Shown: positions 1-58,286 of the stretch, piece by piece | How the letters are laid out: each line of letters begins with the position of its first letter | Position numbering within the stretch: the first letter of the stretch is position 1 | DNA from: Bacteroidales bacterium | GTDB lineage: Bacteria > Bacteroidota > Bacteroidia > Bacteroidales > UBA932 | Assembly (NCBI GenBank): GCA_017399865.1 | Contig: JAFQAT010000028.1 | Span: forward strand, 1 to 58,286 | DNA: 58,286 bases | Direction of reading: 5' to 3' | Translations under genes and position numbers: made by a program | Notes under the pieces: model-generated | Databases searched by the model: none | The model's input: the letters and a program-made list of their open reading frames with translations, nothing else | What the model was told of the DNA's origin: nothing

Positions 1-524
1 ACCTTAACCTCAGGAAGGTTACGAGACGAAAGGTAAATATTAGTAGAATTCTCAGGAAGAACGAAAAGGACCTTTCTGCTTCCAGCCTTGATATTGCTGA
101 GGATCTGGAGGAACTCCTTGGTCTTAGGTGCTTCCATTGCAAACTGCTCAACCATTACGATTGCGTTCTCCTGTGCCTTGTATGAAAGAGCTGAGAATCT
201 TGCGAGCTGCTTGAGCTTCTTGTTGAGTTTTGTGCGGTAGCAACGTGGCTGTGGGCCGAATACGCGTCCACCACCTACATAGATACCAGCCTTGAGGGAT
301 CCGTGACGTGCACCGCCTGAACCCTTCTGGCGGATAAGCTTCTTGGTGCTGTAAGCGATCTCGCTGCGGTCCTTTGACTTCGCTGTTCCCTGACGCTGGT
401 TAGCAAGATACTGCTTTACGTCGAGATAGATAGCGTGGTCGTTTGGCGTAATGCCGAAAATCTCATCACTGAGAGTCACTGTCTTAGCGACAGTTCCGTC
501 GATCTTGTAAACTGACAACTCCAT
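1..524 (-). CDS. rplD: 50S ribosomal protein L4 (partial, C-terminus off window)
   Basis: Large-subunit ribosomal protein L4, which lines the peptide exit tunnel; in some bacteria it also represses its own operon. About 174 codons are visible from the ATG at 522-524, and the gene runs off the left edge of the window. The translation begins [10 protein letters not shown] and contains the typical loop residues [10 protein letters not shown] and [11 protein letters not shown]. It starts three bases after the rplC stop, so the two are clearly cotranscribed in the usual rplC-rplD order. Confidence 0.95.
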
Positions 525-527
525 AGC

Positions 528-1151
528 TTAGTCCTCCACGATTACATATGAACCCTTAGCTCCTGGTACAGAGCCCTTTACTACGATAAGGTTGTTCTCA
601 GGCATAACCTTGATAACCTCGAGGTTGAATACCTTAACCCTCTGGTTACCCATGTGACCTGCCATACGGGTTCCCTTGAACACGCGTGAAGGCCATGAAC
701 ATGCACCGAGTGAACCAGGGTGACGGAGACGGTTGTGCTGGCCGTGAGTCTGGCCGCCTACACCGGCAAATCCGTGACGCTTGACTACGCCCTGGAATCC
801 CTTACCTTTTGATGTTCCGACAACATCCACGAAAGCTGTATCACCGAAGATGTCAGCTACAGTAAGAGTGTCGCCGAGCTTAAGCTCCTGAGCGAAGTCA
901 GCCTTGAACTCAACCAACTTGCGCTTAGGTGTGGTTCCTGCCTTTTCGAAGTGGCCCTTGAGAGCCTTGCTGGCATGCTTTTCTGAAATTTCGTCATAGG
1001 CAAGCTGTACAGCGGCATAACCATCTTTCTCTACTGTACGAATCTGCGTAACTACACATGGACCAGCCTCAATAACGGTGCATGGAAGATTCTTTCCATC
1101 AGCACCGAAAACGGAAGTCATTCCGATTTTCTTTCCAATTAATCCAGGCAT
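528..1151 (-). CDS. rplC: 50S ribosomal protein L3
   Basis: Ribosomal protein L3, an early 50S assembly protein at the peptidyl-transferase centre. The 207-aa protein starts [15 protein letters not shown] and carries the L3 signature around [20 protein letters not shown] (residues about 117-136), which includes the Gln of the GGQ-like motif. Its length is normal for the family. It is the first gene of the operon here. The gene usually found just upstream (rpsJ, S10) is absent; a promoter and hairpin leader lie between rplC and a susD-like gene instead. Confidence 0.97.
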
Positions 1152-1185
1152 TGGTTTGTTTAATTAATTGATTATAAATAATTTA

Positions 1186-1212
1186 CAGCCCACTATACAT
1201 TTTAGCGGGCTG
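1186..1212 (-). promoter_or_regulatory. Leader hairpin upstream of rplC
   Basis: The minus strand reads CAGCCCGCTA, a 7-base loop, then TAGTGGGCTG. This is a 10-bp stem with one G-U wobble, directly downstream of the promoter -7 box and about 35 bases before the rplC ATG. Its place in the 5' untranslated region suggests either mRNA stabilisation or a ribosomal-protein autoregulatory site; that role is inferred. Confidence 0.55.
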
Positions 1213-1242
1213 CAAATATACGATTAATATTTTAATTTTCAA
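1213..1242 (-). promoter_or_regulatory. Bacteroidota-type promoter for rplC
   Basis: On the minus strand a TATATTTG -7 box (1213-1220) is preceded, after 19 bases, by a TTG -33 element (1240-1242). This fits the Bacteroidota consensus TTTG...TAnnTTTG. Transcription would begin at about 1206, inside the leader hairpin. An AT-rich 8-bp inverted repeat (1234-1259) overlaps the -33 region and may help end the upstream susD transcript. Confidence 0.7.
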
Positions 1243-1260
1243 TGATTTGACTGAAAATTT

Positions 1261-2997
1261 TTATTTTTTGAAGTAAGGAAGGTCACCCTTGATGTGGTCG
1301 AACTCCTCCGCCCATCCATCATTCTGAAGCAGAACGCCTTCCGACAATGTCACCTGGCTGTCAGGAATCTTGAAGAAGCCTCCGTTTGTAGCATTGTACC
1401 TCTCCATGAAGTCGTGGCTTCCGAAAGTATACTTGCCGGCCTTGCCTTCATTAAGGATATCATTCCCTTCCTGGTTGGCCACGATTTCTGCGACATCGCC
1501 CCAGCGGCGAAGATCGTTCCATCTCATTGCCTCAAAGCAGAGTTCATAACGTCTTTCCTTCTTGAGTGCTTCAAGAGAATATGCGACGTCGTTAAGTTTA
1601 GCTCTCTGACGAACCGCATTGAGACCACTCTTTCCGTTATATATCTGCTTTCCATCAGTCAGCTCCGAATGCATCAGGAGCACGTCCGCGAAACGAAGCC
1701 ATACGAGCGACTGGGTAAGACCGGTCTGCTTGTTGTTGTCTCCGCCATAGAAGTATGCATATGACTCATATATCGTACCTGCATCATCCTTTGCTCCACA
1801 ACCGAGATATTTCTTTGCAAGAAGGTCTGTATTCTCAACTTCCTTCTTGTCATCTCCCGCATAGTCAGGAATCTCATCAGCTCTCTTACAGATAGATCCT
1901 AATCTACGGTAGTCACCGGCATAATCAGGATCAGCAGCCCAATCATTCCATATTGCAGTACATACCGGACCATTCGAATATCCCTGAGGAGTAAAAGGGA
2001 ATGCAGCTGCCGTGCTCTTGCGGACACCGAAGAACTCTACGACACGATTATGTCTGAGGTCATTGTCACTGAATGAGCCCGCATTCGACATCTTGACAGC
2101 GAACATGTTTTCCATGTTCTCATCAGTCTCCCATACGAGTCCGTTATCCTTGGCATACGGATAATCCTTTGCTGTGTAAGGGTTTGTATAAGGCCAGAGG
2201 TTTCTCTGGTCAGATACAAGTCCGTGACCGCTGTTCTGGATGCAGTCTTCGAGCCATGTCACCACCTGCGCCTTTGTAACAGAACCGCCATCAGCCAGAG
2301 GAAGCTCTGTTTTTTTATAGAATCCGGTATAGAACATCCATACTCTGGCCATGATGGCCTCAGCAACCCACTTTGTCGCATGACCTACATTCAGGGAAGG
2401 CCACTTTGCTGTCGAACCAAGTTCGATTGCAGTCTTAAGGTCTGATGCTATCTGGGCATATATTTCGTCAACCTTTGCCTTCGGAAGGTTCTCGGCAACC
2501 GTAGACACCACAAGCGGCACTTCGCCAAACACCTGTACGAGCTGGAAGTAATAGAAGCCTCTGAGGAAGTACACTTCCGAAAGAAGATTATCCTTTGCCT
2601 TTTCAGAAGTCCATCCAGTGACATTGTCGATTGTAGCGATCGCACTGTTTGCACGGAAAATACCCTGGTACCTTGTTTCCCAGAAACGCTCGAAGGCACT
2701 GATTTTCCAGTTCATGATACGGTCGCAGCTCTGTGCTCCCACATTACTCTGGCTTCCTCCACCGAGGCGGTCGTCGCCAGCTAGTTCAAAAACAAAGAAC
2801 GGATCGCTCTCAGGGTCAGTCAGACCATTGTTCATTACGGTATAGATGCCAGTAACCATCTGTATAGCATCCACCTCTGACTTCGGGAAATTAGATGTGT
2901 CCTTCTTGGTCAGATTCTCCGTATCAAGAAAGGAATCACACCCGACAAATACGCCTGCACTGATAAGCAGAGCGAAAATCATATATAAACGTTTCAT
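1261..2997 (-). CDS. SusD/RagB-family outer-membrane glycan-binding lipoprotein
   Basis: Surface lipoprotein that caps the SusC-type transporter and captures oligosaccharides. The 578-aa protein has a signal peptide and lipobox (residues MKRLYMIFALLI..FVGC, lipidated Cys at about 20), followed by the SusD start CDSFLDTENLT. The helical TPR-like core includes SEVYFLRGFYYFQLVQVFGE (about 140-160), and the C-terminal family motif KKERRYELCFEAMRWNDLRRWG is present. It lies 13 bases downstream of the susC-like gene and is cotranscribed with it. No glycosidase sits directly beside the pair, so the substrate cannot be told. Confidence 0.95.
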   Translation of the reverse strand: MKRLYMIFALLISAGVFVGCDSFLDTENLTKKDTSNFPKSEVDAIQMVTGIYTVMNNGLTDPESDPFFVFELAGDDRLGGGSQSNVGAQSCDRIMNWKISAFERFWETRYQGIFRANSAIATIDNVTGWTSEKAKDNLLSEVYFLRGFYYFQLVQVFGEVPLVVSTVAENLPKAKVDEIYAQIASDLKTAIELGSTAKWPSLNVGHATKWVAEAIMARVWMFYTGFYKKTELPLADGGSVTKAQVVTWLEDCIQNSGHGLVSDQRNLWPYTNPYTAKDYPYAKDNGLVWETDENMENMFAVKMSNAGSFSDNDLRHNRVVEFFGVRKSTAAAFPFTPQGYSNGPVCTAIWNDWAADPDYAGDYRRLGSICKRADEIPDYAGDDKKEVENTDLLAKKYLGCGAKDDAGTIYESYAYFYGGDNNKQTGLTQSLVWLRFADVLLMHSELTDGKQIYNGKSGLNAVRQRAKLNDVAYSLEALKKERRYELCFEAMRWNDLRRWGDVAEIVANQEGNDILNEGKAGKYTFGSHDFMERYNATNGGFFKIPDSQVTLSEGVLLQNDGWAEEFDHIKGDLPYFKK

Positions 2998-3010
2998 GAT
3001 ATGTCAAAGA

Positions 3011-6000
3011 TTAGAATGTTAAATTTACACCGAAGATCCATGCGTTTGCTGTAGGGTAGTTTCCTACATCCACACCTGACATCCATCCTGTTCCGTCACC
3101 ATAACCGATTTCAGGATCCATACCTGTATACTTGGTGAAAGTAAGCATGTTCTGGGCTGATACATAAAGGCGGCAACGTGTGAGAGGCATGTTCTTGAAC
3201 AGCTTCTTGAAGTCGTATCCGAAAGTTATGTTCGATATCTTGAAGTAATCTCCATCCTCAATCCAGATCTTGGAAACCTCTCCCATATTCGCATGCTTTC
3301 CATGAGTAAATCTTGGATATCTGTCAGTAGAACCTTCCTTTGTCCAATACTTTGTATATACGTCTGTCGTATAGTTCTCATCAGGCTTGCTTGAGAAATG
3401 GCGGTAGCTCTTCGCTATCTGCTGTCCGAATGCGCCGTAACCGTTCAACGAGAGGTCGAAGCCCTTGTATGCAAGGTTGATTGAAAGACCGAGGTTGTAA
3501 TCAGGGTTCGGATTTCCGATCATGGTCTTGTCCTCCTCATTGATTATTCCGTTTCCATCGGTATCCACAAACTTCACGTCACCTGGCTGGATGTCTGATT
3601 TCTGGAGAGAATTGTCCGGATTGCCTTTGCCGTCCTCGCCCTTGCAATGCTTGTCGAGGTAAGCCTGAAGATCTTTTTCATTCTGGATTATGCCTTCAAC
3701 GTCGTAGCCCCAGAAATATCCGATAGGATAGCCAACCTGCACGCGGTAAAGCTCAGCAGTATTCTGAGCGATCACATTCTCACCTCCATGGATGATACCC
3801 TCAGAGTTTGCAAGTCTTGTAACAAGGTTGTCGTTATGAGAGAAAGTCGCAGATACTCCATACGAGAAGTCACCCACAGAATCGTTCCATGACACGAGGA
3901 ACTCATATCCGCGGTTGCGGATATCTCCACCATTGATATAAGGTGCGCCCGAACCGTAAATAAGAAGCGTAGGAGCACGGACGAGCCAGTCTCTTGTCAT
4001 CTTGTTGTACCAGTCGAACGAAACGTTGAGCCTGCTACGGAAGAACCTTGCGTCAACACCAAAGTCAAGCTGCTCCGAAGTCTCCCACTTCAGATTCTCG
4101 TTAGGCATGATATCCGGATATGCACCGGTGTTGGAAACGCTCTTGTCCGAGAAGTAGTAAGGGGCATTGAATGCGATGGTAGCGACATACTGGAATGCTG
4201 CGATATTACAGTTTCCGTTCTGTCCCCATGATCCGCGGATCTTAAGGAAGTTCATCCAATCCTTGGTCGACGCCATGAATTCCTCGTTTGACAGCACCCA
4301 ACCGGCAGATACTGAAGGGAAGTAGCCCCATCTGTGACCCTTTGCAAAGTTTGAAGAACCGTCAGCACGCATCACTGCAGAGAACAGGTATTTCTCCTTA
4401 TAGTTATAGTTCACTCGTGCGAAGAATGAAGAAAGGGCACCCTGTCCGTTAGGAGATCCTCCGATGGATGTATTGGCAACATCAAGACCCTGAGTATTGT
4501 TGATATAGGCATGATCGAAAGATCCAGGGAAGATAGAATTGGAATTCTTCACATTCACGCTGTTGCCATATCCCCACTTCTCAAGAGACTGACCGGCGAG
4601 AACATCAAGATTATGATCACCGAATGACTTCTTGTAATTGATCGTGTTTTCCCAAGACCATCTTGCACTGTATGACTGGTTCTGGGTAACGTCATCGGTG
4701 TTGTTGCTGGTTTTACCGCTCAAGGTATAAGTAGGCACATATCTGCGATAATCGCTGTGGCTGAAATGCACGCCAGCGCTTGACTTGATGGTCAACTCCT
4801 TGATCGGCATGATCTGAAGATAGAAGTTTCCATGGACGCGGTGTCCCTTTGTACGGTTGTTTCCATGATCATAATATGTCTCAGCAAGCGGGTTGGCATA
4901 GTCCTGATTGAAATCCCAGCCTTCCTCCTGCATGTCTGCATACTCATAAAATTCACCTGCCTTATTGTATGCAGGAAGAATAGGAGGAGCTACAAGAAGA
5001 TCTCTTATGCTGTTGTAGTAGTTGTTTCCGATAGCGATACCGGACTTGCTTGTAAGAGTGGCTGTGATGTTCTCTCCAAAAACTATTACATCACGTCCAT
5101 TCTTCTTCAATACCGAATAGTCCGAATTCATACGGACGGTATATCTCTCATAGTTTGGAACAGCAGGATATCCCAATGTACCTTCCTGACCGAAATACGA
5201 GAATCCCAATGAGAACCTTGACTTATCGCTTCCTCCGGTCATGTTCACCGAATGGTTCTGGATCGGAGCATTCTTGTTTGTCGCCTCCTTGAGCCAATTG
5301 GTTCCCTTCCATTTTCCTGACATGATGTCGTCATAATGATTAGGAATCAGCGTCTTGAAGTCATATGGAGTCTGGCCTGCAGTTTCATAAGACTTGTTGA
5401 TTATCTCCATGTACTGCTTTGCATCCAGAGGTGTCACGCCGTTGGTATTAGGATTCTGTACGCCATAATAACCGTCATAAGTAACACTGAGCTTCGAGTC
5501 TGCACTACCCTTCTTTGTTGTCACGAGAATGACGCCATTTGCAGCACGGGCACCATAGATTGCGCTTGATGCAGCGTCCTTCAGCACGTCGATTGACTCA
5601 ATGTCATTAGGAGAAAGGGATGTGATCGAACCGCCGGGAACTCCGTCGATGACATAAAGAGGTTCTGTCGAACCGATGGTACCCATACCACGGATGGTCA
5701 CCTTGTAACTTTCTCCAGGCTGACCTGAATTGGATGTGATGTTCACACCGGCAGCCTGACTCTGGAGAGCTCCAAGAGCATCAAGAGAATTGACAGCTGC
5801 AAGCTTTTCTCCTGTAACGTTTACGGTCGAACCTGTGATCAGTTTCTTTCTCTGGGTACCGTAACCCATTACAACTACTTCATCAAGAAGTTCCATGTCC
5901 TCGCGGAGAGTAACATTGATGACCTTTTGATTTCCTACCTGAATCTCAACCGGAATGAATCCGAGAAATTCAAAGACAAGAATCTCACCTGACCTGGCCT

Positions 6001-6214
6001 CTAATTCATAGCGGCCAGCAGGATCGGCTACAACGCCACGACCGTTACCATTCTTTACAACAACACTGGCGCCTGGAAGAGGTTCGCCTGTAGTAGAGGT
6101 AATCTGACCTTTGAGCAGATTACCGCCGTCCACCTGGGCTTTGGCCACAAACGACATAGTCGTCAGAGACATTAAAAGTAAAGCCAGCAGGATCGGTAGT
6201 TTTTTGGTCTGCAT
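3011..6214 (-). CDS. SusC/RagA-family TonB-dependent transporter
   Basis: Outer-membrane TonB-dependent importer of glycans. The 1067-aa protein has a signal peptide ending near VAKAQ, then a carboxypeptidase-like regulatory domain (about residues 35-110, GQITSTTGEPLPGASVVVK). A TonB box-like stretch (MELLDEVVVMGYGTQRKK) and a plug with the SusC signature (PLYVIDGVPGG, DAASSAIYGARAANGVILVTTK) follow. A 22-strand barrel ends in an aromatic residue (GVNLTF). It is the first gene of a susC-susD pair and has a clear promoter in the divergent region shared with cdaA. Confidence 0.97.
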   Translation of the reverse strand: MQTKKLPILLALLLMSLTTMSFVAKAQVDGGNLLKGQITSTTGEPLPGASVVVKNGNGRGVVADPAGRYELEARSGEILVFEFLGFIPVEIQVGNQKVINVTLREDMELLDEVVVMGYGTQRKKLITGSTVNVTGEKLAAVNSLDALGALQSQAAGVNITSNSGQPGESYKVTIRGMGTIGSTEPLYVIDGVPGGSITSLSPNDIESIDVLKDAASSAIYGARAANGVILVTTKKGSADSKLSVTYDGYYGVQNPNTNGVTPLDAKQYMEIINKSYETAGQTPYDFKTLIPNHYDDIMSGKWKGTNWLKEATNKNAPIQNHSVNMTGGSDKSRFSLGFSYFGQEGTLGYPAVPNYERYTVRMNSDYSVLKKNGRDVIVFGENITATLTSKSGIAIGNNYYNSIRDLLVAPPILPAYNKAGEFYEYADMQEEGWDFNQDYANPLAETYYDHGNNRTKGHRVHGNFYLQIMPIKELTIKSSAGVHFSHSDYRRYVPTYTLSGKTSNNTDDVTQNQSYSARWSWENTINYKKSFGDHNLDVLAGQSLEKWGYGNSVNVKNSNSIFPGSFDHAYINNTQGLDVANTSIGGSPNGQGALSSFFARVNYNYKEKYLFSAVMRADGSSNFAKGHRWGYFPSVSAGWVLSNEEFMASTKDWMNFLKIRGSWGQNGNCNIAAFQYVATIAFNAPYYFSDKSVSNTGAYPDIMPNENLKWETSEQLDFGVDARFFRSRLNVSFDWYNKMTRDWLVRAPTLLIYGSGAPYINGGDIRNRGYEFLVSWNDSVGDFSYGVSATFSHNDNLVTRLANSEGIIHGGENVIAQNTAELYRVQVGYPIGYFWGYDVEGIIQNEKDLQAYLDKHCKGEDGKGNPDNSLQKSDIQPGDVKFVDTDGNGIINEEDKTMIGNPNPDYNLGLSINLAYKGFDLSLNGYGAFGQQIAKSYRHFSSKPDENYTTDVYTKYWTKEGSTDRYPRFTHGKHANMGEVSKIWIEDGDYFKISNITFGYDFKKLFKNMPLTRCRLYVSAQNMLTFTKYTGMDPEIGYGDGTGWMSGVDVGNYPTANAWIFGVNLTF

Positions 6215-6259
6215 AAGCGTTAATGATTAAGTGAATAGATTGGTTATTAGGTTGTGGCT

Positions 6260-6290
6260 CAAATATAATTATAAGTTATCGTCAAAACAA
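6260..6290 (-). promoter_or_regulatory. Promoter for the susC-susD pair
   Basis: On the minus strand the -7 box TATATTTG lies at 6260-6267, with TTG at 6288-6290 after a 20-base spacer. This gives a leader of roughly 40 bases before the susC-like ATG at 6214. It is back to back with the cdaA promoter. Confidence 0.65.
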
Positions 6291-6309
6291 GAAAATCAAA
6301 GAAAATCAG

Positions 6310-6317
6310 TATATTTG
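6310..6317 (+). promoter_or_regulatory. Promoter -7 box for cdaA
   Basis: TATATTTG, 20 bases before the cdaA ATG. The -33 element is not obvious. Transcription would start at about 6324, giving a very short leader, which supports the ATG at 6338. Confidence 0.5.
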
Positions 6318-6337
6318 CAACATAATTCATAAGCATC

Positions 6338-7141
6338 ATGATACTAGCGCTTTTCGGGTTTCTTGAGATGTCGTTTGCCGACATTCTGGACATATTCCTG
6401 CTCGGGCTCATAATCTTCTTCGCCTTCAAGTGGCTGAGGGGATCATCGGCGATGAGCATATTCGTGGCGATCGTGTCCCTGTACCTGATCAGGGTGCTGG
6501 TATCGGCATTCAACATGAGGCTGATGACCGCGATAATGGAGACAGTCCTTGATGTCGGAGTGATCGCCCTTATAATCATATTCCAGCCGGAGATCAGAAA
6601 GTTCCTGATAAGCCTTGGAAACAGATACATGAACAGCGCCAAGGGACGGGAGATCGTGAACAGGATCCTTGGCAAGCGAGGCGTCAGCATGGCAGACAGC
6701 GAAACCGTCAACGACATCACAGAGGCATGCCGCAGGATGTCGGAAGACAAGACCGGAGCCCTTATCGTGCTCGCGCACAGAACTCCGCTTGACGACATAA
6801 TCGGCACAGGAGACAAGATCGACGCCGCGGTGCACAGACGTCTTATCATGAACCTGTTCTTCAAGAATTCGCCGCTTCATGACGGAGCAATGGTGATCTC
6901 AGGAAACAGGATAGTGGCTGCAAGGTGCACGCTTCCGATAACCGAACGCACCGACATACCGGCAAATTACGGCATGAGGCACAAGGCGGCCATAGGAATC
7001 ACGGAAGTCAGCGACGCAGATGTCATCGTGGTTTCCGAAGAGACAGGAAAGATATCATTCATCAAGGGTGGCGAGGTCACCTCTATTCAGAACATCAACG
7101 AATTAAAGCTTCTTCTGAACAATTCTATGGAGGAAGATTAG
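6338..7141 (+). CDS. cdaA: Membrane-bound diadenylate cyclase (CdaA/DacA type)
   Basis: Makes the second messenger c-di-AMP from two ATP. The 267-aa protein has three N-terminal membrane segments (about residues 15-33, 38-58 and 65-85), a short helix, and a DAC/DisA_N catalytic domain (about 100-250). Both catalytic motifs are intact: DGA at 182-184 and RHKAA at 214-218. The QPEIRKFL stretch after the last membrane segment is typical of this class. It is followed 18 bases later by mutS2. No YbbR-type regulator follows, unlike in many Firmicutes. A later in-frame ATG at 6368 is possible but would cut into the first membrane segment. Confidence 0.93.
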   Translation: MILALFGFLEMSFADILDIFLLGLIIFFAFKWLRGSSAMSIFVAIVSLYLIRVLVSAFNMRLMTAIMETVLDVGVIALIIIFQPEIRKFLISLGNRYMNSAKGREIVNRILGKRGVSMADSETVNDITEACRRMSEDKTGALIVLAHRTPLDDIIGTGDKIDAAVHRRLIMNLFFKNSPLHDGAMVISGNRIVAARCTLPITERTDIPANYGMRHKAAIGITEVSDADVIVVSEETGKISFIKGGEVTSIQNINELKLLLNNSMEED

Positions 7142-7159
7142 AAACAGGGAGAGAGATAA

Positions 7160-9709
7160 TTGGAAAACAGGAAGAGAAACATCGATACGAGACTGGAGCA
7201 GAAAATCGGATTTGACAGGGTGAGACAGATCATATCCGACAGGTGCTCCACTGCATATGCGGCGGAAAGGACTGCGACTGAAACCTTTTCCACCAACCCT
7301 TCACACATACGCAAAAGACTGCTTCTGACAGACGAGATGCGTCTGATCATGATGTTTGAGGACAGTTTCCCCTCAGGCGGATTCATAGACTGCATCGACT
7401 TTCTTAAACCATTGGAAAGAAGTTCTGCAGCGATAGACCTCATATCGCTGAGGAAGCTGAAGACCATGCTGGAGACATTGCGCAAGGTAACGGCGTTCTT
7501 CGAAGGGATCAAGGACGGAGTGTATCCTAACCTGAAGAGGATGAGCGCCCACATCATGGGATTTCCCGAAGTGCAGAGGAGGATTGACTCCATCATCGAC
7601 CGTTACGGAGACGTGAAGGATACGGCCTCTGACGAGCTGTACGCCATAAGAAAGGCCCTGAAGGAAAAGGAAGGGGCGATATCAAGAAGAGTCAGCGCAA
7701 TATTGAAGAAGGCCCAGGAGGAAGGCATAGTGGACAGCGACGCCGGAGTTTCTGTACGCGACGGAAAGATGCTGATACCGGTAAGTGCAGCCAACAAGAA
7801 GAAGATAGCCGGCTTCATATACGACGAGTCAGCGACCGGAAAGACTGCCTTCATAGAGCCGGCAGAAGTCGTGGAACTGGACAACCAGATAAAGGAGCTC
7901 AAATTCTCCGAACAGAGGGAGATCGTACGCATCCTGTTCGAATTCACGGAATTCCTGCGTCCGTACATACCTGACCTGCTCGACGGTGCGAGATATCTCG
8001 GTGAGATCGACTTCATCATGGCAAAGGCCCAGATCGCCCTCGACTTCATCGCAGGCATGCCGATCATTTCGGAGGAAGGCGAGATGAACCTCCGCAAGGC
8101 ACGCCATCCGCTTCTTGAGCGTGCGCTCAAGAAGGAGAAGAAGGAGATCGTGCCCCTGACAGCGAACTTGACTCCGCAGAAGCACATACTTCTGATCTCG
8201 GGACCGAATGCGGGAGGAAAGTCGGTCTGCCTGAAGACCGTCGGACTCCTCCAATACATGTTCCAGTGGGGCATGCTCATACCGACATCGGAAACATCCG
8301 AACTGATGGTCTTCGACCGCATCATGGTCGACATCGGAGACGACCAGTCGATCGACAACGACCTGAGTACCTACAGTTCCTTCCTTGAGAACATGAAGGA
8401 CATGCTGGAAAAGGCCGACGACAAGACGCTCGTGCTCATAGACGAGTTCGGCTCGGGAACCGAGCCTGCCGCCGGTGGAGCGATCGCAGAGGCTATACTG
8501 AGCGAACTGGACAAGAGAGGCGCATACGGAGTCATAACCACCCACTACACCAACCTGAAGCTCTACGCATCGGGGGAGACAGGAGTCGTGAACGGAGCGA
8601 TGATGTTCGACGTGAAGAACATCGCACCCCTGTTCAAGCTTGAGATGGGACTGCCGGGCAATTCGTTCGCATTCGAGCTGGCGCGCAAGATGGGACTTCC
8701 TGAAACAATCATCAAGGACGCAGAAAACAGGGCGGGAGAAGAGTTTGTCGGAATCGAGAGGAACCTCAGGAAGATCGCCCGCAACCGCAGGGCTCTGGAC
8801 GAAAAGCTCGAAAGGATCAGACATACCGACAAGGCTCTTGAGAACATCACGGACAAGTACCAGAAGGAGCTCCAGGACATAAAGAAGATAAGGCAGGATA
8901 TACTTGATGAGGCCAGAAAAGAAGCGGAAGAGATCGTAAGGAAGGCCAACAGGCAGGTAGAAAACACCATCAGGACCATCAAGGAATCGCAGGCAGCCAA
9001 GGAGGAGACACAGGAAGCCCGCAAGGAACTTCAGGGATTCATGTCCATTCTGGCAGCCAAAAAGGAGAAGGAGCAGAAGGACAAGGACGACTATATAGAA
9101 AGAAAGATTCAGCAGATAGACGCCAGAAGAGAAAGACAGAAGCAGAGGAAGGCACAGAAGGCGGATGAGAACGCACAGAGGGAAGCCAGGGAAATCCAGG
9201 CCGAGAAGGAGAGGTTGGAGGCGTTCCGCAACGCTCCGCTCAAGGTCGGAGAGAAGGTCCGCGTAAAGGAGAACGGCATGGTCGGAGAGGTGGCAAAGGT
9301 ATCGGGAAAAGCTGTAGTCGTGATCATCGGCAACATAAGCAGCAAGATGCCTCTGGACAAGGTGGAGAGGATAACTTCAAACGAATTCAAGAGCGCCGTG
9401 AAGGAACCTGCCCGAACAGTTTCTGCAGTGAAGGTGGATTCTTCCCTCAACGAAAGGAAACTGAATTTCAGCGTAGAGCTGGATGTGCGCGGAGAGAGGC
9501 TGAACGATGCGATAGAGAAGGTTACGCGTTATGTGGATGATGCCATCATGCTGAGCGTTTCGAGCGTAAGGATCATTCATGGAAAGGGAACGGGGGTTCT
9601 CAGGGATGAGATCCAGAAGTTCCTAAGGACGATGCCCGGGGTGGCTTCCGTAAGGGATGAGCATATCCAGTTCGGAGGTACGGGTGTTACTATAGTTAAT
9701 TTTGAATGA
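7160..9709 (+). CDS. mutS2: Endonuclease MutS2 (MutS-family ATPase with Smr domain)
   Basis: MutS2 suppresses homologous recombination and/or acts on collided ribosomes. The 849-aa protein has core and clamp helices (about residues 1-330), a Walker A motif GPNAGGKS (348-355), Walker B LVLIDEF (424-430) followed by GSGTEP, a long charged coiled coil (about 520-690), and a C-terminal Smr nuclease domain (about 773-849) with LDVRG and HGKGTG. There is no N-terminal mismatch-recognition domain, which separates it from MutS. It begins with TTG, preceded by a purine-rich GGGAGAGA. Its stop overlaps the next start (ATGA). Confidence 0.95.
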   Translation: MENRKRNIDTRLEQKIGFDRVRQIISDRCSTAYAAERTATETFSTNPSHIRKRLLLTDEMRLIMMFEDSFPSGGFIDCIDFLKPLERSSAAIDLISLRKLKTMLETLRKVTAFFEGIKDGVYPNLKRMSAHIMGFPEVQRRIDSIIDRYGDVKDTASDELYAIRKALKEKEGAISRRVSAILKKAQEEGIVDSDAGVSVRDGKMLIPVSAANKKKIAGFIYDESATGKTAFIEPAEVVELDNQIKELKFSEQREIVRILFEFTEFLRPYIPDLLDGARYLGEIDFIMAKAQIALDFIAGMPIISEEGEMNLRKARHPLLERALKKEKKEIVPLTANLTPQKHILLISGPNAGGKSVCLKTVGLLQYMFQWGMLIPTSETSELMVFDRIMVDIGDDQSIDNDLSTYSSFLENMKDMLEKADDKTLVLIDEFGSGTEPAAGGAIAEAILSELDKRGAYGVITTHYTNLKLYASGETGVVNGAMMFDVKNIAPLFKLEMGLPGNSFAFELARKMGLPETIIKDAENRAGEEFVGIERNLRKIARNRRALDEKLERIRHTDKALENITDKYQKELQDIKKIRQDILDEARKEAEEIVRKANRQVENTIRTIKESQAAKEETQEARKELQGFMSILAAKKEKEQKDKDDYIERKIQQIDARRERQKQRKAQKADENAQREAREIQAEKERLEAFRNAPLKVGEKVRVKENGMVGEVAKVSGKAVVVIIGNISSKMPLDKVERITSNEFKSAVKEPARTVSAVKVDSSLNERKLNFSVELDVRGERLNDAIEKVTRYVDDAIMLSVSSVRIIHGKGTGVLRDEIQKFLRTMPGVASVRDEHIQFGGTGVTIVNFE

Positions 9710-10143
9710 CATATATGAACAGGAAGATTGCAGTTGGAGCATTGGCGGTGGCGGTTTTGCTGGCGGCAGGATGCGGAGGAAAGAAGGAGAAGACGGACGC
9801 AATGGGTCCGGAGGAAACGGTTGAGGCTTTTGTAAGGGCGGTGACCGGAGGCGAGTTCTGCGAAGCAATGTCTCTTTGCGACACTCTGACCATGAAAAAG
9901 TACATCAGAGACTATGCGCAGGCATGGGATATGCTCGTAAGGAAGGATAGCGGTGCTGTTGCGATTGCGGCAGCGGTCTTGGCCGAAGCGGACTTCAGGA
10001 CGGAGGACGTCGTCAAGGACGGAGACCGAAGAAAAGTGACATATACCCTCGACGCAGGAGAGGGAAAGAACAAGAAAAAGACAGCCACAGTGAGAAAGGA
10101 AGAGGGGGTATGGATAGTGGAGGAAATTACAGACAGTCTCTAG
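9706..10143 (+). CDS. DUF4878-type lipoprotein
   Basis: Small (145 aa) secreted lipoprotein: an N-terminal hydrophobic signal ends in the lipobox LAAGC, followed by a charged GGKKEKTD linker and an NTF2-like fold region starting PEETVEAFVRAVTGGEF. This pattern fits the DUF4878 family, which has no established function. The ATG overlaps the mutS2 stop; a second ATG nine bases later (9715) gives an equally good signal peptide. The 3' end overlaps yraN by 34 bases, so it is part of the same transcript. Confidence 0.75.
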   Translation: MTYMNRKIAVGALAVAVLLAAGCGGKKEKTDAMGPEETVEAFVRAVTGGEFCEAMSLCDTLTMKKYIRDYAQAWDMLVRKDSGAVAIAAAVLAEADFRTEDVVKDGDRRKVTYTLDAGEGKNKKKTATVRKEEGVWIVEEITDSL

Positions 10144-10499
10144 GAAGACTGGGAGAGGATATGGCGTGCAGATTTCTGCAAGGCAGGGGCCACGCCATAC
10201 TGGAAAGGAACTGGAGAAGCGGCCATCTTGAGATCGACATAATCTCCTTCAATGAGGAAGGGATACATTTCGTCGAGGTCAAGACACGCAGGAAGAACAT
10301 CCAGGCCCCGCCTCAGGAGAACGTGGGCGGCATAAAGCAGGCAAGGATAGCCAAGGCAGCCATGCGCTTCCTCAAGACACGGAAGGGACTGCCGTTCGGA
10401 AACCACGAATGTCTGTTCGACATCGTGGCAGTGACCTTCGACGGAAAGGAGGCGACACTGGAATGGTTTCCGCAGGCATACATCCCTTTATACTTATGA
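10110..10499 (+). CDS. yraN: YraN/UPF0102 family nuclease-like protein
   Basis: The 129-aa protein has the UPF0102 hallmarks: LGRLGEDMACRFLQGRGHAI at the start, ERNWRSGHLEIDII (the acidic Asp of a restriction-nuclease-like fold), then FVEVKTRR with the Glu-x-Lys of the PD-(D/E)xK motif. The family is probably a DNA- or junction-binding nuclease; its role is not settled. It overlaps the preceding lipoprotein gene by 34 bases. Confidence 0.9.
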   Translation: MDSGGNYRQSLGRLGEDMACRFLQGRGHAILERNWRSGHLEIDIISFNEEGIHFVEVKTRRKNIQAPPQENVGGIKQARIAKAAMRFLKTRKGLPFGNHECLFDIVAVTFDGKEATLEWFPQAYIPLYL

Positions 10500-10525
10500 A
10501 AGACACTAAAGCGATTGTATAATAT

Positions 10526-11626
10526 ATGGACAAGAATAATTGTTATTGCGTGATTCTGGCCGGTGGACCTGGAACAAGGTTCTGGCCGATGAGCAAGGTA
10601 GACAAGCCGAAGCAGTTTCTGGATGTGGCTGATTCGGGAAAGACATTCATCAGGCAGACATACGAAAGGTTTGCCAAGGTGGTGCCGCAGGAAAACATCC
10701 TCATCGTGACGGCATACAGATACCGTGAGCTTGTCATGGAGCAGATTCCTGAGCTGGATCAGAAGAACCTTCTCCTCGAGCCATACTCCAGAAACACCGC
10801 TCCGGCCATCGCATACGCGACATACACCCTGATGCTGAGGAACCCTGACGCTCATGTGGTCGTGACCCCTTCGGACCACTTCATCCAGAACGAGGAACTC
10901 TTCTGCAAGACCATCGAATACGCTTTCGACTTCGTGGCGGAGAACGATGTGCTCATGACATTGGGACTTGTACCTACAAGACCTGACTCCAACTACGGAT
11001 ACATACAGGCATGTGACGGACGCAATGCACACAAGAGTACTGTCCCTATGGCAGTGAAGACGTTTACGGAGAAACCTGACAAGGAACTTGCGAAGGTGTT
11101 CATAAAGACAGGGGAATTCTTCTGGAACTCCGGTATCCTGGTATGGAATGTCAGGACCATCAGGAAAGAGATGGAGAAGCATCTTCCGGCAGTCACAGGT
11201 CTTTTCAACGGCTGGGAGAACGCCTTGGGAACAGGAATCGAGGACGAATTCATGCTCAGGATATATACCGAATGCCCTAACATCTCGATCGACTACGGAG
11301 TGATGGAGAAGACAGACAGGGCATGGATGTACCCCGCAAAATTCGACTGGCAGGATATCGGAAGCTGGGAATCGCTCTACAACTTCATTCCGGACAAGGA
11401 CATACACGGAAACGTCATCGGACCAGAGAAGCACATCGTGGAGAACTGCCGCGACATGCTTGTGATAACCCCGGACAGGAAGAAGAAGATGGTCGTGATC
11501 AAAGGCCTTGAGGACTTCATGATCATAGACACGGACGACGCCCTTGTCATCTGCCCGAAGGACGACAAGAAGTTCAAGGAACTCATATCGGGCATCGCAA
11601 TGCCGGAATTCGAGAAATATCGTTAA
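10526..11626 (+). CDS. manC: Mannose-1-phosphate guanylyltransferase
   Basis: Makes GDP-mannose from mannose-1-phosphate and GTP, feeding surface polysaccharide and glycoprotein glycan synthesis. The 366-aa protein opens with the nucleotidyltransferase signature VILAGGPGTRFWPMSKVDKP, and has FLDV, the EPYSRNTAPAI motif and VVTPSDHFI. The length matches the single-domain form without an isomerase domain. It lies 26 bases after yraN. A 6-bp GC hairpin without a T tract follows the stop (11634-11649). Confidence 0.95.
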   Translation: MDKNNCYCVILAGGPGTRFWPMSKVDKPKQFLDVADSGKTFIRQTYERFAKVVPQENILIVTAYRYRELVMEQIPELDQKNLLLEPYSRNTAPAIAYATYTLMLRNPDAHVVVTPSDHFIQNEELFCKTIEYAFDFVAENDVLMTLGLVPTRPDSNYGYIQACDGRNAHKSTVPMAVKTFTEKPDKELAKVFIKTGEFFWNSGILVWNVRTIRKEMEKHLPAVTGLFNGWENALGTGIEDEFMLRIYTECPNISIDYGVMEKTDRAWMYPAKFDWQDIGSWESLYNFIPDKDIHGNVIGPEKHIVENCRDMLVITPDRKKKMVVIKGLEDFMIIDTDDALVICPKDDKKFKELISGIAMPEFEKYR

Positions 11627-11668
11627 ACACCGTCCCCGGTCCTCCGGGGATTCAAACCTATTAAGAAT

Positions 11669-12115
11669 ATGGAAAAACAGATACAGGCCGACATGATGGC
11701 GGCGATGAAGGCGAAGGACACCGTACGCCTTGCATCAGTAAGAGCTATCAAGGCAGCGATAATGCTGGCAAAGACCGCGGAAGGATCTACAGGCGAAGTG
11801 GATGACGCGGCAATCGTGAAGATAATCCAGAAACTCGTAAAGCAGAGGAAGGAAAGCGCCCAGCAGTATAACGAGGCGGGCCGCCCCGAGCTCGCTGAAA
11901 ACGAGCTCGCGGAGGCGGCCTGCATGGAAGTCTACCTTCCGAAGCAGCTCAGCGAGGCAGAGGTCGAAGCTAAGCTGGCTGAAATCATCGCCGAGGTCGG
12001 AGCATCACAGCCTTCAGACATGGGCAAGGTGATGGGAGTCGCTACAAAGCGTCTTGCCGGACTTGCTGACGGCCGCATGATTTCCACCATCGTCAAGAAA
12101 CTTCTTGCAAAATAA
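11669..12115 (+). CDS. GatB/YqeY domain-containing protein
   Basis: Stand-alone YqeY protein (148 aa) that resembles the C-terminal tRNA-binding domain of GatB, the amidotransferase subunit. Typical segments are MEKQIQADMMAAMKAKD, LVKQRKESAQQYNEAGRPELAENE (about residues 50-75) and the C-terminal GKVMGVATKRLAGLADGR. Its function is unclear; it is probably a housekeeping protein. Confidence 0.9.
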   Translation: MEKQIQADMMAAMKAKDTVRLASVRAIKAAIMLAKTAEGSTGEVDDAAIVKIIQKLVKQRKESAQQYNEAGRPELAENELAEAACMEVYLPKQLSEAEVEAKLAEIIAEVGASQPSDMGKVMGVATKRLAGLADGRMISTIVKKLLAK

Positions 12116-12142
12116 GCCACACACAATCAAACCTATAACAAC

Positions 12143-13507
12143 ATGAAAACTAGAACCATCCTGGCGACGCTGGCGCTGCTGGCTGTCGCAGCGTGCAACG
12201 ATTGCGCGCCCAAACAGTCTCTGGAAGACCTGAACATGCCGATCATCCAGACAAAGTACACGGCAGACCCGGCACCTATCGTCATCGGAGACACTCTCTA
12301 CCTTTACACAAGCCACGACGACGACCACGGTGAGAACTTCATCATGAGGGACTGGCTCCTCTACACCACTACAGACATGGTGAACTGGCAGGACCGCGGA
12401 GCCGTGGCATCGCTCAAGGACTTCAAATGGTACAGGAACAATAACGGAGCGTGGGCGCAGCAGGTTGTAGAAAGGAACGGGAAATTCTACATGTACTGCC
12501 CTATCCATGGAAACGGCATCAGCGTCCTGGTTGCAGACTCTCCTTACGGACCGTTCGTGGATCCTCTCGGAGGAACACTGGTATGGCAGAAGGAACATTG
12601 GTATGACATCGACCCTACCGTATGGATCGACGACGACGGCCAGGCATACATGTACTGGGGCAACCCTAACCTCTATTATGTTAAGCTGAACGAGGACATG
12701 ATCTCATACTCCGGAGACATCGTCGAGCTTCCTCATATCGAGGACTACCAGGAAGGACCTTGGTTCTACAAGCGCGACGGCAAGTATTACCTTGCATTCG
12801 CTTCAACATGCTGTCCTGAAGGCATCGGCTACGCCATGAGCGACAGCCCTACAGGACCATGGGAGTACAAGGGACATATCATGGACCACACCCATCGCAC
12901 ACGCGGAAACCATCCGGGCATCACCGACTACAAGGGCAAGACCTACTGCTTCGGACAGAACTACGACATCTTCCGTCTTGAAGAAAGCCGCCATGCGGAG
13001 CGCCGCTCGGTATCTGTAGCCGAGATGCACTACAATGAGGACGGAACCATCCGGGAGCTGCCTTACTTCGTGGACTGCAAGGTAGAGCAGATCGAATGGT
13101 TCGACCCATACAAGAAGGTCGAGGCCGAGACGATGGCATGGGGATTCGGATTGAAGACCATCCCTAAGAACGTCTGGGCAAAGGACCGCTGGAATCAGCT
13201 GGTGACCAACATCGACGACGGAGAATACATCAAGCTCAGAGGTGTCGACTTCGGCAGCGGAGCAAAGTCATTCACAGTGTCCGCTTCAGCTCTCCTTTAC
13301 GGAGGCACTATCGAAATCAGGCTTGACGACTATGACGGAAAGCTGGTCGGAAAGGTAGACATCGGATGCACCAGGAACGAGCTGCAGGAGTTCACAACAA
13401 AGATCCGCGGCGCAAAGGGCGTCCACGATCTCTGCCTCGTATTCAGGGCAAGCCGTTACCAGGACCGTAACCTCTTCCAGCTCGACTGGTGGAGAATGGA
13501 CCAGTAA
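12143..13507 (+). CDS. Glycoside hydrolase family 43 lipoprotein with C-terminal CBM6-like domain
   Basis: Predicted arabinofuranosidase/xylosidase-type enzyme on the cell surface or in the periplasm. The 454-aa protein has a lipobox (LAVAAC, Cys 18) and a five-bladed propeller with the expected acidic residues: Asp42 in TADPAP (base), Asp157 in DIDPTV, and Glu204 in YQEGPWF (acid). From about residue 325 a beta-sandwich resembling CBM6 starts (VEAETMAWG) and ends in an aromatic DWWRM. Substrate specificity cannot be read from sequence. Its stop abuts the left copy of repeat family A. Confidence 0.9.
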   Translation: MKTRTILATLALLAVAACNDCAPKQSLEDLNMPIIQTKYTADPAPIVIGDTLYLYTSHDDDHGENFIMRDWLLYTTTDMVNWQDRGAVASLKDFKWYRNNNGAWAQQVVERNGKFYMYCPIHGNGISVLVADSPYGPFVDPLGGTLVWQKEHWYDIDPTVWIDDDGQAYMYWGNPNLYYVKLNEDMISYSGDIVELPHIEDYQEGPWFYKRDGKYYLAFASTCCPEGIGYAMSDSPTGPWEYKGHIMDHTHRTRGNHPGITDYKGKTYCFGQNYDIFRLEESRHAERRSVSVAEMHYNEDGTIRELPYFVDCKVEQIEWFDPYKKVEAETMAWGFGLKTIPKNVWAKDRWNQLVTNIDDGEYIKLRGVDFGSGAKSFTVSASALLYGGTIEIRLDDYDGKLVGKVDIGCTRNELQEFTTKIRGAKGVHDLCLVFRASRYQDRNLFQLDWWRMDQ

Positions 13508-13622
13508 ATGCTCACGACGGGTATTTTTGTCGCCCGTCATGAGACCCAAACCGCAACAGAACCGGTTTAAAAGCACATTACCTCACACAACGGGCTGCAA
13601 AAATACCCGTCATGTGAGGTAA
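13508..13622. repeat. Repeat family A, left copy (REP/BIME-like double hairpin)
   Basis: Two hairpins separated by about 34 bases. Hairpin 1 (13511-13543) has arms CTCACGACGGG and CCCGTCATGAG, an 11-bp stem with one mismatch. Hairpin 2 (13578-13622) has a 17-bp stem with two mismatches, each around an 11-base loop. The cores are inverted copies of each other: GACGGGTATTTTTG on the plus strand in hairpin 1 and on the minus strand in hairpin 2. This is the BIME layout of paired, opposed REPs. It shares 103 of 111 positions, with no gaps, with the copy at 15810-15920. It lies between convergent genes and could act as a two-way terminator. Confidence 0.85.
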
Positions 13623-13624
13623 AC

Positions 13625-14212
13625 TTATTGTTCCAGGTCCTTGACGATGTTGTCCAGAAGACGAAAACTCTTGACTTCCACGCATATTATCGTCACAATT
13701 AACACAATCCAAAGCAGAATGACCAGGGCCCATCTGAAAGGATCGTCCGTCAATTGCACATCCGAAAACCATGAATAAAGTCCTATGGCAACAACGATGA
13801 CAGCCGCTACAGCTGCAATTATTGTCATCTTATATGTTCGGATTCTAAAATTCCTGACATGGGCTGCAATCTGAAGTACATCACCGTCAAAACGGAAGGA
13901 CTTCCTGTATTTCATTCTTTCCCGATATTGCCATAGGGCGCTTGCTGCAATCATGACATAGGCTGTAACAGCAATCCATACAGGCATACCATAATTCTTG
14001 CAGCACATACACATCAAAGGCAGCATAATAACAGATATTATCACAGGTCCATACAAGGTCAACCAATCGTACAGATTTATCCTTCTCTTTTGGGTTTCCC
14101 TCAAGAGTCTGTCCGTCACGATCTCCTGACGATCAAAACGTTCTTTCATTATTGCGAACTGCTGACGCATCTCCTCCATCTCGCAGCTCAAATCCAATCT
14201 ATTGTCTTCCAT
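13625..14212 (-). CDS. Putative membrane anti-sigma factor / hypothetical membrane protein
   Basis: 195 aa. The N-terminal cytoplasmic part is a charged helical region (MEDNRLDLSCEMEEMRQQFAIM, about residues 1-50). Four membrane segments follow as two pairs (about 55-70, 77-92, 128-147 and 162-180), with short loops between. It lies 12 bases downstream of an ECF sigma gene and is surely cotranscribed, which suggests an anti-sigma role. No zinc-binding HxxxCxxC motif is present and I do not recognise a named family. The gene sits inside the pair of family A repeats. Confidence 0.6.
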   Translation of the reverse strand: MEDNRLDLSCEMEEMRQQFAIMKERFDRQEIVTDRLLRETQKRRINLYDWLTLYGPVIISVIMLPLMCMCCKNYGMPVWIAVTAYVMIAASALWQYRERMKYRKSFRFDGDVLQIAAHVRNFRIRTYKMTIIAAVAAVIVVAIGLYSWFSDVQLTDDPFRWALVILLWIVLIVTIICVEVKSFRLLDNIVKDLEQ

Positions 14213-14224
14213 TTCTCTGCTTTT

Positions 14225-14707
14225 TTAATTCTTGTTTGACATCTGCTTGAGTTTCTCCTTGATACGGACAAGCTTGACCGAGACATTCTTGACGCTTATG
14301 CCAAGTATCGCCCCTATTTCTTCGTAACTGAGGTTTTCCAGCCACATAAGGATGATGCTTCTGTCCACGAGCCCCAGTCTGTTGATCCTGTCATACAGCT
14401 GACGTATCTGCATGGCATCCTCATCTATATCCTCGTACGGATCGATATCCACATTGAGCGGGATTGTCTCCATCCTACGTCTCTTTTTTGATGTATTGAT
14501 GCATGTGTTCAGACTGATACGCCATATCCAGGTGCTGATGCTGCATTCTCCGCGGAACGATGAGAACCCTTTCCACATGTTTATCAGAATCTCCTGAAAC
14601 AGGTCAGCAACCTCGTCAGCGTCTTTCGAGAACATATAGCAGACCGTATATATCCGTCTCTTATGCTCTCTAACAATTTGCGCAAATTCTTTTTCCTTGT
14701 CTTCCAT
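14225..14707 (-). CDS. ECF-type RNA polymerase sigma factor
   Basis: 160-aa sigma-70 family regulator. Region 2 has DEVADLFQEILINMWKGFSSFRGECSISTWIWRISLN (about residues 31-67), and region 4 has LSYEEIGAILGISVKNVSVKLVRIKEKLK (about 126-154) as the -35-binding helix-turn-helix. The length is normal for an ECF factor. It heads a two-gene minus-strand unit with a membrane protein. The upstream 209 bases (14708-14916) are strongly AT-rich and hold no further gene; no canonical TAnnTTTG box was found there. Confidence 0.93.
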   Translation of the reverse strand: MEDKEKEFAQIVREHKRRIYTVCYMFSKDADEVADLFQEILINMWKGFSSFRGECSISTWIWRISLNTCINTSKKRRRMETIPLNVDIDPYEDIDEDAMQIRQLYDRINRLGLVDRSIILMWLENLSYEEIGAILGISVKNVSVKLVRIKEKLKQMSNKN

Positions 14708-14916
14708 TTCGTCACATTCAGGATTAAAATCACCCCTTTAGACAACCTTTTCCCTGTAAAACTACAGATAAAAATAAATTTTATCAGCCAAAAAATAAAT
14801 ATTTGTGTCGCCGCTTTTGCAAAGAAAAAGAAAAATCCGCGTTATCTTTTTTATGATTTGAGGACATATCTTTCAGGCATATTTATTTTTGACGGCACAT
14901 AAACTGATTACGCCAC

Positions 14917-15810
14917 ATGGAAGAAACGATTTGCAAAGGTAATTTTTACCATGTCTGTACAGACGGACTTGAACAGGTGACGCTCCTGAAAGATGAGGAT
15001 GACTTCAAAACCGCATGGAACTATCTCGCTTTAAGCGCTTGGAGAAACGGAGTAAGTGTCGTAGCCTTCACCTTGATGTCCAACCATGTACACGAACTCC
15101 TTGCCTGCAAGAAAGCCGAGCAGGCGGACAAGACCATAAAACTATACAAGAAACTTATCTCTACTTTCCTGAGACGAAAGTATGGATTATCCCAGACACT
15201 GCATAGGACAAGAGACTGCATTTCAGTTATTGATACGATACAGTACCTTAAGAATTGTATCGCATACATATTACGGAATGCTGTCTGCGCAAGAATATGC
15301 TCTAAACCGGAATATTACAGATGGTCAAGTTACGGATGTTATTTCTCTGACAAAAGAAAGAAAAGCGTCTCAAGACCTGTATCTGAACTGACATATACAG
15401 AAAAACGCAGGCTGCTTAAAACAGGTATGGACCTCAGCAATTGTCCGTTCAGGATTGATGAAGACGGGCTGATTACCCTTGACTCATTCGTAGAATCAGA
15501 CGTAGTGGAAAAAGCCTACAAATATTCCGGCAAGTCATTCCTATATTATCTGGGCTGCTGCAATGATGCAAAGATGGAATATGAACTTGCTTGCCAGCCG
15601 ATGATGCATGTAAGCGACCAGGATATGTATGAGACCATCAGGAAACATGTTGCCAACCGTTTTCGGGGAAAAGAACTGTCCGAGTTATCATCGTCAGAGA
15701 AATGTTCTATTCTTAAATCAGTATTCTTCAACAATAAGACATCCATTCCCCAACTCTCCAGAATTATGGGTCTTTCCAGAAAACTTATACAACGTATTTT
15801 ATCCACATGA
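14917..15810 (+). CDS. REP-associated tyrosine transposase (RAYT), Y1/IS200-like, type A
   Basis: 297-aa single-strand DNA transposase relative. The Y1 core starts GNFYHVCTDG and carries the metal-binding HUH-type motif SNHVHELL (about residues 54-61). The likely catalytic tyrosine is in AYILRNAV (about 117), followed by the family WSSYGCYF. The C-terminal 160 residues are an extra domain ending in a helix-turn-helix-like stretch (IPQLSRIMGLSRKLIQRIL). It is flanked by two family A repeats; the right copy begins at its stop codon. RAYTs are domesticated, single-copy relatives of IS200/IS605 transposases that process REP hairpins. The surrounding DNA is more AT-rich than the neighbouring metabolic genes. 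Confidence 0.85.
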   Translation: MEETICKGNFYHVCTDGLEQVTLLKDEDDFKTAWNYLALSAWRNGVSVVAFTLMSNHVHELLACKKAEQADKTIKLYKKLISTFLRRKYGLSQTLHRTRDCISVIDTIQYLKNCIAYILRNAVCARICSKPEYYRWSSYGCYFSDKRKKSVSRPVSELTYTEKRRLLKTGMDLSNCPFRIDEDGLITLDSFVESDVVEKAYKYSGKSFLYYLGCCNDAKMEYELACQPMMHVSDQDMYETIRKHVANRFRGKELSELSSSEKCSILKSVFFNNKTSIPQLSRIMGLSRKLIQRILST

Positions 15811-15920
15811 TGCTCACGACGGGTATTTTTGTCGCCCGTCATGAGAGCCTGACCGCAACTGAAGCGGTTTAAAAGCACATTACCTCACACAACGGGCAGC
15901 AAAAACACCCGTCGTGTGAG
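15810..15920. repeat. Repeat family A, right copy (REP/BIME-like double hairpin)
   Basis: Same layout as the copy at 13508. Hairpin 1 (15813-15845) is identical to the left one. Hairpin 2 (15884-15920) has a 13-bp stem with one mismatch. A small stem ACCGC/GCGGT lies between the two. Eight substitutions over 111 bases separate the copies, several of them in loops or in the linker. It lies between the RAYT stop and the convergent Lrp-type regulator stop (15922). Confidence 0.85.
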
Positions 15921-15921
15921 A

Positions 15922-16386
15922 TTACAGCGGTACGGAGAGGGTGTTCTTGACTTCGCCGATTACAAAGATGCTGTGGAGGGAGCCGATGCAGTCAAGGTCG
16001 CCTAGGGTGCCAAGAACGAATTCCTGATAGTCCCGCATGCTGCGGGCATATATCTTCAATTGATAGTCGTAGTCGCCGGATGTGTTGAAGCATTCGACGA
16101 CTTCGTCTATATCTGCTATGACTGATGTGAACTGGCGGCTGAACTCCTTGCTGTGATGCTTAAGACTGACATTGCACAGGACCATGATACCGTTGCCGAC
16201 CTTGATCGGGTCGACCACAGCCACATACCTCTTTATATAACCTTCCCTCTCCAGCCTCTTCTGGCGCTCGAAGACTGGAGACGGAGAAAGGTTCACCTTT
16301 GCCGCAAGTTCCTTCGTAGTCAGCTTCGCATCTTTCTGCAGTTCGCGCAGAATCAGGATATCAATCTTATCCAAGTTCTCGTTCAT
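15922..16386 (-). CDS. Lrp/AsnC-family transcriptional regulator
   Basis: 154-aa regulator with an N-terminal winged helix-turn-helix (LDKIDILILRELQKDAKLT, then LSPSPVFERQKRLEREGYI, about residues 5-50) and a C-terminal RAM ligand-binding domain (about 65-150, including GDYDYQLKIYARSMRDYQEFV). These regulators sense amino acids. It is divergent from metX, so control of the methionine/aspartate cluster is likely (inferred from position). Length is normal for the family. Confidence 0.93.
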   Translation of the reverse strand: MNENLDKIDILILRELQKDAKLTTKELAAKVNLSPSPVFERQKRLEREGYIKRYVAVVDPIKVGNGIMVLCNVSLKHHSKEFSRQFTSVIADIDEVVECFNTSGDYDYQLKIYARSMRDYQEFVLGTLGDLDCIGSLHSIFVIGEVKNTLSVPL

Positions 16387-16419
16387 AGAATATTATTCTG
16401 TTTATAGGGTAATTTCCGG

Positions 16420-16427
16420 CAAATATA
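16420..16427 (-). promoter_or_regulatory. Promoter -7 box for the Lrp/AsnC gene
   Basis: TATATTTG on the minus strand, 34 bases upstream of the regulator's ATG. The -33 element is not clear. It lies back to back with the metX promoter, so one bound regulator could act on both. Confidence 0.5.
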
Positions 16428-16455
16428 GAATAATTTTCCAAATTTTTCAGAAAGG

Positions 16456-16485
16456 TTGTACATACGGAGATATTCCGTATCTTTG
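16456..16485 (+). promoter_or_regulatory. metX promoter with overlapping palindromic operator
   Basis: A TTG -33 element (16456-16458), a 19-base spacer and TATCTTTG -7 box (16478-16485). A perfect inverted repeat, ATACGGA-5 bases-TCCGTAT (16462-16480), fills the spacer and runs into the -7 box. That is the position expected for a repressor operator. The neighbouring Lrp/AsnC protein is the natural candidate (inference). Confidence 0.6.
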
Positions 16486-16522
16486 CACACCGTTTCCGAA
16501 AGGGCATAAACAATTGACATTT

Positions 16523-17545
16523 ATGATAAAACACGAGTATATACACGATGGGATCTTTGAGTTCGAGGCAGGAGGAAGCGTCAGCGGCCTGAAGGTCGCA
16601 TACCACACTTCCGAGCGCCCATGGCAGAAGGGTGATGAGCGCAAGGTGATATGGATCTGCCATGCACTGACAGCGAATTCGGATGCCCAGGACTGGTGGC
16701 CGGAGCTCGTGGGCCCTGGAAAGCTCTTCGACACGGAAAGATATTTCGTCGTATGCGCCAACATGCTCGGCTCTCCATACGGATCGTCCGGACCCTCGCA
16801 GACAGACCCGCAGACAGGAAGGCCGTACTTCCTTGACTTCCCGAAGATCACCGTCCGCGACATAGTAAGAGCCAACGACCTTGTGCGCGAACATCTCGGG
16901 ATCGAGAAGATCGACTTCATGGTGGGAGGATCCATCGGAGGATTCCAGTCGATAGAATGGTCGATAATGAAGCCTGAAGTAATAGAAAAGGCTGTCTACA
17001 TCGCATGCGGAGCACGCGTGACCCCATGGCTTTCGGCATTCAACGAGTCGATGAGGATGGCCCTGGAAGCCGACCCGACATTCCGCGAATGCGCAGACCT
17101 TCATGGCGGAGAAGCAGGTCTCAGATGCGCCAGAAGCATCGCCCTCATATCATACAGAAGCTATGCAGGATACAATGCGACCCAGTGGGAGAAGGACGAA
17201 GACTGCCTTTTCGCCGGAAAGGCGGGTTCATACCAGAGGTATCAGGGCAAGAAGCTTTCCGACCGCTTCGATGCATATTCATATTGGTATCTGTGCGGTT
17301 CGGTGGACAGCAACAATGTCGGACGCGGACGCGGAGGAGTCGAAGCGGCGCTTGGAACCATCACGACAGACTGTACGGTCATAGGAATAGACAGCGACGG
17401 ACTTTTCCCTGTCCAGGAGCAGAAACTGATAGCATCATGCATACCGGGAGCGCGATATCATGAGATCACATCAAAGTTCGGCCACGACGGCTTCCTTCTG
17501 GAAAACGACCAGCTGACGGCGATCATCGCCCCGCTGCTCCCATAA
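16523..17545 (+). CDS. metX: Homoserine O-acetyltransferase
   Basis: Acetylates homoserine with acetyl-CoA, the first committed step of methionine synthesis. Alpha/beta-hydrolase fold of about 340 aa: nucleophile Ser137 in GGSIGG, the DWWPELVGPGK segment, and acidic and His members in GIDSDGLFP and FGHDGFL near the C-terminus. The GSPYGSSGPSQTDP stretch is typical of MetX. I chose the ATG at 16523; a TTG nine bases earlier is possible. It is followed by thrA and metY on the same strand. Confidence 0.95.
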   Translation: MIKHEYIHDGIFEFEAGGSVSGLKVAYHTSERPWQKGDERKVIWICHALTANSDAQDWWPELVGPGKLFDTERYFVVCANMLGSPYGSSGPSQTDPQTGRPYFLDFPKITVRDIVRANDLVREHLGIEKIDFMVGGSIGGFQSIEWSIMKPEVIEKAVYIACGARVTPWLSAFNESMRMALEADPTFRECADLHGGEAGLRCARSIALISYRSYAGYNATQWEKDEDCLFAGKAGSYQRYQGKKLSDRFDAYSYWYLCGSVDSNNVGRGRGGVEAALGTITTDCTVIGIDSDGLFPVQEQKLIASCIPGARYHEITSKFGHDGFLLENDQLTAIIAPLLP

Positions 17546-17614
17546 GGACTGCCGGCTACTCCGGACATAACGGCCGGTCATCGGAAACTATAATGAAATA
17601 AAAAAATACAATAT

Positions 17615-20077
17615 ATGCAGGTATTGAAATTCGGAGGCACATCGGTTGCCAATGCACAGAACATGTCACACGTTGTGGACATCGTCACAAAGGCGGTGGA
17701 CCGCGACAGGACCATATTGGTGGCCTCGGCGATCAGCGGATGCACCGACACCCTCATCAGGATAGGAAACCTTGCCGCAGAACGTGACGAGACGTACAAG
17801 GAACTTATCAACGGGCTTCAGGAGAAGCACCATGAGATAATAGACACCATGCTCCCAAGGGAGAAGCAGACGGATTCGAAGAATGTCTGCGACTCGCTCT
17901 TCGACTCGCTCAGGAGCATCGCCCAGGGAGTGTTCCTTCTTGGCGAGCTCTCCCCTGCCAGTCTCGACGCCATCCAGGGATTCGGAGAACTCTGGTCAAC
18001 AAAGATACTTGCAACCAAGCTCGCATCCATCGGAATCGCGACCAAATGGATCGACTCACGCCAGATCATCCGCACCGTGAACAAGAACGGAAAAAACGTC
18101 GTGGATGTGCAGAAGACATATTACCGCATCAACGACCTGGTGGAGAACGATCCTGTGACCCAGCTTTTCGTCCTCCCGGGATTCATCGCTTCGGACAAGC
18201 AGGGACGCACCACGACCCTCGGACGCGGCGGGTCGGACTATACCGCCGCCCTGTATGCGGTCGGCTGCAAGGCCCGCATTCTCGAGATATGGACGGATGT
18301 TCCGGGCATGATGACCTCGAATCCGAAGGTCGTACCGACAGCCCGCACGATCAACAACATCTCGTATAAGGCCGCCCTGGAGCTCTCGCACTTCGGCGCG
18401 AAGGTCATCTACCCACCGACAATCCAGCCGGTGGTTGCAGAAGGCATTCCGATCTACATCAAGAACACATTCGACCCTACAGCTGAAGGTACCCTCATCG
18501 AGAAGAACCCTCCACGCAGCAAGGACAAGCTCATAGGCATCTCGAACTCCGACAACATCGCCCTCCTCTCGCTGGAAGGCAGCGGCATGGTCGGCATACC
18601 GGGATTCTCAAGCCGTCTGTTCGAGACATTGAGCCAGAACGACATCAACATCATTCTCATCACACAGGCCTCTTCGGTGCATACGATGTGCATCGCCGTT
18701 TCTGAAAAGGACGCTGAGAAGGCGCGCGAAGCGGCCGACAGATGCTTCGCATACGAGATTTCCCTCGGCAAGCTCAACCCTCTGAAGGTCGAGAAAGGCT
18801 TCTCTATCGTATGTCTCGTAGGCGACGACGTGCTCAACCAGACCGGAGCCACCGGACGCATGCTTGCGGCCCTGGGACGCAACAGCATCCCGGTACGCGC
18901 CACCGCACAGGGCTCTTCTGAAAGAAACATTTCGGCAATCATATCCTCATCAGACGCCGAAGCAGCCATCAGGACCATCCACAACGAGTTCTTCGACAAA
19001 AGGAGCGGCAAGGACATAAACCTCTTCATCGCAGGTTACGGAGTCGTAGGAAAGGCACTTGTAGAGATCATCGCGAAGAACCGCGAGAAGATCGCATCAC
19101 GCACAGGACGCCGTCTCCATGTATGCGGCCTTTCAAACAGCCGCAAGTTCATACTGGACAAGAACGGACTCTCTCTCGAGGACATCAAGACACAGCTGGA
19201 GAACGGCATGAGCGCCGCTGACGAAGCATACTTCACCCAGCTGGCGACCCTGTCTCTCGAGAATTCGGTATTCGTGGACTGCACGGCATCAGCCGACATC
19301 GCCTTCAAGTACATGCACCTGTTCAAGAAGGGATATTCAGTGGTGGCATGTAACAAGATCACCTTCTCGTCTCCATACCAGCAGTACGCAGCCCTCAAGG
19401 AGGCAGCGATCGAGATCGGTGCGACCCTCCGCTACGAAACGACGGTAGGAGCAGCCCTCCCTATCCTTGAGTCAATCTCGAGAAGCGTGCACAGCGGCGA
19501 TGAGATCATCCGCATCGAGGCCGTGCTTTCTGGCACATTGAACTATATCTTCAGCAACTACGCCGGAGGCGAAGGCGGCACATTCGCAGAAGTAGTGAAA
19601 AGGGCTCAGGATGCAGGCTATACCGAGCCAGACCCACGTCTGGACCTCAGCGGAAGGGACGTTTTGAGGAAGCTTCTCATACTCTCCCGCGAGGCAGGAG
19701 TAGGAATCGACGAAAAGGATGTTGAAATCTCTCCTATCCTTCCGGAAGACTTTTTCGAAGGGGATGTGGCTTCATTCTACAGGAAGCTGGAGGAGAACGA
19801 GGCAATGTTTGCAGCGCGCTACAATGAGGCGGCATCAAAGGGACTGCGCCAGAGGTTCGTGGCAGCGCTCGTGAAGGACGAGACAGCGGCTCTGGGATAC
19901 AAGGCCAGGATCGGCCTTGAGAGCGTAGAGCCGTCACACCCGCTCTACGGCCTCTGCGGCACCGACAATGCAGCCCTCATCCAGACCGACTTCTATCCGT
20001 CTCCGCTGGTCATCCAGGGAGCGGGAGCCGGATCATACCAGACTGCTTCTGGAGTGTTGAATGACATCATCATGTAA
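17615..20077 (+). CDS. thrA: Bifunctional aspartokinase / homoserine dehydrogenase
   Basis: 820-aa enzyme for the first and third steps from aspartate to homoserine. The N-terminal aspartokinase (about residues 1-290) starts MQVLKFGGTSVANAQN and has GRGGSDYTAALYA and IWTDVPGMMTSNPKVV. ACT regulatory repeats follow (about 300-460; SGMVGIPGFSSRLFETL). The homoserine dehydrogenase begins near 468 (LFIAGYGVVGKALVEI) and includes GTLNYIFSNY and EPDPRLDLSGRDVLRKLLIL. The ACT pair suggests threonine feedback. It lies 69 bases after metX; a 5-bp GC-rich inverted repeat lies in the gap. Confidence 0.96.
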   Translation: MQVLKFGGTSVANAQNMSHVVDIVTKAVDRDRTILVASAISGCTDTLIRIGNLAAERDETYKELINGLQEKHHEIIDTMLPREKQTDSKNVCDSLFDSLRSIAQGVFLLGELSPASLDAIQGFGELWSTKILATKLASIGIATKWIDSRQIIRTVNKNGKNVVDVQKTYYRINDLVENDPVTQLFVLPGFIASDKQGRTTTLGRGGSDYTAALYAVGCKARILEIWTDVPGMMTSNPKVVPTARTINNISYKAALELSHFGAKVIYPPTIQPVVAEGIPIYIKNTFDPTAEGTLIEKNPPRSKDKLIGISNSDNIALLSLEGSGMVGIPGFSSRLFETLSQNDINIILITQASSVHTMCIAVSEKDAEKAREAADRCFAYEISLGKLNPLKVEKGFSIVCLVGDDVLNQTGATGRMLAALGRNSIPVRATAQGSSERNISAIISSSDAEAAIRTIHNEFFDKRSGKDINLFIAGYGVVGKALVEIIAKNREKIASRTGRRLHVCGLSNSRKFILDKNGLSLEDIKTQLENGMSAADEAYFTQLATLSLENSVFVDCTASADIAFKYMHLFKKGYSVVACNKITFSSPYQQYAALKEAAIEIGATLRYETTVGAALPILESISRSVHSGDEIIRIEAVLSGTLNYIFSNYAGGEGGTFAEVVKRAQDAGYTEPDPRLDLSGRDVLRKLLILSREAGVGIDEKDVEISPILPEDFFEGDVASFYRKLEENEAMFAARYNEAASKGLRQRFVAALVKDETAALGYKARIGLESVEPSHPLYGLCGTDNAALIQTDFYPSPLVIQGAGAGSYQTASGVLNDIIM

Positions 20078-20103
20078 ACCGAAGGAACTTTACAGACCGA
20101 ATC

Positions 20104-21378
20104 ATGGAAAAGAAAGAATATAAGTTCGAGACCCTGCAGGTCAGGGCAGGACAGGAAATCGACCCAGTATCAAAAGGAACGGCAGTGCCTATCTACCAGA
20201 GCACAGCCTACACATTCGACAGCATGGAATATGGCGCCGAGCTCTTCGAGCTTAAGCGCCCGGGCAACATCTACACCCGCATCACCAACACGACCAACGA
20301 GGTCTTCGAAAAGCGCATGGCGGCCCTCGAAGGAGGTGTAGCCGCCGTTTCGACGGCATCAGGCCAGTCGGCAGTCTTCCTTTCCATCACCAACATCTGC
20401 GGCCCGGGAGACAACATCGTGGCCCAGCCTTTCCTCTACGGAGGCACATTCACGATGTTCGCCATCACCCTGCGTGACATGGGCATAGAGGTCCGCTTCG
20501 CCAAGAGCGACCATGTGTCTGACCTCGAAGCACTCGTGGACGGACGCACCAAGGCCCTCTTCCTCGAGAACATCGGCAACCCGGCCTTCAACATTCCGGA
20601 CTATGAGCCTATCGTGGAGATGGCGCGCCGCAAGGGCATATGCGTAATGGTGGACAACACCTTCGGCATGGGAGGATACCTCTTCCGCCCGTTCGAGTGG
20701 GGATGCAATGTATCTGTACATTCCGCTACCAAATGGATCTGCGGACATGGAACCGCGCTCGGAGGAGTGGTTGTCGACGGAGGAAACTTCGACTGGACAC
20801 CGGAGAAGTATCCGCTTCTGGCAGCTCCTTCGGAAAGCTACCATGGCCTTATATATAAAGAGGTATTCGGAGATGCGGCATTTGCCGGAAGAGTACGTGT
20901 GGACGGACTCCGCAACATCGGACCTGCGGCTTCTCCGTTCAACTCGTTCCTGATGCTCCAGGGCCTTGAGACCCTGTCGCTCAGGGCGGAACGCTGCTGC
21001 GAAAACACTCTTGCTGTAGCTGAGTTCCTCGAGAAGCATCCGGCTGTGGAAAGCGTGAACTACCCGGGACTCAAGAGCAACCCATATCACGAACTGGGGT
21101 GCAAGTATCTCAAGCATGGATTCGGCGGAGTCCTTACCTTCCGTGTGAAGGGAGGATTCGAGGCTGCGGCAGCGCTCGTCACCCGTCTTGAGCTGATCCT
21201 GCATGTGGGAAGCGTGGGAGACTCAAAGTCGCTTATCGTCCACCCTGCATCCACAACCCACTCGCAGCTCAGCCCTGAAGAGCAGGTTGCAGCAGGAGTC
21301 TACCCTAACATGCTCCGCCTCAGCGTCGGCATAGAAAACATCGACGACCTCATCGCCGACCTCAACGCCGCCTTGTAG
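20104..21378 (+). CDS. metY: O-acetylhomoserine aminocarboxypropyltransferase (sulfhydrylase)
   Basis: PLP enzyme that makes homocysteine from O-acetylhomoserine and sulfide. 424 aa, Cys/Met metabolism family: PLP-binding Lys210 in VHSATKWICGHG, Asp184 in MVDNTFG, and SGQSA near 86-90 for the phosphate. The long insertion after the PLP lysine (DGGNFDWT...YKEVFGDAAF) separates MetY from cystathionine gamma-synthases. It is directly downstream of thrA (26 bases), so the operon delivers homoserine, acetylates it and sulfhydrylates it. Confidence 0.93.
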   Translation: MEKKEYKFETLQVRAGQEIDPVSKGTAVPIYQSTAYTFDSMEYGAELFELKRPGNIYTRITNTTNEVFEKRMAALEGGVAAVSTASGQSAVFLSITNICGPGDNIVAQPFLYGGTFTMFAITLRDMGIEVRFAKSDHVSDLEALVDGRTKALFLENIGNPAFNIPDYEPIVEMARRKGICVMVDNTFGMGGYLFRPFEWGCNVSVHSATKWICGHGTALGGVVVDGGNFDWTPEKYPLLAAPSESYHGLIYKEVFGDAAFAGRVRVDGLRNIGPAASPFNSFLMLQGLETLSLRAERCCENTLAVAEFLEKHPAVESVNYPGLKSNPYHELGCKYLKHGFGGVLTFRVKGGFEAAAALVTRLELILHVGSVGDSKSLIVHPASTTHSQLSPEEQVAAGVYPNMLRLSVGIENIDDLIADLNAAL

Positions 21379-21409
21379 GCCGGAAAGATTTAAAGATGTA
21401 ACACCCAAC

Positions 21410-21562
21410 GGATTAATTGCGGGCTTTACACAAAAGTACTGTTGCTGTAAGCTGGTTTATTTTGAAGAATATTCAGATATAAATCAGGCTATTGAGGAGA
21501 AAGACTGGAGCGAAGCGATGGCAAGTCCTCCTCCCGAGGAGGAGGATTTAGGTGGAGGGTGA
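21410..21562 (+). pseudogene. GIY-YIG nuclease C-terminal remnant
   Basis: In one frame the bases after metY read GFTQKYCCCKLVYFEEYSD, then INQAIEEKDWSEAM, then a proline/glutamate tail and a stop. This matches the end of short GIY-YIG family proteins (typically GFTxKYN..KLVYYE, then AIxREKxxKxW). The catalytic N-terminal half is missing and no start codon is present. The reading frame runs into the first 147-bp repeat unit. It is a fragment, not a working gene. Confidence 0.55.
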
Positions 21563-21794
21563 CGTAAACATATTTTCATATTTATGTTCGCCCTCAGACA
21601 TAGAGACAAGTTAGGCAACGACAATTAAAGGTATAACGACAGAAAAAAAGACTGGAGCGAAGCGATGGCAAGTCCTCCTCCCGAGGAGGAGGATTTAGGT
21701 GGAGGGTGACGTAAACATATTTTCATATTTATGTTCACCCTCAGACATAGAGACAAGTTAGGCAACGACAATTAAAGGTATAACGACAGAAAAT
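21501..21794. repeat. 147-bp tandem direct duplication in front of asd
   Basis: Two adjacent 147-base units (21501-21647 and 21648-21794) are almost identical; the clear difference is TTCGCCCTC versus TTCACCCTC. Each unit contains a short hairpin (TCCTCCTC/GAGGAGGA) and a longer foldback (GAGGGTG ... CACCCTC around an AT-rich stem). The second unit ends one base before the asd ATG, so the asd leader itself is duplicated. The TCCTCC...GATTTAGGTGGAGGG segment looks like a dispersed intergenic repeat. Confidence 0.9.
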
Positions 21795-22799
21795 ATGAAA
21801 GTAGCAGTAGTGGGTGCCACAGGACTGGTTGGCACAAGAATGCTGGAAGTTCTGGCAGAAAGGAACTTCCCTGTAACGGAGCTCCTTCCGGTAGCTTCGG
21901 CAAAGTCAGTAGGAAGAAAGATCACATTCCAGGGCAAGGAATGGGCAGTCATAAGCGCAGAAGATGCGATAGCGGCACGTCCGGACCTCGCGCTGTTCTC
22001 GGCAGGCGGAAGCACATCTGCCGAACTCGCGCCGAAGTTCGCTGAGGTTGGATGCCGCGTAGTCGACAACTCGTCGCAGTGGCGCATGGACCCGACCAAG
22101 AAGCTGGTCATTCCTGAGATCAACGGAGATGTGATCGAAGAGTCAGACTACATCATCGCAAACCCTAACTGTTCTACCATCCAGATGCTCCTCCCTCTCT
22201 GGCCCCTCCATAAGGCTTACAGGATCAAGAGAGTGGTAGTATCTACATATCAGTCAGTTACAGGAACAGGCTACAAGGCCATGGACCAGATGACCGAAGA
22301 GCGCAAGGGCAGAAAGTGGGGTGAATATCCTGCAGTCTATCCGCATCCTATCGACCAGAACATCCTTCCTCACATCGACTCGTTCCTCGAGACAGGCTAC
22401 ACCAAGGAAGAGATGAAGATGGTCAACGAGACACATAAGATATTCGCAGATGACACCATCGGCGTATCCCCTACCACTGTCCGCGTACCTGTACAGGGAG
22501 GTCATTCGGAGTCCATCAACCTCGAGTTCGAAAAGGACTTCACTCTTGAAGATGTGCGCAGAATCATGGAGGAGACTCCGGGAGTAACCCTTCAGGACGA
22601 CCCTGCAAACAACGTCTATCCTATGCCTCTCTACGCATGGGGCAAGAATGACGTCTTTGTAGGACGTTTCCGCAAGGACCCTTCAGTAAAGTCAGGCCTC
22701 AACTTCTGGTGCGTTGCAGACAACCTCCGCAAAGGCGCTGCAACCAACGCCGTCCAGATCGCCGAAAAACTTATCGAGAAAGGCTTCCTGCATAGGTAA
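21795..22799 (+). CDS. asd: Aspartate-semialdehyde dehydrogenase
   Basis: NADPH-dependent reduction of aspartyl phosphate to the semialdehyde, between the two steps catalysed by ThrA; also feeds lysine and diaminopimelate. 334 aa: Rossmann motif VVGATGLVGTRML (5-17), catalytic Cys126 in NPNCSTIQM, and VSTYQSVTGTG. The ATG directly follows the 147-bp tandem repeat. It completes the aspartate-to-homoserine path with thrA in this cluster. Confidence 0.96.
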   Translation: MKVAVVGATGLVGTRMLEVLAERNFPVTELLPVASAKSVGRKITFQGKEWAVISAEDAIAARPDLALFSAGGSTSAELAPKFAEVGCRVVDNSSQWRMDPTKKLVIPEINGDVIEESDYIIANPNCSTIQMLLPLWPLHKAYRIKRVVVSTYQSVTGTGYKAMDQMTEERKGRKWGEYPAVYPHPIDQNILPHIDSFLETGYTKEEMKMVNETHKIFADDTIGVSPTTVRVPVQGGHSESINLEFEKDFTLEDVRRIMEETPGVTLQDDPANNVYPMPLYAWGKNDVFVGRFRKDPSVKSGLNFWCVADNLRKGAATNAVQIAEKLIEKGFLHR

Positions 22800-22880
22800 T
22801 TTTCATCAGTTTTAATAGGTTTTCTGATTAATAATTGCCAACTTTGCCATTCATAGAAACAATCTTTAATTACACATATC

Positions 22881-24380
22881 ATGAAAAAATTACTTGGCAT
22901 CCTGACTCTATGCCTATTTGCATTTTCTTTCACTGCTTGCGATAAGCTTAAGAAAATGGAAGACGAGTCTACTGAAAGTGTATGCGACAAATGCGGAGAA
23001 GACCCATGCGTATGCGAGGATGAAACCTGCCCGGACTGTGGCAAGAACCCTTGCGAATGCACCACACCAAATCCTGAATTCACACCTCTCCAGCCAAGCG
23101 AACAGAAAGAGAAGCTGGCTTCAGTAGGACAGAAGATGATGGATAAGATGCCTGCAAACGAGTGGGAGAAGTATGCTCAGCTCGTGGAAGATATAAGCAA
23201 TTCCGTATATGCTTCCGATGATTATAATTGGGGCACACTGGAAGAATGGTTCGAAGGCGAAGGTGAAGACATCTACAATGAAGAAGAAAAGCTGACTGTC
23301 AATGGCAACAAGTATACTTCATCATGGATTTCAGATATCGTGATCCTCATGTCCAACCATACAGGTCTTTTCACATGTACCGAAAACGGCGTGACGATCT
23401 CAGATTATAATGGCGGAACAAAGGCTGTATTCACTCTCAACGGTAAAAAATACGAAGCTGAGATCAAGAGTTCCGGAAAGGTGACTGAAGCCATATACGT
23501 ATATGAAGAGACTGACTCATGGGAGGATACCGGTTATTATGATCCGGAAACCGATGACTATATCTATGTAGGTGAGGAAATTGAAAGAGTCGATTACGAT
23601 AAGGTTACCGTTAAAGTAGGAGTACCTGAGCAGATCGACATCAATCTTACAGAAGACGGAAAGTCTCTTGCCAGCGTAACGATGAAGTTCACTTCTTCGT
23701 TCTCGAAAGATGGAATAAACCCTACAACTGACAGCTTCTCTGTCAAGACTACAGCTTCGATCAACGGTTTTGAAGCTGTTTCAGAAAAGATAGCATACGA
23801 CGGTGCAACAGGAAAGGCTTCTGCAAAAGTTTCTATAAAGAAGAATGGGGAAGTTCTTTTCACTACTTCTGCATCAGCAGATGCAAAAATAGCCTTGACA
23901 ACCGAAAGTTGGGAAGACAGCTACAGCAGCTATTCTTACTCTTCTGTAGAATTGCAAAAGGCTCAGAACATCAATGTAAGCCTTGACATTCTTGGTGAGA
24001 TCCAGGCAAAGGGATCATGCACCAACGCAATGGAAGCAGTAGAATCACTTGAATTGATGTGGAATGCTCTTTATGATGGCAACACAGCCGATGAAAACGA
24101 AGCAAAGAGGCATCTTGACAATTTCAATGCAAAGATAAACATCAACGTATACTACGACGGAAAGGACACAAAGCAGGCAGCAGTAGCATTTGAACTTTCA
24201 AAATATGAATATGACTACGACAACTGGGTGGATTATGACCTTATTCCTGTCATAGTATTCAGCGATGGTTCAAGGTACAAGGTCGAGGAGTTCTTTACAG
24301 AGAATGCGTTCGGAGAACTGGCTGACAATTTCTATGAGTTCTGCGAATCTTTCGCCGAAGTATTCGGTTTTGAAATCTAG
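22881..24380 (+). CDS. Hypothetical lipoprotein with Cys-rich N-terminal segment
   Basis: 499 aa. The signal ends at the lipobox FTAC (Cys 20). Residues 35-60 hold two back-to-back Cys units, CDKCGEDPCVC and CPDCGKNPCEC, resembling small zinc-knuckle or rubredoxin-like turns. The rest is rich in beta-strand, Tyr, Asp and Glu, with alternating patterns typical of a secreted beta-sandwich or barrel-like protein. I do not recognise the family. It is followed two bases later by a TonB-dependent receptor, so a surface role with that transporter is plausible. Confidence 0.7.
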   Translation: MKKLLGILTLCLFAFSFTACDKLKKMEDESTESVCDKCGEDPCVCEDETCPDCGKNPCECTTPNPEFTPLQPSEQKEKLASVGQKMMDKMPANEWEKYAQLVEDISNSVYASDDYNWGTLEEWFEGEGEDIYNEEEKLTVNGNKYTSSWISDIVILMSNHTGLFTCTENGVTISDYNGGTKAVFTLNGKKYEAEIKSSGKVTEAIYVYEETDSWEDTGYYDPETDDYIYVGEEIERVDYDKVTVKVGVPEQIDINLTEDGKSLASVTMKFTSSFSKDGINPTTDSFSVKTTASINGFEAVSEKIAYDGATGKASAKVSIKKNGEVLFTTSASADAKIALTTESWEDSYSSYSYSSVELQKAQNINVSLDILGEIQAKGSCTNAMEAVESLELMWNALYDGNTADENEAKRHLDNFNAKININVYYDGKDTKQAAVAFELSKYEYDYDNWVDYDLIPVIVFSDGSRYKVEEFFTENAFGELADNFYEFCESFAEVFGFEI

Positions 24381-24382
24381 GA

Positions 24383-26404
24383 TTGCGTAAGCACATTCAT
24401 AAGATATACATACTGTTTGCGTCACTTGTCTTCATAGCCATGGCCGGCTATGAGGCAGAGGCGCAAACAGATTCTTTATACTATGACCTGGACAGCACGA
24501 CATTGTCAATACAGAGACATTCATCTTCCATAAAAAGAATAAGTCCTCATGTCACGGACATAGATATCAGAATGATACAGAACATGCCTCAGATCATGGG
24601 CAATACTGACCCTGTGAGTTTCATAAAGAATCTTCCGGGAGTGCAGACCGGTTCCGAATATGATTCAGGCATACATATCCAAGGATGTGACAATGCCCAT
24701 AACGACATTTCACTGGCTGGCGTACCTGTTTATGGAGCAAACCATCTGTTCGGACTATTCTCCGTCTTCAATCCTTCACATTACAGTCATATGAGCTTTT
24801 CCCGTTCATCAGAAAGCAACAGACTGGGAGGAACTCTACGGATGGAACTTGCCGACTCATTGCTGAATGGAACTACCGGCGACATCAGTGTCGGTATCAT
24901 GTCTTCTCAAGGCAGTCTGGGGCTGAGAACCGGAAACAACTCACATCTGAGAGTTTCAGCCAGGCAATCCTACATGAACCTTCTATACAAAAGATGGCTG
25001 AAGATTGAAGGTAGTCCTATAAGATACGGATTCGGGGACTACAACATAAGCTGGATGTACACTCCTTCCGACAGAAACCGCATATGGATAGAAGGATATA
25101 TCGGCAGGGACAATGTAAAAGTGGAAGAACAGAAGTTCAATGTCGGATTACAACTGGTATGGGGCAATTATTCCGGAGCGCTGCATTGGTTGCACAAAGG
25201 TACGGAAGTGACCCACCGCCATACCATATTCCTTTCCGGATTCCGGTCACATGGAATCATGTCACAGAACGAATCCGAATTACGCCTCAACTCTCACATA
25301 AACACTGCCGGATATAAAGGTAATGCCGAATGGAAGGATTTTTCCATTCACTCAGAAGTGAACCTGCATGACATTTCACCCCAGGATCCGCAATCAGAAG
25401 GTCTGTACGGAGGCGGAGCACAGGAGCCCGAAAGACAGAATGCCCTTGAAAGTTCACTGATGTTCAGATACAGCAGGAATTTTACAGACAGATGGGGCAT
25501 GGACGCCGGAATCAGAGGTATCTTCTACCTTAGTCCGGAAACTCAATATCACCTTTCCTTTTCTCCAGACATATCGTTTACATACAATGCCTACCACCTG
25601 GGCAAGTTGACTGCGTCATATGGTATCCGTCATCAGTATCTGTTTCAGGCAGGACTTACAAATATCGGACTCCCCATAGAATTCTGGTTTGCAGCTGGCA
25701 GACATAGCCTTCCACAGCATTCTCATCAGGCAGACCTTTCGTATGATATCAACCTGTTCCAAGACAGGCTGGCCATATCGGTAAACACTTACTACAAAAG
25801 GTTATACAACCAAGTGGAATACAAGGGAGATATGTTTGACTTCTTCAACTCAGCATATGATCTTGACAGATATCTGCTAAAAGGAAACGGATGGAACTAT
25901 GGTCTCAACTTCATGATCCACAAACAGACCGGAAAACTCACAGGATGGATAAGTTATTCTATAGGACGGGCTCTGCGTCAATTTGACAATAAGGACTACA
26001 ATGGCATCTATCCGGCAAATCATGAGCGCATACATGAGATGAACACCGTCTGCTCATACAAGACAGGAAGATGGAATTTATCAGGAACATTCATCTTCGC
26101 AAGTGGTGCACCATTTACCGCACCTGATTATTACTACATATCCGCCGGTCAGATAATGTCAAAACCCGGAAAGCATAACGCCTGCCGCATGCGTCCGTAC
26201 ATAAGAATGGATGTTTCCGCAACATGTTTCATAACAAAAAACGAAAGGCAGGAAAACGGCATCAATGTTTCATTGTACAATGTTACAGGAAGAGAGAACG
26301 ATGTGATGTATCGTCTTAACATGAAGGATGGAAAATACTCATATGGAAGAATGGTGTTCTTCCTGCGGTGGGTTCCGTCTATAAGTTATTTCCATAAATT
26401 CTGA
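24383..26404 (+). CDS. TonB-dependent receptor (short, without carboxypeptidase-like domain)
   Basis: 673-aa outer-membrane receptor. The signal peptide ends near AEAQ. The plug starts around residue 60 with IRMIQNMPQIMGNTDPVSFIKNLPGVQTGSE and IHIQGCDNAHNDISLAGVPVYG; the rest is barrel, ending in an aromatic residue (SYFHKF). It starts with TTG two bases after the previous stop and is followed two bases later by a DUF4249 lipoprotein, a pairing seen repeatedly in Bacteroidota. The substrate is unknown. Confidence 0.85.
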   Translation: MRKHIHKIYILFASLVFIAMAGYEAEAQTDSLYYDLDSTTLSIQRHSSSIKRISPHVTDIDIRMIQNMPQIMGNTDPVSFIKNLPGVQTGSEYDSGIHIQGCDNAHNDISLAGVPVYGANHLFGLFSVFNPSHYSHMSFSRSSESNRLGGTLRMELADSLLNGTTGDISVGIMSSQGSLGLRTGNNSHLRVSARQSYMNLLYKRWLKIEGSPIRYGFGDYNISWMYTPSDRNRIWIEGYIGRDNVKVEEQKFNVGLQLVWGNYSGALHWLHKGTEVTHRHTIFLSGFRSHGIMSQNESELRLNSHINTAGYKGNAEWKDFSIHSEVNLHDISPQDPQSEGLYGGGAQEPERQNALESSLMFRYSRNFTDRWGMDAGIRGIFYLSPETQYHLSFSPDISFTYNAYHLGKLTASYGIRHQYLFQAGLTNIGLPIEFWFAAGRHSLPQHSHQADLSYDINLFQDRLAISVNTYYKRLYNQVEYKGDMFDFFNSAYDLDRYLLKGNGWNYGLNFMIHKQTGKLTGWISYSIGRALRQFDNKDYNGIYPANHERIHEMNTVCSYKTGRWNLSGTFIFASGAPFTAPDYYYISAGQIMSKPGKHNACRMRPYIRMDVSATCFITKNERQENGINVSLYNVTGRENDVMYRLNMKDGKYSYGRMVFFLRWVPSISYFHKF

Positions 26405-26406
26405 CA

Positions 26407-27273
26407 ATGAATAGACTGATTTACATAATAGTCTTCATACTCATGGCAGCCAGCTGTGAGCATCAAGTGCATCTACCCGAATCACAGCCCCAACTAGTGG
26501 TAGAGGGTTGGATAGAAGAGGGCAAGGCCCCCGTTGTCATGGTGACTACCAGCGTTCCAATAACAGAAACCGTTAAAGACCTTTCGGAACTTGAAAAGCA
26601 TGTCGTAAACTGGGCAAAGGTAACAGTGTCAGACGGAGAGAATGAAATGATCCTCACCGGACAGAAGAATAATGATTATTTTCCGCCATACATCTATACC
26701 ACAACCTTTATGAAAGGAAAGGCAGGGCATACCTACAAACTGAAGGTAGAGTACAGCGGACGTACCGTCACTGCCTCGACGACTATCCCTCCCCACAAGA
26801 ATCTTGAATACATCAAGGTAAAGAAAGCTCGGGACAATGATACGTACTATCTGGTCGGAGGGCTTAAAGACAATCCTCAGACAAAGGATTATTACAAGGT
26901 CTTCACAAAAGTAAGGAATAAGGACAATGCATATGTCTCTTCCTTCCTGGGATTGACAGATGATGTCATACTCGATGAAGGCATAAATGAAATCCCGATC
27001 AACAACGGTTCCGGAAAGATCGGTGAAAAGATATCATCTCATTTTACAGCAGAGGACTTCGTCATGGTCCGCTTCTGCACACTGGATAAAAATGCCTGGA
27101 TGTTCTGGAGTGATTTTGAAGAGGTCCAGTCACTTACCAGCAGTCCTATCTTTTCAGTTACTATAGACATACGCACCAATATCAAAGGAGGACTGGGATA
27201 TTGGGCAGGTTACGGACCTTCTTATTATAAGGTTTCCATCCCGGACTCATTGAGTCTGGGACGGATATATTAG
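26407..27273 (+). CDS. DUF4249 domain lipoprotein
   Basis: 288 aa with a lipobox (MAASC, Cys 17). It has an N-terminal beta-domain beginning LVVEGWIEEGKAPVVMVTTSVPIT and a TYKLKVEYSGRTVTASTTIP stretch, both typical of DUF4249, a family that sits beside TonB-dependent receptors and is thought to act as their surface lipoprotein partner. Its last three bases overlap the stop of the convergent DUF456 gene. Confidence 0.85.
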   Translation: MNRLIYIIVFILMAASCEHQVHLPESQPQLVVEGWIEEGKAPVVMVTTSVPITETVKDLSELEKHVVNWAKVTVSDGENEMILTGQKNNDYFPPYIYTTTFMKGKAGHTYKLKVEYSGRTVTASTTIPPHKNLEYIKVKKARDNDTYYLVGGLKDNPQTKDYYKVFTKVRNKDNAYVSSFLGLTDDVILDEGINEIPINNGSGKIGEKISSHFTAEDFVMVRFCTLDKNAWMFWSDFEEVQSLTSSPIFSVTIDIRTNIKGGLGYWAGYGPSYYKVSIPDSLSLGRIY

Positions 27274-27746
27274 AAGGCGAAGACGCAGATCTTCCAGAGG
27301 ATCAGGACGGCTACTATGGTCTTGAGGCCGGTGCCGGTTATGAAGCCGAGGAAGGAGCCGATGGCGGCCTTGAGGGCCTGGCCGGCTCCCTGGCGGGTGT
27401 AGTAATACTCGAAAAGGAAAGCTCCCAGGAAGGAACCCAGGATCATGCCGATAGGAGTCAGGATCATGCCCACGACAAGTCCTACCATCGCTCCCCTTTC
27501 GGCGTATCTGCTTCCGCCGGTAAGCTTGGTGAAGTACATCGGAACGATATAATCGATAACCGATACGATTGCGACCACAACACCCCATACGATAAGGGTC
27601 TTGAGGGCCATTTCTTCCGGTCCCCAGATATAGAGGAGCAGAAGGCCGATCCAGCTTACAGGTGTTCCCGGAAGGCCCGGGAGGATGCTGCCGGCGATTC
27701 CTATCACGCCGGCCAATATCGCTAAGATTATAATTACTGTTTCCAT
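27270..27746 (-). CDS. DUF456 family membrane protein
   Basis: 158 aa, almost wholly hydrophobic, with about five membrane segments. Glycine-rich motifs SILPGLPGTPVSWIGLLLLY and GMILGSFLGAFLFEYYYT match DUF456, an integral membrane family of unknown function. The stop overlaps that of the convergent lipoprotein gene by three bases. A foldback repeat lies just upstream. Confidence 0.85.
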   Translation of the reverse strand: METVIIILAILAGVIGIAGSILPGLPGTPVSWIGLLLLYIWGPEEMALKTLIVWGVVVAIVSVIDYIVPMYFTKLTGGSRYAERGAMVGLVVGMILTPIGMILGSFLGAFLFEYYYTRQGAGQALKAAIGSFLGFITGTGLKTIVAVLILWKICVFAF

Positions 27747-27771
27747 TTATCCTGGTTTTGAATTCTATTCT

Positions 27772-27879
27772 GTTATCGGAGATGGGTATCCAGGGACTAA
27801 ATCCCTCCCACTTCGTGGGCCCCTCCCGTTCACAATGGCCACGGGCGGCCATGGTCCCCGGATACCCATCCCCGATAAC
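27772..27879. repeat. Foldback (inverted) repeat element, 108 bp
   Basis: The terminal arms, 20 bases each (27772-27791 and 27860-27879), are complementary with one mismatch: GTTATCGG.GATGGGTATCC against its reverse. The interior holds two smaller hairpins, CCCAC/GTGGG and ATGGCC/GGCCAT. It has no coding capacity and looks like a dispersed miniature element. It separates the M24 peptidase from the downstream DUF456 gene. Confidence 0.8.
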
Positions 27880-27884
27880 AAACG

Positions 27885-29321
27885 TTACTCCTGAGCCATA
27901 ATCGCTTCAATATCAGCGGAGGTGATAGGGAGACGCTCGGAGCCGAGACGGCGGGCGCCGTCGGCCGTCACGAGGACGTCGTCCTCGAGACGGATGCCTC
28001 CGAAATCGTAATAATCCGCCAGCTTGGCATAGTTCACGAATCCCTTGTCGGTGCCTTCCCTCTTCCACTGTTCGATAAGGGCAGGGATGAAATAAATGCC
28101 CGGCTCGTCAGATATCACATGTCCCGGCTTGAGATTGCGGGCCATACGAAGATTACCCATTCCCAGAAGAGGCGAACGCTGACGTTCATCTCCATAACCT
28201 ACATAGTTCTCTCCAAGGTCTTCCATGTCATGGACATCCATACCCATGTTATGTCCCAGTCCGTGAGGCATGAAAAGGCCTGAAATGCCGCATGCGACCA
28301 TCTCATCCACATCTCCGCGCACGAAATCCAGAGCCTTGAGCTGCTCGAGCATATAGCGGACAGTAGCGCAGTGGACGTCCCAATAAGAGGTGTCCGGCCT
28401 GGTCAGGCTGAACGCAAGATCGTTTGCCTGCTGGACGATGTCGTAGATCTCACGCTGCTTCGTCGTGAACTTTCCGCTGCAAGGGTATGTGCGGGTAAAG
28501 TCGGATGCATAATGTGTGTTGCTTTCAGCGCCGGCATCCACCACAAGCAGGCGGCCAGGGGTTATGATCTGATGGTGGCTGTGGTTGTGGAGGGTCTCGC
28601 CGTTCTGCGAGAGGATGGTCGTAAACGAAGGTCCCCATCCTTCAGCGTATGTCACTCCTTCCATGCGGCCTACTATCGACTGCTCCAGCACGCCTGGCTT
28701 GCAGCCTCGGCGTGCCTCCGTATGCATGCGGTATCCTATGTCGCATGCCTTGTCGATTTCATCTATCTCACACTGTTCCTTGATCAGACGCAACGCAACA
28801 ACCGCCTTCACAAGCTCCTCCGAAGCACCGCCTGCCGCTATTGGAGCTACCTTGCGGACCATCTCGGAGGAAATGCCGGTCAGCTGAGACAGCTTCATCT
28901 GGTTATAATATCTTGCCGGAGGAAGGAAATGGACAGGACGTCCGGCAGCAACAGCTGCAGCAACCGCCTTGTCGAACTCCGCAAGAGGAGCCGTCGCAGG
29001 GCATCCTATCGCAACGCCTTTCGAAGCTACTGAAGGCTGAGGTCCCATCCAGATGATGTCATCTATATCCACATCGTTTCCATAGAGACGCTCGTCAGCG
29101 CTGTCCAGGTCGAGGATGGCAGCGAACCCAGGCTCATCCACTCCCCAGAAATACAGGAAGCTGCTGTCCTGACGGAACTTGTAGTCGTTTCCTCTGTAAT
29201 TTGCCGGAGCATCTACGTTTCCAAGGAACACCGCAAGTCCGCGGTTTCCTTCCGCAGTCATCGAAGCCATCTGCGAATGCAGGGCGCGACGACGGTTTAC
29301 ATATACTTCTGAATTGAACAT
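27885..29321 (-). CDS. M24-family aminopeptidase P (Xaa-Pro aminopeptidase)
   Basis: Two-metal peptidase removing N-terminal residues before proline. About 478 aa: an N-terminal creatinase-like domain, then the pita-bread catalytic domain with metal ligands in VVDAGAESNTHYASDFTRT, HGLGHNMGMDVHD, DEPGIYF and GGIRLEDDVLVT. I place the start at the ATG at 29319-29321 (MFNSEVYVNRRRAL) because the longer in-frame start would lie upstream of the promoter -7 box at 29343. That start also matches the family's N-terminus. Confidence 0.93.
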   Translation of the reverse strand: MFNSEVYVNRRRALHSQMASMTAEGNRGLAVFLGNVDAPANYRGNDYKFRQDSSFLYFWGVDEPGFAAILDLDSADERLYGNDVDIDDIIWMGPQPSVASKGVAIGCPATAPLAEFDKAVAAAVAAGRPVHFLPPARYYNQMKLSQLTGISSEMVRKVAPIAAGGASEELVKAVVALRLIKEQCEIDEIDKACDIGYRMHTEARRGCKPGVLEQSIVGRMEGVTYAEGWGPSFTTILSQNGETLHNHSHHQIITPGRLLVVDAGAESNTHYASDFTRTYPCSGKFTTKQREIYDIVQQANDLAFSLTRPDTSYWDVHCATVRYMLEQLKALDFVRGDVDEMVACGISGLFMPHGLGHNMGMDVHDMEDLGENYVGYGDERQRSPLLGMGNLRMARNLKPGHVISDEPGIYFIPALIEQWKREGTDKGFVNYAKLADYYDFGGIRLEDDVLVTADGARRLGSERLPITSADIEAIMAQE

Positions 29322-29342
29322 AACAATCGTTTTAATGTCATA

Positions 29343-29350
29343 CAAAGATA
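29343..29350 (-). promoter_or_regulatory. Promoter -7 box for the M24 peptidase
   Basis: TATCTTTG on the minus strand, 22 bases before the chosen ATG. A TTG lies 23 bases further up, slightly wider than ideal. Confidence 0.5.
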
Positions 29351-29467
29351 ACATTTTTCAATCATTATTCTCCCAAATACATTCTGACCATCAAAAAAGG
29401 CATATACCGGATACAAACAGACTATGAATTATTTCCAAAAAAAGCGAAATTTGTGAAAACTATCATT

Positions 29468-30463
29468 ATGAGACGACTTCTTTGTATTGCCATGGCTGCG
29501 CTTTGCCTGATCAACGCAGCAGCGAAAGAGCCGGTCCGGCCGGTCAACCCTAACGCCACTCCTGAGGCCAGAAATCTTCTTGCAAGTCTTTACAAGTCTG
29601 TCGAAGACGGCAAGATCATTTCAGGACTCCATCACAACCAGCTGATGATGCCAAACTATGTCTACGACCTTGACAGGATCGAAGAAGCATCCGGGAAGAC
29701 ACCTATGATATGGGGAGGCGACCTTGCATGGGATGCATGGCAGGTCGTGGAGATTGCGACCAGAGAGCACAGGAGAGGGCGCATCATCACAATCATGTGG
29801 CATGTCAACAGGCCTTTCGACAGGACTCCGAGAGTGGATTTCAGACGCCAGACCCAGGGAAAGTTCAGCGATGAGCAGTGGAAGGAACTGATGACGGAGG
29901 GTTCTGAAATGCACAGCATGTGGCTGGAGCAGGTCGACTCCATATCCACATACCTCAAGACACTGAAAGACAGGAACATACCCGTATTATGGAGACCATA
30001 TCACGAGATGAACGGAGAGTGGTTCTGGTGGGGAGACAGAAAGGGAGAGGACGGTTTTGCGAAACTCTGGAAGATGCTCTACGACAGGATGGTCAACCAT
30101 CACCACCTCGACAACCTCATATGGGTCTGGAATGCAAATGCTCCAAGAGTAGTACCTGACGACACCGCAATGGCCTACAAGCTTTATTATCCCGGACATG
30201 AATATGTTGATGTGCTTGCTACAGATGTATATCACAACGACTGGAAGCAGGAGCATCACGACCAGCTCGCGGAGCTGGGAGAAGGCAAGCTGATCGCCCT
30301 GGGCGAGCTTGGCGATCTCCCGACCCCGGAGAAACTGGCTTCAATGAACAAGTTCGCATGGTTCATGGTCTGGACAGGATTCACCCACGACAGATACAAT
30401 ACGATTGAAGAGCTCAAAGATATCTTCACCTTGCCGAATGTCGTGAATTTTGATAACAAATAA
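29468..30463 (+). CDS. Glycoside hydrolase family 26 (beta-mannanase-like)
   Basis: Secreted GH26 enzyme of about 331 aa with a signal peptide (MRRLLCIAMAALCLINAAA). The catalytic acid/base Glu is in WRPYHEMNGEWFWWG (about residue 180) and the nucleophile in IALGELGDLP (about 280), the standard GH26 pair. An in-frame GTG 15 bases earlier (29453) could also be used. It is the first gene of a same-strand run with an SGNH esterase and a second GH26, which points to mannan or galactoglucomannan breakdown. Confidence 0.92.
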   Translation: MRRLLCIAMAALCLINAAAKEPVRPVNPNATPEARNLLASLYKSVEDGKIISGLHHNQLMMPNYVYDLDRIEEASGKTPMIWGGDLAWDAWQVVEIATREHRRGRIITIMWHVNRPFDRTPRVDFRRQTQGKFSDEQWKELMTEGSEMHSMWLEQVDSISTYLKTLKDRNIPVLWRPYHEMNGEWFWWGDRKGEDGFAKLWKMLYDRMVNHHHLDNLIWVWNANAPRVVPDDTAMAYKLYYPGHEYVDVLATDVYHNDWKQEHHDQLAELGEGKLIALGELGDLPTPEKLASMNKFAWFMVWTGFTHDRYNTIEELKDIFTLPNVVNFDNK

Positions 30464-30475
30464 AACAACTGCTAT

Positions 30476-31138
30476 ATGAAGAAAATGCTAGTTTCATTCC
30501 TGGCGGCAATCGTTCTTTCGGGAACTCACGCCGCAGCCCAGGACGATTGGGCAAACCTCGGAAGATACGCCCAGGCCAATTCGGAAGTGACAGTACAGCC
30601 GAAAGCCGTATTCATGGGAGACAGCATCACCCAGTGCTGGTGGGATGCCGACCCGAACTTCTTTACATCCAACAACTTCCTCTGCCGAGGAATATCGGGA
30701 CAGACGACATCGCACATGCTGGTGCGCATGAGAAAGGACGTCGTCGACCTTCATCCGAAATATGTCGTCATTCTGGCCGGTACCAATGACATCGCGAAGA
30801 ACAACGGTTTCATCGAAGTCGACGACATCTACGGCAACATCGTGTCCATGTGCGAAATCGCGAAGGCAAACAAGGTAAAGCCAGTAATCTGTTCGGTACT
30901 GCCTGTGAAGCAGTACAAATGGAGACCGGAAGTGACCGACTGCGCCGACAGGATCATCAGACTCAACTCGATGCTGAAGGAATATGCACAGAAGAACAAG
31001 TGCATGTATGTAGACTACCACTCTGCGATGAAGGATGAGGAGAACGGCCTTCCTGCTAAATGGTCATACGACGGCGTACACCTCAACGGGGAAGGATATG
31101 ACATCATCGAAAGCATAATACTTAAAGCACTGAAATAA
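30476..31138 (+). CDS. Secreted SGNH/GDSL-type esterase
   Basis: 220 aa with a signal peptide ending at AAAQ. SGNH blocks: block I FMGDSIT (Ser nucleophile), block II GISGQTT, block III LAGTNDI, block V YDGVHLN (Asp and His). Between two GH26 genes, an acetyl-mannan esterase role is the best guess (inference); lipase or sialate esterase activity is possible. It starts 13 bases after the first GH26 and ends one base before the second. Confidence 0.88.
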   Translation: MKKMLVSFLAAIVLSGTHAAAQDDWANLGRYAQANSEVTVQPKAVFMGDSITQCWWDADPNFFTSNNFLCRGISGQTTSHMLVRMRKDVVDLHPKYVVILAGTNDIAKNNGFIEVDDIYGNIVSMCEIAKANKVKPVICSVLPVKQYKWRPEVTDCADRIIRLNSMLKEYAQKNKCMYVDYHSAMKDEENGLPAKWSYDGVHLNGEGYDIIESIILKALK

Positions 31139-31139
31139 C

Positions 31140-32237
31140 ATGAAGACCAGAATTATAGCAGCACTCGTCCTGCTGATGGCATGCTCTGCCTCCTATGCCG
31201 GCGGATGGACGCCGGCCGACCCGGAGGCGACGCCTCAGGCAAAGGCCTTGTTCGAACGCCTGATGAAGCTCCAGAAGAAAGGCATCATGTACGGCCACCA
31301 GGACGACCTCCTCACAGGAAGGACATGGATAAACGAGAAAGGAAGATCAGATACAAAGGAGGCTGTCGGAGACTATCCAGCAGTAGCTGGATTCGAGCTC
31401 GGAGAACTGGAGCTCGGATACAATAAAAGCCTTGACGGCAACGCATTTTCCGACATCTCGGAAAGGATCAGATGGTTCCACGAGCAGGGCGGAATCATAA
31501 CGATATCATGGCATGTCGTGAATCCGGTCTCATCACAATGGCCAGGCGTCAAGGAGCCTAACGGAGCAGGATCTGCATGGGACGTGAGCATGCTGTCCGC
31601 CGAAGGGATAAATGCTGTGCGCAATGTTCTGCCTGGCGGTGAAGACCATGCGATGTTCAACTCATGGCTCAAGCGCCTCTCAATGTTCTTCCATACCTTG
31701 AGGGACAAGGACGGAAACCCTATCCCGTTCATATTCCGCCCGTACCATGAGCATTCAGGAAGCTTCTTCTGGTGGGGACGTGAACGCTGTACGGACGAAG
31801 AATATGCGGCTCTGTGGCGCTACACAGTGGATTTCCTCAAGAAGGACGGACACCACAGCATATTATACGCATACAACACGGACAAGGTCTATTCCGAAGA
31901 AGAATATCTCAGAGGCTATCCGGGAGACGAGTACATAGACATGCTCTCGATTGACTGGTACGGACGTGGCGAAGAATTCAACAGGAACGTGGACAAGGCT
32001 CTTGAATTCACGACAAGACTTGCGCAGCAGAAGAAGAAGCTCCACGCCCTCAGCGAATGCGGTCCTCTCAGCACAGACCTTCTTGACATCCTGTCAAAGT
32101 ATGAAAGTTCATATGTGCTGACATGGAGGCATATACCGCCGCCAGGCAACCGTCCGCCAAGAAAGACAGACCATGACGACCTCCTCCGCACCATGAAGGC
32201 AGGAGACCGCTATCTTTTCTTCGAAGATATCAGATAG
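31140..32237 (+). CDS. Glycoside hydrolase family 26 (second mannanase-like)
   Basis: 365-aa secreted enzyme. The signal peptide contains MACSASYA; Cys15 could be a lipobox but the context is weak. Acid/base Glu204 is in FRPYHEHSGSFFWWG and nucleophile Glu306 in LSECGPL. Compared with the first GH26 it carries an insertion around 130-170 and ends with ILTWRH-type residues. Two GH26 enzymes of different subtype commonly split endo- and exo-mannan attack. It converges on an esterase gene with two bases between stops. Confidence 0.93.
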   Translation: MKTRIIAALVLLMACSASYAGGWTPADPEATPQAKALFERLMKLQKKGIMYGHQDDLLTGRTWINEKGRSDTKEAVGDYPAVAGFELGELELGYNKSLDGNAFSDISERIRWFHEQGGIITISWHVVNPVSSQWPGVKEPNGAGSAWDVSMLSAEGINAVRNVLPGGEDHAMFNSWLKRLSMFFHTLRDKDGNPIPFIFRPYHEHSGSFFWWGRERCTDEEYAALWRYTVDFLKKDGHHSILYAYNTDKVYSEEEYLRGYPGDEYIDMLSIDWYGRGEEFNRNVDKALEFTTRLAQQKKKLHALSECGPLSTDLLDILSKYESSYVLTWRHIPPPGNRPPRKTDHDDLLRTMKAGDRYLFFEDIR

Positions 32238-32239
32238 GC

Positions 32240-33049
32240 TTAATCCAGGAACATGCGTATCTGCTCCAGCGATTCTGCGAACTCGTCAGGATTGAATCCG
32301 TGACCTGCTCCAGGAATCACATGCAGATGCGCATCTTCGTATAGCCCGACAGCACGTCTGGAGTCTTCGATAGACACAATCGGATCCTTGTCTCCCTGAA
32401 CGATCAGGACGGGATCATCAAACTGTTCCATACCGCTGAACACATTCATGTCACGGATTTCCTGGAAGAACCTCTTTCCTAAAGGAACGTCCCAAAGCCA
32501 TGTCGTATCCGGAATCTCATTCACATCCGGATACCGCTTATTCCAGTTGTCAGGTATGCAGAAGGCCGGGAAAATAAGTATAAGCTTGTCTACGGCATCA
32601 GGCATCTCCGATGCTACCAAAGCCGATATCAGGCCTCCCTGACTCTCTCCGAGAAGGACTATGCCGTCAGGATCCACATCCGGTCTGCTTCTGAAATGCT
32701 GCACGACAGCCTTAAGGTCAGAGCACTCGTCAAGGATGGACATGTTCATCGTATTGTTGTCCGTACGGCTTCCCAACGAGCCGCAGCCGAAGTCAAAGGT
32801 ATAGCACTGGTATCCCAGCTCATCAAGAAGCGGGAAATAATTCTTTCCGAAGTCGTGCGAACCGTTGAATCCATGCGAGATGATGAGAACAGGCTGCTTC
32901 TTCGGACCTTTCGCCGGACGGCTCAGAAGTCCGTAGATGTTTCTATCGCCATTGGCGATCCACAATTCCTCGACAGAGGCTTTGCGCTGGCATGATATAG
33001 TCAACAGGCATGACAGCAACACGATAAGGGTAATGACACGCGTTTTCAT
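32240..33049 (-). CDS. Alpha/beta-hydrolase lipoprotein (esterase)
   Basis: 269 aa with a lipobox (TISC, Cys 20). Serine hydrolase motifs: HGFNGS oxyanion strand, nucleophile Ser in GESQGG (about 134), Asp in QGDKDPIV and His in GAGHGF. The layout is like cinnamoyl/feruloyl esterases and xylan or mannan acetyl esterases. Its place beside GH26 and SGNH genes suggests removal of ester side groups from hemicellulose. Confidence 0.85.
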   Translation of the reverse strand: MKTRVITLIVLLSCLLTISCQRKASVEELWIANGDRNIYGLLSRPAKGPKKQPVLIISHGFNGSHDFGKNYFPLLDELGYQCYTFDFGCGSLGSRTDNNTMNMSILDECSDLKAVVQHFRSRPDVDPDGIVLLGESQGGLISALVASEMPDAVDKLILIFPAFCIPDNWNKRYPDVNEIPDTTWLWDVPLGKRFFQEIRDMNVFSGMEQFDDPVLIVQGDKDPIVSIEDSRRAVGLYEDAHLHVIPGAGHGFNPDEFAESLEQIRMFLD

Positions 33050-33094
33050 CTCTTACATTATTTGAAACAGTCACCGAATATAGCAAATTTGTTC

Positions 33095-33102
33095 TATATT
33101 TG
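33095..33102 (+). promoter_or_regulatory. Promoter -7 box upstream of the CotH-family gene
   Basis: TATATTTG, 24 bases before the ATG at 33127. It contains an in-frame TTG, which rules out that TTG as the start. Confidence 0.55.
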
Positions 33103-33126
33103 GAAATCATAACCACACTAGAGACC

Positions 33127-34968
33127 ATGAAGCTAAACATCCGAAATTTACCGGCAATGATTCTTGCTGCAGTACTTGCCCTTACTGCCTCATGCCACAA
33201 GAATGAAGAATTCGTGGTTATTCCGGAAAGTGTCGCCCTTGTCTGCAACAGCGACCTTGTATTCGGCAAAGGAACCACAGAGGTCATAGAGTTCAAGGTA
33301 ACTCCTGCAGAAGCCGTATTTGATTACGATATTTCATCTCCTGAATGTCAGGTGAAGCTGGAACTGAGGAACGGGTACGGGACTTCCACCCCGACATCGG
33401 TCAAGCTGGAATCCATATCCCTTCTGTCAGAATCCGAAGGACTCTACAAGGCGGTCATCAGAGACAATGCCGCATCAGATTCATACAACGACAAGGTCCG
33501 TCTACGCATAACTGTCAAGGGCAATGACGAGAAATTCGTATCCATCTACTCGGATACGTTCAATGTACGCATCGAGAAGGCTCCCCTATTCAGAACAATA
33601 AGCTTTCTGAAAGAAAGCAATGAAACAGCCCTCAATCAGGACTTCACCGTTGACATATCTTCCGGCAGTGCATCGCTGGAATCGCCGCTGATAGGCAGTC
33701 CTCTTCTCGCCGCTTCTTTTGATGCAGGCGATGCGAAGGTCTATGTGGACGGAGTAGAACAGATCAGCGGGGTCACAGTCAACGACTACTCGTCCCCTGT
33801 AACATTTACAGTACGCTCCAAGATAGAGTACACCTTCACAGTCAGTCTTTTATATTCCACCCTTCCTAAAGTATTCATAGAGACTCCAGGAGGCAAGGAA
33901 ATCCCCAGCAAATGGGAAGACTGGCTTTCGGGTTCTACCGTGACCGTCTACAATCCTGACTGGACGGTGAATTATTCAGGCCAGACAGGGATAAGGGGCC
34001 GAGGAAACAGCACATGGAGTTACCCCAAAAAACCATACGCCCTCAAGCTTGATTCAAAGGCAGAGATTCTGGGAATGCCTAAGCACAAGAGATGGGTCCT
34101 TCTTGCGAACTGGATGGACAGGACATTGCTGAGAAACTGTGTATCATTCAACCTGGCAGAACGTACAGATCTTGCATATACCCCTCGGGGACAGTTCGTA
34201 GAGGTATTCATCAACGGAAAGCATAAGGGAAACTATTTCCTGTGTGAGCACATAAAGGTCGATGAGAACAGGGTGGACATAGACGAACTGGACGAGGACG
34301 AGACAGACGGAGGATACATCATGGAGCTGGACAGCTACTATGACGAAATGTATAAATTCAAGTCAGAAAAAAGAGGACTGCCCTACATGTTCAAGGACCC
34401 TGACGAGGTGACTACGGAGCAGTTCGAATTCATGCAGGGATTCGTGAACAACCTTGAAGCATCCCTTTATGATGACGCCAGATTCGCGAGGGGAGAATAC
34501 AAGGATTATCTCGATGTCGACTCGTTCATAGACTGGTGGTTGGTGATGGAACTTACTGGAATATGGGAGCCTAACCATCCGAAGAGCTGCTACATGCACA
34601 AGGACAAGGGCGGAAAGCTTACCGCCGGTCCTGTATGGGACTTCGACTGGGAGACATATATGTCCACGACATGGTGGAGGATCAAGGAGACCCTCTACTA
34701 TGACCGCCTTTTCCAGGACGAGTCCTTCAAGACAAGGGTCAAGGAACGCTGGAACATGTTCCGCGACGACTTTGCCGCACTGCCGGACTTCATCCGCAGC
34801 GAGGCAGAGAAGATCGCCGGATCGGAGGCCATCAACCACAAGATGTGGCCGATAACCATGGTGGTCAACCAGGACGAACATCTCTCGTTCGAGCAGGCTG
34901 TGGACAGGATGATATCCTCATACGAAGCCAAGCTGAAGTGGATGGAAAAGGAAATAGGAAAATGGTGA
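33127..34968 (+). CDS. CotH kinase-family lipoprotein
   Basis: About 613 aa. The lipobox is TASC (Cys 24). The N-terminal 260 residues look like two immunoglobulin-like or Calx-type beta-domains. A CotH domain follows (from about residue 270), with IRGRGNSTWSYPKKPYALKL, WVLLANWMDRTLLRN, YFLCEHIKVDENRVDI and GPVWDFDWET as conserved pieces. CotH proteins are atypical protein kinases in spore formers; surface CotH lipoproteins of Bacteroidota lie in polysaccharide loci with unproven function. It starts a unit with the GH9 gene. Confidence 0.88.
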   Translation: MKLNIRNLPAMILAAVLALTASCHKNEEFVVIPESVALVCNSDLVFGKGTTEVIEFKVTPAEAVFDYDISSPECQVKLELRNGYGTSTPTSVKLESISLLSESEGLYKAVIRDNAASDSYNDKVRLRITVKGNDEKFVSIYSDTFNVRIEKAPLFRTISFLKESNETALNQDFTVDISSGSASLESPLIGSPLLAASFDAGDAKVYVDGVEQISGVTVNDYSSPVTFTVRSKIEYTFTVSLLYSTLPKVFIETPGGKEIPSKWEDWLSGSTVTVYNPDWTVNYSGQTGIRGRGNSTWSYPKKPYALKLDSKAEILGMPKHKRWVLLANWMDRTLLRNCVSFNLAERTDLAYTPRGQFVEVFINGKHKGNYFLCEHIKVDENRVDIDELDEDETDGGYIMELDSYYDEMYKFKSEKRGLPYMFKDPDEVTTEQFEFMQGFVNNLEASLYDDARFARGEYKDYLDVDSFIDWWLVMELTGIWEPNHPKSCYMHKDKGGKLTAGPVWDFDWETYMSTTWWRIKETLYYDRLFQDESFKTRVKERWNMFRDDFAALPDFIRSEAEKIAGSEAINHKMWPITMVVNQDEHLSFEQAVDRMISSYEAKLKWMEKEIGKW

Positions 34969-34985
34969 TATATCAATCGAATGCT

Positions 34986-37499
34986 ATGAAAAGACTTTTG
35001 ACCTTATGCGTCGTGCTTTTGGCGGCAGCAGTGCTTGACGCACAGGAGTACAGACTGAACGAGTCCGGATATTTCAACTATGAAGGCGTCGATGCGATGG
35101 CTTTCGACGACTTCTACCCTGAGGGACATCAGGGAGGCATAGCCTTCATCATGAACGGCAGACGAGTTGCGACAAACGGAGACATCCGCTTTGACGAAAC
35201 TCCGGGACAATGGCAGCCGGTTCCGAAGAAGACAGGACGCACAATCGAAGGACAGAAGATCGTGACGACCCTATGCTACCCGGATTCGAGCCGACATGAG
35301 ACCGGATTCAATCCGATGGTATATCCGGACGTAAATCTTTCATATTCAGTAAGCCTCGAACCTTCAGGCAAAGGATTTCTGGTTACCGTGGACCTGGATC
35401 AGCCGATTCCGGAGGAGCTCGTCGGCAAAGCCGGATTCAACCTTGAATTCTTCCCTGGAGAGTTGTTCGGGAAACCATGGATAATGGACGGCAAGGCCGG
35501 CATATATCCGCAACAGCCGAACTCCCCTGTAATCGTGCAGGAAAGCTACCTGGACCTCTCGCATGGAAAGTACCATGAAGGCAAGACCCCTCATGCGGAC
35601 ATAGGCCATCTGAATGCCGAGGGCTACAGCCCGTTCCTGGCTGACCGCATCGTGGCCGAACCTTACGCCACTGGACGCAGCTTCACTTCAAGGCCTGACG
35701 ATCCGTACAGCAGGATAACCGTCACCACCCTCACCGAAGACCTCAAGCTTTACGACGGACGCATGAACCATAACAACGGATGGTTCGTGCTCCGCAGCGA
35801 GATTCCCTCAGGAGCGACAGCCGGTGCCGTGAAATGGTATATTGAACCTAATGTTGTCGAAGGCTGGAGATACAAGCCTGTGATCCAGACTTCACAGGTC
35901 GGATACCACCCTCAGCAGCCTAAAAGGGCAATCATCGAAACTGACAGAAGGGCAGAACCCCTCAAGACTGCAACCCTCGTGAAATATGGTCCAGAAGGCG
36001 AAACGGCCGTCAAGGAAATCAGAATAGATACATGGGATGGAAGCTTCCTGCGCTATAGATACCTCATGGCAGACTTCTCTGACATCACGGAGGAAGGCCT
36101 CTACTGCGTAAGATACGGAGACAGTTCGTCACCTGTGTTCACTATATCGCCTAGCGTATATGAAAGAGGAGTATGGCAGCCTGTGATAGAGTACTTCCTC
36201 CCTGTCCAGATGTGCCACATGAGGGTGAGCGAGAAATATCGCGTATGGCACGACACATGCCATATGGACGACGCCAGGCTGGCACCGGCAGGCAACCATA
36301 TCGACGGATATGTGCAGCCGGAAGACGACATGACGGAACATGATGTCCTGGACGTTGTCGGAAACCTCAACGTCGGAGGATGGCATGATGCTGGAGACTT
36401 CGACCTGAGGATCGAGTCTCAGTCCGGCGAATGCTATATTCTTGCAAAGGCATATGAAGCCTTCAGACCTGAAATAGACGTCACAGCCATCGATCAGAAG
36501 GACCATACGGTTGAGATCCATCAGCCGGACGGCAGGAACGACATCCTCCAGCAGATCGAGCACGGAGCACTTTCTGTAGTCAACGGATACCTTTCCCTCG
36601 GACGCCTTTACAGAGGCATAATCTGCAACAACCTGCGTCAGTATGTGCTGCTTGGCGATGCCGCAGCGATGACTGACGGAATCCAAGGAAACGATGACGA
36701 CAGATGGGTGTTCACTGAGGATAATCCGAACAGGGAGATGAGCACAGCCACCAATCTTGCAGCAACCGCACGTGTGCTCAGGGGATACAACGACACCCTG
36801 GCCATCCACTGCGAAAACATAGCAGAAGAAATCTTCGCCAACACGCCGAAGGCAGGCCTGACAGGCAGGATACATACTGCAGCCGAACTCTTTCAGACCA
36901 CCGGAGATGTGGCATATTTCGATTTCATACTGGAAAACTGGGATACATGCGTGAAATCTGCGGGACAATGCGCCTGGTACATTGCGCCTGTGGAAAGGAA
37001 GATGGCTGGACAGAAGAAATACAGGAAGCAGTGCGCTGCATTCAGGGAGGCGCTCCTCGCGTATCGCGAGCGCCTCGATGCAGAAAGCGCGGAGACGCCG
37101 TACGGCGTCCCATACCGCCCGAGCATCTGGGGTGCAGGATGGGACATCCAGTCATTCGGATACAGACATTACTTCCTCGCGAAGAACTATCCGGACATCT
37201 TTGCTCCTGATCAGGTATTCAACGCCCTGAACTTCATCCTCGGATGCCACCCTGGCCTCAACCAGCAGTCATTCGCAAGCGGCGTTGGAGCTGAATCAGC
37301 GACTGTAGGATATGGACTCAACAGGGCGGACTGGTCATATATTCCTGGCGGAGTCGTCTCGGGAACTGCGCTCATCAGACCTGACTTCCCGGAACTTCTT
37401 GTATTCCCGTTCCTCTGGCAGCAGGTGGAGTACGTCCTCGGCGGAGGATCATCACACTACATGTTCCTTGTCCTCGCCTCAATGGACTTACTGAAATAA
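34986..37499 (+). CDS. Glycoside hydrolase family 9 enzyme with N-terminal extension
   Basis: 837 aa with a signal peptide (MKRLLTLCVVLLAAAVLDAQ). Residues 21-295 form a beta-rich domain I do not recognise. A CelD_N-type Ig domain begins near 298 (YKPVIQTSQVGYHP). The (alpha/alpha)6 GH9 domain has catalytic Asp468 and Asp471 in GGWHDAGDFD, and the C-terminal GHP-like segment NFILGCHPGLNQQS. The usual activity is endo-beta-1,4-glucanase; glucomannan or xyloglucan would fit the GH26 neighbours. I use the ATG at 34986, 18 bases after the CotH stop. Confidence 0.9.
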   Translation: MKRLLTLCVVLLAAAVLDAQEYRLNESGYFNYEGVDAMAFDDFYPEGHQGGIAFIMNGRRVATNGDIRFDETPGQWQPVPKKTGRTIEGQKIVTTLCYPDSSRHETGFNPMVYPDVNLSYSVSLEPSGKGFLVTVDLDQPIPEELVGKAGFNLEFFPGELFGKPWIMDGKAGIYPQQPNSPVIVQESYLDLSHGKYHEGKTPHADIGHLNAEGYSPFLADRIVAEPYATGRSFTSRPDDPYSRITVTTLTEDLKLYDGRMNHNNGWFVLRSEIPSGATAGAVKWYIEPNVVEGWRYKPVIQTSQVGYHPQQPKRAIIETDRRAEPLKTATLVKYGPEGETAVKEIRIDTWDGSFLRYRYLMADFSDITEEGLYCVRYGDSSSPVFTISPSVYERGVWQPVIEYFLPVQMCHMRVSEKYRVWHDTCHMDDARLAPAGNHIDGYVQPEDDMTEHDVLDVVGNLNVGGWHDAGDFDLRIESQSGECYILAKAYEAFRPEIDVTAIDQKDHTVEIHQPDGRNDILQQIEHGALSVVNGYLSLGRLYRGIICNNLRQYVLLGDAAAMTDGIQGNDDDRWVFTEDNPNREMSTATNLAATARVLRGYNDTLAIHCENIAEEIFANTPKAGLTGRIHTAAELFQTTGDVAYFDFILENWDTCVKSAGQCAWYIAPVERKMAGQKKYRKQCAAFREALLAYRERLDAESAETPYGVPYRPSIWGAGWDIQSFGYRHYFLAKNYPDIFAPDQVFNALNFILGCHPGLNQQSFASGVGAESATVGYGLNRADWSYIPGGVVSGTALIRPDFPELLVFPFLWQQVEYVLGGGSSHYMFLVLASMDLLK

Positions 37500-37606
37500 A
37501 AGTAAGATTCTTCCTGCTCTTTGCTCATTAGCGGTATCACTACATATCTATCACGGCAACAGCAGACAGTCCCTTCCATCAGAGCTGCCTGTTCCAGCTG
37601 ACAACT
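37500..37606. other. Intergenic, no feature recognised
   Basis: This stretch between the GH9 stop and repeat family B has no gene, no promoter box and no strong hairpin that I can see. Together with the repeat and the RAYT leader it forms a 326-base non-coding gap. Confidence 0.6.
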
Positions 37607-37720
37607 ACGCCTGTGTCACTTTCCGGGCTGAAAGTGACACAGGTGTAGCTAAAATAGACGTTTCACTAGGGTTTCGGAAACACCTGTGACAGTTCTGGGC
37701 GTTTTTCTGACACAGGTGTT
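37607..37720. repeat. Repeat family B, left copy (REP/BIME-like double hairpin)
   Basis: Two hairpins. The first (37607-37646) has a 17-bp stem with one G-T pair, around CGGGCT, with arms ending CACTTTC/GAAAGTG. The second (37679-37720) has a 14-bp stem with one mismatch around a 14-base loop. Outer arms share ACACCTGTG/CACAGGTGT. Aligned to 38873-38985 without gaps, 102 of 113 positions match. Sequence is unrelated to family A, although size and architecture agree. Confidence 0.85.
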
Positions 37721-37762
37721 ATTCCTGACGTTATAACTGTTCCTGTTTCCGAATGATTTTCA

Positions 37763-37770
37763 TACATTTG
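37763..37770 (+). promoter_or_regulatory. Promoter -7 box for RAYT type B
   Basis: TACATTTG, about 56 bases before the GTG start and just outside the left repeat. No clear -33 element. The transcript would not include the left hairpins. Confidence 0.45.
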
Positions 37771-37825
37771 TCTCTGACTTCATACATTTCGGGAGAGATG
37801 CGGTGCAAGACTGAAGAGAAAGAAC

Positions 37826-38761
37826 GTGAAAAAGACAAATGATATGAAAAAGACTTACCACCTATGCCTTTCTGCAGGCAACGAGGTCATGTTCAGAGAC
37901 CTTGAAGATTACAATCGCGGATTCAACTGCTTTGCTCTGTCCCTGTACAAGACAGGTTCGACCGGACTTGTGGAATCCTTCATGTCCACACATACCCATC
38001 AACTGGTACAGACAACTGATCCTGACGAACTGATGTACAATTTCCGCTTGCCATATAGTATGTATTTCAACCACAAGTACCACAGAAGCGGAAAGTTGGG
38101 TGAGCAAGTACACTTCACCCTGGACGTTGTCGGATACCATCACATGGTGGCGGCTGCCAGCTATGTCCTAAGGAATTGTTTACATCACGGAGTCGCTCCA
38201 ATCCCATATGCCTATCCGCACTGTTCTGTCAATGCCATCTTCAGAAAGGAAATGGGAAAATTTCTTGACGAGCCGATACTTCCAGCAAGATCGATTCCTA
38301 GATTCATAGGCAGACGTGCAGAATGTCCCTCAAACTATATCATGAATGAGAGCGGTGTATTTTTAAGGGAAAGTGTCCTTGATATTCCGCAAGTGGAAAA
38401 CCTGTTTGTCACGCCGAGGTCATTCAATTACTACATGAGCAGAAAATCCGGAGAGGAATGGGATGCAGAACAGAAAAAGGATGGAAACGGTGCTGCTCCG
38501 ATAAACCTCCTGTCAATTGAGAAAGGTGTAGGCATGCATGATGTTGAAAAGATGATCATATTTGAAAACGGAAAGGTCGACTACAAGAAGGTATCTGACA
38601 TCGATCTGTGCACAGAACTGGACCAGCTTGCACGTGAAAGATACGGAAGACATTCCGTATATCAGCTTACGGATAATGAAAAAATCAGGATTGCCTCTGA
38701 ACTATATCATGCCCGCCACCTTAACAAGGTACAGATTCAAAGATGTCTCGCGATGCTATAA
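37826..38761 (+). CDS. REP-associated tyrosine transposase (RAYT), Y1-like, type B
   Basis: 311 aa, distantly related to the RAYT at 14917. Shared points: KTYHLCLSAGNEV at the start, the metal-binding HxH in STHTHQLV (about residues 55-62), the likely catalytic Tyr in SYVLRNCL (about 113), and a C-terminal domain ending in a helix-turn-helix-like YHARHLNKVQIQRCL. The usual NP after the tyrosine and the WSS motif are not conserved, so it is divergent. I use GTG at 37826 (purine-rich GAGAAAG upstream); ATG at 37844 is an alternative. It is bracketed by two family B repeats about 110 bases from each end. Confidence 0.75.
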   Translation: MKKTNDMKKTYHLCLSAGNEVMFRDLEDYNRGFNCFALSLYKTGSTGLVESFMSTHTHQLVQTTDPDELMYNFRLPYSMYFNHKYHRSGKLGEQVHFTLDVVGYHHMVAAASYVLRNCLHHGVAPIPYAYPHCSVNAIFRKEMGKFLDEPILPARSIPRFIGRRAECPSNYIMNESGVFLRESVLDIPQVENLFVTPRSFNYYMSRKSGEEWDAEQKKDGNGAAPINLLSIEKGVGMHDVEKMIIFENGKVDYKKVSDIDLCTELDQLARERYGRHSVYQLTDNEKIRIASELYHARHLNKVQIQRCLAML

Positions 38762-38872
38762 ACGATCCAGCAGATTAACACTGACGCACATGTAACTGTC
38801 CCAACTGCCATATCCAGACACCGAGCAGGGACTATTACCCTGTATTTCTTATGCTCCTACGACAACAACCAG

Positions 38873-38985
38873 ACACCTGTGACAGTTTTCGGGCTGAAAG
38901 TGACACAGGTGTGGCTAAAAGTGCCGTTTTACTAGGGTTTCGGGAACACCTGTAACAGTTCTGGGCGTTTTTCTGACACAGGTGT
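38873..38985. repeat. Repeat family B, right copy (REP/BIME-like double hairpin)
   Basis: The first hairpin (38873-38912) pairs ACACCTGTG with CACAGGTGT, with a less perfect inner stem. The second (38946-38985) keeps the same outer arms and the loop TTCTGGGCGTTTTT. Eleven substitutions in 113 bases separate it from the left copy. Some of them weaken the inner stem of the first hairpin, so this copy may be drifting. Confidence 0.85.
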
Positions 38986-39086
38986 AGGCACTGGACATAT
39001 AATTGGGTAGAAAGGCATCAGGGGCAGATACAAGTGGAACATACTGTTCATAGGGAGATTACTAGACGCAACTGGCTTCCGGAGGT

Positions 39087-39152
39087 CGGGACGGTGGCGA
39101 GGGAGCGGAGCATATCCCTATGCTCCTGCGGAGCGACCCGCCGTCCGTCCCG
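39087..39152. repeat. GC-rich nested palindrome
   Basis: Outer arms CGGGACGG (39087-39094) and CCGTCCCG (39145-39152), then GGCG/CGCC, and an inner hairpin GAGCATA-TCCC-TATGCTC. It would form a branched cruciform. The stretch is much richer in GC than the bases around it, which suggests an inserted or dispersed element. Confidence 0.7.
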
Positions 39153-39205
39153 GCATCACCACCTGGTCACCCACCTAGTTACCTGAATCATACAACACTC
39201 AAAAC

Positions 39206-39269
39206 ATCAACACTTTACATTAAATCGCCTGCGTCATATGTCGCAGGCGATTTAATGTAAAGTGTTGAT
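39206..39269. repeat. Perfect 28-bp inverted repeat
   Basis: Arms 39206-39233 and 39242-39269 are exact reverse complements over 28 bases, with an 8-base loop TCATATGT. The arm begins ATCAACACTTTACATTAAAT and ends in GC-rich CGCCTGCG next to the loop. There is no T tract, so it is not a typical intrinsic terminator, though it could stop transcription in either direction. Confidence 0.9.
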
Positions 39270-39308
39270 AATAAACAACTTAGACACATCAGAAATCAGC
39301 AAGTAATT

Positions 39309-39440
39309 TCAGACCGGGCGAATCTCTATGAATCCGGTCTGCAATCTGACATCCGTAAAACTATTGTCAACTTCGAACAGCACTGTGTCGAGATTAATGT
39401 CGTGACGATTATTTGGCCAAAAATCACTCCTATAAGATAC
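39309..39440 (-). pseudogene. C-terminal gene fragment resembling the downstream DUF4434-type gene
   Basis: Read on the minus strand, one frame gives SDFWPNNRHDINLDTVLFEV, then DNSFTDVRLQTGFIEIRPV and a stop. The intact gene at 39531-40991 ends with FPNTNHDAFVDHVLFDNLG and a similar run of strands. The shared N-HD...D-VLF pattern suggests a decayed paralogue of its C-terminal domain. A stop lies just upstream in frame and there is no start codon. Confidence 0.5.
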
Positions 39441-39448
39441 TCACCGTC

Positions 39449-39506
39449 AGCGCTTTACAAAAAGTGCGTGCCGCCAAAGCGCAGCACGCACTTTCTGTAA
39501 AACGCT
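39449..39506. repeat. 23-bp inverted repeat downstream of the DUF4434-type gene
   Basis: Arms 39449-39471 and 39484-39506 are complementary with two mismatches, around a 12-base loop. The inner part AAAGTGCGTGC/GCACGCACTTT is perfect. It sits 24 bases after the stop of the minus-strand gene and could end its transcript, though no T run follows. Confidence 0.8.
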
Positions 39507-39530
39507 ATTAATCGGCGTGTGTGATTCACA

Positions 39531-40991
39531 CTAACGAAGAACCGGGGTATCGAATGCGGCCTTCGCCTCTACGGTGAAGACTATTTTCACATGCGAAGTC
39601 TCAAGTCCAAGATTATCGAATAGGACATGATCTACGAAGGCATCGTGGTTCGTATTCGGGAAGCCTGGCGTGTCCTTGACCTGAACCAGGGACCACTTCT
39701 GACCGTCCGGACTTGAGAAGAGGAATATCTTCGAAGGAGGGACGATTCCGTCCTTATGGCTGTTGAGCATGCGTACAAGAATGCTTTCCACCTTGCCGTT
39801 CTCTACCGGAAGTACTATTTCATGTGTTCCTGCTTCATAGAATTTCCATAGAGGATCATTGATATCCTCCGTTCCGGCAGGGCCGTATTTTCCGCACATC
39901 GAGGCTTCTACGCTCTTCCAGTACCGGTCGCCGCCGAGCCATGACATATAGTCCTCATATGCCTTTGCGGACCAGTGCGGCTGGCCGAGCTGATACTTCG
40001 ACGAAGGGTCTTCGAAAAGGCCGCAGAATACAAACGAGATGATCTTTTCCGCACCGCCGGCAGACGCAGCTATCTGCTGCGAAAGGAAACGGCTGTACGG
40101 CGCTGGTATCAGAGCGGAAGAACGGTCGTTCGTGCCCTTTTCCCATGCGAAGGACTCGCAGTTCGCCCACATCGCGATTCCGGTCTTGTCGTGAATCGCA
40201 CGGAGCTTCTTCCAATTCTCGCGAAGGCGGGTCAGCGGATATCGCTCGCGCACGCATCCGATCTCGTCCTGGTATGCTATTATATCGACCGTCAGACGAG
40301 CGATCTGCTGTTCGTAACGAGGATCGTCGAAGTCGGAATTGAAGATTCCGTATGGCGAGATCATGATCTTCGCGGAAGGGGTCAGCTCGCGGGCACGGGC
40401 GGTAAGAGCATTGACGGCCTCGACAGCATAGTCGGTCAGGACCGGGCCGAAGCAGTCCTCGACCGGCAGATACCATCCGTACATCGCCGGATGGCTGCCG
40501 TATATCCCCGCAAGCTCCTCCATCATCTTTATCTGGCGTCCCTTTATCTCAGGGTTACGCAGGTTGTCATCCTGGTCCCAGGCCCATCCTGTACTCATGA
40601 AGACCTTCATTCCATGCTCTGCTGCAGCATCCATTATCGCATCCACCGGACTCTGTCGCCACTCCGGATACTGCCACCCCATCAGCTTCGACGGATAATA
40701 TGCCTTACCTTCATTGGCAACCGACATGAACACGAGATATTCCATGCCCATCTTCTTCATCTCGGCAATCTTGGCCGCCCACATCTGAGGATCGGTGTTG
40801 TCGATATGAGGAGGGTTGGTGTACTTGTTGCGCACATCCTGATAAGGAAGATTGATAAAGGTACCGGTAACCGGAAGCACCTGGTCGATTTCTGTCACCG
40901 AAGTCTCGGAAACATTCTTTTCATGAGCAGAATTTCCGCATCCTGACAGACAGAGAACGGCAGAAATCAGGAACAAATGTATTATTTTCAT
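39531..40991 (-). CDS. DUF4434-type (TIM-barrel-like) lipoprotein
   Basis: 486 aa from the ATG at 40989-40991 (MKIIHLFLISAVLCLSGC, lipobox Cys 18). The central part resembles DUF4434: a barrel starting VTGTFINLPYQD, with WAAKIAEMKKMGMEYLVFMS, GMKVFMSTGWAWDQDD and YGWYLPVEDCF (possible catalytic Glu). A C-terminal beta-domain (about 370-486, DUF5109 or discoidin-like) follows. Such proteins are probable glycosidases of unknown specificity in gut Bacteroidota. The longer in-frame start (41018) lies in the promoter box. Divergent from a GH2 gene. Confidence 0.75.
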   Translation of the reverse strand: MKIIHLFLISAVLCLSGCGNSAHEKNVSETSVTEIDQVLPVTGTFINLPYQDVRNKYTNPPHIDNTDPQMWAAKIAEMKKMGMEYLVFMSVANEGKAYYPSKLMGWQYPEWRQSPVDAIMDAAAEHGMKVFMSTGWAWDQDDNLRNPEIKGRQIKMMEELAGIYGSHPAMYGWYLPVEDCFGPVLTDYAVEAVNALTARARELTPSAKIMISPYGIFNSDFDDPRYEQQIARLTVDIIAYQDEIGCVRERYPLTRLRENWKKLRAIHDKTGIAMWANCESFAWEKGTNDRSSALIPAPYSRFLSQQIAASAGGAEKIISFVFCGLFEDPSSKYQLGQPHWSAKAYEDYMSWLGGDRYWKSVEASMCGKYGPAGTEDINDPLWKFYEAGTHEIVLPVENGKVESILVRMLNSHKDGIVPPSKIFLFSSPDGQKWSLVQVKDTPGFPNTNHDAFVDHVLFDNLGLETSHVKIVFTVEAKAAFDTPVLR

Positions 40992-41015
40992 GGTCGTTGT
41001 GAATTCAAAAGTATA

Positions 41016-41023
41016 CAAATGTA
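41016..41023 (-). promoter_or_regulatory. Promoter -7 box for the DUF4434-type gene
   Basis: TACATTTG on the minus strand, 25 bases before the chosen ATG. No clear -33 element. Confidence 0.45.
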
Positions 41024-41079
41024 CGTTTTAATTCTTAACTTCACGCAGTTTTATCATTTAATATCAACAGTTCTAAAGC

Positions 41080-43491
41080 ATGAAGAATATCATTTCTGCG
41101 ACATTGTGTCTTTTATTGTCGCTTTCTCTTGGGGCGCAGAACCAGCGCGAACATCTGAATTTTGACGAAGGATGGCAGTTTGCTTTCGGAGACGCTTCCG
41201 ATCCTGCAAAGGATTTCGGATGTGGAACGGAGTATTTCAACTACTTCACGAAAGCGGCATCCATCCACAATGAAGGGCCTTATGTAATGAAGTTCGACGC
41301 TTCGGGATGGAAGACAGTTGACCTTCCGCACGACTGGGTCGTGGACCTTCCTTTTGCAGGTGAGGCAAGCCATAGCCACGGTTACAAGCAGGTCGGCTAT
41401 GAGTACCCGAAGACAAGCGTAGGCTGGTACAGAAAGGTGTTCAATATGCCTGCGGAAGACTATGGCAAGCATATCTGGCTCCAGTTCGACGGAATCTTCC
41501 GCGACGCGCAGGTATGGGTGAACGGATTCTACCTCGGACACGAAAAGAGCGGATATGCAGCCCAGACATATGACATTTCGGAATACCTGAACTACGGAGA
41601 GGACAATCTGGTCTGCGTGCGTGCTGACGCCACCTTCGAAGAAGGATGGTTCTATGAAGGAGCCGGAATATACAGGCACGTGTGGCTCAACAAGGCTTCA
41701 AAGGTCAATGTAGCACCTTTCGGCACCTTCGTCTATTCTGAATTCGCAGTACCATACAGCCTCGGCGGCAATACAGGTCCGGACCTGAGCATGGCATCTG
41801 TCCACATCGAGACATCAGTGCAGAACATGGGTTCACAGCCTGAATCATACACATTGAAGCACACATTGAAGGACGCATCAGGAGCAGAGGTAGGTTCATG
41901 CACATCCGAAGGAGGCCTGATCCTCGCCAAGGACAGCCACAAGACACTGGCTGCCATTCCGGTGGAAAACCCTCATCTCTGGAGCTGCGAGGACCCTTAT
42001 CTTTACAAGGTGGTGACCGAAGTATTCGTAAACGGCGAACTTGCAGACGCATATGAGACTACTACGGGAATAAGGCACATAGAGTTTGACAATGACCGCG
42101 GTTTCTTCCTCAATGGCAAGTCCGTGAAGCTCAAGGGCGTAAATATGCACCAGGACCATGCAGGAGTGGGAAGCGGAATTCCTGACGGACTTCAGGAGTG
42201 GAGGCTTCTCCAGCTGAAGAAGTTCGGATGCAATGCATACCGTTCGAGCCACAACCCTATGACACCGGAAATGCTCGACGCCTGCGACCGTCTCGGAATC
42301 CTCGTGATTGCAGAGAACCGCCTTACGGGAATCAACAAGGAGCATACTGACCTTCTCGAGCGCATGATCCGCCGCGACAGGAACCACCCGAGCGTCATCC
42401 TATGGAGCGTCGGCAATGAGGAATGGGGAATCGAATGGAAGGAGTTCGGAACACGTATCGCGGAGTCCATGCGCGAATATTGCCACCGTTTCGACCCTAC
42501 CCGCATGATGACAGTGGCTTCAAGCAGCGGCCCGACAATCATTGTTCCGGCAGACGTCGCAGGCTACAACTATATCCTCCAGAACCCAGTGGACGAGCAC
42601 CGTGCAAACTATCCTGAACGCCGTGCACTCGGTTCGGAAGAGACAACAGGATGCGGAACACGAGGAGTATATTTCAATGTTCCTGACGGAGCTGAGCGCA
42701 CTGCAGTAGACGCAGGAAACGGCCGTATGGTCGCCCTGAACAGGACGAAGCACGGCCCGGACAGCCTGTACAACTGCATCGAGAGAGGATGGAAATTCTA
42801 TGATGAAAGGCCATGGCTCGCAGGAGTGTTCTACTGGACTGGTTTCGACTACAGAGGTGAGCCTAATCCGATGGTATTCCCTGCAACAAGCTCAGAATTC
42901 GGAATCCTCGACTACTGCGGATTCCCTAAGGACGAGGCATATTATCTCAAGTCATGGTGGACATCAGAACCTGTACTGCACATACTCCCTCACTGGAACC
43001 TGGACGGACACGAAGGTGAAAATGTATCGGTATGGGTCTACAGCAACTGCGACGAAGTGCAGCTTATCGTGAACGGAAAGAAACTCCAGCGCAAGAAGAT
43101 GCCTAAGAACGGCCATCTCGAATGGGATGCGGTATACAGGCCTGGATATGTGAAGGCAGTAGGATACCGCAACGGACGCAAGGTGATGGAAACCCGTCTG
43201 GATACAGCCGGAGAACCTGTCGAGGCAGTATGGACATACGATACAGTAGGAGACATCACTGTAGCGAATGTGGAGATGCGTGATGCAAAGGGAAGATTCG
43301 TGCCTACAGCATGCGTGGAGATGGAATTTACCGCACCTGAGGGCAACCGCATCCTCGGATGGGGCAACGGTGACCCGACATTCCAATACATCGAAAGACC
43401 GGTCAATGGAGAAAATTTCATAAAAATCACTACATTTAACGGTCTTGCACAAGTAATTCTGCAAAAAAATCCTAATTTTGTCCTTAATTAG
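41080..43491 (+). CDS. Glycoside hydrolase family 2 (beta-galactosidase-like)
   Basis: 803-aa secreted enzyme with a signal peptide ending at SLGAQ. Sugar-binding jelly-roll domain (about 25-215, LPHDWVVDLPF, VWVNGFYLGHEKSGY), Ig-like domain (about 220-335), then the barrel with KGVNMHQDHAGVG, SHNPMTPE, acid/base Glu in SVGNEEWG (about 450) and the likely nucleophile in LGSEETTG. The WTGFDYRGEPNPM segment and C-terminal Ig-type domains are typical of the beta-galactosidase/beta-mannosidase-like GH2s of Bacteroidota. Activity on mannosides or galactosides of galactoglucomannan would fit the region (inference). Confidence 0.93.
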   Translation: MKNIISATLCLLLSLSLGAQNQREHLNFDEGWQFAFGDASDPAKDFGCGTEYFNYFTKAASIHNEGPYVMKFDASGWKTVDLPHDWVVDLPFAGEASHSHGYKQVGYEYPKTSVGWYRKVFNMPAEDYGKHIWLQFDGIFRDAQVWVNGFYLGHEKSGYAAQTYDISEYLNYGEDNLVCVRADATFEEGWFYEGAGIYRHVWLNKASKVNVAPFGTFVYSEFAVPYSLGGNTGPDLSMASVHIETSVQNMGSQPESYTLKHTLKDASGAEVGSCTSEGGLILAKDSHKTLAAIPVENPHLWSCEDPYLYKVVTEVFVNGELADAYETTTGIRHIEFDNDRGFFLNGKSVKLKGVNMHQDHAGVGSGIPDGLQEWRLLQLKKFGCNAYRSSHNPMTPEMLDACDRLGILVIAENRLTGINKEHTDLLERMIRRDRNHPSVILWSVGNEEWGIEWKEFGTRIAESMREYCHRFDPTRMMTVASSSGPTIIVPADVAGYNYILQNPVDEHRANYPERRALGSEETTGCGTRGVYFNVPDGAERTAVDAGNGRMVALNRTKHGPDSLYNCIERGWKFYDERPWLAGVFYWTGFDYRGEPNPMVFPATSSEFGILDYCGFPKDEAYYLKSWWTSEPVLHILPHWNLDGHEGENVSVWVYSNCDEVQLIVNGKKLQRKKMPKNGHLEWDAVYRPGYVKAVGYRNGRKVMETRLDTAGEPVEAVWTYDTVGDITVANVEMRDAKGRFVPTACVEMEFTAPEGNRILGWGNGDPTFQYIERPVNGENFIKITTFNGLAQVILQKNPNFVLN
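43473..43480 (+). promoter_or_regulatory. Possible promoter for the porin-pot operon
   Basis: TAATTTTG inside the last codons of the GH2 gene, about 52 bases before the porin ATG. The nearest TTG is 25 bases upstream, wider than usual, so the call is tentative. Confidence 0.4.
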
Positions 43492-43531
43492 ACCTAATTT
43501 ACTTTTTATGAATTTTACCGTTTATTAATTG

Positions 43532-44551
43532 ATGAAGAAACTTTTTGTCTTTTTGGGGATTGCCTTGACGGCAATCGGCTCTGCAGCCAGCGCACAGGAA
43601 GCGACGAGTACGGTGCCAATGCAGATGTCATCCTGGGGGGATGCAAAAACAAGTGAAATTGCCAGCTACATTCCGGATGTTTCCTTAGATATGAGGGGCG
43701 GATTGAATTACGGCAACAATGAAGGAGCAGCCACGTTCATGGGCGACGGACTGTATCTGGACATAAACGGTTATATAAGCCCGCATTTTTCCTACAGCCT
43801 CAATCAGAGGCTTGCCTCGACATATTACGAGGACAATTCAGGTTTCAACGGAACCAACTGGCTTACGCTTACCTTTGAGGCTGGTGACTTTGCCGTTACA
43901 GCCGGCAAAGACGCCCTGTTGATGGGAAGCTTCGAGTATGATGCATACGATCTGGATGCATATTATGACATGAATTCGTCTTTCTACAACGGATTCGACT
44001 GCTGGCAGTGGGGAATATCAGGAGCATGGTACCCGGCTGAAGATCAGGAAGTACTGCTCCAATTCGCGAACTCGCCGTTTTCTTACGGCGAGCCGAACCT
44101 GTTCTCCCTCGCCGCAGGCTGGAGAGGAGCGTGGGACTGGTATGAGTCATACTGGACAGCTAACCTCTGGCAGTACAGCGAGGAAAACTTCGTGAAAGCG
44201 GTCAACCTCGGAAACAGATTCCATTTCGGAAACTTCACCATCGACCTCGATCTGATGGGAAGGTTCGGAGAAGTCGAGCCTCCGTTCTCCGGAATGACGG
44301 TGGCATTCTCTCCGTCATATGAGATATCTGACTGGGGACGCGTCTTCGCAAAAGGAGTATGGGAAGAGGAAAACCTGATCTACGGAGCTGGTTTCGAGTA
44401 CTTCCCTCTCAAGGAGAACCGCAATATCCGTCTCCATGCGGCATGGGCATACAACGAATACATGTATGGAAACACCCTGAACATCGGCCTGACCTGGAAG
44501 ATGGACATGACCGGAAGCATCAAGAAGCTTTTCGGAGCGACAGTGGACTAA
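43532..44551 (+). CDS. Outer-membrane porin-like protein
   Basis: About 339 aa with a signal peptide (MKKLFVFLGIALTAIGSAASAQ). The rest alternates polar and aromatic residues in a pattern typical of a 16-strand porin (phosphate-selective porin-like). It has LDMRGGLNYGNNEGAATFMGDGLYLDINGYISPHFSYSL-type strands, though it ends in VD rather than an aromatic residue. It is followed 18 bases later by potA, so it may provide the outer-membrane pore for polyamines (inference). I use the ATG at 43532. Confidence 0.75.
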   Translation: MKKLFVFLGIALTAIGSAASAQEATSTVPMQMSSWGDAKTSEIASYIPDVSLDMRGGLNYGNNEGAATFMGDGLYLDINGYISPHFSYSLNQRLASTYYEDNSGFNGTNWLTLTFEAGDFAVTAGKDALLMGSFEYDAYDLDAYYDMNSSFYNGFDCWQWGISGAWYPAEDQEVLLQFANSPFSYGEPNLFSLAAGWRGAWDWYESYWTANLWQYSEENFVKAVNLGNRFHFGNFTIDLDLMGRFGEVEPPFSGMTVAFSPSYEISDWGRVFAKGVWEEENLIYGAGFEYFPLKENRNIRLHAAWAYNEYMYGNTLNIGLTWKMDMTGSIKKLFGATVD

Positions 44552-44569
44552 CCTGAAACCTGAACGGAA

Positions 44570-45958
44570 ATGAAACCTAACGACAAGATCATAGAATTCA
44601 AGAACATAACCAAAAGCTTTGGAGAAAAATGTGTTCTTGATGACATCAGTTTTTATGTAAAGAAAGGAGAATTCCTTACCCTTCTCGGCCCTTCCGGATG
44701 CGGAAAGACGACGCTTCTGCGCCTTCTCGCAGGCTTCGGAACCACCGACAAGGGAGAGATCCTCATAAACGGAGAGAACATCACGGATGTGCCGCCGCAC
44801 GAGCGTCCGGTAAACACCGTGTTCCAGAGATATGCACTTTTTCCACATCTGGACGTGTACGAGAACATCGCCTTCGGCCTGAAGCTCCAGAAGGTGCCGA
44901 CAGACGAAATCGACAAGAAAGTGCGCAAGGTGCTGAAGATGGTGAGCATGACCGACTACGAAGACAGGGATGTAGAATCTCTCTCAGGAGGTCAGCAGCA
45001 GCGCGTGGCCATCGCACGTGCCATCGTGAACCAGCCTAAGGTTCTCCTTCTCGACGAGCCTCTGGCAGCCCTCGACCTGAAGATGCGCAAGGACATGCAG
45101 ATCGAGCTCAAGGAAATGCACAAGAAACTCGGCATCACCTTCATCTACGTCACCCACGACCAGGAGGAAGCCCTTACGCTTTCCGACACCATCGTAGTGA
45201 TGAACGAAGGAAAGATCCAGCAGATCGGCACCCCTACCGACATCTACAACGAGCCGCAGAACTCGTTCGTGGCCGACTTCATCGGCGAATCCAACATCCT
45301 CAACGGAAAGATGATAAAGGACAGGCTTGTGGAATTCGCAGGCCATCAGTTCGACTGCGTCGACGAAGGATTCGGCGAAAATGTCGATGTAGACGTGGTT
45401 GTACGCCCTGAAGACATATATATAATGAACAGGACGGAAAGCGCGCAGCTCACCGGAAAGGTGAAGTCATGCACTTTCAAGGGCGTGCATTACGAGATGT
45501 TCGTCGATACCGACAAGGGATACGAACTCATGATCCAGGACTACAACGCATTCGAACCGGAGTCCGAAGTTGGCCTGATCATAAAGCCTGCGGACATCCA
45601 GGTGATGAAGAAGGAGCGCGTGGTGAACACCTTCGAGGGAGAGATCGTTGACGAGACACACGTCAAGTTCCTGGAAGAGACATTCGAGTGCAGACCTCAG
45701 GACAAGTTCGAGGCCGGAGAGAAGGTCACTGTGGAAGTGAAGTTCTCGAAAGTCGACCTTATCGACCACCCTGAAGAGGGTATGCTGGCCGGAGAAATCC
45801 ATTTCCTTCTTTACAAGGGAGACCATTACCACCTCACCGTCGAGACCGATGACGGAGACCATATCTGGGTGGACACCAACGACATCTGGGACAAGGGAGA
45901 CCTTGTAGGTATTAACATCGCCCCTAAGGACATCAAGATCGTAAAGCGAAATGACTAA
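44570..45958 (+). CDS. potA: Spermidine/putrescine ABC transporter ATP-binding protein with two TOBE-like repeats
   Basis: 462 aa, longer than the usual 370. Walker [10 protein letters not shown] (40-48), Q-loop at Gln87, signature LSGGQQQR (138-145), Walker B LLLDEP (159-164) and the switch His in VTHDQEE. The C-terminal half carries two similar TOBE-type units: about 285-345 ([19 protein letters not shown]) and about 405-460 ([19 protein letters not shown]). These align with each other, so the extra length comes from a duplication. Its stop overlaps the potB start by eight bases. Confidence 0.93.
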
Positions 45959-46718
45959 GAGAAGTACATGGGCTCTGCCTTATGCAATATTCCTGGTGCT
46001 GTTCGTGGCATTGCCGCTGATCCTGATCATCGTCTATGCTTTCCATGACGGCTCCGGCAACTGGACGCTTGGCAACTTTACCAAGTTCTTCAGGGATGCC
46101 GACGCGATAGGAACATTCGCCCTGTCGCTTGAGGTAGCCATCGAAAACACTCTCCTGTGCATCCTGCTGGGATATCCGGCAGCATGGATACTTGCAAACA
46201 AGAAGCTGAACAAGAGCGCCGTTACCATCGTGCTGTTCATCATGCCTATGTGGATCAACGCCCTCATGAGGACTCTTGCAACAGCCGAACTTTTCCACAT
46301 GCTCGGCATACAGCTCGGAAAGGGAACGCTTCTTATCGGTATGGTATATGACTATCTGCCGTTCATGATCTACCCTATCTACAACATTCTTGACAGGATG
46401 GACAAGTCGTACGCAGAGGCTGCTGCAGACCTCGGGGCAACGCCTTGGCAGGTATTCTGGAAAGTCCAGGTTCCGCTTTCGATGCCTGGAGTGATCAGCG
46501 GAGTCATGATGGTGTTCATGCCTACAGTGAGCACGTTCGCAATATCGGAGTTCCTTACCAACAACAAGATAAAGCTCTTCGGTACCATCATCCAGGAGAA
46601 CATAAACTCATCGATGTGGAACTACGGAGCCGCACTGTCGCTTGTAATGCTCGTCATCATAGGTATGACAAGTCTTTTGCAGGACAATAAGAAAGAGGTC
46701 AGCGGAGGGATCGTATAG
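45951..46718 (+). CDS. potB: Spermidine/putrescine ABC transporter permease
   Basis: 255-aa inner-membrane permease with six membrane segments. The EAA motif that docks with the ATPase is [24 protein letters not shown] (about residues 148-171). It starts inside the potA stop region and ends two bases before potC. Confidence 0.93.
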
Positions 46719-46720
46719 CC

Positions 46721-47524
46721 ATGAAGAGATTTTTCGCACAATGCTACATATGGCTGCTGCTCATAGTGCTCTACGCGCCTATCGTGTTCATCGCAGTCTT
46801 CTCGTTTACCGAAAGCAAGGTTCTGGGCAACTGGACAGGATTCTCGACCAAACTGTATGCAAACCTGTTCTCAGGTGACATGCAGGGAGGCGGATCCCTG
46901 ATGCATGCCATACAGAACACCATCGTCATAGCGCTTATCGCAGCCACGATTTCGACAATCCTCGGAACAATAGCTGCAATAGGCCTCCACAACATGAGGG
47001 GCAAGGGAAAGCAGGCAATAACCTTCCTGAACAACATCCCTATGCTCAACCCGGACATCATCACGGGTGTCTCCCTCTTTCTTCTCTTCGTTTTCCTTCA
47101 CATAAGCCAGGGATACACCACAGTGGTTCTCGCTCATATAACATTCTGTACCCCTTATGTGGTACTGAGCGTGCTGCCAAGGCTTACCCAGATGAACCCT
47201 AACATCTATGAAGCGGCCCTTGACCTGGGAGCAACGCCTTTCCAGGCATTGAGGAAGGTCCTGATACCTCTCCTGAAGCCGGGAATGATCTCGGGATTCA
47301 TCCTGGCCTTCACGATGTCGCTCGACGATTTCGCCGTGACATTCTTCACAAGAGGCACCATCGGACTGGATACCCTCTCGACCTACATCTATACGGACGC
47401 ACGCAAGGGAGGTCTTACCCCTGAGCTCCGTCCTATGATAACCATCATGTTCGTCGGAATCCTCATCCTGCTGATAATCATCAACATGAGGAAGATCCGC
47501 AACTCAAAGACAACTGCAGAATAA
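46721..47524 (+). CDS. potC: Spermidine/putrescine ABC transporter permease
   Basis: 267-aa second permease. EAA loop YEAALDLGATPFQALRKVLIPLL (about residues 166-188), six membrane segments, and SLDDFAVTFFTRG, a segment typical of PotC. It is one base from potD. Confidence 0.93.
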   Translation: MKRFFAQCYIWLLLIVLYAPIVFIAVFSFTESKVLGNWTGFSTKLYANLFSGDMQGGGSLMHAIQNTIVIALIAATISTILGTIAAIGLHNMRGKGKQAITFLNNIPMLNPDIITGVSLFLLFVFLHISQGYTTVVLAHITFCTPYVVLSVLPRLTQMNPNIYEAALDLGATPFQALRKVLIPLLKPGMISGFILAFTMSLDDFAVTFFTRGTIGLDTLSTYIYTDARKGGLTPELRPMITIMFVGILILLIIINMRKIRNSKTTAE

Positions 47525-47525
47525 G

Positions 47526-48827
47526 ATGAAGAAGATACTGTACATCGTCCTGGCGGCCCTGACGGTACTGGGCTGTTCGGAAGACAGAGCACATATCCTG
47601 AAGGTATACAACTGGGCCGACTACATCGACGAGGAACTTCTCGACGAGTTCGAAGTATGGTACGAGGAGCAGACCGGAGAGCCTGTGGAGATCATCTACC
47701 AGACCTTCGACATCAACGAGACCATGCTCTCGAAGATCGAGCTCGGACACGAGGACTACGACGTGGTCTGTCCTTCGGACTACATCATCGAGCGCATGCT
47801 TGCCAACGACCTGCTTCTGCCTCTGGAAAGGGATTTCGGCGACACTCCTGACTATATCGGCAATGTGGCTCCGTTCTTCACGGAAAAGATGAGCCAGATA
47901 GAAGGCCACGGAAAGGACGCCAACGATTATAGCGTCGGATACATGTGGGGAACCGTCGGACTCATCTACAATCCTAAATACGTTTCCGACGAAGAGGTAA
48001 AGAGCTGGGAAGTGCTCAGAAATCCTGCCTACAAAGGCAAGATCCTCATGAAGGACGCGTTCAGGGACGTATATACCTCTCTGCTCATAGCCCTCAACAA
48101 AGAGGCGCTGGACGCGGGAGAGAAGGATCTCAGCACCCTGACCTTCGACACATCGGAAGAATCCATAAAGCTCGTGGAAGACTATCTTAATTCATTCAAG
48201 GAGTCTGTATGCGGATGGGAGGCCGATTTCGGAAAGGAGCAGATGACCAAGGAACTCGCATGGATAAACCTTTCATGGAGCGGAGACGCACAGTGGGCCA
48301 TCGACGAGGCGGCTGAAATAGGAATGGAGCTCAGATATGCCATTCCTGAAACAGGAAGCTCCGTCTGGTTCGACGGATGGGTGATTCCTAAATATGCGAA
48401 GAACACCAAGGCAGCAAGATATTTCATCAACTTCATGTGCAAGCCTGAAAACGCCATCCGCAACATGGACATGACCGGATACGTGAGCGCCATCGGAGGC
48501 GATGAAATCCTTGAAAGCATGTCGGATCCTGAGGCTTATGAACCTATCGATGTAAGGTATTTCTTCGGCCCGCAGGCTGACAGCGTATGCATCAATCCGG
48601 TGATGTATCCCGACCAGTCCATCATCGACCGCTGCGGCATGATGCACGATGCCGGAACGGAAGACCTTCTGAAGATGTGGTCCAGCGTGAAGGGAGACAG
48701 CGCATCTGCATGGACCTATACCATCATCGGCATATTCTTTGCCTCGCTCCTGCTTGCCATCATCCTCAAGTACACGAAGAAGAGCCACAGAAGGAAGAGA
48801 TACGCCAAAAAGAGAAACCGTAAATAA
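47526..48827 (+). CDS. potD: Spermidine/putrescine-binding lipoprotein with C-terminal membrane anchor
   Basis: 433-aa solute-binding protein. It has a lipobox (VLGC, Cys 17), then VYNWADYIDEELLDEFE and GYMWGTVGLIYN, which are PotD-family segments. Residues 398-415 are a hydrophobic segment (TIIGIFFASLLLAIIL) followed by a very basic tail (KYTKKSHRRKRYAKKRNRK). Binding proteins normally end in the periplasm, so a second membrane anchor with a cytoplasmic basic tail is unusual. Last of the potABCD set. Confidence 0.92.
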   Translation: MKKILYIVLAALTVLGCSEDRAHILKVYNWADYIDEELLDEFEVWYEEQTGEPVEIIYQTFDINETMLSKIELGHEDYDVVCPSDYIIERMLANDLLLPLERDFGDTPDYIGNVAPFFTEKMSQIEGHGKDANDYSVGYMWGTVGLIYNPKYVSDEEVKSWEVLRNPAYKGKILMKDAFRDVYTSLLIALNKEALDAGEKDLSTLTFDTSEESIKLVEDYLNSFKESVCGWEADFGKEQMTKELAWINLSWSGDAQWAIDEAAEIGMELRYAIPETGSSVWFDGWVIPKYAKNTKAARYFINFMCKPENAIRNMDMTGYVSAIGGDEILESMSDPEAYEPIDVRYFFGPQADSVCINPVMYPDQSIIDRCGMMHDAGTEDLLKMWSSVKGDSASAWTYTIIGIFFASLLLAIILKYTKKSHRRKRYAKKRNRK

Positions 48828-48839
48828 AAACCTAAAGTC

Positions 48840-49643
48840 ATGAATTACCTTTTGATACTTCTGCTTGTCTCACTGGCAGTTTCAGCATTGGGATGGATCT
48901 ATTTCATCTATTTCTTCAGCATCGGATACGGCTTCGGCATATCCGCTCTCGCCGTCACCCTCGCAATCGTGTTCAGAGACGTGATCACCGTTCCTACAGC
49001 GCTCCTGTGCGCGGTGATGTTCATCTTCGGATGCCGCCTCGGCCTTTACCTGCTCACCAGGGAAAAGCGTTCTACCGAGTACAGGAAGATTCTTTACGGC
49101 CCTGATGCGGCAAAGAAGAAGCCTCTTTTTGTAGTCATCATGGTATGGATATTCTGCGCCCTCCTTTATGTAGGCCAGGTCAGCCCTGTCGCATTCTATC
49201 TTGCAAATGCTGCTGAAGGCGCACCTGTAAACGAGGTATGGACATGGATCGGAGCAGTCCTGATGGCTGTCGGCGTGCTGCTTGAAAGCGTTGCTGACGC
49301 ACAGAAGAAGGCCGCAAAGAAGGTCAATCCGAAGAGGTTCGTTGACACTGGCGTGTACAAGCTCGTACGCTGCCCTAACTACCTGGGCGAGCTCGTGATC
49401 TGGACAGGTTCGTTCGTCGTTTGCTTCGGCGCATGCTGCACCGTATGGCAGTGGATAATCGCAGCAATCGGCTACATCGGAATCGTATATGTGATGTTCA
49501 GCGGAGCACGCAGGCTCGAAGTCCGTCAGGCAGTCACCTACGGAGCCGACCCTGAATTCCAGGCATACATAAAGAAGACCCCTATTCTTCTGCCTTTCGT
49601 CCCTATCTACAGCGTAGCAAAATACGAATGGCTTAAGGCGTAA
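48840..49643 (+). CDS. DUF1295 / steroid 5-alpha-reductase-like membrane protein
   Basis: 267 aa with about seven membrane segments. The DUF1295 signature FVDTGVYKLVRCPNYLGELVIW (about residues 177-198) matches the methyltransferase/reductase superfamily that includes isoprenylcysteine carboxyl methyltransferases. Substrate unknown. It follows potD by 12 bases and is probably cotranscribed; a terminator comes right after it. Confidence 0.83.
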   Translation: MNYLLILLLVSLAVSALGWIYFIYFFSIGYGFGISALAVTLAIVFRDVITVPTALLCAVMFIFGCRLGLYLLTREKRSTEYRKILYGPDAAKKKPLFVVIMVWIFCALLYVGQVSPVAFYLANAAEGAPVNEVWTWIGAVLMAVGVLLESVADAQKKAAKKVNPKRFVDTGVYKLVRCPNYLGELVIWTGSFVVCFGACCTVWQWIIAAIGYIGIVYVMFSGARRLEVRQAVTYGADPEFQAYIKKTPILLPFVPIYSVAKYEWLKA

Positions 49644-49655
49644 GTTTTTCTGAAA

Positions 49656-49702
49656 AATACACAAAAAGAGGCAGTGAATAACTGTCTCTTTTTGTATATT
49701 TA
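49656..49702. terminator. Bidirectional intrinsic terminator
   Basis: The stem ACAAAAAGAG-G-CAGT pairs with ACTG-T-CTCTTTTTGT around GAATA, and the pairing extends outward with one mismatch. The A-rich left arm and T-rich right arm give a T run on both strands. It serves the convergent DUF1295 (plus) and DUF5020 (minus) genes. Confidence 0.85.
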
Positions 49703-49774
49703 CATGCTTTCCCAGGAATGCCATCGCAACACATCCGATGATTGCTGCCAGAGCTGTCGATGTGGTTCAGGTTA

Positions 49775-50482
49775 TTAAAAAGTCCATTTTGCTGCTATGG
49801 TAGGCATCGCGTGGAAGCCTTTCGCTACAAAGTTGCATGAAAGTTCCACCTCTGTTCCTAAGCTGAGGTTCACGTTCTCCCATCCCTTTACATTCTTCAG
49901 GTTCACCCAAAGCTGAGGTTCGGTGATGAATATGAATTCAGTGCCCTGCCAAGGTCTTGCCTCGCGCCAGAAGTCGGCGAAACCGTTGAAGGAGATCCAA
50001 TGATTGAAGAAATCGAAGTTCCATACGCCTGTCAGCTGGAAGTTGGCCGGCTGTGAAGCGCCGTCAAGCCCGATTGTGCCCGGGATTGCCTTGTACGACG
50101 CCGTAAGCGACCAGGTCTTGCTCCAGTCATCTGAATGGCCGGAATATGTAAGGCCGGCGAGCCAGGCATTGTTGAACGATCCGGCAGTCGTACTCAGACC
50201 TCCGTTGTACTCAAGATGGAGGGAAAGCCAGTTCACCTTGCTTTCCTGCCAAAAGCAGAACTCGCGGGAGATTTCCCAATAAGCTCCGCTCACTCTAGGA
50301 TTATAGTCCAGGTCGGCAAAGAAGAATGTGCTTCCTGCTCCGTCTGCGCGGAACATTTCGACAGTGGTGGTCGGCGCTTTACGGCCGAGGTCGTAATGGA
50401 GCTGGACATTCTGGGCCGCCGCCTCGAATGAGAGGGCGGCAAGGACCAGGGCCGGAATCAATCTGAGAACTGATTTTTTCAT
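49775..50482 (-). CDS. DUF5020 family outer-membrane barrel protein (Tsx-like)
   Basis: 235 aa from MKKSVLRLIPALVLAALSFEAAAQ (signal peptide). The mature part alternates aromatic and polar residues and ends in KWTF, an outer-membrane insertion signal. Features VQLHYDLGR at the start and GTEFIFITEPQLWVNL late fit DUF5020, which resembles the nucleoside channel Tsx. An upstream in-frame ATG at 50506 is also possible. Confidence 0.8.
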   Translation of the reverse strand: MKKSVLRLIPALVLAALSFEAAAQNVQLHYDLGRKAPTTTVEMFRADGAGSTFFFADLDYNPRVSGAYWEISREFCFWQESKVNWLSLHLEYNGGLSTTAGSFNNAWLAGLTYSGHSDDWSKTWSLTASYKAIPGTIGLDGASQPANFQLTGVWNFDFFNHWISFNGFADFWREARPWQGTEFIFITEPQLWVNLKNVKGWENVNLSLGTEVELSCNFVAKGFHAMPTIAAKWTF

Positions 50483-50513
50483 AGATGTTGTATTCTTTTC
50501 AGTCATAAGAATA

Positions 50514-50521
50514 CAAATTTA
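50514..50521 (-). promoter_or_regulatory. Promoter -7 box for the DUF5020 gene
   Basis: TAAATTTG on the minus strand, 31 bases before the ATG at 50482. This would make the longer start at 50506 nearly leaderless. Confidence 0.4.
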
Positions 50522-50559
50522 GCAATTAATGCCTAACTTTAAGATTCAAAGGTAAAAAG

Positions 50560-51708
50560 ATGAAACGCAGAGATTTTTTCAAGACCACTGGCTTACTTGC
50601 CGCAGGTGCGGCGGTTGCGGGGACTAGCGGATGCTCATCAGGAAAGCCGCAGGGGTTCAACTTCAACAAGCTTGGCAAAGGAGACGGCCTGAAGCTGAGC
50701 TTTGAGCCGTATGAACTTGAATTGAGGCACGTCTTTACGGTATCATCGTATTCCCGCAAGACGACCCCGGGAGTCCAGGTCCGGATTGATTACGAAGGCT
50801 TTACCGGCTATGGAGAGGCCTCAATGCCCCCATATCTGGGCCAGACGGTCGAAAGCGTATGCGCCTTCCTCAGCCGGACCGACCTCGGCCAGTTCCGCGA
50901 CCCTTTCCGTCTGGAAGAGATACTTGCCTATGTGGACAGCCTGTCGCCCGGCGACAATGCAGCAAAGGCAGCGATAGACATAGCCCTTCATGACCTTGTC
51001 GGCAAGCTGATGGGTCAGCCATGGTGGAGGATCTGGGGGCTCGATCCGTCGAAAGCACCGGACACCACCTTTACGATAGGCATCGATACGGCCGATGTCG
51101 TACGCGAAAAGACGCGCGAATGTGCAGACCGGTTCAACATCCTGAAGGTCAAGGTCGGCCTTGACAACGACAAGGAAATGATCCGTACCATCCGCGAAAT
51201 CACAGATCTGCCTCTGGCTGTGGATGCCAACCAGGGATGGAAGGACAGGGAAGAGGCCCTGGACGAGATATTCTGGCTCAAGGAGCGGGGCGTCGTGATG
51301 GTCGAGCAGCCGATGGCAAAGGAAAGGATGGACGACAACGCATGGATCACGGAACGAAGCCCGCTCCCGATCTTCGCGGACGAATCGATCCAGAGGCTCG
51401 CCGACATACCTTCGATAAAAGGCGCATACCACGGGATCAACATAAAGCTCATGAAATGTACCGGAATGAGGGAAGGATGGAAGATGGTGAACTACGCGCG
51501 GGCGGAAGGCATGAAGGTGATGGTCGGATGCATGACCGAGACTTCATGCGCCGTTTCGGCGGCAGCACAGCTCTCCCCTGCCGTAGACTTCTGCGACCTC
51601 GACGGAAACCTTTTGATCACCAACGACATTTTCCAGGGAATGGAGGTCATCGGAGGACATATCGTCCTGCCGGACCGTCCGGGAATCGGCATCATTCGGA
51701 AAATCTGA
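50560..51708 (+). CDS. Dipeptide (L-Ala-D/L-Glu-type) epimerase, enolase superfamily
   Basis: 382 aa. A twin-arginine-like start (MKRRDFFKTTGLLAAGAAVAGTSGC) with a possible lipobox suggests folded export. Enolase capping domain, then the barrel: KVKVG Lys, metal ligands in DANQGW, EQP and DES, the second catalytic Lys in INIKLMKC, and CDLDGN near the end. These fit the dipeptide epimerase (YcjG/YkfB-like) subgroup, used in recycling cell-wall peptides. Export outside the cytoplasm is unusual compared with E. coli YcjG. Confidence 0.85.
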   Translation: MKRRDFFKTTGLLAAGAAVAGTSGCSSGKPQGFNFNKLGKGDGLKLSFEPYELELRHVFTVSSYSRKTTPGVQVRIDYEGFTGYGEASMPPYLGQTVESVCAFLSRTDLGQFRDPFRLEEILAYVDSLSPGDNAAKAAIDIALHDLVGKLMGQPWWRIWGLDPSKAPDTTFTIGIDTADVVREKTRECADRFNILKVKVGLDNDKEMIRTIREITDLPLAVDANQGWKDREEALDEIFWLKERGVVMVEQPMAKERMDDNAWITERSPLPIFADESIQRLADIPSIKGAYHGINIKLMKCTGMREGWKMVNYARAEGMKVMVGCMTETSCAVSAAAQLSPAVDFCDLDGNLLITNDIFQGMEVIGGHIVLPDRPGIGIIRKI

Positions 51709-51753
51709 CCAAACCATAAGATTTTGTGAATAATAAGTTTCGTTTTCTTGCCA

Positions 51754-51761
51754 TACCTTTG
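51754..51761 (+). promoter_or_regulatory. Promoter -7 box for the three-gene small-protein unit
   Basis: TACCTTTG within TTGCCATACCTTTGCA (51748-51763), 32 bases before the ATG at 51794. The same 16 bases occur upstream of the outer-membrane protein gene at 54788. Confidence 0.6.
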
Positions 51762-51793
51762 CAACCGTAAAGAAATGACAGGAACATACAGTT

Positions 51794-51973
51794 ATGGCAA
51801 CACTCGAACCAAAGAAGACAAAAATCGAAGAGACAGTAGTCGATGCGTATCAGAAGATCGAAGACGCTGTGGTAGGAACCTACCAGAAGATTGAAGATGC
51901 CGTAGTGGGCACATATCAGAAGATTGAAGACAAGTTTGTAGAAACATTTTTAGAAGAAAGAGACGATGAATAA
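51794..51973 (+). CDS. 59-aa protein made of 11-residue repeats
   Basis: A short gene with ATG, a good promoter and a stop overlapping the next start by eight bases. After KKTKIEETV the protein is a tandem series of 11-residue units: VDAYQKIEDAV, VGTYQKIEDAV, VGTYQKIEDKF, VETFLEERDDE. Hydrophobic positions recur every 3-4 residues, as in an amphipathic helix. Similar small proteins with a YxKIED repeat are, to my knowledge, found in gut Firmicutes as uncharacterised proteins. Function unknown; no signal peptide. Confidence 0.8.
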   Translation: MATLEPKKTKIEETVVDAYQKIEDAVVGTYQKIEDAVVGTYQKIEDKFVETFLEERDDE

Positions 51974-52313
51974 GATTTTGAAATTTGTGGGCATTGCCGC
52001 CCTTATGACAGGCATCGTAACCGGAGCAGCGGCTCAGGACCAGACAGTTACCGAAAAAGAGAAGGTCGGATTCTTCAAGCAGGCTTTCCGTGACATGAAG
52101 GAAAGCGCAAAGAGGCAGAGGGAGATCGACAAGGCAAACTTCAAGGCTCAGAAACTGGAGACCAAGGCTTTCTACCAGGAGCAGAAGGCAATGAGGAATC
52201 CTGAGGTACGCAAGGGCGTTCAGGAGCAGGAATATCAGCAGAAGATGGCTGAGGCAAAGGCACGTCAGGAAGCTGCCCAGAAGAGGATTGACGAAGCCAA
52301 AGGCAACAAGTAA
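51966..52313 (+). CDS. Small secreted helical protein
   Basis: 115 aa: signal peptide MNKILKFVGIAALMTGIVTGAAAQ, then a wholly helical, charged stretch rich in Lys, Glu and Gln (KQAFRDMKESAKRQREIDKA and QEYQQKMAEAKARQEAAQ), probably a coiled coil. No known family recognised. It overlaps the upstream 59-aa gene and is followed six bases later by another small gene. Confidence 0.75.
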   Translation: MNKILKFVGIAALMTGIVTGAAAQDQTVTEKEKVGFFKQAFRDMKESAKRQREIDKANFKAQKLETKAFYQEQKAMRNPEVRKGVQEQEYQQKMAEAKARQEAAQKRIDEAKGNK

Positions 52314-52319
52314 TAACTC

Positions 52320-52742
52320 ATGACGGTTATTTTCACAGAACCTCTGCACCATGTGTGTCTCATGCACGGGCTGAAGCAGACTTTCGGCAGGATGCCTTTC
52401 CTGAACAGGAAGGTGCTCAAGATCGGAGGGAAGGTAAGGACGTTGGACAACTACGTCGCTCCCCCTCCGATGATAACCAGCCCGAAAAGGATGCTCAGGA
52501 AGAGGACTCTGCGCCACCTTGTGGAAGTTTCATACTGGAAAGAGACACTTCTGATCGAGTTTTACGAGGGTTTGTGCTCTCAGGAAGAAATCTCTGCATT
52601 TGCCGAACACCTGATACAGGACTATCTCCATTTCAGGCATCCGTTCATGAAGACCATTTCAGCAGACGGAAAGATAACAGAAGCCGCAAGCGGCCGCCTG
52701 ATAGCCGAAATCAGGAATGAAGAGGATACCGTCAGTCTTTAG
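52320..52742 (+). CDS. Hypothetical protein
   Basis: 140 aa, no signal peptide, basic in the middle (MITSPKRMLRKRTLRHLVEV) and mixed helical at the end. I do not recognise the family. It ends within the stop region of the convergent AraC gene (11-base overlap) and is probably cotranscribed with the two small genes before it. Confidence 0.65.
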   Translation: MTVIFTEPLHHVCLMHGLKQTFGRMPFLNRKVLKIGGKVRTLDNYVAPPPMITSPKRMLRKRTLRHLVEVSYWKETLLIEFYEGLCSQEEISAFAEHLIQDYLHFRHPFMKTISADGKITEAASGRLIAEIRNEEDTVSL

Positions 52743-53541
52743 ACAAGGACTGGCGGTATGCTTTTGGAGAGACACCCTCAACCCTCTTGAAATATTTACC
52801 GAACACGGACTGGGAAGGGAAATCAAGCTCATCGCTTATCTGCTGGACAGTCATCGATGTAGATGAAAGACAGCTCTTTGCGTAAAGCACGACATTCCTT
52901 TCGATCCACTCCAGCGCAGTCATGCCTGTCTCCTGCTTAAGGAGGGTCGACAGGTATTTGTTCGTTATGCAGAGCTTGTCGGCATAGAATCCTATATCCC
53001 TATGTTCCTTGAAATTGTCTGAAACAAGGTCGATGAACCTCTCGCACAGTTCCTGCTGAGGAGTCATCTGGGTCGGCTGGCTCTGCTGGCCATGGAAATA
53101 ATAGCCCAGTCCATAGAAATGGGCTGAGAACAGATGGCGGATGATTTCTTCCTTATATGGGTTGCTGTCCTGCTTCAGGATGCTGGAGACCTGCTTGTAG
53201 CACGACGAGAGCACTTCAAGCACTTCCCCGGTTATCTCATAGAACTGCGTATGCTTGATGAACAGCCTTTCCTGGAGGCTTACAGGCAGATTCATGGAAT
53301 CTGTGAAATCAGAACTTACGGCCATTCCGAAACCCGCAAACTCATCGTCCGCCTCCAGCGACTCGACCACCTGGCCCGGCAGAAAGATAGCCATGGCGGG
53401 AGCGCTTAACGAATAGGTGCGGAAATCGACGATGCAGGAGAAACGGCCGGAAGTGACGACGATATGGGTCACTTTCCTGATCTTATGAGGAAAGCGCAGT
53501 CCGCTCAATATCGTTTCGTTCTCGAGAAGCTCTATATCCAT
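52732..53541 (-). CDS. AraC-family transcriptional regulator
   Basis: 269 aa. N-terminal cupin-like sensor region (about 1-150) and a C-terminal pair of helix-turn-helix units: DIGFYADKLCITNKYLSTLLKQETGMTALEWIE and MTVQQISDELDFPSQSVFGKYFKRVEGVSPKAYRQS, the second being the AraC signature. The ligand is unknown. It faces the small-protein unit and shares an 11-base overlap at the stops. Confidence 0.93.
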   Translation of the reverse strand: MDIELLENETILSGLRFPHKIRKVTHIVVTSGRFSCIVDFRTYSLSAPAMAIFLPGQVVESLEADDEFAGFGMAVSSDFTDSMNLPVSLQERLFIKHTQFYEITGEVLEVLSSCYKQVSSILKQDSNPYKEEIIRHLFSAHFYGLGYYFHGQQSQPTQMTPQQELCERFIDLVSDNFKEHRDIGFYADKLCITNKYLSTLLKQETGMTALEWIERNVVLYAKSCLSSTSMTVQQISDELDFPSQSVFGKYFKRVEGVSPKAYRQSLSKD

Positions 53542-53560
53542 TACATTCCTGATTTGTCAT

Positions 53561-53568
53561 CAAAGTTA
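53561..53568 (-). promoter_or_regulatory. Promoter -7 box for the AraC-family gene
   Basis: TAACTTTG on the minus strand, 19 bases before the ATG. A short palindrome AATAG-AATA-CTATT (53581-53594) lies just upstream, where an autoregulatory site could be. Confidence 0.45.
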
Positions 53569-53625
53569 CAAAAAAGGAATAATAGAATACTATTTTCGGC
53601 ATTTTACCGGAAAATCGCGACAAAT

Positions 53626-54600
53626 TCAAGGCAAATCTGACCAATATATCTCACTCATCCGGACCAGACCGTTGGCAATAGCATAGATTGTGATGCCTGC
53701 GATGGAGTGGATCTGGAGCTTTGAGGAGATGTTGCGGCGATGGGTTGTCACCGTATGGATGGAGATGTTCAGCTCGTCAGCTATCTCCTTGTTTGACATT
53801 CCCTTTGCTATGCAGACGATGATTTCCTTCTCCCGCTGGCTCAGGATATCCTCCTCAGGATCCTTGGCTGTTTCTTCAACATCATTGTCTTCATCTTCCT
53901 TTCTGTCTTTGCTTACGTATTCGAGGGCTTCGACAGCCGGGACGAACAGACTGTCCTCTACCGAACAATGGGTATCCAGATCCCTTGCGCAGCTGATGAT
54001 GTCGAAAAGGACTGAATACAGCAGATGATTGTCCTTCTGGGTATAGTAGCGGACTATTATGTCCTTCAGCTCGTTCAGCTTCGACTCTATGTGATTATGC
54101 TTGCTCGCAAAGTCGGAAATCCGATAATCATCGGCCGGAGATCCGGAGATAAGGCTTTCCACATAGGAGAAGACCACCTCGTTCTCGTATTCCATATGCC
54201 GTCTGACTTCAGTCACATACTCATCGTAGAACTTGAGTATCAGGAATGCAATCTCGTCTGTTCCGGAACAGTCTATGGCTTCAAGCAGGTTCCTTTTGAT
54301 CATGGGGAGCTTGAAGTCAAGGAAATATGAATGTGCGTTCTTGAGATAGCTTATGAGGAACGGCAGAGACAGCTTCCGGCTGTCGTACTGCCGGCCGCTG
54401 GCATAATTGGCAAGGCAAAGGAATGTGTCCGTGTCGATATTCTGTTCCTCACACACTTCCTTTACGGTCTTTTCTCCAAATCCAAGAGATATTCCGGACC
54501 GGCTCATAACCATCAGAAGCGATGTGTCCGACTGTATGAGATGCCTCAGCTTGTCGGACGGACCGAATGTTGCCATCTGTTCTTTTTCCATAGAATTCAT
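53626..54600 (-). CDS. ScdA/YtfE-like di-iron (RIC) domain fused to LuxR-type DNA-binding domain
   Basis: 324 aa from MNSMEKEQM. Residues 15-65 resemble the ScdA_N domain (SDTSLLMVMSRSGISLGFGEKTVKEVCEEQNID), but the Cys-Cys pair is missing. Residues 80-230 match a hemerythrin-like iron-centre-repair domain with the expected four His and two Glu ligands: His90, His135 with Glu139, His168 or His170, and His211 with Glu215. A charged linker (about 230-255) leads to a LuxR/GerE helix-turn-helix (LSQREKEIIVCIAKGMSNKE, then IADELNISIHTVTTHRRNIS). This suggests a transcription factor sensing oxygen, nitric oxide or iron state. Start choice: an earlier in-frame ATG (54753) overlaps the opposite promoter. 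Confidence 0.85.
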   Translation of the reverse strand: MNSMEKEQMATFGPSDKLRHLIQSDTSLLMVMSRSGISLGFGEKTVKEVCEEQNIDTDTFLCLANYASGRQYDSRKLSLPFLISYLKNAHSYFLDFKLPMIKRNLLEAIDCSGTDEIAFLILKFYDEYVTEVRRHMEYENEVVFSYVESLISGSPADDYRISDFASKHNHIESKLNELKDIIVRYYTQKDNHLLYSVLFDIISCARDLDTHCSVEDSLFVPAVEALEYVSKDRKEDEDNDVEETAKDPEEDILSQREKEIIVCIAKGMSNKEIADELNISIHTVTTHRRNISSKLQIHSIAGITIYAIANGLVRMSEIYWSDLP

Positions 54601-54752
54601 TGTCTGGGACCCGAAAGATTCAAGCAAATTTGGCAGGAAATCACGGGATTTGCAATACTCACTTTTGGGTATCCGTACCGTCAGCAACCCATTTTCAGCA
54701 AAACAGCCCAATTTGTCGGTTAATGTGAATAATCTTCCTCCCCCTTTTGCCA

Positions 54753-54760
54753 TACCTTTG
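54753..54760 (+). promoter_or_regulatory. Promoter -7 box for the outer-membrane protein gene
   Basis: TACCTTTG within TTGCCATACCTTTGCA (54747-54762), 27 bases before the ATG at 54788. The 16-base string is identical to the one at 51748. It lies between the divergent RIC-LuxR gene and its likely target. Confidence 0.6.
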
Positions 54761-54787
54761 CATCAGTTAAACCAGTGTAGTAAAGAG

Positions 54788-55369
54788 ATGAAAAGATTTT
54801 TGACAATTGTTTGCGCCATCGCATTTACAGGCGCAGCGCTTTCAGCGCAGAATGGAACGGAGGGCAAGTCCTCTTACATGGTCAATGTGGGATATGAGAA
54901 AGGCTATCGTGCAGATGTCGAACTCTCATGGAGCAACAGGTCTTTATGGGGTATATCATCATCACACGGAGTCAGCTTCGGAAACGGTCTCTATGTGGGC
55001 GCCGGAGCCGGATTCAGCGCCGAACTTACCAGAAATACGGCTGCTTCCAGAATAGCTGACAATGTCATAGATCCTGAGTATTCATACACACCGCAGTCTA
55101 ACTGGAAAGGTTCATTCATCACACCGGTATTTGCCGACGTCAAGTACTCGTTCATGAAGACCCTCGCCACTCCGTTCGTAAGCATGAGAGGGGGTGCAAT
55201 CGCAGACATCACCAACGCCGGTGTCAGACTGTTCATCAGTCCTGCAGCAGGCTTAGATATTGCCCGTTTCTCGATTAAGGTAGGCTACGAGTACCAGCTC
55301 GGCATCTGGGGACACCTCGACGGCCAGAACCTGCACAACGTTAAGCTCGGAGTCGCTTACACCTTCTAG
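54788..55369 (+). CDS. Small outer-membrane beta-barrel protein
   Basis: 193 aa: signal peptide MKRFLTIVCAIAFTGAALSAQ, then alternating strands (YMVNVGYEKGYRADVELSWS, FITPVFADVKYSFM) and a C-terminal aromatic residue (GVAYTF). The pattern fits an eight-strand barrel of the outer-membrane protein beta-barrel group. Divergent from the RIC-LuxR regulator and possibly its target. An inverted-repeat terminator follows the stop. Confidence 0.8.
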   Translation: MKRFLTIVCAIAFTGAALSAQNGTEGKSSYMVNVGYEKGYRADVELSWSNRSLWGISSSHGVSFGNGLYVGAGAGFSAELTRNTAASRIADNVIDPEYSYTPQSNWKGSFITPVFADVKYSFMKTLATPFVSMRGGAIADITNAGVRLFISPAAGLDIARFSIKVGYEYQLGIWGHLDGQNLHNVKLGVAYTF

Positions 55370-55372
55370 AAA

Positions 55373-55416
55373 GACTTCAAAAGCACAAAAACAGCCTTAT
55401 ATGTGCTTTTAAAGTC
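55373..55416. terminator. Terminator-like hairpin after the outer-membrane protein gene
   Basis: GACTTCAAAAGCACA pairs with TGTGCTTTTAAAGTC: a 15-bp stem with one mismatch, directly after the stop codon. The right arm contains a T run (CTTTT) but no long T tail. Confidence 0.65.
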
Positions 55417-55465
55417 AACCTCTTTGCATTCAAGATTGGACGCCGTGTTTCGGCTAGAGCTCCAT

Positions 55466-55500
55466 AACGCGATATAGGCTAAGCCTGTATCGCGTTTTTT
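55466..55500 (+). terminator. Strong intrinsic terminator
   Basis: AACGCGATA-T-AGGCT-A-AGCCT-G-TATCGCG followed by TTTTTT. It is a near-perfect stem, with a T run on the plus strand. No gene lies between it and the previous hairpin, so it may end a small non-coding transcript from this gap. Confidence 0.8.
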
Positions 55501-55550
55501 GTTTTATATGGCTCCGTTCGCCCGGATTCCCGGAAAATGTAAATAATTTC

Positions 55551-55558
55551 TAAATTTG
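55551..55558 (+). promoter_or_regulatory. Promoter -7 box for the SGNH gene
   Basis: TAAATTTG, followed by the ATG at 55631 after 72 bases. An earlier in-frame TTG lies inside this box and is rejected as a start. Confidence 0.5.
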
Positions 55559-55630
55559 CATTGGAGAAGCGACAGTTTCAGTATCCCTCTCCCTGCCTTT
55601 AGGAGAATCATCCGCAATCAGAATTATAAA

Positions 55631-56233
55631 ATGACTAAACTGGCATGCATAGGAGACAGCATCACCAGCGGGTTCACATTGCTGAATCCCCGCAGGGACA
55701 GTTATCCTTCCCTGCTGCAGAAGATGCTGGGAGATGGCTACGAAGTGCGTAATTTCGGAGTCCTTGATGCTGCGGCAAGATTCGATGCTGACACTCCATA
55801 TGTAAGGAAGAAGGCATATAGGAAAAGTCTGGACTGGAATCCTGACATCGTTCTGATAATGCTCGGCTCTAACGACACCAAGCGCAGGAACTGGGATCCG
55901 GAGATATTCCGGAAAGACTATCGGAAGATTGTGTCTTCATATATGGACCTCCCCTCTCGTCCGCGTGTGTGTCTGATTGCTCCCATTCGGATATTCCGTG
56001 TCTGGGGCACTCCGCTGATGGGACTATACCCGGAAACGATGGAAGATGGTGTGCGCCCGGCGATTCACGAGATCGCGACAGATCTGGACCTTCAGTGCAT
56101 AGATCTGAAGGAGGTATTCAACGACAGTTCATATTGTGTTGACGGTGTTCATCCGCAAAGGAAAGGCACACGAATGATTGCAGAATATATATTCAAAGAA
56201 AGACAAAGATATGACCATACAGGTATTCATTGA
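55631..56233 (+). CDS. Cytoplasmic SGNH/GDSL hydrolase
   Basis: 200 aa without a signal peptide. Motifs: IGDSIT (Ser), NFGVLDA (block II), MLGSNDTK (block III) and CVDGVHP (Asp-x-x-His). Unlike the secreted SGNH protein at 30476 it should act inside the cell. It overlaps the DUF169 gene by 23 bases. Confidence 0.85.
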   Translation: MTKLACIGDSITSGFTLLNPRRDSYPSLLQKMLGDGYEVRNFGVLDAAARFDADTPYVRKKAYRKSLDWNPDIVLIMLGSNDTKRRNWDPEIFRKDYRKIVSSYMDLPSRPRVCLIAPIRIFRVWGTPLMGLYPETMEDGVRPAIHEIATDLDLQCIDLKEVFNDSSYCVDGVHPQRKGTRMIAEYIFKERQRYDHTGIH

Positions 56234-56918
56234 CAAATATCGGGAAGCCTTCGGAGAGGCTGCACCCCTGCCGATTGCCTTAGGTTATAGTGACACTCCT
56301 GCTTCTGAAGTCGGAAGTGTTCCAAAGTGCATGATTGGACGAATCAGTAAGGTAAGGGACGGTGAGCCGCTTACCCTATGCAGTGAGAACATACTATGCG
56401 GTGGAGGTGGTTTATACACGGCTTTCCGTCCTATGCCGGAAAGGGTGCCGGTTTTCGTATCTGAAGTGGAACATTACAAGATGTCCAAGGAAATGGTCAT
56501 TGATTATGTAGATTCTCTTGGAATCAGTATCTCAGAAAAGCCATACCTGAACTTTGTAAGAGTCGATCAATTAGAGAAGTGGGATGCTGCCGAGGCAATT
56601 CTTTTCTTCGCAACTCCTGACATGCTTTCAGGACTATGCACATGGGCATTCTATGACAACAACTCACCGGATGCCGTAACGACTCCGTTCGCCTCCGGAT
56701 GTGCAGCAGCTGTAACATTTGCTGTAAACGAAAACAGGAAAGGAGGTCGCCGATGCTTCCTCGGAATGTTCGATCCTTCAGCACGTCCGCATGTTCCGGA
56801 AAACGAACTGACATTCACCATACCTGTGTGCAGGTTCAAGGAGATGCTGGAGACCATGAATGATTCTGCATTATTCCAGAAAGCCTTCTCGGTACTTAAG
56901 AGAAGGATAAACAGATAA
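56211..56918 (+). CDS. DUF169 family protein
   Basis: 235 aa. Family features include LPIALGYSDTP, LTLCSENILCGGGGLYTAF (a Cys-rich GG motif) and ATPDMLSGLCTWAFYDN. DUF169 proteins have no assigned role, though conserved Cys residues suggest redox or metal binding. It overlaps the preceding SGNH gene and is followed by a broken flavodoxin-like gene and two redox proteins. Confidence 0.85.
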   Translation: MTIQVFIDKYREAFGEAAPLPIALGYSDTPASEVGSVPKCMIGRISKVRDGEPLTLCSENILCGGGGLYTAFRPMPERVPVFVSEVEHYKMSKEMVIDYVDSLGISISEKPYLNFVRVDQLEKWDAAEAILFFATPDMLSGLCTWAFYDNNSPDAVTTPFASGCAAAVTFAVNENRKGGRRCFLGMFDPSARPHVPENELTFTIPVCRFKEMLETMNDSALFQKAFSVLKRRINR

Positions 56919-56926
56919 CAATTGCC

Positions 56927-57124
56927 ATGAAGAATCTCATATACATCAATGCCTGCATGAGGGCAGGTTCAAGAACAAGAAGGTTGAGACGGTGGACCTG
57001 ACCAAGAACCTGTACTCGGTTGCGGATAACAATACTTTGTAGGACAGGAACCAGGGAAAGTCTCAGTGATCCAGACTGGATAATAGATGATTTCGGAAAG
57101 CTGATGGACATCGTGTCAGAATAG
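56927..57124 (+). pseudogene. Flavodoxin-fold reductase remnant
   Basis: The first frame reads MKNLIYINACMRAGSRTRRL and then stops. This resembles the phosphate-loop start of NAD(P)H-dependent flavodoxin-like reductases (typically NACLRG..SRT). Later in another frame comes KVETVDLTKNLYSVADN, and after a further shift DPDWIIDDFGKLMDIVSE and a stop, typical of the C-terminus. The middle is deleted and frames are broken. Confidence 0.55.
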
Positions 57125-57139
57125 TCATTCTCAAGTTTA

Positions 57140-57171
57140 TTTGGAAGTTTCGAAAATTATTTCTAATTTTG
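57140..57171 (+). promoter_or_regulatory. Promoter for the rhodanese-glutaredoxin pair
   Basis: TTTG (57140-57143), a 20-base spacer, then TAATTTTG (57164-57171); 23 bases to the ATG at 57195. It is one of the best-matching Bacteroidota promoters in the window. Confidence 0.65.
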
Positions 57172-57194
57172 AATTGTTCCAAATAAACAAGATT

Positions 57195-57557
57195 ATGAAA
57201 CAGATATTTATACTATTGGCAGCAACGGTCCTTGCCGTAGGATGCGGCAAGGGATACGATTCAGTGGACGCACAGGAGTTTTCAGAGGCGCTCAAGAATC
57301 CAGATGTACAGATCATAGACACACGTACTCCACAGGAATTCAACGAAGGGCATATCCCGGGTGCAGTGAACATAGATCTTGACAGGGAGGACTTCTTCGA
57401 GCAGATGGACTGCCTTGACAAAGACAAGCCTGTTGCAGTATATTGCAGAGGTGGCAGAAGAAGCAAGATTGCAGCGGAAAGGTTCGTCGGGAAAGGATTC
57501 GAAGTGACCGAACTGAACGGAGGAATCATTACTTGGGAAGGTGAAATCGAAAAATAA
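57195..57557 (+). CDS. Rhodanese-like sulfurtransferase lipoprotein
   Basis: 120 aa. The signal ends in a lipobox (LAVGC, Cys 16). A single rhodanese domain has IIDTRTPQEFNEGHIPGAVNI and the active-site loop CRGGRRS (Cys persulfide). It probably moves sulfur or reports oxidation in the periplasm. It is followed nine bases later by a glutaredoxin-like gene. Confidence 0.9.
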   Translation: MKQIFILLAATVLAVGCGKGYDSVDAQEFSEALKNPDVQIIDTRTPQEFNEGHIPGAVNIDLDREDFFEQMDCLDKDKPVAVYCRGGRRSKIAAERFVGKGFEVTELNGGIITWEGEIEK

Positions 57558-57566
57558 GATTCAGAC

Positions 57567-57884
57567 ATGACAAGAATATACGTAATGGAAAGCTGTCTTG
57601 ACTGTGCTCAGGCCAAGCAGCTGTACGGAAACAATCCGGACTATGAGATCATCGACATAGGAAAGCAGGCAAGAGACTTGAAAGAGTTTCTATCACTCAG
57701 GGACAATCACCCTGCCTTTGCAAAGGTGAGAGAGAGAGGAACGATCGGAATCCCATGCTTTGTAAAGGATGACGGAGAGGTGGTCATCTCGATGAAGCAT
57801 TATCTCGCGTCATCTGAGCCTGCATCATCAGAACCTGAATACACATCCGGTGCTGCATGCAATCTTGACGGTACAGGTTGTTAG
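57567..57884 (+). CDS. Glutaredoxin-related protein
   Basis: 105 aa, thioredoxin-like fold with CLDC near the N-terminus (residues 10-13) and a cis-proline segment TIGIPCF (about 59-65). An unusual C-terminal tail carries two further Cys (ACNLDGTGC). The family is common in Bacteroidota and is presumably a cytoplasmic thiol reductase. Confidence 0.8.
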   Translation: MTRIYVMESCLDCAQAKQLYGNNPDYEIIDIGKQARDLKEFLSLRDNHPAFAKVRERGTIGIPCFVKDDGEVVISMKHYLASSEPASSEPEYTSGAACNLDGTGC

Positions 57885-57938
57885 AGGGCAATGTTGCCAG
57901 TATGATTTTTGAAGTATTTCAATAAAATTATTCAGGCC

Positions 57939-58286
57939 ATGTTCAACAAGCACGATATATCAAGAAACCAGTGTCAGCTCTTCTGGCATCAGGCAGAGAA
58001 AGGCTACGACTGGTGGTGGCATTCATTTACAGGACATCATGCGGAAACTGGCGAGGAAAAGGCTTTCTTCATAGAGTATTTCCTATGCAATCCGCTTCAT
58101 GGAAGTGACAGACCGTCTTTCGGAAGGCTTGGTGAGACTCCATCATATCTTATGGTCAAGGCCGGCAGCTGGGGCGAGGATGCGGCGCAGCTTCACAGAT
58201 TCTTCGGATGGAAGCAGGCTGAAATCGATATGGGGATACCATTCGTGATAAAGGCAGATGACTGTTATGCCTCAGAAGACCGGATA
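57939..58286 (+). CDS. Tocopherol cyclase-like / hypothetical protein (partial, 3' end off window)
   Basis: 116 codons are visible, starting MFNKHDISRNQCQLFWHQAEKGYDWWW. The stretch FTGHHAETGEEKAFFIEYFL and later YLMVKAGSWGEDAAQLHRFFG resemble bacterial tocopherol cyclase-like proteins of unknown function. The gene continues past the right edge, so the C-terminal half is not visible. No signal peptide. Confidence 0.55.
   Translation, partial: MFNKHDISRNQCQLFWHQAEKGYDWWWHSFTGHHAETGEEKAFFIEYFLCNPLHGSDRPSFGRLGETPSYLMVKAGSWGEDAAQLHRFFGWKQAEIDMGIPFVIKADDCYASEDRI

Follow-up and report, generated by a model that had tools for sequence, protein, structure and literature searches.

A probable REPtron/REPIN-like system in Bacteroidales: a divergent RAYT-like Y1 HUH transposase gene between two 113-bp double-hairpin elements

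The window, that is, the whole stretch of 58,286 nt that was analysed, is one contig of a 2.19-Mb Bacteroidales assembly (G000) that is 78% complete. Most named relatives of this genome are Bacteroidales MAGs; several come from the gut of sheep and water buffalo. As the initial annotation had proposed, a transposase gene and two flanking repeats form a unit of 1379 bp in the window. Its features are as follows.

37607 to 37719, + strand: left 113-bp double-hairpin element (hairpin 1 at 37607-37646, 33-nt spacer at 37647-37679, hairpin 2 at 37680-37719)
37720 to 37843, + strand: leader from the element to the gene, with a promoter-like TAnnTTTG 81 nt before the ATG
37844 to 38761, + strand: gene of a divergent RAYT-like Y1 HUH transposase of 305 aa (311 aa with the GTG at 37826 as start)
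38873 to 38985, + strand: right 113-bp double-hairpin element (hairpin at 38873-38912, spacer at 38913-38945, hairpin at 38946-38985)

The two elements are 90% identical without gaps and have the same orientation. The gaps to the gene, previously given as about 110 bases, are 106 bp to the left element (124 bp when counted from the ATG) and 111 bp to the right one. The gene had been placed at 37826-38761. An open frame of 311 aa indeed runs from the GTG, but translation more likely begins at the ATG at 37844: the clade's conserved N-terminal sequence, MKKTYHLC, starts there, and one relative (L041) has an in-frame stop between the GTG and the ATG. Twelve relatives were chosen from the subclade that shares at least 57% identity, and 11 of them have the motif TAnnTTTG, which we take to be the Bacteroidetes -7 consensus, at 78-92 nt upstream of the start. 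The remaining members of this subclade, L040, L044 and L056 (63-74% identity), have no TAnnTTTG. Across the clade, 14 of 36 members carry it within 125 bp upstream, against 1.7 expected. This conservation suggests that the unit may carry its own promoter between the element and the gene. Two further features lie near the unit. Positions 39206-39269 hold a 64-bp palindrome that has no loop and is almost perfect (97% complementary). The 79-bp segment at 39088-39166 is 98.7% identical in L048, its surroundings giving no BLAST match, and similar sequence (GGAGCATA/TATGCTCC) occurs near elements in L102 and L112; this segment is possibly another dispersed repeat.

The Y1 fold, for which a check by structure prediction had been suggested, was predicted with high confidence (AlphaFold2 pLDDT 92.7, pTM 0.91). 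The best structural match of the model was 4er8, a TnpAREP (Foldseek and VIA-align), and the predicted fold was nearer to TnpAREP than to the IS200 enzymes. The HUH motif of the window protein occupies residues 50-52, and the tyrosine at 107 is followed by R-N-C-L-H-H-G. H50, H52 and Y107 are invariant in all 48 aligned proteins, and H114 and H115 in all 36 clade members. The HTH and YVLRN motifs that the initial annotation described as kept are both present and read THTH and YVLRNCLHHG. It had also described NP and WSS as lost, and we found neither WSS nor an NP after the tyrosine motif. NP is common to the class 2 motifs listed in the sections of PMC6006769 consulted; it is also missing from some sister-group proteins.

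We compared the clade with the other Y1/RAYT-like proteins of the genus. The window protein had no match to Y1 sequence profiles. At E up to 0.1, Y1_Tnp matched 6 of the 36 clade members and REP_Tyr_transpos matched 15, and both profiles matched all 12 sister-group proteins, one shown member scoring 34 bits against an NCBIfam cut-off of 80. The clade matched the sister-group profile over its full length, including the C-terminal part (E 5e-38). At E up to 0.1, no helix-turn-helix profile matched the clade; HTH_23 had one match in the sister group. In the tree, the clade was separated from the 12 other proteins with a support of 100/99 (36 vs. 12 rows, which are the loci fetched and thus a subset, sister-type matches being far more numerous). 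The clade set leaves out L028/L073, L048, L049, L065, L066, L071 and L072 as partial, broken or distant, and L045 as a duplicate record of the L054 locus; L039/L040 were used in place of L010/L011 for the flank work. In L028/L073 (G044:C4), the coding sequence of a clade member is spread over two reading frames, in what looks like a decayed copy. The separate clade in the genus tree, the confident Y1 fold and the lack of fit to the motif sets of subclasses 2.6 and 2.1 support the earlier suggestion of an undescribed RAYT subgroup. The window also encodes a sister-group Y1_Tnp/RAYT-like protein at 14917-15810. Its 3' flank holds an inverted repeat with 33-nt arms at 15815-15916 and a hairpin pair with a centre spacing of 73 nt.

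Each element is built from two 40-nt hairpins, with 13-nt arms and 14-nt loops, that a 33-nt spacer separates. The arm sequences are ACACCTGTG...CACAGGTGT, with ACGCCTGTG in the first. The double-hairpin structure held up, as all four hairpins fold as single-stranded DNA better than shuffles (z of -8.0, -4.4, -4.2 and -3.1), with 0, 0, 0 and 1 of 200 shuffles folding as well. The pattern ACACCTGT N20-28 ACAGGTGT occurs 3 times in the window vs. 0 times in 100 shuffles. The fetched loci of four genomes were scanned for units of 32-50 nt with any spacer. They contained 34 units, each 40 nt long, and 16 doublets, whose spacers were 33 nt in 14 cases, 32 nt in one and 20 nt in one (G039 C2, L136). 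A count of 14 of 15 elements at 113 bp is biased, because its pattern fixed the loop and took spacers of 32-34 nt only. Among the 14 elements of 113 bp gathered in this restricted way, identity was 89-92% in the arms and 46-50% in the loops and spacer. In most copies of G000, the two hairpins agree in arm asymmetry and carry their T-rich loops on one strand, by which the pair seems to be in direct orientation. A-rich loops occur in some copies (C3, G039 C17), and in the relatives L046, L013 and L055 one hairpin appears by eye to be inverted.

The element occupies 10 places in the 78%-complete assembly of G000: the two flanking copies, seven full solo copies (C4, C64, C76, C43, C65, C7 and C3) and a single 40-nt unit at C13. 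Simple inspection of ORFs at seven of these copies placed those at C4, C64, C76, C43, C65 and C7 between long ORFs and the C13 unit at the 3' end of one; those at C4, C64 and C7 also overlap shorter ORFs. The 5' flanks of eight full-length copies shared no common motif, neither a GT[AG]G guide nor another common foot. The genome-wide repeat search proposed earlier gave 21 pattern matches in three of 101 same-genus genomes (14 in G000, 5 in G039 and 2 in G021) and none in the other 98. All 21 matches had a gap of 24, where gaps of 20-28 were permitted, and a reversed control pattern matched one site in one genome. BLAST of the repeat led to the same three genomes, which are the holders of the three closest transposases among the matches listed. 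Two element copies were present in G141, which was reached separately. A second stem family was found in two of 101 genomes (G039 and G056), each of which has a transposase flanked by that stem. The repeat of the window is present in G021, yet L040, the closest transposase of that genome, has a different stem in its flanks; the G021 repeat (C53, C25) may be orphaned, or its gene may be unassembled.

The 72 flanks of the 36 clade genes hold 78 hairpin units, against 5.6 expected from shuffles. The stem types include ACACCTGTG (window, L039), GAGCTGAGC (L012, L043, L054), ACACCTTGG (L046, L013) and CCGTCGTAC (L042), and the best left-right arm match is at least 9/12 in 12 of the 18 genes comparable on both sides. 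The compact repeat-gene-repeat unit is not universal, since a direct repeat within 200 bp on both sides was found at only 12 of 27 distinct clade loci. Of 70 pairs of adjacent units, 16 (from 11 genes) have their centres exactly 73 nt apart; 20 fall at 71-74 nt (shuffled mean 0.1) and 50 outside this range. Another 11 pairs were at 35.5-36.5 nt, probably representing the centre between two hairpins, and the remainder were scattered. Common descent without indels could contribute to the 73-nt spacing, though the spacers are strongly diverged. In the sister group, 30 of 44 pairs were at 25.5-27 nt, many of them from two genes. The sister-group genes L030, L031, L032, L034, L035 and L037 have hairpin flanks with a centre spacing of about 26 nt, and L031 and L037 have long arrays of hairpins. 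Repetitive segments that resemble one another lie on either side of the clade member L024; they match over 326-451 bp at 76-82%, and several matches are offset by about 81 bp, so this is probably a tandem array. Stems were clearly alike in the five pairs whose proteins are at least 80% identical; in less similar pairs they were at most partly alike. Overall, stem and protein similarity were not significantly correlated (Mantel r 0.145, 544 of 5000 permutations as high), which argues against simple co-divergence.

The presence and size of the element also vary between species at one site. An orthologous gene present in seven of 101 genomes has a full element beside it in G021 and one 40-nt unit in G000, with a similar left junction. 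In G007, G024, G056, G120 and G128, no element was found in the adjoining 330 bp (fewer for G128, at a contig end). A shared inherited element was found at G000 C64 and G141 C91, and a doublet at G000 C43 and a lone unit at G021 C25 adjoin the same gene. Because presence and size vary beside orthologous genes and some sites are shared, elements seem to have been gained, trimmed to one unit and inherited. The compared genomes offered no clean empty site, since downstream of the compared gene the species have different sequences, and no transposition was seen.

We consider it likely that the locus, which belongs to a divergent RAYT clade, is a REPtron/REPIN-like system in which a Y1 HUH endonuclease moves or copies the 113-nt element in trans and its gene remains at low copy number between two elements. 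Expressed from its own promoter-bearing leader, the enzyme would act as a dimer on single-stranded DNA and bind the two 40-nt hairpins of an element, 73 nt apart centre to centre. It would cut near the hairpin feet via tyrosine 107, and strand transfer would then move or copy the 113-nt element or a single 40-nt unit in trans, probably at exposed single strands at replication forks. The promoter function of the leader, DNA binding, the choice of strand, the position of the cut, the arrangement of the dimer and mobility are inferred; binding, cutting by tyrosine 107 and strand transfer are expected from the established chemistry of TnpAREP (PMC8266576, sections consulted). Several observations weigh against this reading: the low copy number, the missing 5' foot, the lack of an overall correlation between stem and protein similarity, the different stem beside the G021 transposase, the compact unit at under half of the clade loci, spacings other than 73 nt, and the lack of a clean empty site or of any transposition seen.

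Could the whole 1379-bp unit instead be an autonomous IS200/IS605-like insertion sequence, bounded left and right by the outer hairpins? In IS608-type elements, the hairpins at the two ends share one orientation, as the two hairpins here appear to do. In G039, whose gene product is 85% identical, the downstream gene is the same and the upstream gene is different, and similarity begins exactly at base 1 of the left element. This sharp boundary fits an insertion, but the shared downstream neighbour suggests an inherited position. The unit is 82.5% identical between the two genomes; identity reaches 97-100% per 40-nt block at 37687-37846, starting inside hairpin 2, and third codon positions differ in 116 of 305 (62% identical). 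In G141 (L048), identity is 98.5% over the final 274 bp of the gene, whereas the neighbouring gene is only 79% identical and another locus common to G000 and G141 is 82.5% identical. This short stretch at a contig end suggests that the unit was recently exchanged or replaced, as an autonomous element might be. Nevertheless, we regard an autonomous insertion sequence as unlikely, because the genome has a single gene of this type but eight copies of the element without a gene, and because the fold is nearer to TnpAREP than to the IS200 enzymes.

Still less probable is a domesticated DNA-binding or DNA-processing factor whose repeats are regulatory sites or terminators, with nothing moving. The element site kept between G000 C64 and G141 C91 would suit such a role, as would the low copy number, the conserved leader and the placement of copies at the end of a gene or in the space between long ORFs. 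It is harder to reconcile with an HxH and tyrosine that are invariant in 48 proteins, with the varying presence and size of elements beside one orthologous gene, and with a stem that differs among relatives while the spacing stays. Hairpins near gene ends can terminate transcription, and with compact flanking repeats at under half of the clade loci the repeats might be chance neighbours, such as ordinary terminators unrelated to the transposase. The excess of hairpin units in the flanks, the limitation of two stem families to a few genomes holding related transposases, and the exact spacing already disfavour this explanation and make it very improbable.

For the REPtron/REPIN-like system, a wider reading is possible, which we offer tentatively: a genus-confined RAYT clade may have diversified into many transposase-repeat pairs, the stem being largely replaced at about 65-75% protein identity while the architecture (a hairpin of about 40 nt, 73-nt centre spacing and a T-rich loop) was kept. 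If so, the enzyme would read geometry and loop rather than stem, or would re-specify quickly, and the same-strand hairpin pairs would be miniature left and right ends, forming a minimal 113-nt mobile element with an internal ruler. The system bears on how RAYTs and repeats come to match and on what determines the size of REPINs. Since eleven clade genes combine about eight stem types with one 73-nt spacing, the roles of stem, loop and spacing are testable on natural pairs. A long, mostly Pfam-invisible RAYT-like subgroup with cognate repeats is present in gut Bacteroidales; the published census names other subclasses for Bacteroidetes, chiefly the short 2.6 (PMC6006769, sections consulted).

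Compared with known systems, the window protein shares the Y1 HUH fold with the RAYT/TnpAREP enzymes, the E. coli 4er8 being its best match, although the 4er8 chain has 165 residues and the window protein about 305 aa. The system shares the fold, the catalytic residues and hairpin DNA at the ends with IS200/IS605 elements (IS608, ISDra2); an insertion sequence would be expected in several near-identical gene-bearing copies, and G000 has one in its 78%-complete assembly. As in REP/BIME/REPIN systems, the gene is flanked by palindromic elements that are also dispersed without it. Unlike REPs, the unit here is a 40-nt hairpin with a 14-nt loop and no GT[AG]G foot, and it has about 10 copies, whereas REPs usually exceed 100 (PMC2817692, sections consulted). 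With no GT[AG]G foot and no NP, it differs from the GTAG REPtrons (2.2, 2.4, 2.5, 2.7 and 2.8), and the absence of a conserved GT[AG]G guide limits the RAYT assignment to the wide sense. The REPINs of P. fluorescens are likewise doublets with conserved ends, a variable spacer and near-equal spacing; the invariant ends of GI REPINs are 71 bp apart (PMC3116915, sections consulted), against 73 nt here. REPINs have inverted REPs, whereas the hairpins of the window family appear same-oriented from arm asymmetry and loops. For TnpAY1 subclasses 2.6 and 2.1 and the TIRtrons, we relied on parts of PMC6006769 and PMC3733652. Subclass 2.6, mostly of the same phylum, also has atypical secondary structures flanking the gene with copies elsewhere in the genome (PMC6006769), but its proteins have a median of 179 aa with NH[LIV]H, WQ and YIH[QN]NP. 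The window protein has 305 aa, THTH (an HxH without the preceding N) and YVLRNC without NP. Subclass 2.1/TIRYT proteins are likewise long and have a C-terminal extension (PMC6006769, PMC3733652), as the window protein may have, and some TIRs are double palindromes belonging to dispersed repeat families (PMC3733652). However, 2.1 is reported in those parts to have NHVH/NH[YF]H and LNP motifs and TIRs instead of REP-like sequences near the gene (PMC6006769); TIRs are inverted (PMC3733652), while direct double-hairpin elements stand on both sides here. The system thus departs from the canonical GTAG/NP features and from the published 2.6 and 2.1 motif sets, and it is a RAYT-like TnpAY1 system in the wide sense that probably works like a REPtron/REPIN.
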